A DNA stretch of 39,438 bases from Candidatus Brevefilum sp. (lineage in GTDB: Bacteria > Chloroflexota > Anaerolineae > Anaerolineales > Anaerolineaceae), in contig JARGGB010000026.1 of NCBI GenBank assembly GCA_029210815.1, positions 1 to 39,438 of the forward strand. Reading direction: 5' to 3'. The notes below the pieces were generated by a model, which was not told where the DNA came from, did no database searches, and saw only the letters and a program-made list of their open reading frames with translations. The position numbers and the translations under genes are program-made. Shown here in pieces: positions 1-39,438 of the stretch (the first letter of the stretch is position 1; each line of letters starts with the position of its first letter).

Positions 1-138
1 CCCCGAGCCAACTTCCAGGATTTTGTCGCCTTCTACTAAGGTGGTTTTCCCCAAAAGGTACCGGCGGATTTCCTGTGACCATTTGGCTTGCTGGGTATAA
101 CGCCGGTGCCAGAGGTCCAGACCAAGCTCCTTGATCAC
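1..138 (-). CDS. Class I SAM-dependent methyltransferase, N-terminal part (cut by window edge)
   Basis: Only the first 46 codons are inside the window. Reading down from a GTG at 138 the frame stays open and ends in LEVGSG, the glycine-rich motif I of class I methyltransferases that contacts S-adenosylmethionine. It is preceded by a helix rich in basic and aromatic residues (LWHRRYTQQAKWSQEIRRYLL), a common N-terminus in UbiE/Methyltransf_11-like enzymes. GTG was chosen because a GGAAG sequence lies about ten bases upstream and an in-frame stop lies not far above it. The gene starts 4 bases after the stop of the radical SAM-like paralogue, so it is probably co-transcribed and translationally coupled. 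The substrate cannot be inferred; a role in the same modification pathway is possible but is inference from position only. Confidence 0.7.
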   Translation of the reverse strand, partial: MIKELGLDLWHRRYTQQAKWSQEIRRYLLGKTTLVEGDKILEVGSG

Positions 139-142
139 AATT

Positions 143-1297
143 TTATTGCTTCCAGATTTCTTCCCAGGTGTCCGTCAGCATATTTCCCATCACCTGATCG
201 TAAAGCCCCTGGGCGGGCAGGACATCGCCATCGGGCTCGATGTAGAGCCAGGCTTTTCCTGCGCCTTCCGGTGATTCATCATACCCCTCGCCTTCCAATT
301 CCAGAGTGACGGGATTGTTTCGTGAATAAGGCACGGGGATATCCCACACCAGGTCAAGTCCGTGCATGGCAGCCAAATCACGTAGATCCTGCAGCTTCTC
401 TTCGAGGTCCTCATTAGGTGTGCTCAGCGAGAGGGCATTGGCGCCCATCCTTGCCAATCGGTCAATGTGGGGTTGAAGGAAGTCTTTTCCAGTGTATGTC
501 AGGTGCACCGTGGTGAAAATGTCTTCCGGCAGTACTTTATCGAGAACCTGCCATTGAGCTTCGTTTTCAGGATCGAGGATGATCATCAGGTGATCAAGCC
601 CTTTAAGGAGAAGGTCATTACGAAAATTGTCTTCCCCAAGTTTGAGCCCATCGGTGAGAAGTCCGGTGACAAGCCCTAATTCTTCAGCTTGTTCAATAAG
701 TTTGGGCAAATCATCACGCAGGGTGGGTTCGCCGCCAGTGAAAACAACGTGGGGAATACCTACATTGTGAGCTTTGTGCAGGATAGTCACCCATTCTTCC
801 GTTGAAAGCTCTCGATCGACACGATCTGTGGGGGCATCTTCCTGCAAACTGCCCTGTCCCACACGATAAGTGAGGGCACAGTCCAACCGATAGGGTGCAG
901 AAATATGACCGCTGTAAGGTTCCTGTCGTTCGATATCCAGGTAAGTTACCGGATCTAAATCTGGCGTGTTGATAAGCGTCTGGATTTTTTCCTTAAAGGA
1001 ATCAAAATCCTGGTAGGCGGTGACATTGCTGACCTGGTAGCGATCTGAAATTTCCTTGATAACCTGACTGGGATCGGATTCTTTTACCAGGTGATAGGCG
1101 AATTCAGCTGCCGTCTGGTTCAGATGCAGCACTGTTGACGCATTGATTACCAATAAGCCCCTGCCATCCAGTTCGATGCGTAAGTGCAGTCGATACTGCT
1201 GGTCAGCATCTGGTGGCGATTGATAGCTGTAAATACCTGCGGATAAGGGTTCTTTTTTTGAAAATAATTCTTTAATCTTCTGAATTATGTTTGGCAT
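143..1297 (-). CDS. Cluster-less radical SAM paralogue (probable pseudoenzyme with PqqD-like N-terminal domain)
   Basis: This 384-residue protein is collinear with its upstream neighbour. Residues about 35-112 form a PqqD-like domain (RRE fold, ending in DFDSFKEKIQTLI), followed by the start of a radical SAM barrel (APYRLDCALTYR) and the motif VVFTGGEPTL at about 184-193, which is the SAM-contacting GGEP element. The three cysteines that should hold the 4Fe-4S cluster are gone: where the neighbour has CNNNCSHC, this protein has VGQGSLQE. The SPASM region is also cysteine-free and truncated (WLYIEPDGDVLPAQ against MCVEPNGDVIPCQ), ending at EEIWKQ. Only Cys140 remains. The frame is intact and the fold motifs are kept, so this is a maintained non-catalytic homologue rather than a decayed gene. 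A scaffold, substrate-binding or regulatory partner of the active enzyme is the simplest reading. It lies 21 bases from the active gene in the same operon. Confidence 0.85.
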   Translation of the reverse strand: MPNIIQKIKELFSKKEPLSAGIYSYQSPPDADQQYRLHLRIELDGRGLLVINASTVLHLNQTAAEFAYHLVKESDPSQVIKEISDRYQVSNVTAYQDFDSFKEKIQTLINTPDLDPVTYLDIERQEPYSGHISAPYRLDCALTYRVGQGSLQEDAPTDRVDRELSTEEWVTILHKAHNVGIPHVVFTGGEPTLRDDLPKLIEQAEELGLVTGLLTDGLKLGEDNFRNDLLLKGLDHLMIILDPENEAQWQVLDKVLPEDIFTTVHLTYTGKDFLQPHIDRLARMGANALSLSTPNEDLEEKLQDLRDLAAMHGLDLVWDIPVPYSRNNPVTLELEGEGYDESPEGAGKAWLYIEPDGDVLPAQGLYDQVMGNMLTDTWEEIWKQ

Positions 1298-1318
1298 GGC
1301 TCCTCCGTTGAAGAAAAA

Positions 1319-2692
1319 TCAATTAAAAATATCTTTTCTGATGGGATAAATGACCTGGTGCTCCCTTGCTAAAGGACAGCCCCCGCCGCATTCAATTAAG
1401 TAATCACAGGCTCTGCATCCTTCTGGAACATCTGAGCGATTTCGCAGAGATAATGCCAGCGGATGGTCCCAAATCTCATTCCAGGGTTTCTCCAACAAGT
1501 TCCCTAGCGATTGGTAATAGGATTGGCATGGGATGACGTCGCCATTGGGCTCCACACACATGTTGTAAAGGGCAGCGGTACAGCCTTTAACACCCAATTC
1601 GAGCTGGAGTGGGTTGAAATGACAATATTGCGTCGGGGTGTACCAGATCAGGCGCTGCCCATTCGCCTGGGTTATTGCCCTTGCGTCTTCAAGCAGGGGC
1701 GGCAGTGCTTCTTCATGCAATCCTGTACCCACATCCTTACCTTTGCCGGCGTAGATCAGGGCATTTAATCCAACTGTTGGTACGCCAATCTCAGCTAAAA
1801 ATGCCAGGGTTTCTCGAATTGAGTCCTTATTATGGGTGAGGAGGGTTGTGTTGGTCATCACATACAGCTTAGATGCCAGGACGTTCTTAAGCCCTGTTAC
1901 GGTTTCTCCCCAGGCATCCTTTGCAGCGACCATCGTATTATGAATACCTGCATCATGGGATTCGAGTGTGATCTGAACATGGTCCAGACCGGCATTCACC
2001 AACGCATCAACAAAATCCTTATCCGCCAGCTTGCGCCCGTTGGTGTTAAGCCCGGTGATCAGACCTTTTCCTTCGGCATAAGCAACGAGTTCTACCAGGT
2101 CCTTGTAAAGGGTGGGCTCGCCCCCGGTGAAGACAACATGCGGGATGCGCAAATCCCATACTTTGTCGATCACTTTTTTCCACTGTTCTACCGGCATTTC
2201 TGGATAATTACGCGGCCGTGCATTGTAGCAGTGACTGCAATTGTTGTTACAGCGATAGGTGATCGCCAGGTCCATGCGGTAGGGTGCACTGGGTTTGGCG
2301 CTGAAGGGTGCTGTTGTCTCAAGTTGTAAATCACAAACGGGACAGCCACCGATAGGGTCAAGGATTTCCTCCATTTGAAGGCTGAAATCCATGTAATCCT
2401 GCTGCGCCTGGGCAGCAGTTACACGAAATTGCTTTTGTAAAGCTTTCCCGATTTGAAGGGGATCATTGCCTTCAAGGTGCAGGTAAGCCATAAAGGCTGC
2501 GGATGGGTTGAGGTGCACCACGCGATTGGCGTTGATGATCAGCAATCCACTGCCGTCGGGATCAATCCGTAAATGAATACGAGTTTTACCGTCCTGTTCC
2601 TCACGAGGGTAATGATAAAGCCCGGATTGGGGCAGGTTTGTACCTCTGAATAAGTTTTTTATATTACTGATAAAAGTGTCTGAATTTATCAT
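1319..2692 (-). CDS. Radical SAM/SPASM protein with PqqD-like N-terminal domain (putative peptide maturase)
   Basis: This is a 457-residue radical SAM enzyme. Residues about 37-115 resemble PqqD (HLNPSAAFMAYLHLEGNDPLQIGKALQKQF), the leader-binding RRE module of many RiPP maturases. CxxC at 117-120 follows. The radical SAM signature is C148-x3-C152-x2-C155 (YRCNNNCSHCYN), with the GGEP motif at 190-193. The C-terminus carries a SPASM-like set of cysteines: C371, C379, C389, then CRACDYLIECGGGC (C426, C429, C435, C439), expected to ligate one or two auxiliary 4Fe-4S clusters. Family knowledge: PqqD-rSAM-SPASM proteins install thioether, C-C or epimer modifications on peptides. It sits between a membrane protein with a Cys-Ala tail and a cysteine-free paralogue. 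The start has GAGG about 10 bases upstream. The enzyme class is clear; the reaction and substrate are inference. Confidence 0.92.
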   Translation of the reverse strand: MINSDTFISNIKNLFRGTNLPQSGLYHYPREEQDGKTRIHLRIDPDGSGLLIINANRVVHLNPSAAFMAYLHLEGNDPLQIGKALQKQFRVTAAQAQQDYMDFSLQMEEILDPIGGCPVCDLQLETTAPFSAKPSAPYRMDLAITYRCNNNCSHCYNARPRNYPEMPVEQWKKVIDKVWDLRIPHVVFTGGEPTLYKDLVELVAYAEGKGLITGLNTNGRKLADKDFVDALVNAGLDHVQITLESHDAGIHNTMVAAKDAWGETVTGLKNVLASKLYVMTNTTLLTHNKDSIRETLAFLAEIGVPTVGLNALIYAGKGKDVGTGLHEEALPPLLEDARAITQANGQRLIWYTPTQYCHFNPLQLELGVKGCTAALYNMCVEPNGDVIPCQSYYQSLGNLLEKPWNEIWDHPLALSLRNRSDVPEGCRACDYLIECGGGCPLAREHQVIYPIRKDIFN

Positions 2693-2703
2693 AAATACGA
2701 ACC

Positions 2704-2734
2704 TCGCTCCTGGTGCAAATCACACCAGGAGCGA
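2704..2734 (-). promoter_or_regulatory. Strong hairpin between the Cys-tail gene and the radical SAM gene
   Basis: A perfect 12-bp inverted repeat (TCGCTCCTGGTG / CACCAGGAGCGA) with a 7-base loop lies in the 59-base gap between the stop of the DUF2207 gene and the radical SAM start. In the minus-strand transcript it is not followed by a U-run, so it is not a standard terminator. It may be a partial terminator, an RNA-stability element or a processing site that keeps the upstream transcript more abundant than the maturase message. Such differential arrangements are common between precursor and maturase genes of peptide-modification operons. Confidence 0.75.
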
Positions 2735-2751
2735 AAGTTTATCCTTTGTTT

Positions 2752-4524
2752 TTAACGGCCGCCGCCAGCACAGGCGCAAGCACAACCGGCACAGGCGCAA
2801 GCACAGGCACAGGAACTTCCGCCGCCCCCGCCACCACCACGGAAGCCGCCAGAGCCGCTTTTTGTGCTGGTGGATACGGGGATCGGATTGGTTCGGCTGG
2901 TGATACGGTCTGTGAAGGATGTCAGGTTGCCGACCACACCGGCTGCCATGCCCGTTGCCCCGTTGATCACGTTGGCAGCGAAGGTCGAGCCAGGGATGCT
3001 CGGCAAGGAAATTCCCCCACCACCGCTGCCTGGTTTACCGGTCGATACTGCAGGTCTGCTGGCAGTTGTTGGCACACCACCGCCGATCGAGCGGCGATAA
3101 CTGGGGGAATAACGCGGCCACCAAATGGGAACGTAGACAGGTCCACCGGTGAAGGTGCGGCGTGTCCGCTCCTGGTAATCGTCATCCAGCATGGTCCACT
3201 CGAGGGTCTGGTTGTAATTCTCGCTTTTAACCTCTGGTGTTCCCGCTTCTTCAACCATCGTCCAGGCTCGCCGCATAATATCTTCGTAATAGGCTATTGT
3301 TTCTTTGCGTGAAAAGCCCTTCATTTTTCCTGTAACGCTGGTAACGAGTGAGACCATCGTGTTTTGAATGGCTGTCCGCCGTAATTTGTCAGGTTGTTTG
3401 AAGGCATCCAAAAACTGCTTTTCATAGAGATGCAGGTCCTCAGGTAAGGGATCTGAAACTTCCAGATCGAGGGGATCTTCCTGGGTGACGATGGCTGCTT
3501 CCTTTTTGAGGACGCCAAAGAGAATCATGGTCAAAACTTTATCCATGGGCTGTTCCATCAGGATTGCCGCTTCAACTGCTGTCAAACCGCGCTTGATACC
3601 ATTGCCCTCAATTTTCATCTTAGGTGGGAGGTAGCTCATTTTACGCTTCTGTGCACCAACAGTACCCTGGTAGATGCTGAACCCGAAAATGGCGATGAAG
3701 AACAAACCAGAGCCAAAGCAGCAAAAATTTTGACCAAGGATTCCTAAAATAGCCGGTATAAAACCGGTAACACTCCCTGATGGCTCAGAAGGAGAGGAAG
3801 GCTCGGGTTTAGTTACGATCGAATCCTCTGGCACATATTGGCTGGGGAAGGCACCCCCAAAAATATACTGTGTATGGGCGTCAGCATTGTCAGTAAACCA
3901 TGAATAGTAGACACGGTCTCCTTCAGCGGTGAATCCAATGTCATCTGGTTCATCGGGACCAGGCCAATTTTCGGGGTAATAGTAAACGCCCTCTTCATTC
4001 CCGACGCCGGGCGGCAGGATGATCGTCACCCGGTATTCGGTATTCGTACTTTTATCGAATTCCGGTCCGAACCAGTTCGGGCTGAATTGAAAGCTGACAT
4101 AATTTTCCCGGTCTGCGCCGTCATAAAGCCTGAGCACATTTTGTACGCCTGGGATCCAGGCAGTGACTGTCCCAAATTGTCCAGGCTGTATGGCATTTTC
4201 ACCCAAGCCTAAAGCAAATCCATTGGTTGCATAGGGCGATTTTTCAATATCATTAATAGGTTGCCCGTTAACTTCTGCTTCAATGTTGTTCAGGTTATAG
4301 GCTGAAGTGGGCATACCGATATCAACATAATCGATGGGTGCTGCACCTGTCCTGTTTTGAAATTCAATGTAATACCAGATGGAAAGCGTCCCATCTTCCT
4401 CAATATAGACTTCGACTTCAGATGCAGGGACTTCAAAACGCAAGTCCTGTGCTATTACTGCAGCAGGCAGCGTAAACAGACCGATAATAAACAGGCTTAG
4501 AAGAAAAAGTCTAAATTTTTTCAT
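2752..4524 (-). CDS. DUF2207-like membrane protein with C-terminal Cys-Ala repeat tail
   Basis: The 590-residue product has a signal peptide (residues 1-25, cleavage likely after AVIA) and an extracytoplasmic beta-rich DUF2207-type domain (about 27-235). A Ser/Pro linker, one transmembrane segment (about 254-286) and a cytoplasmic region follow. This region contains a winged-helix-like stretch, GLTAVEAAILMEQPMDKVLTM. From about 480 the chain becomes Gly/Ser-rich. It ends with a poly-Gly run and, from residue 572, CACACACAGCACACAGGGR: seven cysteines spaced CxC around one Gly. Codons within the tail vary (TGT and TGC; GCC and GCT), so it is not a simple DNA microsatellite. The predicted topology puts the tail in the cytoplasm, within reach of the radical SAM enzyme encoded next. 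The start is coupled to the previous gene (GGTGA overlaps its stop, gap 3 bases). DUF2207 proteins have no established function; the tail being a modification or metal-binding target is inference. Confidence 0.88.
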   Translation of the reverse strand: MKKFRLFLLSLFIIGLFTLPAAVIAQDLRFEVPASEVEVYIEEDGTLSIWYYIEFQNRTGAAPIDYVDIGMPTSAYNLNNIEAEVNGQPINDIEKSPYATNGFALGLGENAIQPGQFGTVTAWIPGVQNVLRLYDGADRENYVSFQFSPNWFGPEFDKSTNTEYRVTIILPPGVGNEEGVYYYPENWPGPDEPDDIGFTAEGDRVYYSWFTDNADAHTQYIFGGAFPSQYVPEDSIVTKPEPSSPSEPSGSVTGFIPAILGILGQNFCCFGSGLFFIAIFGFSIYQGTVGAQKRKMSYLPPKMKIEGNGIKRGLTAVEAAILMEQPMDKVLTMILFGVLKKEAAIVTQEDPLDLEVSDPLPEDLHLYEKQFLDAFKQPDKLRRTAIQNTMVSLVTSVTGKMKGFSRKETIAYYEDIMRRAWTMVEEAGTPEVKSENYNQTLEWTMLDDDYQERTRRTFTGGPVYVPIWWPRYSPSYRRSIGGGVPTTASRPAVSTGKPGSGGGGISLPSIPGSTFAANVINGATGMAAGVVGNLTSFTDRITSRTNPIPVSTSTKSGSGGFRGGGGGGGSSCACACACAGCACACAGGGR

Positions 4525-4527
4525 AAC

Positions 4528-4896
4528 TCACCACTTTGGCTCTTCGGTTAATTGATAGGTTGTGCCGCAATTGGGGCACTCAACAACAGGCGCACCGGCA
4601 ACCATTTTAACATCTTCTGAAGAAAGTGGCGCGCCGCAAGATTGGCATTTGATGGTGTCCATCCCCACCTCTCCAGGAAGGTCGATATTCAGGTTAACCA
4701 CCTGGTCGCCAGCTTTGACGGGTGGACTGAGCTTTGTCCCAACAAAAATCAGAACAAAGCCAATCACCAACCCGATAATGCCCACAATGATCCAGCTTGG
4801 GGATCCTTCAGAGCTGAATGCGCCCAATATGAACAGAAAAGCAAGTATGATAAAAATCGCAGCAGTAATAAAGGCAATGATTCTTCCTGCACGCAT
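4528..4896 (-). CDS. Small two-TM membrane protein with C-terminal zinc ribbon
   Basis: The chosen start (ATG at 4896) has an excellent GGAGG five bases upstream; an ATG at 4929 lies in frame but has no ribosome-binding site. The 122-residue product has two transmembrane helices (IIAFITAAIFIILAFLFILGA and WIIVGIIGLVIGFVLIFVG). A soluble tail follows with a zinc ribbon, CQSCGAPLSS then VECPNCGTTY (two CxxC pairs), as found in many DUF2207-associated and zinc-ribbon membrane proteins. It is the first gene of the minus-strand operon and is 3 bases from the Cys-tail protein gene, which suggests the two act as a pair at the membrane. Its function is unknown. Confidence 0.8.
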   Translation of the reverse strand: MRAGRIIAFITAAIFIILAFLFILGAFSSEGSPSWIIVGIIGLVIGFVLIFVGTKLSPPVKAGDQVVNLNIDLPGEVGMDTIKCQSCGAPLSSEDVKMVAGAPVVECPNCGTTYQLTEEPKW

Positions 4897-5079
4897 AGGT
4901 CCTCCAGTATATCTATTGTCTGATGTCATGATAATTTTAGCTTAACTTTACCAAAGGAACCTTAGATTTTATCAGTCTTTTCCATTTTCCGAAGCAGGCA
5001 TTGCAGGCTTGACGTATAATAATTAAGGATCGCTTAAAATGCAAAGTAAAACAACTACTATTATACAGGATACCGCTCA

Positions 5080-5706
5080 ATGACAAAAGAAGTCGTTCCG
5101 GACATCGTGATTGCCCGTTTACCACGATATTTACAATGTCTCAATTTAATGGCAAAGGAAGGATTGCACACCGTTTCCTCCGGGGTTCTGGCAGAACGAC
5201 TTGGGACAACCGCTGCCCAAATTCGAAAAGACCTTTCTTATTTCGGCGGCTTTGGCAAGCAGGGATCGGGTTATCCCATTTACAGTCTGATTGAAGCATT
5301 ACAAGAAATATTGAACCTGGATCGTATCTGGCAGGTGGCTGTGGTAGGCGCAGGGGACCTGGGACGTGCCCTGACGCGTTACCAGGGTTTTCCAAGGAGA
5401 GGGATTGAGATCAAACTCTTGTTTGATGTTGATCCAAAACTCGTTGGCACTAAAGTGGGATCTATCACCATTCAGCATGTTGATTATTTAGAAAAAGAAA
5501 TTCAGCATCATGGCATAAAAATAGGCGTTCTTGCGGTGCCTGCCGAATATGCCCAGCTAATGGCTGACCGAATGGTTGAGGCTGGGATCGAGGGAATTTT
5601 GAGTTATGCACCTGTTTCGTTAATATTGCCCGAATCGGTACATGCACAGCATATCGATCCTGTATTGCAGTTACAGACGATGATGTATTATTTGGGTGAA
5701 GATTAA
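5080..5706 (+). CDS. rex: Redox-sensing transcriptional repressor Rex
   Basis: The 208-residue protein matches Rex along its length. It has an N-terminal winged helix (residues about 5-75) with the recognition element TAAQIRKDLSYFGGFGKQG. A Rossmann NAD(H)-binding domain carries VVGAGDLGRAL at 88-98 and the acidic end of beta-2 in LLFDVDP, and a C-terminal domain-swapped helix ends in QLQTMMYYLGE. Rex dimers bind operators near fermentation and respiration genes and release DNA when NADH rises. It is transcribed divergently from the radical SAM operon across a 183-base gap. No clear Shine-Dalgarno precedes the ATG, and TATTAT/TTATAC sequences lie only about 15-20 bases upstream, so the leader may be very short. 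No canonical Rex operator was spotted in the gap. Confidence 0.95.
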   Translation: MTKEVVPDIVIARLPRYLQCLNLMAKEGLHTVSSGVLAERLGTTAAQIRKDLSYFGGFGKQGSGYPIYSLIEALQEILNLDRIWQVAVVGAGDLGRALTRYQGFPRRGIEIKLLFDVDPKLVGTKVGSITIQHVDYLEKEIQHHGIKIGVLAVPAEYAQLMADRMVEAGIEGILSYAPVSLILPESVHAQHIDPVLQLQTMMYYLGED

Positions 5707-6497
5707 ATCGAGAGGTCTGGGGGATTTTCAACCAGGCACAATAACAAATCAAGATTTTTGATTTTCCTGAGTTTTGTCTTGAATAAGGGTTCCTGGTTTT
5801 CTTGATTCTTGATGATCAAATTATTTCCTTTAACTTGTGAAATAATCTGCTCATCCCAGGGTATCTGTTGGTCGACGAATCTAAGCCCTTCTTTGCTCGC
5901 AATCAAGCTGGTGTGGAATTCAATTTCTTGATTGTGAGCTAAATTTTGTTTTGCCTGATGATAAAGGTCAGGCAGGACTTTTTCCCGAATATGGTCAACA
6001 AGGTCTAAAATATTTTCATAGCGATTGCGAATCAGCCATTTTTTCTTATTTGTGCCAGTTAACAGGAGCTTGACCCTTGTACCGACGCTTGATCCCCCAA
6101 ATTGAATTTCTGTAATGATCGTATCTAATTTTTCTGTTTCATCCCAGTGCCAGGATTGTTCTTTTTTCCCTTTTTTCTGGAATAAACCTGATTCATTCAG
6201 GATAAGCTGATCTTCCCAGTGGTTTTTCGCCCACAAGATTAATAAAAGTCCAATCGGTATCAAGATGAGTACCATGGGAAATATGGCTGTGATTTTATTC
6301 AGCAGAACGGCACGCCCATGTCTGAGGACGCTTGTATAAGTGTTGAGCGCAATCAGGGTCACAAATACTGAAGCGGTGAGGATCAGCATCCCACCTGAAA
6401 TGAGCATGCCCCATCGTTTGAGATTGTGGTCTTTCGGAAAGAAAACCTCTATCTCATTCTCATCATTCAGTATTTTTTGTGGACTTTCAGCTGACAT
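5703..6497 (-). CDS. Two-TM protein of DUF6585-like type, function unknown
   Basis: The 264-residue protein has a short acidic N-terminus and two transmembrane helices (about 30-50 and 70-90; WGMLISGGMLILTASVFVTLIAL and FPMVLILIPIGLLLILW). A cytoplasmic PH-like beta domain follows, with LILNESGLFQKKGKKEQSWHWDE and WLIRNRYENILDLVDHI. A Gly-containing strand after the TM pair, then 'dge' turns and a Trp-rich switch, is typical of DUF6585/YcxB-like membrane proteins; the assignment is by pattern only. It overlaps the end of rex by 4 bases tail to tail. The gap to mreB is 17 bases, so it is probably the second gene of an mreB transcript. Confidence 0.7.
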   Translation of the reverse strand: MSAESPQKILNDENEIEVFFPKDHNLKRWGMLISGGMLILTASVFVTLIALNTYTSVLRHGRAVLLNKITAIFPMVLILIPIGLLLILWAKNHWEDQLILNESGLFQKKGKKEQSWHWDETEKLDTIITEIQFGGSSVGTRVKLLLTGTNKKKWLIRNRYENILDLVDHIREKVLPDLYHQAKQNLAHNQEIEFHTSLIASKEGLRFVDQQIPWDEQIISQVKGNNLIIKNQENQEPLFKTKLRKIKNLDLLLCLVENPPDLSI

Positions 6498-6514
6498 TGG
6501 AAAGCCTCGATCGA

Positions 6515-7525
6515 TCAGATTCCTCGTGGAAGACTTCGGCTCAGAACTTCAAGCATGGAAAATGATTTCGCTGCACCTTCAACCACGCATGTCGTGGGGT
6601 TGTCGACCAGGTAGGCAGGGATGCCCAATGCTTTGGTCAGATACCTATCAATGCCGCGCAGCAGGGAAGTGCCGCCGCACAGCGCAACGCCGCGATCAAT
6701 AATGTCGGAGATCAATTCAGGCGGTGTCTTTTCTAAAACGCGACGAATTGTGCTCGCAATTTCTTCAAGTGGCGGCTGCAGTGCTTCTACAATCTCATTG
6801 GTAGTCAGTGTTGCGGGTTTTGGCAGCCCTGAAACCTGGTCCTGCGCCTGGATCTCCATGGCTTCCTGGTCATCCTGGTCTACTGCTGCGCCGATGCGTA
6901 TTTTGAGCTGCTCGGCGGTTGGCTGACCGATGATCAGGCCGTATTTTCTGCGCACATAATTGATAATCGCATCATCGAGCTTAAGTCCGGCTGTTGAACT
7001 GGTATCTGCTGTGACAATACCGTGCATGGCAAGCACGGCTGCCTGTGTGGTCCCGCCGCCCATGGAGACGATCATGTTTCCTGTCGGGGTGCCGATGGGC
7101 AGGTCGATGCCAATTGCGCCCGCGAGGGGCTGCTGGATCAGGTTGACTTCACGGCTGCCAGCGCCAAGACCGGCTTCATAGGCTGCACGCCTTTCGACAC
7201 TTGTCACGCCATAGGGAACAGTGATCATCAGCCTTGGGCGGAACAAAAGCATTCGCCCAGTGACTTTTCTAACCATGTGCCTGAGAAGATTTTCGGTAAT
7301 CTCAAATTCTGCAATAACACCATTGCGCATCGGTCGAGCAACCTCAATGGATTCGGGGACGCGCCCTAACATGTCTAGAGCGGACTGTCCTATCTCTACG
7401 ATTTTTAATTCTTCCATTAAAATAGCAACGATCGTTGGTTCCTGAATCAGAATGTTATTGCCTTCAGCTATCCTGGTATTTAATGTCCCCAGGTCAATGC
7501 CAAGTTCATGTGATAATCCAGCCAT
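6515..7525 (-). CDS. mreB: Rod shape-determining protein MreB (actin-like ATPase)
   Basis: The 336-residue product has the actin-fold motifs of MreB: phosphate 1 loop GIDLGTLNTRI, EPTIVA and NGVIAEFEITENLLRHMV. It also has RLMITVPYGVTSVERRA, phosphate 2 loop VSMGGGTTQAAVLA, an adenosine loop GVALCGGTSLLRGIDRYL, and a normal MreB length. MreB filaments organise lateral cell-wall synthesis under the inner membrane. AGGAAG lies about 8 bases upstream of the ATG. The Asn in DLGTLNT and Met in SMGGGTT differ slightly from the usual DLGTANT and VGGGTT. There is no mreC or mreD next to it, so it may be a stand-alone or second MreB copy. Confidence 0.92.
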   Translation of the reverse strand: MAGLSHELGIDLGTLNTRIAEGNNILIQEPTIVAILMEELKIVEIGQSALDMLGRVPESIEVARPMRNGVIAEFEITENLLRHMVRKVTGRMLLFRPRLMITVPYGVTSVERRAAYEAGLGAGSREVNLIQQPLAGAIGIDLPIGTPTGNMIVSMGGGTTQAAVLAMHGIVTADTSSTAGLKLDDAIINYVRRKYGLIIGQPTAEQLKIRIGAAVDQDDQEAMEIQAQDQVSGLPKPATLTTNEIVEALQPPLEEIASTIRRVLEKTPPELISDIIDRGVALCGGTSLLRGIDRYLTKALGIPAYLVDNPTTCVVEGAAKSFSMLEVLSRSLPRGI

Positions 7526-7818
7526 GATGTCTTCCTGTTATTTGCAGAATTGCTAATAAATCCGCAGTTAATTGTAATCGAATATCTTTTAGATAATACC
7601 TTTTCTTGTGCCTGCCGCATAGTCACAAATTAATGGGTGCTTAGAAAATTATTCAATAACTGAAAAAACAGCTTAGAATGATTACTTCTTAATCGTTAGA
7701 AGAATTTTCACGGTTTTGATTGGTTATCCATTTGCAGGATGTTTATTTGGACACAATTTTTCCCTTACTTTTACTATTAGTCTGACTCCCTTCCTAACTG
7801 TCAAGTCTCAAATGAACT

Positions 7819-7968
7819 TTAATACCTCATTTTGGCAAAGTAAAGGGGCAAATGTTTCTCCATAACGAGTTCTTGGCCATCCTGATCAGGTTCGACATAG
7901 ATAAATAATTGCTCTCGATAAACATCCAACTTTACCAAAACATAGGTATTTATGAATTGCTTATCCAT
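7819..7968 (-). CDS. Possible small protein of 49 residues, unknown
   Basis: A minus-strand frame reads MDKQFINTYVLVKLDVYREQ and continues through IYVEPDQDGQELVMEKHLPL to YFAKMRY. Its composition is protein-like (alternating hydrophobic strand residues, then a charged amphipathic end), and the frame stays open for about 15 further codons upstream. There is no clear ribosome-binding site before the ATG. It could be a genuine small gene or the 3' end of a decayed one. No family is recognised. Confidence 0.3.
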   Translation of the reverse strand: MDKQFINTYVLVKLDVYREQLFIYVEPDQDGQELVMEKHLPLYFAKMRY

Positions 7969-7994
7969 CTCAACCAGGGCATAAAAGACCTTCG

Positions 7995-8023
7995 TTGTCG
8001 CAAATTTTCAACCAAGGTATACT
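7995..8023 (+). promoter_or_regulatory. Sigma-70-type promoter for the SRPBCC-PDZ-DinB gene
   Basis: TTGTCG (7995-8000), a 17-base spacer and TATACT (8018-8023) match the housekeeping consensus at nine of twelve positions. Transcription would begin near 8030, about 38 bases before the ATG at 8068. This also rules out a longer protein starting at 7909. Confidence 0.6.
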
Positions 8024-8067
8024 TAATTGCAATAACACTGCAATTTTTATCCTCATGGAGGATGCAT

Positions 8068-9309
8068 ATGTCCCTTGAAAAAGCTTTTGTTTTTGAGAAA
8101 AAAATCAATGCCCCGGTTGAATTAATTTATCGCGCTTTCACTTCCAGTACGGCTTTACGAGAATGGCTGTGTGATATTGCCACAACAAATCCGGAAGAAG
8201 ATGGCTGGATTTATTTAGTTTGGAATCGTGGTTATTTTGCGAGTGGTTATTATACAAAATTGATACCTGATAGGGCGATCTCATTTAAATGGATTGGAAA
8301 GGGAGAGCCAGGCTGGACAGATGTTGATGTAATCGTTACGCCTCTTGACGATGAAGATCATTACAGTGTCAGGGTCAGTCATTCAGGGATTGGCGAGGGC
8401 GATGAATGGGCAAAGGCTCGTGAGGAAATCGCAAAAGGTTGGGCGCTGGGACTTAAGAATTTGAAATCTACCCTTGAAGTGGGTAAGGATTTGCGCTTTG
8501 TTGAGCGGCCTTTGATTGGCATTTATCCAGACGATTTATCGGATCTGACCACGACTGCACTGGAAGAACTGAACGTTCCTGTCGAAAAAGGGGTGAAGGT
8601 GAAGGAATTGGTGCCTGGTTACGGTGCTGACCTGGCAGGCATTCAAGAAGGCGACGTGATCGTTGCAGTAAACGATCAACCCATTGATGGGGTCAGGGCA
8701 TTGTTAGGTTTGATGTTGGAATTTGTTGCAGGGGATGAGATTACTGTTACAGCTTATCGTGAACATACAAAAAAGACATTTTCGATTGACACTAAACCTC
8801 AAAAATTTGAGGATATACCGGAAACACCAGAGGAATTAGCCAAGGAATTGGAGAATTTTATATCCAAATCTTTAGAAGCCCTGGAGGGCGTTTTGGCAGA
8901 TGTTACCGATGCGGAAGCCTCTTTCTCTCCCGGTCCCGACGAGTGGTCTGCAAAAGAAACCCTGGTTCACCTGATTCACAGCGAACGTGAATTGCATACC
9001 TATATTAACGATGTTGTGGCGGGTCAAGAGCGGTTCCAGGACGACTGGTCTGGCGATCAGCTTTTCCGAATACGTGCAACCCTGACAACCTACCCAACAG
9101 TAGATGATTTGATGGCAGAATTAAGGCGAAGTTTGAAGGAAACTGTTGCAAGTGTTGCATTCCTGGATCAAAGTTTTACTCGAAGAAAATCAAGTTATTG
9201 GCGTTTAGGCACGGAATTGCTGAATACTCTCAAGCATATGCAAGATCACACTCGCCAAATTGAAGATGCCATTGGCGAGGCAAGATCAAGGATAGCAGCA
9301 GAGGCTTAA
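8068..9309 (+). CDS. SRPBCC (AHSA1-like) - PDZ - DinB fusion protein
   Basis: The ATG at 8068 follows GGAGG by 6 bases; an upstream ATG at 8062 touches the Shine-Dalgarno and is unlikely. The 413-residue soluble product has three recognisable parts. Residues 1-140 are an SRPBCC/AHSA1 fold (KKINAPVELIYRAFTSSTALREW, YYTKLIPDRAISFKW, GWALGLKNLKSTLE). Residues about 145-240 are a PDZ domain (VKELVPGYGADLAGIQEGDV, VNDQPIDGV). Residues about 255-410 are a DinB four-helix domain with candidate metal ligands H301/H304, H390 and H394 (LVHLIH, KHMQDH). No signal peptide is present. Each domain is well known singly: SRPBCC binds hydrophobic ligands or assists Hsp90, PDZ binds peptide ends, and DinB members often act as thiol-dependent enzymes. 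The combination is unusual and its role is unknown. A terminator follows directly. Confidence 0.82.
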   Translation: MSLEKAFVFEKKINAPVELIYRAFTSSTALREWLCDIATTNPEEDGWIYLVWNRGYFASGYYTKLIPDRAISFKWIGKGEPGWTDVDVIVTPLDDEDHYSVRVSHSGIGEGDEWAKAREEIAKGWALGLKNLKSTLEVGKDLRFVERPLIGIYPDDLSDLTTTALEELNVPVEKGVKVKELVPGYGADLAGIQEGDVIVAVNDQPIDGVRALLGLMLEFVAGDEITVTAYREHTKKTFSIDTKPQKFEDIPETPEELAKELENFISKSLEALEGVLADVTDAEASFSPGPDEWSAKETLVHLIHSERELHTYINDVVAGQERFQDDWSGDQLFRIRATLTTYPTVDDLMAELRRSLKETVASVAFLDQSFTRRKSSYWRLGTELLNTLKHMQDHTRQIEDAIGEARSRIAAEA

Positions 9310-9344
9310 ATATCCATAAATTTTCATTTATTGAAAATCTTTTG

Positions 9345-9374
9345 TGAGGCTGTTTTTTGACAGCCTCATTTTTT
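9345..9374 (+). terminator. Rho-independent terminator
   Basis: GAGGCTGT (9346-9353) pairs with ACAGCCTC (9360-9367), extended by one T-A pair, over a 6-base loop. A run of six Ts (9369-9374) follows. It ends the SRPBCC-PDZ-DinB transcript 36 bases after the stop. Confidence 0.88.
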
Positions 9375-9715
9375 ATTGCTCGTTGCTATTTAATAACCCG
9401 AATAACTTCTCGAAAAGGATGAGACTTGCAACCTCATCACTTCAAGCGAGAATATAGACGGGAGACACAGCTGAAATTTGTTCGGAGACATAGGTAACAG
9501 TTCATAAAAAACGATTATTTATGTTGAATTTGTTATTATTTCCTGCTTGAGTTCAGGATCATCTCTGGCCATGTTGGTCATTCCTTTCCTCGAAGCAAGA
9601 AGGGATATAATTATTGCCGTCAAATTGATTTTACAAAATAATCGCACACCGCAATGATGAAATTTTGAGGTAAGCTTTATCAAATAATTTTTTCGATAAT
9701 GAATGGATTCAAATC
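9375..9715. other. Non-coding spacer before folC
   Basis: This 341-base stretch has no gene of appreciable length. It contains the possible insertion-sequence relic at 9459-9581 and a GATAAT at 9695-9700 that could serve as a -10 box for folC. No Shine-Dalgarno is evident before the folC ATG. Confidence 0.55.
9459..9581 (-). mobile_element. Possible IS481-like end and truncated transposase start (relic)
   Basis: TTCGGAGACATAGGTAACAG (9481-9500), preceded by a degenerate copy at 9459-9480 (CGGGAGACACAGCTGAAATT), resembles the repeated terminal motif common at IS481-family ends. About 20 bases further on, a minus-strand frame with a good purine-rich ribosome-binding site (GAGGAAAGGA) starts MTNMARDDPELKQEI and stops after 20 residues. 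The pieces would fit a collapsed element. This rests on motif memory only; no intact transposase is present. Confidence 0.35.
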
Positions 9716-11104
9716 ATGCAGGAAATTGAACAGAAATATGAACAGGCTTTAGATTTTCTGTACAGCTTTATTGATTACAGTTTGAAGCGCAACTTCAGGA
9801 ACGCTGCAGAAAAATTTAATCTTGATCGAATGCACAAATTCATGGCGCTGTTGGGAGACCCCCAAAAAGATTACGACATCATCCACGTGGCTGGGACAAA
9901 GGGCAAAGGCTCGGTTTCATCCATGTGTGCCAGTGTGCTGATGGCTGAAGGCTATCGTGTCGGTCTTTATACTTCGCCGCATATGGTTCGATTTACAGAG
10001 CGGATCAAAATCAACGATCAGGAAATCTCAAAAGCGGATGTTGTGGAAATTATTGACCAATTGAAACCGATCACACAGAAAGTGCCTGAAATTACCACAT
10101 TTGAATTAATGACAGCAATGGCATTCCTGTATTTTTCTCAGCAGAAGGTTAATTACAGCGTTTTTGAGGTAGGTTTAGGCGGCAGGCTTGATGCGACGAA
10201 TATTGTTACGCCTTTGGTTTCGGTGATCACTTCCATTTCTTATGACCATGTCAAAATATTGGGTGATACCCTCAGTGAAATTGCAGGAGAAAAGGGCGGC
10301 ATTATCAAAGAAGGTGTTCCGGTAGTTGTCGCACCTCAAAAAGAGGAAGCGCGGCTCACTCTCGAACAAATAGCCCAAGAACGAACGTCTCCTTTGATCC
10401 AGGTTGGTCGGGATTATCTTTATGCAGCTGATTCACACAGTCTGGAAAGCCAGCATTTCCTGGTTTGGACGCCCGATGAACAATCCATGGTAGACGAGTT
10501 CATCGAGTCAGGGGGCAGAGATATTTGGAGCCCTTTACGATTACGTACTCCCCTTTTGGGCTTTCACCAGGTCGAAAATGCGGCGACTGCTTATGCTGCC
10601 TTAAAAACAGCTGAAAAGCTTGGCTTAAAGCTCTCACAGGAGGCCTATCGCAAGGGATTTTCGAGTGTTAAGTGGCCTGGCAGGATGGAGGTCTTGCAAA
10701 ATCATCCTACGATTGTTATTGATTCAGCGCACAACCGCTATTCAGCCCTCAGGCTGCGCCAGGCGCTGGATGATTACTTCCCTGGACTGCCTGTGATCAT
10801 GCTTTTTGGTGCCTCTGAAGATAAGGACATCGAAGGCATGTACCAGGAATTGCTGCCCAGAGTTCGGCGCGTGATAACAACCCAATCGATCCATCCTCGG
10901 GCGATAGATGCTGGTGAGCTGGTCGAATTAGCCCATCGTTTTGGCAGGTCAGCCCGGGCAGTAACGCCCATTGAGGATGCCTTTGATTTAGCCATGCAAG
11001 AGGCTGGCCAGGAAGCTGTTGTGCTGGTGACTGGAAGTGTATTTGTTGTGGCAGCTATCCGTGATATCTTTTCCAAACAACATCAGGATCAATCCCCAAA
11101 ATAA
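9716..11104 (+). CDS. folC: Bifunctional folylpolyglutamate/dihydrofolate synthase FolC
   Basis: The 462-residue protein is a Mur-ligase-family ATP-dependent amide synthase that adds glutamate to folates (and to dihydropteroate in bifunctional members). The P-loop GTKGKGS is at 60-66, followed by TSPHMVRFTERIKIN (folate-site loop). FEVGLGGRLDATN and SYDHVKILGDTLSEIAGEKGGIIK carry the Mg/ATP ligands. The ligase C-terminal domain has KWPGRMEVLQ and IDSAHNRYSALRL. Length is normal. It ends 51 bases before lon and may share a transcript with it. No folP/folK neighbours are visible, so whether it has both activities cannot be settled here. Confidence 0.93.
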   Translation: MQEIEQKYEQALDFLYSFIDYSLKRNFRNAAEKFNLDRMHKFMALLGDPQKDYDIIHVAGTKGKGSVSSMCASVLMAEGYRVGLYTSPHMVRFTERIKINDQEISKADVVEIIDQLKPITQKVPEITTFELMTAMAFLYFSQQKVNYSVFEVGLGGRLDATNIVTPLVSVITSISYDHVKILGDTLSEIAGEKGGIIKEGVPVVVAPQKEEARLTLEQIAQERTSPLIQVGRDYLYAADSHSLESQHFLVWTPDEQSMVDEFIESGGRDIWSPLRLRTPLLGFHQVENAATAYAALKTAEKLGLKLSQEAYRKGFSSVKWPGRMEVLQNHPTIVIDSAHNRYSALRLRQALDDYFPGLPVIMLFGASEDKDIEGMYQELLPRVRRVITTQSIHPRAIDAGELVELAHRFGRSARAVTPIEDAFDLAMQEAGQEAVVLVTGSVFVVAAIRDIFSKQHQDQSPK

Positions 11105-11155
11105 AATTTAAGGGGTCTAATTGATATTTGTGTATAAAAATCGACTGGAGTAAAG

Positions 11156-13636
11156 ATGAGTGATGAACAATGGTTTCCGCCATCTGATGGTGAGGAAGGT
11201 CTTTTTGGGAATATTCACCAAAGGACAGATGAACTCTATCGGATTGTGAACCGAGAAAGCGATGACAGCGGCGTTTTTATCAGCCCCGCCTTTATTTTGA
11301 AGGATGTGGTTGTTTTTCCACGCATGATCTCGCCGATTTTCATAAGTGACGATAACAGCCAAAAAGCAATCGAAGCTGCTCAAGGACAGAACAAAACCCT
11401 GGTCGCGTTATTTTTGTCAGACCAGGGTGCTGAAGGCGATTACCTGAGTGATTTTCTGCCGGTTGGCATCGAATTGGCTGTTGGTCGGATGTTATCGATG
11501 CAGGGGGGCAGCCATTCAGCCCTTGTCCAGGGCAGACGCAGGGTTGAAATAATCAACATCTTGCAAACAGAACCTTACGTTATCGTTGAAGCCCGTAATG
11601 TCCCTGATGAATTTCGAAGTACAAAACGCCTGACAGCACTCATGCGAACAACAAGGAGCCTGTTCGAGAGCTGTGTTGAATTGAATGACAGTTTACCGGA
11701 AGAGGCGCATCTCTTTTCAATGAACATTAATGATCCTGGTTGGCTGGCGGATATGATTGCAACCTCGCTTTCTCTCCCCAATGACACCCGGAAAGATTTG
11801 ATGATCCTGACCCATCCAGGAGATCGGTTGAAGAAGTTGAACCAGATCCTTGCTGAAGAATTGGACGTATTAGAATTGGAAGGTGAAATCCAGGCGCAAG
11901 TCCAGACAGAAGTAGATCGATCTCATCGTGAGTTTTACCTGCGTGAACAGATGAAAGCCATCCAGACTGAGCTTGGTGAAGGAGATATCTGGAACCAGGA
12001 AATCGTCGAACTCAGTGAAAGAATTGACGAAAAGAAATTCCCGGAAGAAGTCAAGTCACAGGCATTCCGAGAATTGTCGCGGTTGGAACAAATGCCGCCA
12101 ATGTCACCGGAAGTCGGGATCATTCGCACCTATTTGGATTGGCTTTTGGATCTACCCTGGGAAGAGGAAAGTGAAGATAACCTGGATGTGCTGCACGCCA
12201 ATGAGGTACTCGAACGCGAACATTACGGCTTGAAAAAAGCTAAAGATCGCATTATTGAATATATTGCTATCCGGAGTTTGAATCCCAAACGTCTGCGGCA
12301 GCCAATATTGTGTTTTGTGGGCCCTCCGGGGACGGGCAAAACATCCCTTGGTAAATCGATTGCCAATGCCCTGGGGCGAAAGTTTGTTCGGCTCTCATTG
12401 GGTGGGGTCAGGGACGAGGCGGAAATTCGCGGTCATCGTCGGACATATATTGGAGCGATGCCCGGGCGGATTATTCAAACCATGCGGCGAGCAGAGACCT
12501 CTAACCCATTGTTCATGCTGGATGAGATTGATAAGCTTGGTGCAGACTTTCGCGGTGACCCTTCATCTGCGCTTTTGGAAGTACTTGACCCGGAACAAAA
12601 CAACGCGTTCTCTGACCATTATTTAGAAGTCAGCTATGACCTTTCCAAAGTCATATTTATTACAACCGCTAACAGCCTCAGCACAATTCCACCCGCCTTA
12701 TTGGACCGGATGGAAATCATCGAGTTTTCCGGTTACATTGAAGAAGAAAAGCTGGAAATTGCAAGGCGTTTCTTGATCCCGCGTCAGATGGAAGAAAATG
12801 GACTATCGGACGAGCAAATTAGTTTTCAGGATGCTTCCTTGATGAAAATTATTCGGGAATACACTTATGAGGCAGGTGTACGGAACTTTGAACGAGAAAT
12901 TGGCAGTGTTTTGCGAAAGATTGCCCGATTAAAGACCGAAAAGAAAACCTATCCAAAGCGAATCACTCCCCAGGCTATACGGAAGTATCTCGGACCGCAG
13001 CAGTATTTTGAAACTGAAGCTGAGATGGAGGATGAGGTTGGCGTTGCAACGGCTTTAGCATGGACTGAAAACGGCGGAGAAATCATGCCGGTTGAAGTCT
13101 TAATTTTAGATGGAAAAGGAAACCTTCAAATAACCGGGCAAATCGGGGAGGTCATGCAGGAATCTGCGCAGGCTGCCTTATCCTACATAAAATCTCGGGC
13201 AGAATTGCTTGAAATCGATTCTGATATTTTTGAAAATGTGGACGTCCACCTGCACGTTCCTGAAGGCGGCATCCCCAAGGACGGTCCCAGTGCCGGTATC
13301 ACGATAACAACAGCGATGATTTCTGCGCTTACAGAACGACCCAGTTTTCATTTGGTTGGCATGACAGGTGAAATCACATTAAGAGGTCGTGTCCTGCCGG
13401 TCGGGGGCATTAAGGAAAAGGTCCTTGCCTCCCACCGCGCTGGTTTGAAAAAAGTGATCATTCCAATCCGTAATGAAAAAGACCTGGAAGATGTACCTAA
13501 AAGTGTTTTAAAGGAAATGGAGATAGTCACGGTCAAACACATGGATGAAGTGCTGCCGGTTGCGCTTCACCCACCAAAATCAGCAGAAAAAATTGTAAAA
13601 CGCCGAAGTTCAAAAAAAACAGCCCCTGAGAAATAA
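11156..13636 (+). CDS. lon: ATP-dependent Lon protease (LonA)
   Basis: The 826-residue cytoplasmic AAA+ protease has the LonA order. An N-terminal substrate-binding LAN domain (about 40-235) leads to a helical region with [20 protein letters not shown], then an AAA+ module with Walker A GPPGTGKT at 389-396 and Walker B MLDEIDK (454-460). The C-terminal protease domain has catalytic Ser712 in PKDGPSAG and Lys755 in [14 protein letters not shown]. An ATG preceded by GGAG is the start. It degrades misfolded and regulatory proteins. The last codons (Lys/Ser-rich, ending KKTAPEK) overlap a hairpin that serves as terminator for the convergent gene. Some residues upstream of the LAN domain (1-40) are an acidic, weakly conserved extension. 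Confidence 0.97.
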
Positions 13637-13645
13637 GGGGCTGTT
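13612..13645 (-). terminator. Terminator for the coaD-side transcript, embedded in the 3' end of lon
   Basis: AACAGCCCCT (13618-13627) pairs with AGGGGCTGTT (13636-13645) over an 8-base loop. In the minus-strand direction the stem is followed by a run of Ts (complement of the A-run at 13612-13617), a good intrinsic terminator. On the plus strand the hairpin spans lon's stop codon but has only a weak T-tract, so it may also help end the lon transcript. Confidence 0.78.
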
Positions 13646-13671
13646 GTTAAGATATCTTTATCAATTAATTA

Positions 13672-14169
13672 TTAGGGCATGTTCTTGTCTTCATCCTGGG
13701 TGTCCAGCTTTGGTGCGATTGGGTAGGTGTCACTTTGCAGGGTTTTTATGCCGTTCCGCACCTGGTTCAGCAGCCGATCCATATGCATTTCTAAGTTCGT
13801 CAATGTTTCTAGGATGTATTTATCCGCTTCACGCTGGGTGACGGCAGCATCTTTATGAGCCTGGTTCACAATTTGCTCAGCCTTGGCTTTGGCTGAAAGG
13901 ATCAGTTCATCATCTTCCAGTTGTTTTTCAGCCTTTTCTCGTGCAAGAGAAACAGTTCGATTAGCTTCTTCTTTAGCCTGCGCCAGGATACGATCACGCT
14001 GCGTGATGATCTGCTGGGCTTTTTTGATTTCTTCAGGGATAGCAACGCGCATTTGATCGATAAGGTCCAGCATGCGATCCTCATCAACAATGACGCTGTG
14101 GGTCAGCCATATAGGGCGGCTGTCATTGAATAATTCCTCAAGCCGATCAACGAGATGTAAAATATCCAT
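13672..14169 (-). CDS. Coiled-coil protein (DivIVA-like or ATP-synthase b-like), unknown function
   Basis: The 165-residue protein starts MDILHLVDRLEELFNDSRPI and is then almost wholly helical. A charged coiled coil runs from about 40 to 145 (EEIKKAQQIITQRDRILAQA, then repeats of KEEANRTVSLAREKAEKQ). There is no transmembrane segment and no cysteine. Similar proteins are encoded beside coaD in Chloroflexota and are often auto-named ATP synthase subunit B by coiled-coil similarity; that name should not be trusted. A scaffold or cell-division-associated role in the style of DivIVA is possible. It is 81 bases downstream of coaD on the same strand and ends at the terminator embedded in lon. Confidence 0.75.
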   Translation of the reverse strand: MDILHLVDRLEELFNDSRPIWLTHSVIVDEDRMLDLIDQMRVAIPEEIKKAQQIITQRDRILAQAKEEANRTVSLAREKAEKQLEDDELILSAKAKAEQIVNQAHKDAAVTQREADKYILETLTNLEMHMDRLLNQVRNGIKTLQSDTYPIAPKLDTQDEDKNMP

Positions 14170-14250
14170 TACTTCCTCCGATTTGAATACACATCTGATT
14201 TTGTTGCAATCCTTATACCAATATTAACATATATTTTAATTTTTGTGGCT

Positions 14251-14775
14251 TCAATCTCTCAAGGATGTCAGACGGACAATATCCTGGTCGTCTCCTAAAA
14301 CATTGAACCTTTTTTCCAGTGCTTTTTGCACATGGGGCGGCACCATGCTTGAGACATCCCCACCTAATGCAGAAATTTCACGAACGGTTGTTGATGAAAG
14401 AAAGGTGTGTTCCTCACTGGTGATTAATGCGATTACATCAATCTCAGGTGCAAGCCGATTGTTTGCCAGTGCCATTCTGAATTCATATTCAAAATCTGAA
14501 AACACGCGCAAGCCCCGAACGATAGCTCGGGCACCAATTTTTTTGGCAAACTTTACCGTCAACCCTTGATAGGCTGTGACGCTGATATTGTCCATATTCT
14601 TAAATGCCTCTTTAGCGAGTGAGAGGCGTTCTTCAGGAGAAAAAAGGATGTTATCCTGTTCCCTCGCATAAACAGCCACGACGACTTCATCAAACATATT
14701 TGCTGCACGTTTAGCAATGTTGATATGCCCGTAGTGTATCGGGTCAAAAGTACCCGGAAAAAGTACAGTGGTCAT
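14251..14775 (-). CDS. coaD: Phosphopantetheine adenylyltransferase CoaD
   Basis: The 174-residue enzyme transfers AMP from ATP to 4'-phosphopantetheine, the penultimate step of CoA synthesis. The start at 14775 gives the canonical N-terminus MTTVLFPGTFDPIHYGH, with the nucleotidyltransferase (T/H)xGH motif. IVRGLRVFSDFEYEFRMALANNRL and the ISSTxVR-like FLSSTTVREI complete the family pattern. An ATG 16 codons upstream is in frame but lies inside recG and would disrupt the family start. One base separates it from the recG stop, with AAGGAG overlapping the end of recG. recG and coaD are therefore coupled. Confidence 0.96.
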   Translation of the reverse strand: MTTVLFPGTFDPIHYGHINIAKRAANMFDEVVVAVYAREQDNILFSPEERLSLAKEAFKNMDNISVTAYQGLTVKFAKKIGARAIVRGLRVFSDFEYEFRMALANNRLAPEIDVIALITSEEHTFLSSTTVREISALGGDVSSMVPPHVQKALEKRFNVLGDDQDIVRLTSLRD

Positions 14776-14776
14776 T

Positions 14777-17272
14777 TTAGCTAATATCTCCTTCTGCGGT
14801 TGGCCAAAATTTCTCCATGGCATCCCGCATTAATTGATGTTCGTTGGCAGAAAGGGTTGGGTCATTTTCGAGCACTTGGTGGGCATAACGCTGGACTATT
14901 TCTATCAAATGAATATCGGTGATATTCGCCAAACGCAAATTAGTATAGCCAGATTGGCGTGTCCCAAGAAATTCACCGGGTCCGCGTTGATTGAGATCGT
15001 GCTCTGCCAGCACAAATCCATCATTGGTGCTTTCCATGGCTAATAGTCGCTCGTTTTCAGCTGCCTCGCTTGTTTCCGGAATAAGAATACAATAGGATTT
15101 ATCGGAACTTCTTCCAACCCTTCCTCGGAATTGGTGCAATTGCGCTAAGCCAAACCGGTTTGCTCCTTCGATAACCATCACAGTTGCGTTGGGGATATCA
15201 ACACCGACCTCAACCACAGAGGTTGAAACGAGAATATCGTATTCCCTGTCCCTGAATTTTCGCATGACACCATCTTTTTCATCGGGATGAAGCCGTCCAT
15301 GCAGCAGACCGACTTTGAGATCGGGAAAAATTTCCTGTTGAAGGCGTTCTTGTTCTTCAACGGCAGCTTTGCTCTCTTCATTATCTCCCTGCTCAACGAG
15401 AGGATAGATGATGAAAGCCTGGTGTCCATTCTTAACTTGTGATCGGATCAGTGTATAAACACGTTCTCTTTCGGTTGGATAAACAATGTGTGTCTCCACC
15501 GGTTGACGTCCAGGCGGCATTTCGTCCATCACACTGACATCGAGGTCGCCGTAAATGGTCAGGGCAAGGGATCTTGGGATGGGCGTTGCCGTCATCACGA
15601 TCAAGTGAGGGTTCTCCCCTTTATCTCTTAAGGCTGCACGTTGGGCAACTCCAAAACGATGCTGCTCATCGACAATCACAATTTGCAGGTTTTCAAAGAC
15701 TACCGGATCTTCTATTAATGCGTGTGTGCCAATCACCAATTTAATGCTGCCATCCGCCAATCCTGAAAGAATTTCCTCACGCTCTTTTGCAGATGTATCC
15801 CCAATCAGCAGGCGGATCTGGTCTTCCTTAAGGACTGCTCCCTCATCTTCGTGATTAGCTAATTGGCGCTTCAGACTGGCATAATGTTGTTCTGCCAAAA
15901 TGCTGGTTGGTGCCATCACTGCGCCCTGAGCGCCATATTTGACGACAATGCTCACTGCAAGAGCGGCGACCACCGTTTTACCTGAGCCTACATCTCCTTG
16001 TAAGAGACGGTTCATCGGTTGACCCGAGTTGAGATCTTTTCGAAATTCAGATAACACTCGCATTTGGGCGTGGGTTAAGGAGAAATCGAGGTTTGTAATA
16101 CGGCTAACAAGCCATTCGTCATCCACTTCATAGGGGTGTCCCTTTTGGATGGACCATTCATATTTCTGCTTCAGCACCCCAAGTTGAAGCAAGAAAATTT
16201 CGTCAAAAGCAAGGCGATAACGGGCTTTCTTGAGGTCTGGCACTGTTTCGGGAAAATGGATTTCTTTCAAAGCTGAAGAAAGGTCCATCAGGTCTGCATC
16301 TTCGAGGATGTACTCTGTCATAAATTCCGGGATTTTAGCTGCCCATTCGTTGACGACGTTGAAAATCATCCGGCGAAGCCATTTTTGGCTTAATCGAGCG
16401 GTCAGGGCGTAAACTGGAACAATGCGCTTGGTATTTAACTGGTCTTTCTCAACCTGTTCATAATCCGGGTGATACATAACATGGCGTCCCATGTACTGCT
16501 CGACTTTGCCCGAGATTGAAAGGAACATATTTTTCCGGAGGTAACGCAGGTGGTACTCCTGGTTGAACCACATCAGTTGAATGCTCCCGGTATCATCAGA
16601 GACGATAGCCTGGATTATTTTTCGGTTCTTATTTCGAGTATTGAATGTCGTGATGCTTTTTACATAGGCTAATACAGTAACTTCTTCGCCATACTTTAGA
16701 TCTTTGATGAGCTTTAACTCGGAATAATCATCATATCGGCGGGGGAAGTAATACAGCATATCTTCAACCGTATGGAGGTCTAATTTCGCCAGCAATTGTG
16801 ATTGCTTTTGCCCGATACCTCGCACGGAGGTCACCGGGGCTTTTATACCTGCAGGCGAAGCTTCATCCGGGATTGGTACAGGACTGTTGGACCGCTTCCG
16901 TGTAGAACCGCGATGCTCAGTTTTGTTGTGCCCCTGACTGTCCATAATCTTGTCACTGGCATAGGGAGGTTCTTCACGAACAGGTTTTTGTTCTGTTTGA
17001 TTCGGGCTTTCCAGGTATTTGATACCCGGGATATCTAAAATATGTCCAATTTCCCTGAGCGTATGGCCTCTTCCCTGGATATCCATGCTGGGATACTCGT
17101 TTAGGGCTGCGGTCACTTTTTGAATATCATCTTCTGATAAGCCGTCCGCTCGCGCTTCACCTACCCAGGTATCGGTTAATTTTTCCAGACCACCGACAAC
17201 CGCTTTATTGGTATAGCCAAATTCGGACTCAAGTTTAAAAATTTTATACAGTTTTTCTGTGGATCGTTGCAT
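14777..17272 (-). CDS. recG: ATP-dependent DNA helicase RecG
   Basis: The 831-residue protein remodels stalled replication forks and Holliday junctions. An N-terminal extension of about 145 residues (helical, then a low-complexity linker) precedes the wedge OB-fold region (HTVEDMLYYFPRRYDDYSEL, VTVLAYVKSI, QLMWFNQEY). The helicase core has Walker A GDVGSGKT at 426-433, TAPTSILAEQH-like motif Ia, DEQH at 535-538, VMTATPIPRSL and VVEVGVDIPNATVMV, ending in QLHQFRGRVGRSS and the RecG tail NLRLANI. It is longer than E. coli RecG (693 residues) mainly at the N-terminus, as in several thermophilic and Chloroflexota homologues. It is transcribed with coaD and the coiled-coil gene. It sits downstream of fakA but behind fakA's terminator, so it likely has its own promoter in the 160 bases upstream. 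Confidence 0.97.
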   Translation of the reverse strand: MQRSTEKLYKIFKLESEFGYTNKAVVGGLEKLTDTWVGEARADGLSEDDIQKVTAALNEYPSMDIQGRGHTLREIGHILDIPGIKYLESPNQTEQKPVREEPPYASDKIMDSQGHNKTEHRGSTRKRSNSPVPIPDEASPAGIKAPVTSVRGIGQKQSQLLAKLDLHTVEDMLYYFPRRYDDYSELKLIKDLKYGEEVTVLAYVKSITTFNTRNKNRKIIQAIVSDDTGSIQLMWFNQEYHLRYLRKNMFLSISGKVEQYMGRHVMYHPDYEQVEKDQLNTKRIVPVYALTARLSQKWLRRMIFNVVNEWAAKIPEFMTEYILEDADLMDLSSALKEIHFPETVPDLKKARYRLAFDEIFLLQLGVLKQKYEWSIQKGHPYEVDDEWLVSRITNLDFSLTHAQMRVLSEFRKDLNSGQPMNRLLQGDVGSGKTVVAALAVSIVVKYGAQGAVMAPTSILAEQHYASLKRQLANHEDEGAVLKEDQIRLLIGDTSAKEREEILSGLADGSIKLVIGTHALIEDPVVFENLQIVIVDEQHRFGVAQRAALRDKGENPHLIVMTATPIPRSLALTIYGDLDVSVMDEMPPGRQPVETHIVYPTERERVYTLIRSQVKNGHQAFIIYPLVEQGDNEESKAAVEEQERLQQEIFPDLKVGLLHGRLHPDEKDGVMRKFRDREYDILVSTSVVEVGVDIPNATVMVIEGANRFGLAQLHQFRGRVGRSSDKSYCILIPETSEAAENERLLAMESTNDGFVLAEHDLNQRGPGEFLGTRQSGYTNLRLANITDIHLIEIVQRYAHQVLENDPTLSANEHQLMRDAMEKFWPTAEGDIS

Positions 17273-17429
17273 TGTAATTTAATAACCTTTGAATTATGAA
17301 TGACTTTAATTTTAACGTAATTTCTTTGTTAATTGTATTCGTTCCTCGATGAGGATGCCCTTCCTTATTGTATCATCAGCATGACTAATTAATAGCCACG
17401 TCGAATTTGTACCGGCAATGGATTTAATA

Positions 17430-17454
17430 AAGAAAACCCCGGTTGCCGGGGTTT
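17430..17454 (-). terminator. Rho-independent terminator after fakA
   Basis: AAACCCCGG (17434-17442) and CCGGGGTTT (17446-17454) form a 9-bp GC-rich stem with a 3-base loop. The minus-strand transcript continues into a T-rich tract. It lies 32 bases downstream of the fakA stop and separates fakA from recG. Confidence 0.82.
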
Positions 17455-17486
17455 AAATAGTAACAGATTCAACCACCTTTTTGCAA

Positions 17487-19172
17487 TTATTCGATTGAAA
17501 TGATCAATTGATAATGGGGTTGACCGCCTTCATGGACCTCAATTTCATGACTCGGGTAGATGGACCGAATTTTATCAGCAAGTTCGTTCACACGGTTTAA
17601 CTGGATGTCTTCGCCATAGAACAGGGTAATACGTTCATAATCACTAGTATCCGCAGCGACTAATAATGACTCACAGGCTTCTTCGATTGAGTGCGTTGAA
17701 GTGACCAATTTCCCATTGTGCAGGGCAATCACCTGTCCATTTTCAACCTGGACGCCGTCAATTTCAACGGTCCGGGTAGCTGTTGTGATCTCTCCGGTTT
17801 CAACTTCTGTAACCGCCTCATTCATCGCTTCAACAATCTCATCAAAATCGCTGTCCGGGATCAATCGGAACATCGCTGATAATCCCTGTGGTACGCTGAT
17901 GGTGGGAATAACGGCGACGTTCTTAACAGTCATTGAAGCTGCTTCCTTGGCTGCCATGATGATGTTTTTGTTGTTTGGCAGGATGATGATATTGTCAGTG
18001 GGCAAGTTTTCAAAAGAAGCCAGGAGTTCCTTGATGCTCGGGTTCATGGTTTGCCCACCGTGAACAAGGGCAGCAACGCCCAGGCTTGCGAAGATGCGGG
18101 ATAGTCCCGGCCCGGGAGATACAGCTACAACAGCAATCTCATCGGGTTGAACGGGCGTTAGCTTAATTTTTGGATTTTTATTGTTCTTGCGTTCATCCAT
18201 CTGAGCCACAAGGTTTTCCATCATCACCTTTTGAACGGTGCCTAAATTCATAGTGTGGTCGATCGGCTGGTAACGACTTTCTAATGGGACATGGATGTGC
18301 ATCCGGTACATGCCATCACCTTCACCTACCTGGATGGATGTGCCAATTTTTGATAATTCATCATAATATTCTTCGAGGTTGAAGGATGCCTGCGGGGTGA
18401 AGTCAATCACCACTTCATAATCCTGTCCTTCTTCAACGGTTTCCATTGCGTTTTCCAGGTCCATTTCAGACAATGGTAAAACCTCAGTTACAGCCTTATC
18501 AAGGGACTCGCCGTTGATGAAACGCCACATACCTTCAAACAAGAACATCAGACCTTTTCCACCAGAATCAACAACGCCGGCTTGTTTGAGGATTGGCAGG
18601 AGGTCCGGTGTCCGTTCCACAGAGGCATTTGCAGCCTCAACGATATCCCACAGGACTTCTGTGAAACTGGAAGTCCGTTGAACGGATACGGCTGCCTGAG
18701 CAGCGATGTCTTTAATTACTGTCAGGATAGTTCCTTCTACGGGTCGAACAACACCTTTATAGGCGGTTGCCCTGGCTTCTTCAAGGGCATCAGCCAGGAG
18801 TTTGACATCCATGGTGGGGTGGTCATTTAATGCACGGGCAAAACCTCGCCAAATCTGTGAAAGGATAACGCCTGAATTACCCCTGGCGCCCATTAATGCA
18901 CCACGGGCAATGCTGTGGGCAAGCTGCCCTACATTTGATGAACCTGCTGTTGAAACTTCTTCAAAGGCTGCCTGCATTGTCAGGACCATATTTGTGCCGG
19001 TATCCCCATCCGGCACAGGAAAAACATTCAAACTGTTGACTGTTTGCTGGTTTGTCTTAAGCCATATCATGCCTGCTTCAAGCAGTGTTTTTAAACCCTG
19101 TCCATCAATGGGAACAGATACCAGCTTATGTCTTTCAGCTGTTGATAATTTTGCTAGTTCGGGAGCACTCAT
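17487..19172 (-). CDS. fakA: Fatty acid kinase catalytic subunit FakA (DAK2/YloV)
   Basis: The 561-residue protein belongs to the DAK2/YloV family, which phosphorylates fatty acids delivered by FakB (DegV) proteins to make acyl-phosphate for phospholipid synthesis. The kinase domain carries the Mg/ATP motif NVFPVPDGDTGTNM at 49-62 and GARGNSGVILSQIWRGFA. Further signatures are GVVDSGGKGLMFLFEG, the middle DUF1949-like module (GTVQKVMMENLVAQM), and a C-terminal domain with IILPNNKNIIMAAKEAA and TLFYGEDI. Length is normal. Its neighbours asp23, rpmB and recG reproduce the Bacillus yloU/yloV neighbourhood. Two DegV genes at the right end of the window are the likely partners. Confidence 0.94.
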   Translation of the reverse strand: MSAPELAKLSTAERHKLVSVPIDGQGLKTLLEAGMIWLKTNQQTVNSLNVFPVPDGDTGTNMVLTMQAAFEEVSTAGSSNVGQLAHSIARGALMGARGNSGVILSQIWRGFARALNDHPTMDVKLLADALEEARATAYKGVVRPVEGTILTVIKDIAAQAAVSVQRTSSFTEVLWDIVEAANASVERTPDLLPILKQAGVVDSGGKGLMFLFEGMWRFINGESLDKAVTEVLPLSEMDLENAMETVEEGQDYEVVIDFTPQASFNLEEYYDELSKIGTSIQVGEGDGMYRMHIHVPLESRYQPIDHTMNLGTVQKVMMENLVAQMDERKNNKNPKIKLTPVQPDEIAVVAVSPGPGLSRIFASLGVAALVHGGQTMNPSIKELLASFENLPTDNIIILPNNKNIIMAAKEAASMTVKNVAVIPTISVPQGLSAMFRLIPDSDFDEIVEAMNEAVTEVETGEITTATRTVEIDGVQVENGQVIALHNGKLVTSTHSIEEACESLLVAADTSDYERITLFYGEDIQLNRVNELADKIRSIYPSHEIEVHEGGQPHYQLIISIE

Positions 19173-19228
19173 AATTCTCCAATAAATAAAAACACAATAA
19201 CTTCAGTCTTCCAATTAAATTAGAAAAA

Positions 19229-19594
19229 CTAATCCATGTTGCTGATACGCAAGCCGCGTACATGAACATTGATCCGTCGAACGGGTAATCCTACCGTTTT
19301 TTCGACGTTGTATTTTACACTATTCACAACACTATTGGTGATGCTTTTGATGCGCGTGCCATATTCAACAACGATATAAATGTCGATCACCAAACCATCG
19401 TGCTCAAATTCGACTTCTACGCCGAATTTAGCATCTTTGCTGAATAACCGACGAATATTTTCTATGAGGTTCTTGGGGGATAATCCAACAACACCATAGG
19501 ACTGAAGCGTTGTTTGCCGTGCAATCGAGGCAATTGCATCTTTTTGTATCAGAATGCTTCCTAATTCGTTGTGTTTATTTTCTATTTCTGCCAT
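19229..19594 (-). CDS. Asp23/Gls24 family protein (YloU-like)
   Basis: The 121-residue protein has the Asp23 core: GSILIQKDAIASIARQTTLQ, GVVGLSP, GVEVEFEHDGLVIDIYIVVEYG and VKYNVEKTVGLPVRRINVHVRGL. Asp23-family proteins assemble under the membrane and are linked to envelope stress; the small YloU type accompanies fakA in many genomes. It is 56 bases upstream of fakA on the same strand and divergent from rpmB. Confidence 0.92.
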   Translation of the reverse strand: MAEIENKHNELGSILIQKDAIASIARQTTLQSYGVVGLSPKNLIENIRRLFSKDAKFGVEVEFEHDGLVIDIYIVVEYGTRIKSITNSVVNSVKYNVEKTVGLPVRRINVHVRGLRISNMD

Positions 19595-19613
19595 ATTTTC
19601 CTCACCAACTTGC

Positions 19614-19642
19614 TTGATGCTTTAATTAGTGTGTGGTAAAAT
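19614..19642 (+). promoter_or_regulatory. Promoter of rpmB
   Basis: TTGATG (19614-19619), a 17-base spacer and TAAAAT (19637-19642) with a TG one base before it (extended -10). Transcription would start near 19649, giving a leader of about 66 bases for rpmB. Confidence 0.65.
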
Positions 19643-19714
19643 CACTCGTTGTTTGGGATAAAGAAGTACCCAAACCTGGTAATTATACTTTAAAGTTTTT
19701 GAAAGGACGACATC

Positions 19715-19900
19715 ATGGCGATCTGTGAAAAGTGCGGAAAAAAGACCACCTTTGGTCAAAGCCGAAGCCACTCCATGCGAGCAACAAAACGACAATTCAA
19801 GCCAAACCTTCAAAAGGTCACGGTATTTGAAAACGGACGAATGGTTCGTAAGACTATGTGCACCCGTTGCATTCGGACATTAACCAAATCCACTAAATAG
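19715..19900 (+). CDS. rpmB: 50S ribosomal protein L28
   Basis: The 61-residue product is a zinc-binding (C+) L28: MAICEKCGKKTTFGQSRSHS with CxxC at 4-7, then MVRKTMCTRCIRTL with a second CxxC near the C-terminus, giving a four-Cys ribbon. GAAAGGA stands about 9 bases before the ATG. It is a single-gene transcript, with a promoter at 19614-19642 and a terminator at 19926-19954. C+ paralogues can matter for zinc economy; no C- copy is in the window. Confidence 0.96.
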   Translation: MAICEKCGKKTTFGQSRSHSMRATKRQFKPNLQKVTVFENGRMVRKTMCTRCIRTLTKSTK

Positions 19901-19925
19901 TTATAACACTTTTAGGAGGCTAAAG

Positions 19926-19954
19926 TCGCGGTTTTATGCCGCGATTTTTCCTTT
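19926..19954 (+). terminator. Rho-independent terminator after rpmB
   Basis: TCGCGG (19926-19931) pairs with CCGCGA (19939-19944) over a 7-base loop and is followed by TTTTTCCTTTT. It lies 25 bases after the rpmB stop and just before the convergent rpe end. Confidence 0.85.
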
Positions 19955-19960
19955 TAAGAG

Positions 19961-20623
19961 CTACAAATTCAAAGCATTTCGCAGTGCCGCAATCCCTGCA
20001 GCAATGCCGTCCTTATGTCCAAATACTGCAGACCCAGCGATAAAATTCCTTGCCCCAGCATCATAACAGGCTTTGATCGTTTTACTGCTAATGCCGCCGT
20101 CAACCTGGATGCTCGCTTCCGAACCGCTTGTGTCAAGTAAATGCTTTGTGCGGCGGACCTTGTCGACCATCGATTCAATAAAGGACTGTCCACCGAATCC
20201 TGGGTTTACCGTCATAATCAGCACCTTATAGACATATTCTGTTAACTCAACAAGCGTATTAACCGGGGTTCCCGGATTGATGACGATTCCCGGGGACATA
20301 CCCAATTCCCGGATGGTTTGAAGGGTGCGATGGATGTGTGGGCAAGTCTCGTAATGAACAGTGATATGATTTGTACCCGCATCAGCAAAGGCTTGCAAGT
20401 GTTTCTCAGGTTCGACAATCATCAAATGCACATCAATCGGCAGATTGGTCGTTTGTCTTACAGCCTTGACCACATTAGGTCCGAAGGTGATATTGGGAAC
20501 AAAACGTCCGTCCATCACATCCACGTGAATCCAATCCGCACCACCTTCTTCGGCTTGTTGCACCTGTTCTCCCAGGCGGGGTAAGTCAGCTGAAAGAATG
20601 GACGGGGCGATTATGATTGACAT
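19961..20623 (-). CDS. rpe: Ribulose-phosphate 3-epimerase
   Basis: The 220-residue TIM-barrel enzyme interconverts ribulose-5-phosphate and xylulose-5-phosphate. Motifs: IAPSILSADLPRLGEQV, the metal-binding strand WIHVDVMDGRFVPNITFGP (His and Asp ligands), PIDVHLMIVEPE, MTVNPGFGGQSFIESM, IQVDGGISSKT and FIAGSAVFGHKDG. Length and start are canonical. It lies 22 bases downstream of the PknB-type kinase gene, so both are likely on one transcript, an arrangement also found in Firmicutes (prpC-pknB-rsgA-rpe). Confidence 0.97.
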   Translation of the reverse strand: MSIIIAPSILSADLPRLGEQVQQAEEGGADWIHVDVMDGRFVPNITFGPNVVKAVRQTTNLPIDVHLMIVEPEKHLQAFADAGTNHITVHYETCPHIHRTLQTIRELGMSPGIVINPGTPVNTLVELTEYVYKVLIMTVNPGFGGQSFIESMVDKVRRTKHLLDTSGSEASIQVDGGISSKTIKACYDAGARNFIAGSAVFGHKDGIAAGIAALRNALNL

Positions 20624-20645
20624 CTTTTTCCTTTATTTAATAACT

Positions 20646-21716
20646 TCAGGGGTTGATAGTGAAATAAATATAAAGCCAGAAAGGGATTAAACCAAAAACG
20701 GCAGTGAAAGCTAATAAGCCAAGGATCCATGTTACCCAGTCAATGGATCCAACATCTTCTATGAGCTCTTCTGATTCGTCTTCATATGTCTCATCGCTGC
20801 TGAATGGCTCAATGATTGGTTTGACAGCGGATTGATAGTTATTATTGTTTCTGTTAGTTTGCGGGAGGACAATGGGTCCCGTTTTCTCTTGATTGATACT
20901 GCCAAAGGATAACAGGACACGTCCCAATTGGTCTGCTGTTCGATATCGGGCAGAGGGTTCTTTTGAGAGGACTTTTAGCGTGATTTCTTCAAGGGCTTCA
21001 GGGATGTTTGGGTTAATGCGCCGTGGTGGTATGGGTTCCTGAATGCGATGCAATCTTGCTAATTCAGTCGATTCACTGGCTTCAAAGGGAAGCTGCCCCG
21101 TTAGCATTTCGTATAGGATAACGCCTAACGAATAAACATCTGAAGCTGGTGACGGCGCCTGACCAGCAGCCTGCTCAGGTGAGAAATAATGGGGAGATCC
21201 CCAAACGACCTCACTTTTTTCATCAGGATGGATGGTTGCCAAAGCGCGTGCAATCCCAAAGTCCGTAACCTTGAGACGGAAATCATTTGAAACGAGCATG
21301 TTGTGCGGTTTGACATCACAATGAACCAAACCTGCACGGTGAGCGTAACCGATGCCTGCACAGGCTTGCGTCATCAACCCCACAGTATCTTCAATACTGA
21401 AGCGCTTTTTTTCACGAATCAGGGATTTAAGGTCGGTGCCATCAATGTATTCGATTACGATGAACACCTGGGACTCATCCAGACCGAAGTCATGAACGGT
21501 CACAATATTAGGATGTGAGAGATTTGCTGCTGCCTTTGCTTCTTGCTTGAATTGTTCACGAAAATCACGGTCGTTTGTGTAATCTTCGCGTAGGATTTTT
21601 ACCGCCACTGTCCTTTCAAGCATTTCATCGAGGGCTTTATACACGACAGCCATCCCCCCGGAACCAAGGGGTTGTAACAAGCGATAGCGGTTGTTCAGTA
21701 ATGCATTTTCTTCCAT
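20646..21716 (-). CDS. PknB-type Ser/Thr protein kinase with a C-terminal membrane anchor
   Basis: The 356-residue protein has a Hanks-type kinase domain at 9-270: Gly loop LGSGGMAVVYKA, catalytic Lys40, alpha-C Glu in EQFKQEAK, HCDVKPHNML (132-141), DFG at 152-154, GSPHYFSPEQ and DVYSLGVILYEMLTGQLPF. After a linker, one transmembrane helix lies near the end (about 330-352). No extracellular PASTA repeats are present. The usual HRD arginine is cysteine (HCD), which marks a non-RD kinase whose activity may not need activation-loop phosphorylation. The start at 21716 was chosen because the promoter -10 lies just upstream; a longer frame to 21818 has no domain content. The partner phosphatase gene is on the other side of the divergent region. 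Confidence 0.92.
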   Translation of the reverse strand: MEENALLNNRYRLLQPLGSGGMAVVYKALDEMLERTVAVKILREDYTNDRDFREQFKQEAKAAANLSHPNIVTVHDFGLDESQVFIVIEYIDGTDLKSLIREKKRFSIEDTVGLMTQACAGIGYAHRAGLVHCDVKPHNMLVSNDFRLKVTDFGIARALATIHPDEKSEVVWGSPHYFSPEQAAGQAPSPASDVYSLGVILYEMLTGQLPFEASESTELARLHRIQEPIPPRRINPNIPEALEEITLKVLSKEPSARYRTADQLGRVLLSFGSINQEKTGPIVLPQTNRNNNNYQSAVKPIIEPFSSDETYEDESEELIEDVGSIDWVTWILGLLAFTAVFGLIPFWLYIYFTINP

Positions 21717-21738
21717 AATCAAGCGTTTTCCTGAAATG

Positions 21739-21767
21739 ATTATAACATAGAGGGCATTAACAATTAA
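21739..21767 (-). promoter_or_regulatory. Promoter of the PknB-type kinase gene
   Basis: Read on the minus strand: TTAATT (21767-21762), a 17-base spacer and a perfect TATAAT (21744-21739), with TG in the extended -10 position. Transcription would start about 16 bases before the ATG at 21716, which fits the chosen start. Confidence 0.6.
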
Positions 21768-21829
21768 TCCGCCTTTATAAAATATCCAAAAATTTATTTT
21801 TAGAATTTTCAACAGCAACCAGGATGGGC

Positions 21830-21835
21830 TATAAT
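21830..21835 (+). promoter_or_regulatory. Probable -10 box for the SH3b protein gene
   Basis: A perfect TATAAT lies 37 bases before the ATG at 21873. The -35 region (TTTCAA at 21807-21812) is weak, so an activator or low output is possible. Confidence 0.45.
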
Positions 21836-21872
21836 TACGGAAGTCAAAGATTATAGGATTTGGAATTTGTTA

Positions 21873-22367
21873 ATGGGTAAATTTAGCTTAAAAGCATTAT
21901 GGAACCCGGTTACATTCTTAACCAGCATCATCCTTATCGCGGGATTGGTCCTTGCTGCGATGGCTGTCATTTTTCTGGGGCGAAACCAAACACCTGCAGC
22001 AAGTGCAACCCCGATTGTAACGATCATCCCTGCACCAACCTTAACCCCAACCCCCGTACCGCCAACAAGGGTACCCTCACCAACACCGACGACGATTTTC
22101 TTTCTACCTGAGGGCGTAATTGGTGTGGGCGCATATGTTCAGGTTTCCGGAACCGATGGGGCGGGACTGCGAATGCGTTCGGAACCGGGTCTGGCAAGTC
22201 AGGTTAATTTTACGGCAATGGATTCAGAGGTTTTCCTGGTTATCGATGGTCCTATTGAGGCAGATGGTTATACATGGTGGCATCTTGAGGCACCTTATGA
22301 TCAAACGCGGAATGGATGGTCAGCCGGTGACTTTCTAACGACAATTGAGGAAGAGGTCGATCAATAA
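21873..22367 (+). CDS. Membrane-anchored extracytoplasmic SH3b-domain protein
   Basis: The 164-residue protein has a short cytoplasmic start (MGKFSLKALWNP) and an N-terminal transmembrane helix (FLTSIILIAGLVLAAMAVIFL). A Pro/Thr-rich extracellular linker (APTLTPTPVPPTRVPSPTP) leads to a bacterial SH3 domain, with the signatures GLRMRSEPG, EVFLVIDGPIEADGYTWWHL and GWSAGDFL. Bacterial SH3b domains bind cell-wall or surface ligands. ATG at 21873 is preferred to a TTG two codons earlier. It is divergent from the kinase and followed 102 bases later by a PP2C gene. It could be a sensor or surface adaptor for the kinase/phosphatase pair; that role is inferred from position. Confidence 0.8.
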   Translation: MGKFSLKALWNPVTFLTSIILIAGLVLAAMAVIFLGRNQTPAASATPIVTIIPAPTLTPTPVPPTRVPSPTPTTIFFLPEGVIGVGAYVQVSGTDGAGLRMRSEPGLASQVNFTAMDSEVFLVIDGPIEADGYTWWHLEAPYDQTRNGWSAGDFLTTIEEEVDQ

Positions 22368-22469
22368 ATTTATTTATTTCGGATCACGTGCCATTCGCCA
22401 ATTTCATCCTTATGACCTTTTCCAGTAAAATGAATGCGATCGATAAGTTTATTTTGGAGCAAAAACGCT

Positions 22470-23363
22470 GTGTTTGAATTCTTAAAGTCATTATTTCCAG
22501 AAAAAAAAGAGGGTGCCGTTTTGGGCAAGTCCTTACCCCATGCAGATGATTTTGAGGATGTCACAGACATGTCAGAACCTAAAACCAAGACCGTTTACAG
22601 AGTTGCAAGCTGTCAATCGAATGGGAGAGCGCGGACGCATAACGAAGACACGATATTCACGCTCAACAACCTTATTGATGGTTTCGATTCCCCGGTGTCT
22701 TTTGGCATTTATCTCGTCGCAGATGGGATGGGTGGGCATCAAAGCGGTGAGATAGCCAGCAGCTTAGCAGCCCAAACAGCTACCCGGTACTTAATGGAGA
22801 ATTTTTTTTACGATTTTGTATATGATCGTTATAATTTCACAGACGATGAGGTAAGGCACCATCTAAATAATGCAGTAGATTCCGCCCAGAAATTGATCAG
22901 CCAAAGGGTCCCCGGCGGCGGGACGACTCTCACACTTGTACTGATTTTAGGTGATCGACTGTTTTTTGCCCACGTTGGCGATTGTCGTTTATATTTGATC
23001 GGGCTTGATGGACAAATGACTCTCAAAACAAAGGATCATTCACTGGTGAAGCGTCTTATTGACCTGGGAGAGATCACAGAAAATGAGGCAAGTTTTCATC
23101 CTCAAAGGAATATTTTGTACCGGGCTTTGGGACAGAACGATCCCTTTGAAGCGGATATCAATCAATTTATTCTCAAAAAAGGAGAACAGTTTCTGATTTG
23201 TTCTGATGGATTGTGGGGCGTCCTTGAAGAAAATAAAATGAATAAAATTTTACAAGATAAGCACTTGAATTTTGAGGAGATCGTTTGCAGGCTTGTTAAC
23301 GCTGCAAATGAATTGGGCGGACCGGATAATATCAGTGTGGTCCTGGTTGAAAGGTTAATTTAA
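22470..23363 (+). CDS. PP2C-type Ser/Thr protein phosphatase
   Basis: The 297-residue product (start GTG at 22470, GGAG 10 bases upstream; an in-frame ATG at 22434 lacks one) begins VFEFLKSLFPEKKEG. It then carries a PPM phosphatase domain with metal ligands and motifs in order: THNEDTIF, LVADGMGGHQSGE, TTLTLVLI, FAHVGDCRLYLI, KDHSLVKRLIDLGEI, ICSDGLWGVL and GGPDNISVVLV. The domain is complete with no membrane segment. It would dephosphorylate targets of the divergent PknB-type kinase. The response regulator gene starts 21 bases downstream, so an operon is likely. Confidence 0.93.
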   Translation: MFEFLKSLFPEKKEGAVLGKSLPHADDFEDVTDMSEPKTKTVYRVASCQSNGRARTHNEDTIFTLNNLIDGFDSPVSFGIYLVADGMGGHQSGEIASSLAAQTATRYLMENFFYDFVYDRYNFTDDEVRHHLNNAVDSAQKLISQRVPGGGTTLTLVLILGDRLFFAHVGDCRLYLIGLDGQMTLKTKDHSLVKRLIDLGEITENEASFHPQRNILYRALGQNDPFEADINQFILKKGEQFLICSDGLWGVLEENKMNKILQDKHLNFEEIVCRLVNAANELGGPDNISVVLVERLI

Positions 23364-23384
23364 AGGGAGAATTCAGGAGAAATT

Positions 23385-24110
23385 ATGTTTGATACGACAT
23401 CACGTAAATATCGCATATTGGTCGTGGACGATGAACGCCGCATGGTTGGCTTCATCCGTCTTAACCTTGAGCAGGATGGATTTGAAGTGATTGAAGCTTA
23501 TAATGGCACTCAAGCACTGGACAGGCTGCGGGATTCTCTGCCAGATCTGATCCTTTTAGATGTCATGATGCCGGATATTGACGGCTTTGAAGTTTTGCGA
23601 ATGATACGAGAGATCAGCCAGGTACCGGTGATCATGCTGACAGCTAAAGGTGAAGAGGATGATAAAGTCAAAGGCCTTGAATTGGGGGCAGATGACTATG
23701 TCACAAAACCATTCAGTCCAAGGGAACTCGTAAGCCGTGTAAAGGCTGTTCTTCGAAGAGGATCAACATTTGAAGAAGAAGACGAAGGTGTGATTGAAGT
23801 TGATGACCGCCTAAAAATTGATTTTGGCAAACGAGAAGTGTGGGTCGACGACGAATTGGTCAAATTGCGCCCGACAGAATATCGCCTGCTGTATCACCTT
23901 GTTCAAAATGCCGGTTGGGTGCTGACGCACGATCAGATATTAACCAAAGTCTGGGGGTATGAATACAGGGATGAACCTCATTATGTGCGACTTTATATCA
24001 ATTATTTACGCAAGAAGATCGAAGAGGATCCGTCGGATCCAAAATATATTCTGACAGAACGAGGTGTTGGCTATCGCTTTGTGGATTATAAGCGAGAAGA
24101 GACCCCTTAA
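23385..24110 (+). CDS. OmpR/PhoB-family response regulator
   Basis: The 241-residue protein has a receiver domain ([10 protein letters not shown], phospho-acceptor Asp59 in [11 protein letters not shown] switch residues in VIMLTAKGE and YVTKPFSP). An OmpR-type winged helix follows ([42 protein letters not shown]). A good AGGAGA lies before the ATG. No histidine kinase is adjacent; the neighbours are a PP2C phosphatase upstream and a second regulator 14 bases downstream. Input could come from an unlinked kinase or from Ser/Thr phosphorylation by the local PknB-type enzyme. Confidence 0.95.
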
Positions 24111-24124
24111 AGAAGGGCAAAGGA

Positions 24125-24790
24125 ATGACAAAAAAGAAGATTTTATTGGTAGACGATCACGAAGTTGTTCGGATTGGCTTGAAGTCTTTGCTGGAACACC
24201 ACGACAAGTTTGAAGTTGTTGCGGAAGCTGGAACGGCAAATGAAGCCGTTGAGATGGTAGAAAAATTCCATCCTGATGCTGTATTGATGGATATTCGCTT
24301 GCCGGGTCCATCTGGCATTGATGCCACGGAAGAGATCACAAAGCGATGGCCAGATGTTCGTGTGGTAATACTCACTTCTTATGCAGAAGATGATATGCTC
24401 TTCTCGGCGATACGTGCTGGGGCAAGCGGCTATGTCCTCAAGCAAATTGGCGCAGAAGGCTTGATTGCAGCCATCGAAGCTGCATGTCGGGGAGAGGCTT
24501 TACTGGACCCCGCGGTAACACAGCGCGTTTTCCAGGAGGTTCGCCGTGTAGTGAAAGAAGAAGAAGCAGCAGCTTTTGCGAACCTGAGTCAGCAAGAAAA
24601 GCACGTTCTCGCCCTTGTATCTGAGGGGAAGACCAACCGCGAAATTGCTGAAGCGCTGTTTTTGAGCGAAGGCACGGTTAGAAATTACGTGAGCAGCATT
24701 CTTTCAAAGCTCAGTGTTAGCAATCGTGCAGAGGCAGCAGCTTATGCTGTAGCCCACAGTTTGAAAGAATATATCGATGGATACAGCTGA
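24125..24790 (+). CDS. NarL/FixJ-family response regulator
   Basis: The 221-residue protein has a receiver (ILLVDDHEVVRIGL, Asp56 in VLMDIRLPG, VILTSYAED, GYVLKQIG) and a C-terminal LuxR-type helix-turn-helix (LSQQEKHVLALVSEGKTNRE, EALFLSEGTVRNYVSSILSK). It lies 14 bases after the OmpR-type regulator, and the operon ends in a terminator at 24828-24862. Two regulators of different output class in one operon without a histidine kinase suggests cross-talk with kinases encoded elsewhere. Confidence 0.95.
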   Translation: MTKKKILLVDDHEVVRIGLKSLLEHHDKFEVVAEAGTANEAVEMVEKFHPDAVLMDIRLPGPSGIDATEEITKRWPDVRVVILTSYAEDDMLFSAIRAGASGYVLKQIGAEGLIAAIEAACRGEALLDPAVTQRVFQEVRRVVKEEEAAAFANLSQQEKHVLALVSEGKTNREIAEALFLSEGTVRNYVSSILSKLSVSNRAEAAAYAVAHSLKEYIDGYS

Positions 24791-24827
24791 TCAATAATAA
24801 TCGTCTGAATAAATGAAAATCAACAAG

Positions 24828-24862
24828 AACAGCACGGTGCAGGCAACCCCATGCTGTTTTTT
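24828..24862 (+). terminator. Rho-independent terminator, shared with the end of tatD
   Basis: AACAGCACGG (24828-24837) pairs with CCATGCTGTT (24849-24858) with one mismatch over an 11-base loop; a T-run reaches 24862. It closes the signalling operon. The convergent tatD stop follows immediately (24864), so the hairpin probably works in both directions. Confidence 0.8.
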
Positions 24863-24863
24863 G

Positions 24864-25676
24864 TCATGGAATGCGTTCTTGTTTGAAGAGTCTCATCGCG
24901 GTGCGAAACGTCGTTTCAGCAACATTTAGAAGGCTGGTATTATGCAAGCGCGCAATTTCCTCAGCGATTAATGGGATAAATGCAGGCTCATTGCGTTTCC
25001 CGCGATGTGGATGCGGCGAAAGAAAAGGGGCATCCGTTTCAAGCAGCAGGCGGTCAAGGGGAATTTCGGCAGTAATCGCTTTTCGATCGGGGGCATTGGT
25101 GAACGTAACCGGTCCAGATATACCAATGAAAAAATTTAACTCGAGGGCGTTTATTGCGGTTTCAAGATCCGCGCTGAAGCTGTGCAGCACACCCGGATGG
25201 CTGGCAAGGGGATTATTTGACTGCCTTAAGCCTTCGACCCAGGTTCTTAAAATTTCTAGCAAGTCTTTTGTGGACTCACGGTTGTGAATCACAATCGGCA
25301 GTTCCCTTTCTTCAGCTAAAGACAATTGCGCTTCAAACATTTTCCACTGCTGGTCATGCGGTGTGTGCTCACGGTAATAATCCAGGCCGATTTCGCCGAT
25401 GGCGACGACCTCTGGTTCCTGGGATAATACACGTAATTCTTCAAGCAGATCGACAGACCAGGTTTTGCCGTAGTTGGGATGGATGCCGACTGCTGCATTG
25501 ATTTTTCCAGGATTGCTTTTTGATAAGTCAATGGCTGCCTTGCTCGTCTCAATGTCGATTCCAGGGTTCAGGATCCAAACCAGGCCAGCTTCCCAGGCTC
25601 TATTAAGGACCTCTGTCCGATCTTTGTCGAAACGGTCAAAATCAAGGTGACAATGGGTGTCTGTAAAATAGCTCAT
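24864..25676 (-). CDS. tatD: TatD-family metal-dependent DNase/hydrolase
   Basis: The 270-residue TIM-barrel metalloenzyme has the TatD signatures: DTHCHLDFDRF (metal HxH at the N-terminus), VGIHPNYGK, VAIGEIGLDYYREHTP, ELPIVIHNR, VLHSFSAD, GISGPVTF and LLLETDAPFLSPHPHRGKRNEP. TatD proteins act as 3'-5' exonucleases or deaminase-like hydrolases on nucleic acid ends. It faces mnmA across a 78-base divergent gap and ends at the shared terminator. Confidence 0.95.
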   Translation of the reverse strand: MSYFTDTHCHLDFDRFDKDRTEVLNRAWEAGLVWILNPGIDIETSKAAIDLSKSNPGKINAAVGIHPNYGKTWSVDLLEELRVLSQEPEVVAIGEIGLDYYREHTPHDQQWKMFEAQLSLAEERELPIVIHNRESTKDLLEILRTWVEGLRQSNNPLASHPGVLHSFSADLETAINALELNFFIGISGPVTFTNAPDRKAITAEIPLDRLLLETDAPFLSPHPHRGKRNEPAFIPLIAEEIARLHNTSLLNVAETTFRTAMRLFKQERIP

Positions 25677-25754
25677 AAAATAATCCTTTATGGAAGCAGA
25701 ACTGCCGCTTAATTATAGCAGGCAAACAGGGATGGATAAGGTAAAATAGACTTC

Positions 25755-26831
25755 ATGGATGTAAAACAGCATGTTTTTGTGGCAATGAGTGGGGGTGTGG
25801 ACAGCGCTGTCGCTGTTGCTAAATTATTAGAGCAAGGTTACGCTGTAACGGGCATTCACATGCAGACCTGGAAGGACCCAAAATGGCAAGCTGTGATCAA
25901 TGATTTGCCTGCCCCTGAAAAACTTGCTGAAATTACTGCAAATGCCCTTGGAATCCCCTTTGTGCTGCTCGATATTCGAGATAAGTTTTACCAAACCGTT
26001 GTTCAAAAATTTTTACGTGAATACTTAACTGGAATGACACCCAATCCCTGCCTGTTTTGCAATCCCCAGGTGAAATGGGGCATTTTACAATCTTATGCAT
26101 TGGCACAGGGTGCAAGTTACTTTGCTACCGGTCACTATGCCCGCATTGAACAGCTTTCCTCTGGAAAAGTGCGGCTTTTGCGGGGGGTGGACCAATCGAA
26201 GGACCAGTCCTATGTCCTTTCGATGCTCTCTCAATTCCAACTCAGTCACAGCCTGCTGCCCCTGGGTGACATGACGAAGGTTGCAGTACGCGCGCAAGCG
26301 CAAGCAATATCTTTACCTGTGGCTGACCGTCAGGACAGCCAGGATTTATGTTTTTTAGGTAATGTGGATTATCGTGATTTTTTGCGGCGTTATGCGCCTG
26401 AGTCCTACAAAATGGGCGAAATAATCGACTTCCATGGGAATGTATTGGGACAGCACGAGGGATTAGCTTTGTATACCATCGGTCAGAGAAAGGGCATTCG
26501 TGTTGCTGCTGCAGAGCCTTATTATGTAATTGACAAAGATGTTGAAAATAATCGATTGATCGTTGGTTTTGCTGAACAAACGGGCAAAAGAGGTTTAATT
26601 GCAGTCCAACCTCGCTGGATTTCTGGTGAAGCACCTGAGATTGGTCAGCCATATGAGGTGATGATTCGATATCGTGCTAAGCCTGAGGAGGCGGTATTAG
26701 ACAATGCCTCAGAAACTGAATTTCGATTAGAATTCAAGAAACCTTTACGTGGGATAACACCCGGTCAGGTTGCTGTCTTGTACCGGGGTGTGGAATGCTT
26801 GGGCGGCGGCACTATCCAGCGTTTTGCATAA
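25755..26831 (+). CDS. mnmA: tRNA-specific 2-thiouridylase MnmA
   Basis: The 358-residue enzyme installs 2-thio on U34 of tRNA Lys, Glu and Gln. The PP-loop is SGGVDSAV (12-19). Catalytic cysteines are C102 (NPCLFCNPQVKWG) and C199 (SQDLCFLG), a spacing matching the E. coli enzyme. Other motifs are FATGHYAR, RGVDQSKDQSYVLSML and YTIGQRKG. An extra Cys99 makes CxxC. No Shine-Dalgarno is seen; TAAAAT (25742-25747) ends only 7 bases before the ATG, so the mRNA may be leaderless. The neighbour downstream is a small membrane protein 36 bases away. Confidence 0.96.
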   Translation: MDVKQHVFVAMSGGVDSAVAVAKLLEQGYAVTGIHMQTWKDPKWQAVINDLPAPEKLAEITANALGIPFVLLDIRDKFYQTVVQKFLREYLTGMTPNPCLFCNPQVKWGILQSYALAQGASYFATGHYARIEQLSSGKVRLLRGVDQSKDQSYVLSMLSQFQLSHSLLPLGDMTKVAVRAQAQAISLPVADRQDSQDLCFLGNVDYRDFLRRYAPESYKMGEIIDFHGNVLGQHEGLALYTIGQRKGIRVAAAEPYYVIDKDVENNRLIVGFAEQTGKRGLIAVQPRWISGEAPEIGQPYEVMIRYRAKPEEAVLDNASETEFRLEFKKPLRGITPGQVAVLYRGVECLGGGTIQRFA

Positions 26832-26867
26832 GCTGCCTTGTGTAAAGATATGAAGGAGTAAGGATTT

Positions 26868-27137
26868 ATGACTTTTCCAGCTGTAGTGTTCTCATTTTTT
26901 ATTGCGATGATGTTTGGCAGCCTTTTGCATTTGTGGCGGGGTGGAAGTTTAGGCCGGCTGGTTTTGTACCTGGTATTTAGCCTTGCAGGTTTTTTTGGTG
27001 GTCATTTCCTGGCAGGCATGCTGGGTATTGAATTTCTTGATGTTGGCACGATTCATCTCGGTATGGGAATTTTAGGATCCTTATTATTGCTGGCGCTTGT
27101 TTATTGGCTGAGCCTGGTTGATTTAGAAAACGAATAG
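26868..27137 (+). CDS. Small three-TM membrane protein, unknown
   Basis: The 89-residue protein is almost entirely hydrophobic with three predicted helices (about 3-21, 29-52, 61-83) and glycine-rich turns (GGSLGRL, GFFGGHFLAGMLG, GMGILGS). This resembles small GlsB/YeaQ-like or other short Gly-rich membrane proteins, but no family is certain. GGAG lies about 7 bases before the ATG. The next gene (S9 peptidase) begins 12 bases later, so the two are probably co-transcribed. Confidence 0.75.
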   Translation: MTFPAVVFSFFIAMMFGSLLHLWRGGSLGRLVLYLVFSLAGFFGGHFLAGMLGIEFLDVGTIHLGMGILGSLLLLALVYWLSLVDLENE

Positions 27138-27149
27138 GAGATTGTATAC

Positions 27150-29063
27150 ATGAATTACAGAATTGAAGCATTATTATCTGCTCGATTGTTCTTACGCCCT
27201 GAAGTCCTTGGAGACCGGATTTACTTTATATCAAACATCAGCGGCCATAATAGTTTGTATGTCATGGATCATGGCGGAAGCGTACCAGAGCCGCTGCTGC
27301 CGCCAAATATTGTGCTGCAAAACCCGCATTTAATTGGGGGTGCTTCATTTGCGGTTCTAAAGGATTTGGGGAAAATATTGGTGATGATCGACCAGGATGG
27401 CGATGAAAATTACCTGCCGATGATGATCCCGATCAACGGCGGTTTCCCGGAACCTGCCTTCAATAATTTTTTCGAGAACACACGCTGTCATCTTGGGGAT
27501 GTGGATGCTCGTATGAACCTTTGCCTGATTGTTGCCGAATCTCGCGAAGAGGGTATGCTGCGGACTTATCTCTGCCATTTAGACAGCAATGAAGTTGAAG
27601 AGATTTATGCCAGCCCTTACGGCGGTTACCCGGCAGCCATCAGCGAAGATGCTTCACGCATTATCCTTGTTGAGGGATACTTGGTGGGAGACACAGTCGC
27701 TTACTTGTGGGAAAGGGGCAAGGAAATTAAACGACTTTATGGGAAGCCGCTGGAAGATCGTGAGGAGGGCGAGGAAGTCCCCTTGATTGCCTTTGGCGGT
27801 GGTTTTTTCACCGAGGATGGCAAGGGGTTGGTGTTTGCAAATGCCATCTTCCAGGATACTTATGGCCTGGGTTACATCGCTTTTGATTCGCCAGATGAGG
27901 TTGTTGAAGTCCCATTTGCTGATTTAGCGCACCGCGGTATGGGTGAGTTTGACGGCCTGGAACGATTGGAAAACGGACGTTACTTACTGGAATTCAATAT
28001 TGACGGTGTCAGTTGGGCGTACGAGGCTGAATATATTGATGAGCAAAAGGTGATGCGGACGCTCAATGTTTTGGTCGGCAAGGGTCATCTTTCAGAAGGT
28101 GTGCTTGAAGCTATTAAATACGACCCGGACAGTGATACATTTGCCCTTGCATTTTCAACCGCTGTTTCACCCACCCAAATCTATACGATTGAGGGCAAGG
28201 ATCGGGACAGGATTGTGCAGCATACACGCGAATCGATTCTTGGCATTCCACAAACATTGCTCTCGGCTGGAGAGGATCTCTCTTACACCAGTTTTGACGG
28301 TTTGCGTGTTTCATCCAGGCTTTACATGCCTTCACCCGAATTGGGTTTTGAAGGTAAACGACCTGTGGTGTATTACCTGCACGGCGGACCACAAGGCCAG
28401 GAACGCCCGGATTTCTCATGGTTTTCAATGCCCCTGATCCAGTTTTTGACATTGCAGGGTTTTGCAGTTTTTGTTCCCAATGTTCGTGGGAGCACAGGCT
28501 ACGGATTGAGCTATACCAAACATGTTGACCGTGATTGGGGCGGACAGGATCGTTTAGACCATGTTCATGCAATGAAGCATGTCTTAACTGAAGATGCGCG
28601 GCTGGATGTCAGTCGAGCGGGTGTGGTGGGACGTTCATACGGCGGCTATATGACATTATCCCTGGCAGGGCGTCATCCCGATTTATGGTCGGCTGCCGTT
28701 GATATGTTCGGACCTTATGATTTGGAAACTTTTGTCGAACGAATCCCGCCAACGTGGAAGCCTTATTTCTATGTGGCTTTGGGTAATCCAGAAAACCCCG
28801 AGGATCTTGCTTTCCTAAAAAATCGATCGCCCAAGACCTACATTGAGAATATTGATTTCCCGATGCTGGTAATCCAGGGGCGAAATGATCCCCGAGTTGT
28901 TGCGGAAGAATCCGAAGACCTGGTCAATCATCTCCAGGAAATTGGAAGGGATGTTGATATCCTTTTGTTTGAAAATGAAGGTCACGGTGTTGAGAAGTAC
29001 GAGAACAAGGTGGTTTGCTATAATAGGATCACCGATTTTTTCAAGGAAACCCTAAAACCCTAA
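27150..29063 (+). CDS. S9-family (prolyl oligopeptidase type) serine peptidase
   Basis: The 637-residue protein has an N-terminal beta-propeller-like region (about 20-370, repeats such as DRIYFISNISGHNSLYVMD) and a C-terminal alpha/beta-hydrolase domain. The domain has YYLHGGPQGQERP, nucleophile Ser496 in GRSYGGYM, Asp580 in GRNDPRV and His612 in ENEGHGV: a complete catalytic triad. No signal peptide is visible, so a cytoplasmic acylaminoacyl-peptidase or dipeptidyl-peptidase-like role is likely. The start ATG is preceded by AGGAG. It is 12 bases after the small membrane protein and 13 bases before the pRiA4b-like gene. Confidence 0.94.
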   Translation: MNYRIEALLSARLFLRPEVLGDRIYFISNISGHNSLYVMDHGGSVPEPLLPPNIVLQNPHLIGGASFAVLKDLGKILVMIDQDGDENYLPMMIPINGGFPEPAFNNFFENTRCHLGDVDARMNLCLIVAESREEGMLRTYLCHLDSNEVEEIYASPYGGYPAAISEDASRIILVEGYLVGDTVAYLWERGKEIKRLYGKPLEDREEGEEVPLIAFGGGFFTEDGKGLVFANAIFQDTYGLGYIAFDSPDEVVEVPFADLAHRGMGEFDGLERLENGRYLLEFNIDGVSWAYEAEYIDEQKVMRTLNVLVGKGHLSEGVLEAIKYDPDSDTFALAFSTAVSPTQIYTIEGKDRDRIVQHTRESILGIPQTLLSAGEDLSYTSFDGLRVSSRLYMPSPELGFEGKRPVVYYLHGGPQGQERPDFSWFSMPLIQFLTLQGFAVFVPNVRGSTGYGLSYTKHVDRDWGGQDRLDHVHAMKHVLTEDARLDVSRAGVVGRSYGGYMTLSLAGRHPDLWSAAVDMFGPYDLETFVERIPPTWKPYFYVALGNPENPEDLAFLKNRSPKTYIENIDFPMLVIQGRNDPRVVAEESEDLVNHLQEIGRDVDILLFENEGHGVEKYENKVVCYNRITDFFKETLKP

Positions 29064-29076
29064 AAAAAGTGAGTGG

Positions 29077-30477
29077 ATGATGGAAAATAACGTTTTATTT
29101 TTAAAGATTTCATTGGATTTCATCAAGCCGGAGATATATCGACGCATCATGTTCCCGGCAACAATGACCTTGCTTGATTTACATCACATTATTCAATTTT
29201 GTTTTGGATGGGAAGACCAACATCTTTTTATCTTTCAATTAAAAGATATGGCATTTGTTAATTCGTCCGATTGGGAGGAAGATGCCTATCGTTACCAGGA
29301 TGCAGGTGCTGCAGTTCTGGCTGACTTAATCCCAAATCATGTGGGTGCAGGAGATAAATTTAGCTATGAATATGATTTAGGGGATGGCTGGCGCCATACA
29401 ATTCTGATAGAAAAGCTTGAAACGGATGAAGAAGATTTATTAATGCCCATTTGTGTTGATGGGAAACGGGCTGGTCCCCTGGAAAATTTTGGCGGACCCT
29501 TTATGTATCAAATGTATTTAGAAAGCCGCCAAAGTCCACAAAACTCAGACTTTATCAATGATATGGTTTGGATTCCTGAGGATTTCGACCCGGAGAAGAT
29601 TGATATTGGAAAGATCAATAAGAAAATTTTAAGGGATTATCCAATTCATACATTGGAGCATGAGTCTTCCTGGGTCACAGAAGTTAGTTATTACAGCCTG
29701 TTCGACGAATTTTCCAGTGATTGGACAAAAAATGCTGCAAATGACGAGAAAAAATTTGCAGAAGCGCTTCCATTCCGCCGGGATTTGGTGACGATGTTGA
29801 ATTATCTCCAGGATCACCGCGTCAAAGGCACCAAAGCAACAGGTAATTTTCCTTTAAAGCATATCCGTGCTTTGACGGCTCAATTTGTTAACCCACCCGT
29901 TTTGGATGAAGACTTAGGGGGGCGAGTTTATAAATTACGCACTGAGGATGACGTCCCAGATCTTGTTTTTATCCACAATTTTGCCAATTTTACCCAATTA
30001 ATTTTGGGCGGTGAAGATTTAGAATGGCACCTGTCCTTTTTAGGAGAAAATTTCTTAAATCAAGCGCCCCATGAACAGGTCTGGTATATGGTCAAAAACT
30101 GGTTTACAAGGTTGAATTGGTTCTACTGGTATCCTTGGGAGGATTACGAAGACTTGATAGAACATAACGAATTTGAAGGTTTGATTATTGATATCTTGCT
30201 CTCCTATCCAACACATGAAGAAATTACCATAAGGCAATTTATCAAGGACCTTGATAATGAATCTCCAAATTGGATTCGTTTTCCGAGCAGAGAAGATCCT
30301 TCAGTGCTTAAGAAGTATTTTTTGATAAACGTTGTCCTCGATCCGATGAATAAGTTGGGAATTATTCAAATGGAAAGGGAAGATGTTCCTATTTCACCGA
30401 AGTATTTTGTGTTTGATTTTCAAGTAACGGATTTTGGGCAAAGCATCATCAAACAATTTATCCGTAAACACCGTTAA
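29077..30477 (+). CDS. Plasmid pRiA4b ORF-3-like protein with long C-terminal extension
   Basis: The first 185 residues or so match the pRiA4b ORF-3 family: LKISLDFIKPEIYRRIMFPA, LLDLHHIIQFCFGWEDQHLF, KFSYEYDLGDGWRHTILIE, CVDGKRAGPLENFGGP. The remaining 280 residues (FPLKHIRALTAQFVNPPVLD, ILGGEDLEWHLSFLGENF) are unassigned, helical and aromatic-rich with no membrane segment. Family function is unknown; these proteins are common in plasmids and accessory loci. Start: two adjacent ATGs at 29077 and 29080, both in frame. Confidence 0.82.
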   Translation: MMENNVLFLKISLDFIKPEIYRRIMFPATMTLLDLHHIIQFCFGWEDQHLFIFQLKDMAFVNSSDWEEDAYRYQDAGAAVLADLIPNHVGAGDKFSYEYDLGDGWRHTILIEKLETDEEDLLMPICVDGKRAGPLENFGGPFMYQMYLESRQSPQNSDFINDMVWIPEDFDPEKIDIGKINKKILRDYPIHTLEHESSWVTEVSYYSLFDEFSSDWTKNAANDEKKFAEALPFRRDLVTMLNYLQDHRVKGTKATGNFPLKHIRALTAQFVNPPVLDEDLGGRVYKLRTEDDVPDLVFIHNFANFTQLILGGEDLEWHLSFLGENFLNQAPHEQVWYMVKNWFTRLNWFYWYPWEDYEDLIEHNEFEGLIIDILLSYPTHEEITIRQFIKDLDNESPNWIRFPSREDPSVLKKYFLINVVLDPMNKLGIIQMEREDVPISPKYFVFDFQVTDFGQSIIKQFIRKHR

Positions 30478-30513
30478 GGAAATTATTTATGGAAGTCAGA
30501 TCAGGATAACTTT

Positions 30514-31317
30514 ATGACCTGGAAGAATTATGATGTTGTTGCTCATGATGGTGACCTGGTACAGCTTTTAGGCCGCCGGCATAAAAGCCAATTTATTACC
30601 CTGAAAGCCGGTGCTATCTTCCAAACCCACCGCGGGGAGATAAAGCACGATGAGATTATTGGTAAGCCCTGGGGCAGCCGGCTTTACAGTCACACGGGCA
30701 GTCCCTTCTTTTTGATGCGTCCCGGTTTGGCAGATTTGATCACTGAGATTAAACGGAATACGCAAATTATCTATCCCAAAGATATTGGCTATATTGCGAT
30801 GGTGATGGGCATTGGTCCGGGTATTCATGTGCTGGAAGCTGGAACAGGATCCGGTGCGCTCACCACGGCTTTTGCTTACCTGGTGGGGGATTCGGGCAAA
30901 GTCATCTCTTATGAGCAGCGAGAACAAATGCAGAACCTGGCACGAAATAATTTACGGCGTGTTGGATTGTTGGATCGTGTTGATCTGAAACTTGGCGATG
31001 CAGCGAATGGATTTGAAGAACGAGGGGTAGATGCAGTTTTTTATGATTTACCCAATCCTCATGATTACATCTCACAGGCAAAAGCAGCCCTGAAATTGGG
31101 AGGTTTTTTGGGGATGATCCTTCCCACGACCAACCAGGTTAATAAAGTCTTACCTGAACTGCTTGTTAACAATTTTGCATTTGTTGAAGTATGTGAATTG
31201 ATGCTGCGCTTTTACAAACCAGACTGGGAACGGCTACGTCCGACAGATCGCATGGTGGCGCACACAGGCTTCCTTGTATTTGCCCGTTCTGTGATGGAAA
31301 GACCTGAAGAGGATTGA
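30514..31317 (+). CDS. trmI: tRNA (adenine-N1)-methyltransferase, TrmI type (m1A58)
   Basis: The 267-residue class I methyltransferase makes 1-methyladenosine at position 58 of tRNA, a T-loop mark that stabilises tRNA (TrmI/Trm61 family). An N-terminal beta domain (LVQLLGRRHKSQFITLKAGAIF, HDEIIGKPWGS) precedes SAM motif I VLEAGTGSGALTTAFA. Acidic loop ISYEQREQM, motif IV VFYDLPNPHDYI, and the C-terminal domain SLFYKPDWERLRPTDRMV-like complete the pattern. The length is normal. It begins 36 bases after the pRiA4b-like gene. Confidence 0.9.
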   Translation: MTWKNYDVVAHDGDLVQLLGRRHKSQFITLKAGAIFQTHRGEIKHDEIIGKPWGSRLYSHTGSPFFLMRPGLADLITEIKRNTQIIYPKDIGYIAMVMGIGPGIHVLEAGTGSGALTTAFAYLVGDSGKVISYEQREQMQNLARNNLRRVGLLDRVDLKLGDAANGFEERGVDAVFYDLPNPHDYISQAKAALKLGGFLGMILPTTNQVNKVLPELLVNNFAFVEVCELMLRFYKPDWERLRPTDRMVAHTGFLVFARSVMERPEED

Positions 31318-31359
31318 GATTATTCCAACAAGAAATTACGGTTGGTGAATAAAAAATTC

Positions 31360-31965
31360 ATGGTTAAGCTTACAAGTGAAGAAATTTCGGATGCTTTATC
31401 AGCTTATCAAATTCAGCAAAACAAGCGGTATGCTGAGATTTTAACAGCGGAAAACCTGAAAAATTTCAGACAGGCAGCAGTTATCATCCCAATGTTAAAA
31501 AAGGATGGGCACTGGCATATCCTTTTAACGCTGCGCTCACAGGAACTGGTTGAGCATCGAGGACAGGTTGCCTTTCCGGGCGGCGCAAGAGAAGCGGATG
31601 ATGACAACCTTCGATGGACAGCCTTGCGGGAAATGCATGAAGAGGTTGGGGTTGAGCCCCATGATGTCCGAATTTTGGGTCGTTTAGGGGATATGCCTGT
31701 TATCACAGGTTACATGGTGCGCGTGTTTGTGGGGGAGATTCCCTGGCCTTATTCATTAAAGGTTAACTCAGATGAGGTTGAAAGCGCTTTTGTCGTTCCG
31801 CTTGATTGGCTGGCTGACCCGGTGCATCACACGGTTAAATACAGAACATATGCAGGCAGAGAAATTCCGGTGATCTATTTTGACCAGTATGATGGCTATC
31901 AATTATGGGGTGCCAGCGCAGAGATGACATTGGCTTTGTTCTCTGCACTTAATTTGAACAATTGA
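31360..31965 (+). CDS. CoA-type Nudix hydrolase (NudL-like CoA pyrophosphatase)
   Basis: The 201-residue protein carries the NuCoA signature LLTLRSQELVEHRGQVAFPGG together with the Nudix box GGAREADDDNLRWTALREMH followed by EEVGV. It is predicted to hydrolyse CoA or acyl-CoA to phosphopantetheine and 3',5'-ADP. ATG at 31360 is preferred because GGTGA lies 11 bases upstream; TTG at 31342 and GTG at 31345 are alternatives. A strong bidirectional terminator follows. Confidence 0.9.
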   Translation: MVKLTSEEISDALSAYQIQQNKRYAEILTAENLKNFRQAAVIIPMLKKDGHWHILLTLRSQELVEHRGQVAFPGGAREADDDNLRWTALREMHEEVGVEPHDVRILGRLGDMPVITGYMVRVFVGEIPWPYSLKVNSDEVESAFVVPLDWLADPVHHTVKYRTYAGREIPVIYFDQYDGYQLWGASAEMTLALFSALNLNN

Positions 31966-31979
31966 GGTCCTTTTTAACA

Positions 31980-32015
31980 AAAAAGAGAGATGCGCAATAC
32001 CGCATCTCTCTTTTT
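31980..32015. terminator. Bidirectional terminator between the Nudix gene and L25 gene
   Basis: A perfect 15-bp stem (AAAAAGAGAGATGCG / CGCATCTCTCTTTTT) with a 6-base loop has T-runs on both strands. It closes the convergent Nudix and rplY transcripts. Confidence 0.92.
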
Positions 32016-32035
32016 GATTGATTTTGTTGAGGAAA

Positions 32036-32725
32036 TTAGTCTTCTTCCTCTTCCAGATCTTCGTCTTTCTTACCTTTTTCGATGACTTCAGGTTCCATAT
32101 CTTCGTCAAAGAGTTCAGCCAATTCGTCTTCTTCCTCTTCTTCCTCTTCTTCTTCAATGGTCACGTAAGTAACACCGGCAATGAGTTCGTCAGGATCCGT
32201 GAGGACTTCGTAGGTGTCCGGCAGGTCAAGGTCTCTGACGTAAATGGCGCTGTCGATATCAACAAGTACAGTTGCATCAACTTCAATACGTTCAGGCATG
32301 TCCTGGGGAAGACATTCGATTTCCAATTCAGAGATACCGGTCACCACAACAGCAGCCATGCTGATCTCTGCAGGCGCTTGCCCGATAAGCTCGATCGGAA
32401 CTGCGGTTTGGAGTTTCTCTGTGAGTGAAACAGCCATGAAATCCACGTGTTTCAGCGTACCGTAAATCACGTCTTTTTGTGCTTCACGGAGCACGACGGG
32501 GTATTCCATGTCATCAACTTTTAGCGTAACGAGACTTGAGCCTGTTAGCTTGTTGATGGCCTTGGATGCTTCGTGCAAATCAAGCTGGATTGCTATGGGG
32601 TCAATTTGATTTTTTAATAATCGCCCATAAATAATCCCGGGAAGAAAGCCCTGTCGCCGTAAGGCTTTGACCTTTTTCCCTTTAAGCGTTCTTTTTTGTG
32701 CTTCTAATACGATTTTGTCAGTCAT
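32036..32725 (-). CDS. rplY: Ribosomal protein L25 / general stress protein Ctc with acidic tail
   Basis: The 229-residue protein has the L25 5S-rRNA-binding domain (LEAQKRTLKGKKVKALRRQG, FLPGIIYGR, VDFMAVSLTEKLQTAVPIEL) and a TL5/Ctc C-terminal beta domain (VEVDATVLVDIDSAIYVRDLDLP-like strand). Then comes an exceptionally acidic tail of about 45 residues: nine consecutive glutamates after VTI and a stretch ending DEDLEEEED. Acidic tails occur in Ctc of some thermophiles. Start ATG is preceded by GAAGGA. It faces the Nudix gene across the bidirectional terminator. Confidence 0.94.
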   Translation of the reverse strand: MTDKIVLEAQKRTLKGKKVKALRRQGFLPGIIYGRLLKNQIDPIAIQLDLHEASKAINKLTGSSLVTLKVDDMEYPVVLREAQKDVIYGTLKHVDFMAVSLTEKLQTAVPIELIGQAPAEISMAAVVVTGISELEIECLPQDMPERIEVDATVLVDIDSAIYVRDLDLPDTYEVLTDPDELIAGVTYVTIEEEEEEEEEDELAELFDEDMEPEVIEKGKKDEDLEEEED

Positions 32726-32904
32726 TCATCCGTCCTTCGAGCGCCTCTCACCCTTTTTGATCGGGTTACCTTCGCTCTATGATTAAATTGGTTGTTAGTG
32801 CTGGCTTTTCCAGCAACATTGAATTTTAGCCGCTATGGGATGAAAAATCAAGCATGAGGAGGTGAGGGTGTTGAAAATTGTAATTAATAATGACCAATTT
32901 TCCC

Positions 32905-33002
32905 GTAGGGGCAACCCTGATTAAGCCCCCAGCTCTTTTCTGGGGCAGTGGTTGCCCAGCCCGAAGGGTGCACGCGAGGCAGACACAGGGGTCTGCCCCT
33001 AC
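32905..33002. repeat. 98-bp palindromic intergenic element with near-terminal inverted repeats
   Basis: GTAGGGGCAACCC at 32905-32917 is the near inverse of GGGTCTGCCCCTAC at 32989-33002, so the ends are imperfect inverted repeats. Inside, GGGCAACC pairs with GGTTGCCC (near 32910 and 32950), CCCCAG with CTGGGG, and the right end holds its own GGCAGAC/GTCTGCC hairpin. Such GC-rich palindromes in an AT-rich gap look like a dispersed non-autonomous repeat (MITE or REP-like). Copies elsewhere in the genome cannot be checked here. Confidence 0.6.
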
Positions 33003-33100
33003 ATATTTTCTGAATTTTGTTATAAATATTATTATTTTGAAATCAGAATATATTTTACACAATCAATTTTGACCATCTTTGTTTTTTCAACACTCTCAGG

Positions 33101-33142
33101 AGGTATTGGGGACCAGGTATTGCGTAGCAGGTATTGGGTGAC
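33101..33142. repeat. Tandem repeat, 3 x 14 bp
   Basis: AGGTATTGGGGACC, AGGTATTGCGTAGC and AGGTATTGGGTGAC lie head to tail with the core AGGTATTG conserved. It may be a simple replication repeat or an operator array about 180 bases upstream of the VWA gene. Confidence 0.7.
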
Positions 33143-33319
33143 AAGTCCTGTTTGGTTTTGGATAAGGAGATAATTGACGTGTGGTGCTGGTTAAAAGATC
33201 ACGATAGTTTAAGCTGATATTGATGGAGTTAATGGTGTTGTGTGATGAAAAACATTAAACAGCTAATAAGATACAATAAAAGTAATTGTGAATGAAATGA
33301 ACGTTGATCAGGAGGAAAA

Positions 33320-34720
33320 ATGAAACGGTTAATGCGGTGTTTGTTTTGCGGTTTGTTACAGGATGAACCAGAAGGTGTTAAGCAGTGCCAGCGCTGCGGC
33401 GGTGAGCTTGTTTTTGAAGCAGGTCCCGAACCTGAAACGAATGGAAATTACCTAAAGACACAAATGGAGCTGGATCAGGTCAATGCGCCTGCCGGCCAGA
33501 TGGTTGACCGCCATTTGCTTATCACGATAAAGACGCCTGTAAGCGTGCCTGAAAAATTTCTAGCAAAGACCGAAAGCGGACGCCAGGCATTGAGTTTTAA
33601 CGTAGTTCTGGACGTGTCAGGGTCAATGCACGGCATGAAAATTGAAAACACAAAACAAGCCCTCCGGATAGCAGCTCGAATTTTGCGGGAAGGGGATAAC
33701 CTCGCAATGTCAGTTTTTTCTGATTCAGCCAGGCTTGTTTTACCGCCAACATCCTATAATGAAAAAACCAGACGTGTCTTCGAAAGCGTGATTGATGAAC
33801 TGCGCCCAGGCGGCATGACCGCTTTATTTGATGGACTGGACCTTGGTTTACATCAAGCAGAAGCGATGCATTCGGACAATAACCTGATGCTCCTTCTGAG
33901 CGACGGACAGGCAAATGTCGGCGAAACCAACCTGGAGATAGTGGGCAAGCTGGCAAAGGATGGGGCGGATCGTGGGTTGGTTGTTTCGACATTAGGCGTT
34001 GGTATGGATTATAACGAAGCCTTGATGACGGAGATCGCAACCCAGGGTAAAGGCCGCTTCTATCATGTCAAGGACGCCGTGGAAATTGCCCAAACGATGT
34101 CTGCGGAGTTGGGAGAAGCCGCTGACCTGGCTGCCAGGGATGTGAAGCTTCATATTCACTTGCCCAAGGGTGCTGCATTAATTCCGCTTTCTGCAGCTTA
34201 TGAGTGTGAAATTATCGATAGCGAGGCGATTGTGTCGATTGGGGATATCCCCGTGGACCTCGAGGTTGAAGTGCCGCTGCGGTTGACCATGTTTGCAGGT
34301 AAAGAGGGTGAGCGTTTGGGGATTGACGGCGAAATCACCTATACCACGCCATCTGGCGAAAAATTGAAGGCACCTATGAACCGTGTTACTGTTCGGTTTA
34401 TTCACGGGAAGCGATATGAGAAAGAATTAGGCCTTGTCAAACCAGTAGCAGAAAGAATTGCCAGGCAAATGCATGCCAAACAGGTTTTGAATTTTTCCCG
34501 GGCGTACAACCAGGCTGATGAAGCCCAGATTCGTGATGTGGAGCAGGAACGTCATCGACTGCGAGAATATGTGAGCATGCTCGATGAGCCCTTACAAAAA
34601 GAATTGATTGAAGAAATGGACGCAGACTTGCACTCTGTCAGAAGCGGTTCGCCAATGGCTAAAAATTCGGTTTATAACGCTTACCAAACACAACGGTCAA
34701 TGCGTGGCAGGAAAAAATAA
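33320..34720 (+). CDS. Zinc-ribbon and von Willebrand A (VWA) domain protein
   Basis: The 466-residue protein begins with a treble-clef or ribbon zinc finger (C7xxC10 and C23xxC26) and a short linker. A VIT-like strand region (about 45-90) is followed by a VWA domain with an intact MIDAS: DVSGSM at 98-103, a conserved Thr in GGMTALFDG and Asp in LLSDGQANVGET. After the VWA fold comes a beta-sandwich (LHIHLPKGAALIPL, VEVPLRLTMFAG) and a charged helical C-terminus ending RSMRGRKK. No signal peptide: probably cytoplasmic. Perfect GGAGG five bases from ATG. The next gene encodes a membrane-anchored C11 peptidase 104 bases away. Confidence 0.9.
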   Translation: MKRLMRCLFCGLLQDEPEGVKQCQRCGGELVFEAGPEPETNGNYLKTQMELDQVNAPAGQMVDRHLLITIKTPVSVPEKFLAKTESGRQALSFNVVLDVSGSMHGMKIENTKQALRIAARILREGDNLAMSVFSDSARLVLPPTSYNEKTRRVFESVIDELRPGGMTALFDGLDLGLHQAEAMHSDNNLMLLLSDGQANVGETNLEIVGKLAKDGADRGLVVSTLGVGMDYNEALMTEIATQGKGRFYHVKDAVEIAQTMSAELGEAADLAARDVKLHIHLPKGAALIPLSAAYECEIIDSEAIVSIGDIPVDLEVEVPLRLTMFAGKEGERLGIDGEITYTTPSGEKLKAPMNRVTVRFIHGKRYEKELGLVKPVAERIARQMHAKQVLNFSRAYNQADEAQIRDVEQERHRLREYVSMLDEPLQKELIEEMDADLHSVRSGSPMAKNSVYNAYQTQRSMRGRKK

Positions 34721-34758
34721 AAAATTATTTGTGACGGATTTGGTTTTGAAGATGATGC

Positions 34759-34787
34759 TTATGCACCTGCAGCAATAGATTTATAAT
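34759..34787 (+). promoter_or_regulatory. Probable promoter of the C11 peptidase gene
   Basis: A perfect TATAAT (34782-34787) with a weak TTATGC at 34759-34764 and 17-base spacing lies 37 bases upstream of the ATG at 34825. The peptidase can thus be expressed separately from the VWA gene. Confidence 0.5.
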
Positions 34788-34824
34788 GTAACAATAAAGG
34801 ATTTCTTTTCAAATGGGAGGGATA

Positions 34825-37263
34825 ATGTCCGATAAACCGGAAATCGATGTCCAGCGCAGGCGAAAAGGGGAAAAGCCCACACGCCAGGTTGAAAGACCTG
34901 TACGCAGAGAGTCTTCTCGTCCGAGTAAACCATCAGGCGGTTTGACTGGCGGTGGGTTTCCAGGCGGCAGCTCTGGGGGTGTCCCTGGCGGGTCCTTATT
35001 ACGGAGCAGCAGCGGGAAAATGGGCTGCGGCGGGATACTGCTTGTTGGTCTGTTTGTGATACTTTATGTCGTTTTCGGAGGCGGCTTGGGTGACCTGCAA
35101 GGAGAACAACCGGTTACTGGTCCCAGCGATTACGAGGCACCCGCAGTTGCTGCGCCTTCACGTACACCATGGCCGACATCGGACGCTCCACCCTCTGGTG
35201 ATGGCGATACCTGGTTGGTGATGGTATACCAGGACGCAGATGACCAGGCATTGGAACAGGACATTTTTATTGACTTGAATGAAATGGAACGCATTGGTTC
35301 CACGGAAAATGTGCAGATTGTCAGCCAGATTGACCGTTTTCGCGGCGGTTTTTCAGGGGATGGCAACTGGCATTCCACCCGACGTTACCTTGTTCTTTAC
35401 GATGATGACCTGAACACGCTTGGTTCAGAGCTGGTGGATGAAGTCGGCGAAGTTAACATGGCGGACGGGGAATCCCTGGTTGATTTTGTCACCTGGGCAG
35501 TTCGGGAATATCCTGCAGATAAGCATGTTTTGATCATGTCCGATCACGGCATGGGTTGGCCCGGGGGCTGGAGTGACCCGGCACCAGGCGGTATGGACAG
35601 CGGTTCTGCCCCGATCATCAGGCAGCTGGGTCATGATTCAATCTTTCTCTCCGAGCTGGATGATGCCCTGGCACAGATACAGGCGAACACCGGGATTGAC
35701 AAGTTTGAGTTGATCGGCATGGATGCTTGTTTGATGAGCCAGCTTGAGATTTATTCTGCCCTGCAGCCCTATGCGCGTTATGCTGTTGCATCAGAAGAGA
35801 CCGAACCCGGTCTGGGGTGGGCATACGCTGCCTTTTTGTCGCTGCTTGTCTATGACCCTACGATTGAAACGGCGCAGTTGGCAACTAATATTGTTGATAC
35901 CTATATCGACCAGGACGAACGCATTGTTGATGATCAAGCCCGGTATGAGTTTTTGCAGCAGAATGGGAGCACCGGCGGCTTTTTTGGCGTCTCCCGGGTG
36001 AGCGCAGCGCAGCTGGCAGGTCAACTGGAACAGAATATCACCTTAACTGCTGTTGATCTGACGGCACTGCCTGCTTTGAACGAGCGTTTTAATGCTTTCT
36101 CTTACGCGATGCAGTCGATTGATCAGCGGGAAGTTGCCATGGCGCGCAGCTATGCCCAGTCCTACACCAGCATCTTTGGTCGGAATGTACCCGCGTCCTA
36201 TATTGACCTGGGTCATTTTGTCCAGCTGGTTGTTAAATACAGCAATGATGCAGCTATTCGAGATGCTGCAGACGCAGTATTGGATGCCCTTGATGACGTT
36301 GTGATTGCAGAACGTCACGGCAGGAGCAAGCCTGGTTCAACGGGGATTGCGATTTACTTCCCAAATTCAAGCTTGTATAAAAACCCTGCGACGGGTATTC
36401 AATCCTACGCACAAATTGCGGAACGTTTCACCCGGGTGTCTTTGTGGGATGATTTTATGGGTTTCCATTACGCTAATCGCAATTTTGAGTCGGACGCCTT
36501 TGAAACCGTCAGCCCCTCAACTTCATCAATTACACGTGCACCAGGCGGCAGTGAAATTACAATCTCGGGTATCGAAGCCTCATCACAAAGCGTGTCACCG
36601 GGCGAATTTATTGAGCTCAGTGCGGAAATTACTGGAGAAAACATTGGGTATGTGTATTTATTCACCGGACTTTACGACCCGGACTCAAACAGCATCCTGG
36701 TGGCGGATACGGATTACCTTGAAAGCCCGGACACACAATCACAGAATGGTGTTTATTACCCCGTATGGCCGGATGCTGACTCATTCCAGATGAACTTTGA
36801 TTGGGACCCGGTTTTGTTCACCATTACCGATGGCACACAATCTGCGATAGCCCTTTTTAACCCGGTCACCTATGGTGCCAGTGCTGAGGATGCCCTCTAC
36901 GCTGTGGAAGGGACGTACACCTTCAGGCAAACGGGTGAATCACGAAAAGCTGAGATGTTATTCAATGACGGCAAATTGTTCCAGGTCTTTGGTTACAACG
37001 GTAGTGAAACCGCCGGTGCACCGACAGAAATTACACCCACCGCAGGCGACAGCTTTACGATCTGGTATAAATGGATGGGTCTGGATTCTTCAGGTAATGT
37101 AACCGATGTGGTCTATGAAGACGGTGATACCCTTGTCTTTGGCAGTTCTCCCTTTGAGTGGGAGCAGGTGTATGCGCCAGATGGTGATTACCTTGTTGGC
37201 TTTTTAGTCAGCGATCTTGACGGCAATATGACTCAGGCTTTTCTGCAAGTAAAGGTACAATAA
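34825..37263 (+). CDS. Membrane-anchored clostripain-like (C11) cysteine peptidase
   Basis: The 812-residue product has a basic, Gly/Ser-rich cytoplasmic N-terminus (about 65 residues) and a single transmembrane helix (about 69-88, GGILLVGLFVILYVVFGG). An extracellular C11 domain follows: LVMVYQDADDQALEQDIFID (start of the fold), catalytic His241 in IMSDHGMGW and Cys302 in IGMDACLMSQ, and VASEETEPGLGWAYAAFL. C11 enzymes cleave after Arg or Lys. From about 560 two beta-sandwich-like segments extend to the C-terminus (SITRAPGGSEITISGIEASS, VYLFTGLYDPDSNSILVA), probably binding modules. The start at 34825 has GGAGG four bases upstream; an ATG four codons earlier overlaps it. It follows the VWA gene in the same direction. 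Confidence 0.92.
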   Translation: MSDKPEIDVQRRRKGEKPTRQVERPVRRESSRPSKPSGGLTGGGFPGGSSGGVPGGSLLRSSSGKMGCGGILLVGLFVILYVVFGGGLGDLQGEQPVTGPSDYEAPAVAAPSRTPWPTSDAPPSGDGDTWLVMVYQDADDQALEQDIFIDLNEMERIGSTENVQIVSQIDRFRGGFSGDGNWHSTRRYLVLYDDDLNTLGSELVDEVGEVNMADGESLVDFVTWAVREYPADKHVLIMSDHGMGWPGGWSDPAPGGMDSGSAPIIRQLGHDSIFLSELDDALAQIQANTGIDKFELIGMDACLMSQLEIYSALQPYARYAVASEETEPGLGWAYAAFLSLLVYDPTIETAQLATNIVDTYIDQDERIVDDQARYEFLQQNGSTGGFFGVSRVSAAQLAGQLEQNITLTAVDLTALPALNERFNAFSYAMQSIDQREVAMARSYAQSYTSIFGRNVPASYIDLGHFVQLVVKYSNDAAIRDAADAVLDALDDVVIAERHGRSKPGSTGIAIYFPNSSLYKNPATGIQSYAQIAERFTRVSLWDDFMGFHYANRNFESDAFETVSPSTSSITRAPGGSEITISGIEASSQSVSPGEFIELSAEITGENIGYVYLFTGLYDPDSNSILVADTDYLESPDTQSQNGVYYPVWPDADSFQMNFDWDPVLFTITDGTQSAIALFNPVTYGASAEDALYAVEGTYTFRQTGESRKAEMLFNDGKLFQVFGYNGSETAGAPTEITPTAGDSFTIWYKWMGLDSSGNVTDVVYEDGDTLVFGSSPFEWEQVYAPDGDYLVGFLVSDLDGNMTQAFLQVKVQ

Positions 37264-37346
37264 ACCCTGTTTTGTATTGGATTACTGATAAAATCTTAAC
37301 ACCGCTGTTTCACATAGGGCTGTTAGCTGCCCTTTGTCAAAATCAA

Positions 37347-37367
37347 TTGTAATAATCAATTTTACAA
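37347..37367. promoter_or_regulatory. Inverted repeat (operator-like) upstream of the first DegV gene
   Basis: TTGTAA (37347-37352), 9 bases, TTACAA (37362-37367), with flanking AT bases also partly symmetrical. It lies 64-84 bases before the DegV ATG, so a repressor could bind here. It resembles but does not equal the Rex operator (TTGTGA-N8-TCACAA). Confidence 0.4.
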
Positions 37368-37430
37368 ATTGTTTTATATTAAATACTTGCTTGTAATTGT
37401 TCATTCCTTATTTTTATCGAAAGATGCGAT

Positions 37431-38291
37431 ATGAAAAATATTAAAGTTATTACGGATACCAATGCCAGTTTACCGAGTGAGCTTATTGAAAAATTTGGGA
37501 TCATTCAAATCCCAATCAACATTCAATTTGCTGAAGAGACCTTTGTTACAGGCGTCAGCATTGATGACGCCGAGTTGTTCAGGTTGATCGATGAGCGTCA
37601 GGTGATACCAACAACGGCTGCGCCATCGCCATCTGCCTTTGAAGGGGCTTACCAGAAGGCTTTCGATCAGGGTGCAGAACACATCATTTGCATTTGCTGC
37701 TCAGGTTCGGTCAGTGCTACTTACAATGCAGCCTGTCTGGCAAAAGAAAAATTCCCTGAAGCGGATATCAGTGTGGTTGACTCGCAGCAGCTCAGCCTGG
37801 CAGAGGGATTTCAAGTCTTATCGGCTGTGGAAGATATTGCTGAGGGAAAAGAACTGGATGAAATTTTTTCAGGGATCGACAGCATTCGAAACCGAATGGT
37901 TGTTTATGGTGCATTGCCAACACTCAAATACCTGGCGATGGGCGGTCGAATGGGAAAATTGGCTGCAGGTTTTGGCGAAACGCTGGAAATTAAGCCGGTA
38001 TTGACCTTGCGAGATGGCAAATTGGACCTGTTGGAAAAGGTACGCACCTGGAAGAAAGCAAAAGCGCGGCTGATCCAGCTAGCCAGTGAAAGTGCACAGG
38101 GCTTTGAGATCGAGCGTGTCGGATTGATCCACGTCAATAACGAAGAAGGCGTTCTTGCGTTGTATGAAGATCTTAAGGCGGCGCTGGATATCAACCTTGA
38201 GCCAATTCTTGCAGAATTCACACCGGGTTTATCGGTTCACACAGGCTCGGGTGTGATCGCCTTTGCACTGGTGCTTGGACAAGAAAAATAA
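37431..38291 (+). CDS. DegV family protein (FakB-type fatty-acid-binding protein), copy 1
   Basis: The 286-residue protein has the DegV fold: VITDTNASLPSELIEKFGI, VSIDDAELFRLIDERQVIPTTAAPS, CCSGSVSATYNAACLA, VVDSQQLSLAEGF, ALPTLKYLAMGGRMGKLA, KPVLTLRDGKL and EFTPGLSVHTGSGVIAFAL. FakB proteins hold a fatty acid and present it to FakA for phosphorylation; fakA is at 17487-19172. The start ATG has a modest upstream AAAGA. It may be selective for one chain type, while copy 2 binds another, as in Firmicutes FakB1/FakB2. Confidence 0.94.
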   Translation: MKNIKVITDTNASLPSELIEKFGIIQIPINIQFAEETFVTGVSIDDAELFRLIDERQVIPTTAAPSPSAFEGAYQKAFDQGAEHIICICCSGSVSATYNAACLAKEKFPEADISVVDSQQLSLAEGFQVLSAVEDIAEGKELDEIFSGIDSIRNRMVVYGALPTLKYLAMGGRMGKLAAGFGETLEIKPVLTLRDGKLDLLEKVRTWKKAKARLIQLASESAQGFEIERVGLIHVNNEEGVLALYEDLKAALDINLEPILAEFTPGLSVHTGSGVIAFALVLGQEK

Positions 38292-38308
38292 AGGGTTCCT
38301 GGTTCTTT

Positions 38309-38360
38309 TGAAAGTCAATTAAGAAAATTTTATATTCCTGACTGAGAATTGCTTTATAAT
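38309..38360 (+). promoter_or_regulatory. Candidate promoters of the second DegV gene
   Basis: TTGAAA (38309-38314) with TATATT 16 bases on (38331-38336), and a second, perfect TATAAT at 38355-38360 with no good -35, lie before the ATG at 38390, which is preceded by AGGAGA. The copy is thus probably transcribed separately from the first. Confidence 0.45.
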
Positions 38361-38389
38361 ATAGAGAAATTTTTTAACAGGAGAAATTA

Positions 38390-39238
38390 ATGCTTGCTAT
38401 AATCTGTGACAGCACCTGCGACATCCCTCAGCCTTTGATAGAGGAATATGATATTTATGTCGTGCCGCAATACGTCATTTGGGGGGAAGAACAGTACCGG
38501 GACCGTGTTGATATCCAGCCTCAAGAATTTTATCAAAGACTTGTTTCGGACAGGGTACGGCCGACCACCTCCCAGGCAACCTTGGGAGATTTTAAAGAGC
38601 TTATTGACCACGTGGTGGAAAAAGGCGCTTCGGAGGCGATTATCCTGACCGTTTCCAGTGCGATGAGCGGCACTTATGAAATGGCAAAGCGGGCTGCGGA
38701 TGCAGCGCTTATTCCTGTTTCTGTGATCGACTCCAAAGGACCGACCATGACACTCGGATGGCAGGTGCTGGCGGCTGCCAGGGCTCGTGATGAGGGGGCG
38801 AGCCGTGACGAGATCATTCAAAAGGTAGCTGAAGTTCGCGAGAAGATGGTGCAGGTGGTTGCCATGCAATCACTGGACTATTTGCAGAGAGGCGGCCGGA
38901 TCGGTGATGCTGCAAAATGGGTGGGGACGTTGTTGAAAGTTAAGCCCGTAGTGACGATCAATCACGAAACTGGTAGGGTTGAGCCGGCAGGCTTAGCCCG
39001 AACCTACAATTCTATGGTTAAGATGCTGTACAAGAAGTTTTTTGAGGGGATCGAGGCAGGAAAGAAACTGCACATTGCTGTGCTGCATGGCGATGCCCCG
39101 GAAGAAGCCCAAAAGCTAGCAGAGCAGATCAAAGAAGAATTCGACCCGGTGGAATTGATCATCAACATCACCGGTCCGGTTCTGGGGATCAACACCGGCC
39201 CGGGTGCCCTGGCTTTGTGCGGGTATACCGAGGCGTGA
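38390..39238 (+). CDS. DegV family protein (FakB-type fatty-acid-binding protein), copy 2
   Basis: The 282-residue homologue carries the same motif order as copy 1: IICDSTCDIPQPLIEEYDI, RVRPTTSQATLGDF, LTVSSAMSGTYEMAKRA, VIDSKGPTMTLGW, MQSLDYLQRGGRIGDAAKW, KPVVTINHETGRV and ITGPVLGINTGPGALALCG. The two copies are moderately similar, so they are not a recent duplication. Canonical CDST at the N-terminus contrasts with TDTN in copy 1. AGGAGA precedes the ATG. Confidence 0.95.
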   Translation: MLAIICDSTCDIPQPLIEEYDIYVVPQYVIWGEEQYRDRVDIQPQEFYQRLVSDRVRPTTSQATLGDFKELIDHVVEKGASEAIILTVSSAMSGTYEMAKRAADAALIPVSVIDSKGPTMTLGWQVLAAARARDEGASRDEIIQKVAEVREKMVQVVAMQSLDYLQRGGRIGDAAKWVGTLLKVKPVVTINHETGRVEPAGLARTYNSMVKMLYKKFFEGIEAGKKLHIAVLHGDAPEEAQKLAEQIKEEFDPVELIINITGPVLGINTGPGALALCGYTEA

Positions 39239-39411
39239 CCTTCCGCAAACATAATATATTTTTGACATCGAATTTTTGGGGAGACGATAAATTCATAATT
39301 TTGATATTACCACCTTTTTAATTGTTGAATTTCTCTAGTATAAAAGTTAGCTTGAGAGAAAAATGACAGGAAGGTGGGTTCCCATGGTCGGGGATTATGA
39401 TAGAATTTAAG

Positions 39412-39438
39412 ATGTCTCTATTTACGATTATTGAAAAC
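39412..39438 (+). CDS. Possible start of a further gene, cut by window edge
   Basis: ATG at 39412 opens a frame MSLFTIIEN that runs off the window end. An extended -10 (TGATAGAAT, box TAGAAT at 39401-39406) with TTCCCA 16-17 bases upstream would place the transcription start at or next to the ATG, that is, a leaderless gene. There is no Shine-Dalgarno. Too short to judge as coding. Confidence 0.25.

Follow-up and report, generated by a model that had tools for sequence, protein, structure and literature searches.

The window, a stretch of 39,438 nucleotides from Candidatus Brevefilum sp., begins at base one of its contig and carries at this end four minus-strand genes in close succession (Table 1). 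The first gene of this putative operon encodes a small membrane protein with a Zn-ribbon-like motif and is followed by genes for a larger membrane protein that ends in a tail of cysteine and alanine, for a PqqD-radical SAM-SPASM enzyme (rSAM) and for a second, degenerate rSAM (pseudo-rSAM), past which any further genes are cut off. Clustering of gene neighbourhoods from related genomes gave four gene families each found in more than 100 loci, and among these four there was no exporter or leader peptidase and no short precursor peptide. The family of the small ribbon protein is present in 116 of the clustered loci. In a clostridial locus (L066) the tail protein itself includes a Zn-ribbon-like stretch (Zn_ribbon_3, 26.5 bits, cut-off 27), a hint that the small ribbon protein is a partner in the system. 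Rex, encoded beside the operon, was considered as a further member and set aside, its family being present in 13 loci only.

Table 1. Genes and features of the locus, with the basis of each assignment.
Feature	Position	Strand	Basis
Membrane protein with Cys-Ala tail, 590 aa, ATG start	2752..4524	-	ORF call, AlphaFold2, transmembrane and charge analysis
Tail CACACACAGCACACAGGGR, residues 572-590, putative core for rSAM modification	2755..2811	-	Translation and conservation
Conserved pre-linker segment, residues 508-551	2872..3003	-	Conservation profile, 98 proteins
Cytosolic domain, residues 306-480, distantly TIGR04222-like	3085..3609	-	AlphaFold2 and weak matches in relatives
Extracytoplasmic beta domain, residues 30-240	3805..4437	-	Fold comparison
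PqqD-radical SAM-SPASM enzyme, 457 aa, putative tail maturase	1319..2692	-	Pfam, SPASM cysteines, nearest solved structures
rSAM CX3CX2C motif CNNNCSHC, residues 148-155	2228..2251	-	Translation and alignment
Pseudo-rSAM, 384 aa, PqqD and part of the barrel, putative partner subunit	143..1297	-	ORF, Pfam, alignment
Small membrane protein, two transmembrane segments and CxxC..CxxC ribbon	4528..4929	-	ORF, Pfam, transmembrane prediction

Translation bears out a preliminary description of the locus, according to which a 590-residue membrane protein closes on 19 residues of Cys and Ala with seven cysteines; the tail is preceded by a Ser/Gly spacer, runs directly into the stop codon and has mixed codons (TGT and TGC for Cys, GCC and GCT for Ala). 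The wider homologue scan used CACACACA among its patterns, so tail counts from it are biased, and this was countered by a repeat with a tail-free query (residues 1-540 of the membrane protein) and by a search from the rSAM side in another phylum. The tail-free query located the membrane protein in 17 of 251 genomes phylum-wide and in 117 of 151 genomes of the order. Within the 119 regions fetched for the tail count (the region of G266 was left out), the tail is present in 112 of 112 complete homologues, 88 times letter for letter, and every one of them ends in a Gly-rich stretch and Arg. Outside the 112 are 17 of the 130 ORFs, which are partial or frame-broken homologues and tailless paralogues, and one further homologue (L148) that is cut by a contig end inside the tail. 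When both sets were pooled, 173 unique ORFs passed a loose tail filter, at least one of them without a real tail, and the exact 19-mer ends 122 of the 173 among the matches listed in the wider scan and the order set. On the same basis, all 122 exact copies differ in their DNA and between them use both Cys, four Ala, four Gly and six Arg codons. In a profile of 98 proteins from the order, no other segment is conserved as well as the Cys-Ala stretch (0.97; cytosolic domain 0.68, preceding linker 0.43); as these 98 were selected for a GGGR ending, the value of 1.00 for GGGR holds by construction, and the unbiased count is the 112/112 given above.

The tail peptide is a simple repeat after poly-Gly and might in principle stem from a CA-rich microsatellite or from codon slippage that fell in frame by chance. 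The chances of such an artefact are vanishingly small, as it is refuted by the variety of codons: one peptide is written in 122 DNA versions with all synonymous codons in use, the tail is conserved across bacteria and archaea, and among 1929 further ORFs picked from the same loci none has three consecutive Cys-Ala units, the sole extra match being a fragment of the tail gene itself, split by Ns in L028. Because all complete homologues carry the tail and its exact copies are all distinct in DNA, the tail is selected at the protein level, as the preliminary description had proposed, and is neither a product of chance nor a DNA-repeat artefact.

Comparison of tails shows the dipeptide Cys-Ala to be the repeat unit. 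In two counts, 1146 of 1153 and 214 of 220 tail cysteines are followed by alanine, and the residue preceding them is mostly Ala, Gly or Ser. The number of cysteines ranges from 5 to 9 outside Clostridia, mostly 7, and from 4 to 9 in Clostridia. Glycine breaks up the Cys-Ala run at varying sites or nowhere; the tails of Methanomassiliicoccales and Heimdallarchaeota have six unbroken units, and those of Lachnospiraceae sometimes have single units separated by Ser-Ser. Clostridial tails extend past GGGR, which is internal there and terminal in the order.

The scaffold that bears this tail was modelled with AlphaFold2 (mean pLDDT 82.6) as a signal or transmembrane helix, an extracytoplasmic beta domain, one transmembrane segment, a helical domain on the cytosolic side and a disordered tail. 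Residues 30-240, the beta domain, resemble ribophorin I/Ost1 (6ezn_A, Z 17.0, 185 residues, 2.8 Å) and also M1 peptidase N-terminal domains (Z about 12), a shared fold that shows no function. Since in 147 of 158 cases the net charge is higher after the internal transmembrane segment than ahead of it, the tail is predicted to face the cytosol, with the enzymes in the same compartment, and a resident, cytosol-facing substrate fits this predicted topology. The cytosolic domain modelled alone (residues 300-482; pLDDT 91.6, pTM 0.86) gave no PDB fold match at E ≤ 0.001, which is no proof of a new fold. Past the cytosolic domain, between two poorly conserved linkers (0.30 and 0.43), lies the pre-linker motif PG..FAA..FTxxxTxxTNPxP, of which P511, G512, F515, A516, F537, T538, T542, T545, N546, P547 and P549 are each conserved in at least 95% of the 98 proteins; this segment is a candidate recognition element for the PqqD/RRE domain and might act as an internal leader. 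The clostridial tail protein of L066 retains the N-terminal region of the membrane protein.

No Pfam or NCBIfam family matched the window protein at E 0.1, and its earlier labelling as DUF2207 has to be withdrawn, as PF09972 matches neither this protein nor any of 45 aligned homologues. A sister protein and homologue (L098) does pass the PF09972 cut-off (25.5 bits against 24.4); one example of a DUF2207 membrane protein is SMU.243 of Streptococcus mutans, as stated in the consulted part of PMC10457818. TIGR04222 was matched weakly by 7 of the 45 homologues (best E 3.2e-4) and by the L098 protein (5.9e-5; 22.8 bits against a cut-off of 43 bits) and was unmatched by the window protein. Kinship with DUF2207 and TIGR04222 is distant and visible only via relatives.

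The gene next to the membrane protein matches PqqD (PF05402, 26.0 bits against a cut-off of 23.4), Radical_SAM (95.9 bits) and SPASM (PF13186, 37.6 bits), in agreement with its earlier reading as a PqqD-rSAM-SPASM enzyme. It combines the features of this class, namely CX3CX2C, a SPASM domain with auxiliary-cluster cysteines and PqqD/RRE. The aligned sequences were divided into rSAM and pseudo-rSAM rows by CX3CX2C, so that the motif count (75/75) holds by construction. The SPASM cysteines Cys371, 389 and 439 occur in 75 of 75 rSAMs, and Cys426, 429 and 435 in 45 of them, being missing from the other 30. PqqD was not matched in the clostridial rSAM of L066. Among curated rSAM families, all matches of the window enzyme (best 25) were far under their cut-offs. 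The nearest solved structures by sequence include PqqE, SkfB and 5v1q, which we take to be CteB. A quick LG+G4 tree of 123 rows, which gave warnings on long branches and letter make-up, separated the rSAMs of Cys-Ala loci and their pseudo paralogues from six unrelated rSAMs and from the pair associated with Ala-Cys-His-Ser tails described below; L051, a true rSAM labelled pseudo in this tree, is outside the counts. PADLOC gave viperin-like matches (E 3e-16 for the rSAM) and matched the methyltransferase introduced below to a larger protein model (6.7e-14); these were read as generic, and a defence system was rejected.

The pseudo-rSAM matches PqqD (25.6 bits) and Radical_SAM (35.2 bits), with SPASM under its cut-off (17.2 against 21.5). 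It had been called a cysteine-less paralogue, which is correct for the cluster cysteines; a single Cys remains in its 384 residues. None of the 18 Anaerolineales pseudo-rSAMs in the alignment keeps the counted SPASM cysteines; two conserved residues of the PqqD region, Arg38 and His40, persist in 17 and 18 of them, respectively. The second pseudo-rSAM clade (13 rows, from Armatimonadota-type loci) lacks the CX3CX2C stretch and keeps Cys426-439 in 11 to 12 of 13. No pseudo-rSAM was found in the loci of other phyla or in the Chloroflexota loci L032, L137 and L138, and since it was found only in a part of the Chloroflexota and Armatimonadota-type loci, it is not needed everywhere.

Tail protein and rSAM go together in the sampled order. 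The rSAM is present in 118 of the 151 genomes; 117 have both it and the membrane protein, 33 have neither, and the one with the rSAM alone (G375) has it at a contig end, counts which rule out a chance neighbourhood. The wider scan, with its bias towards tails, gave 74 loci among the matches listed, from Chloroflexota, Zixibacteria, Acidobacteria, Aminicenantes, Armatimonadota, Planctomycetota, Methanomassiliicoccales, Heimdall- and Sigynarchaeota, Lachnospiraceae and others. In 63 of the 74 an rSAM lies at most 2.3 kb from the tail gene, within 1 kb in 52. Two of the remaining 11 loci have an rSAM cut by a contig end, and seven of the other nine belong to genomes that have an rSAM elsewhere (E ≤ 1e-116), such as the Sigynarchaeota genome of L053 with an unlinked copy at 46% identity (E 2.4e-124). 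The last two genomes, G382 and G385, gave weak rSAM matches only (8e-41 and 1.4e-16), and their tail contigs are short (3.7 and 6.5 kb). Tail-bearing homologues that regularly occur without an rSAM, named in the preliminary description as an observation that would refute its reading of the tail as a substrate, were found neither in the order, where every one of the 117 genomes with the membrane protein has the enzyme, nor in the wider scan. The search from the other side, with a Lachnospiraceae rSAM as query, found 5 of 245 class genomes and 22 of 250 family genomes at E 1e-60; of the 26 loci obtained, 24 have an adjacent Cys-Ala tail and the other two have neighbours cut by contig ends. By these searches the tail system occurs in many anaerobic bacteria and in some archaea, Asgard included; one carrier available in culture is Ornatilinea apprima P3M-1 (L004).

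The pairing takes other forms in a few lineages. In one family (f77) the rSAM lies a few kb away on the opposite strand and adjoins a tailless paralogue of the membrane protein, which could be its partner there; in members G269 and G295 the rSAM is far off in the genome. The quick tree placed the f77 rSAM in the Armatimonadota-type branch and its pseudo partner in the Anaerolineales branch, and because the two fall in different branches it seems that the enzyme was exchanged and that tail and partner were retained. Two genomes (G009 and G128) have, beside a PqqD-rSAM, a related membrane protein whose tail consists of Ala-Cys-His-Ser repeats, each tail with 13 Cys in 54 residues; the PF09972-matching L098 protein is of this type. 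The two rSAMs share 55% identity and in the quick tree lie immediately outside the Cys-Ala clade. Tail type and rSAM clade change together; the clostridial and the Ala-Cys-His-Ser tails come with rSAM clades of their own.

In relatives such as L001 the pseudo-rSAM is followed by a class I methyltransferase (Methyltransf_11, 58.8 bits), which is a frequent and newly recognised fifth member of the system; in the close relative G160 it lies at C5:639962-640702. It was found in 114 of the 151 order genomes, 113 of these among the 118 with the rSAM; G273 has it without the rest of the system. The rSAM genomes without it are G000 (contig end), G254, G259, G266 and G358. A search of the window's genome gave no methyltransferase at E 1e-18, as expected from the contig break. 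Among the matches listed, 43 of 66 non-clostridial loci have it, archaeal loci included, and the other 23 had none in the locus, with three of these also searched genome-wide; none of the 8 clostridial loci of the wider scan, again among the matches listed, has it. The 26 clostridial genomes gave four weak matches (best 5e-14), three other carriers gave matches of 3e-27 to 7e-31, and a Sigynarchaeota genome has the methyltransferase beside its rSAM. By its distribution over non-clostridial and clostridial loci, the methyltransferase is not needed everywhere. This distribution also suggests action at the C-terminus of the tail, since no clear copy was found where GGGR is internal, as in Clostridia, against 113 of 118 genomes where it is terminal. 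Genome G259 (L198), in which GGGR is terminal and the search at E 1e-18 found no methyltransferase, speaks against such action, unless a copy there has diverged beyond the reach of the query.

The preliminary description knew of no described system of this form. This holds only in part, since a parallel proposal has been published; the closest idea that we found is that of TIGR04222 tails modified by MNIO enzymes: the consulted sections of PMC12452194 propose Cys-bearing Ser/Gly tails of TIGR04222 membrane proteins as substrates of MNIO (DUF692) enzymes and note that one third of the genomes with TIGR04222 genes have no MNIO genes. As far as those sections describe it, both systems have a resident membrane protein with a disordered Ser/Gly/Cys tail as the proposed substrate of an adjacent enzyme, and the window protein family has a weak sequence link to TIGR04222; the enzyme is a PqqD-rSAM here and an MNIO there, the tail here consists of Cys-Ala units in an almost invariant 19-mer, it is predicted to be cytosolic rather than periplasmic, and tail and enzyme are inseparable in our order sample. 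In the window's genome no MNIO (PF05114) gene adjoins the operon, the sole match being on another contig (C45, 38.6 bits). The literature searched, which is thin on subscription journals and preprints, gave no paper on the tail system (a weak absence), none joining DUF2207 and radical SAM and none on the ACGX system, nor did it contain the tail peptide; the consulted text of PMC9062424 had nothing on the tail system for the search terms used.

Relative to peptide maturases of the PqqE, SkfB and CteB type and to sactipeptide and ranthipeptide systems, the enzyme architecture and the Cys-rich candidate substrate next door are alike, whereas the candidate substrate here is the tail of a large membrane protein. 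A peptide precursor is short, has an N-terminal leader and is cleaved and exported; the Cys-rich stretch is instead the C-terminus of a 590-residue membrane protein, and we regard the system as a probable form of rSAM-SPASM substrate modification that shares the enzyme features of the class and departs from it in the substrate. ACGX repeats are presumably the target of TIGR04340 rSAMs, and the Ala-Cys-His-Ser sister type shares with them a repeated Ala-Cys core. The main tail, however, is Cys-Ala rather than ACGX, the rSAM of the L098 locus scores 97 bits (E 9e-28) against TIGR04340, far under the cut-off of 400 bits, and TIGR04340 is absent from the best 25 family matches of the window rSAM.

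We propose, with a probability of roughly 0.7, that the membrane protein bears its own peptide-like substrate and that this tail is modified in place by the adjacent rSAM. Co-occurrence and adjacency do not prove substrate use; the tail is nevertheless probably the substrate of the rSAM. The Cys-Ala run behind its Ser/Gly linker would face the cytosol, and the PqqD-rSAM-SPASM enzyme, recognising the conserved segment before the linker and guided by its own PqqD domain and by the pseudo-rSAM where present, would act on the Cys-Ala units. In the clades that have one, the pseudo-rSAM may be a partner without catalytic activity that keeps hold of the substrate, and the methyltransferase may place a further mark, perhaps on the GGGR end. 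SPASM enzymes that bear PqqD/RRE domains are well known to form thioethers in Cys-rich substrates, and this, the identity of the nearest solved enzymes and the presence of one Ala per Cys lead us to a ladder of Cys-to-Ala thioethers as the product, a tentative reading that falls short of even odds. SPASM thioether chemistry on Cys-rich substrates is treated in the consulted part of PMC8172795. The full picture, in which rSAM, often a methyltransferase and, in two clades, a dead rSAM partner produce a cross-linked cytosolic tail strand (with seven thioethers here) as an in-place relative of sactipeptides, with a second version on Ala-Cys-His-Ser tails, we hold to be less likely than not.

Other chemistry at the Cys or Ala of the units is possible, if doubtful, and a modified tail without thioethers is a rather unlikely alternative in the form that we considered, namely Cys oxidation of the formylglycine or thioaldehyde type, Ala epimerisation or another reaction, in which case the methyltransferase would cap thiols or the C-terminal carboxylate. 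According to the consulted part of PMC8172795, oxidation of Cys is also carried out by SPASM enzymes such as anSME. The unit, moreover, is a dipeptide rather than a spaced pair, which makes a reaction within the unit natural, and the methyltransferase was found in 113 of 118 order genomes, where GGGR is terminal, and not in the 26 clostridial genomes, where it is internal. The clostridial contrast is that of a single clade, however; G259 and the 23 of 66 listed non-clostridial loci lack a found methyltransferase regardless, and one Ala per Cys suits thioether formation as well.

An unmodified tail is improbable. It would be a cytosolic CxCxC strand for metal binding or thiol redox, similar to metallothionein, with rSAM and methyltransferase acting on a small molecule or on another protein of the operon. 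CxC repeats are general binders of soft metals, and the first gene of the operon encodes a Zn-ribbon-like membrane protein, both of which would suit such a role. The residues between metal-binding cysteines are usually variable, however, and Ala after nearly every Cys (99%), with the Gly-rich and Arg ending in 112 of 112 homologues, exceeds what metal binding alone would require. Nor does an unmodified strand account well for a tail that is inseparable from the rSAM in 151 genomes, or for clostridial and Ala-Cys-His-Ser tails that are paired with their own rSAM clades.

Modification of the tail by the rSAM remains our preferred reading, to which the present analysis adds the methyltransferase, the Cys-Ala unit rule, the Ala-Cys-His-Ser sister type, the clostridial form and the Zn-ribbon neighbour. 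A nearly fixed 19-residue tail that is inseparable from an rSAM within the sampled order strongly suggests that anaerobes have a modification not described so far, and one made to a lasting constituent of the cell instead of a secreted peptide; our guess is that the tail has a structural, redox or metal-handling role at the inner membrane face. If this proposal is true, rSAM peptide chemistry would reach beyond secreted or free peptides and include resident membrane proteins, in a system with the defined parts of membrane protein, rSAM, pseudo-rSAM and methyltransferase. Beside the MNIO/TIGR04222 proposal, it would suggest that modified Cys-repeat tails on membrane scaffolds form a general class.

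In the family whose radical SAM (rSAM) enzyme is encoded apart from the tail gene (f77), a tailless 290-360 residue paralogue of the membrane protein's cytosolic part, ending in TTFYG or similar, lies close to the displaced rSAM. The large protein of L096, also tailless, matches only in the N-terminal beta domain (query residues 28-236). The system's methyltransferase occurs in genome G273 without the membrane protein or rSAM. The clostridial rSAM of L225 is perhaps a decaying copy; the related membrane-protein gene that adjoins it is truncated at its end by the contig boundary. The Rex-like repressor gene is divergent from the operon, and its family is present in 13 loci only.

Features of relatives, partial copies and the neighbouring gene (L, locus; G, genome; C, contig)
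Feature	Location	Genome	Remark
Tailless paralogue	L124:8927-9934		f77
Tailless paralogue	L130:10706-11707		f77
Tailless paralogue	L154:3611-4507		f77
Tailless paralogue	L172:3142-4167		f77
878-aa protein	L096:2442-5078	G191	tailless
Membrane protein and rSAM	L098:2646-5794	G009	Ala-Cys-His-Ser tail
Membrane protein and rSAM	L248:1498-4298	G128	Ala-Cys-His-Ser tail
Methyltransferase	G273:C11:580805-581545	G273	
Clostridial rSAM	L225:1759-2853		internal stop
Rex-like repressor	window:5080-5706		CoA_binding, DNA-binding N-terminus

A second type of Cys-repeat tail, composed of Ala-Cys-His-Ser repeats, is borne by a DUF2207-like membrane protein adjoined by its own PqqD-rSAM (L098, L248), and looks like a sister system to the Cys-Ala one. 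A separate second pseudo-rSAM clade is encoded between the rSAM and membrane-protein genes (L042, L048, L049, L062 and similar loci). These proteins have lost CX3CX2C and retain SPASM cysteines 426-439, so that an auxiliary cluster may persist in the dead enzyme.
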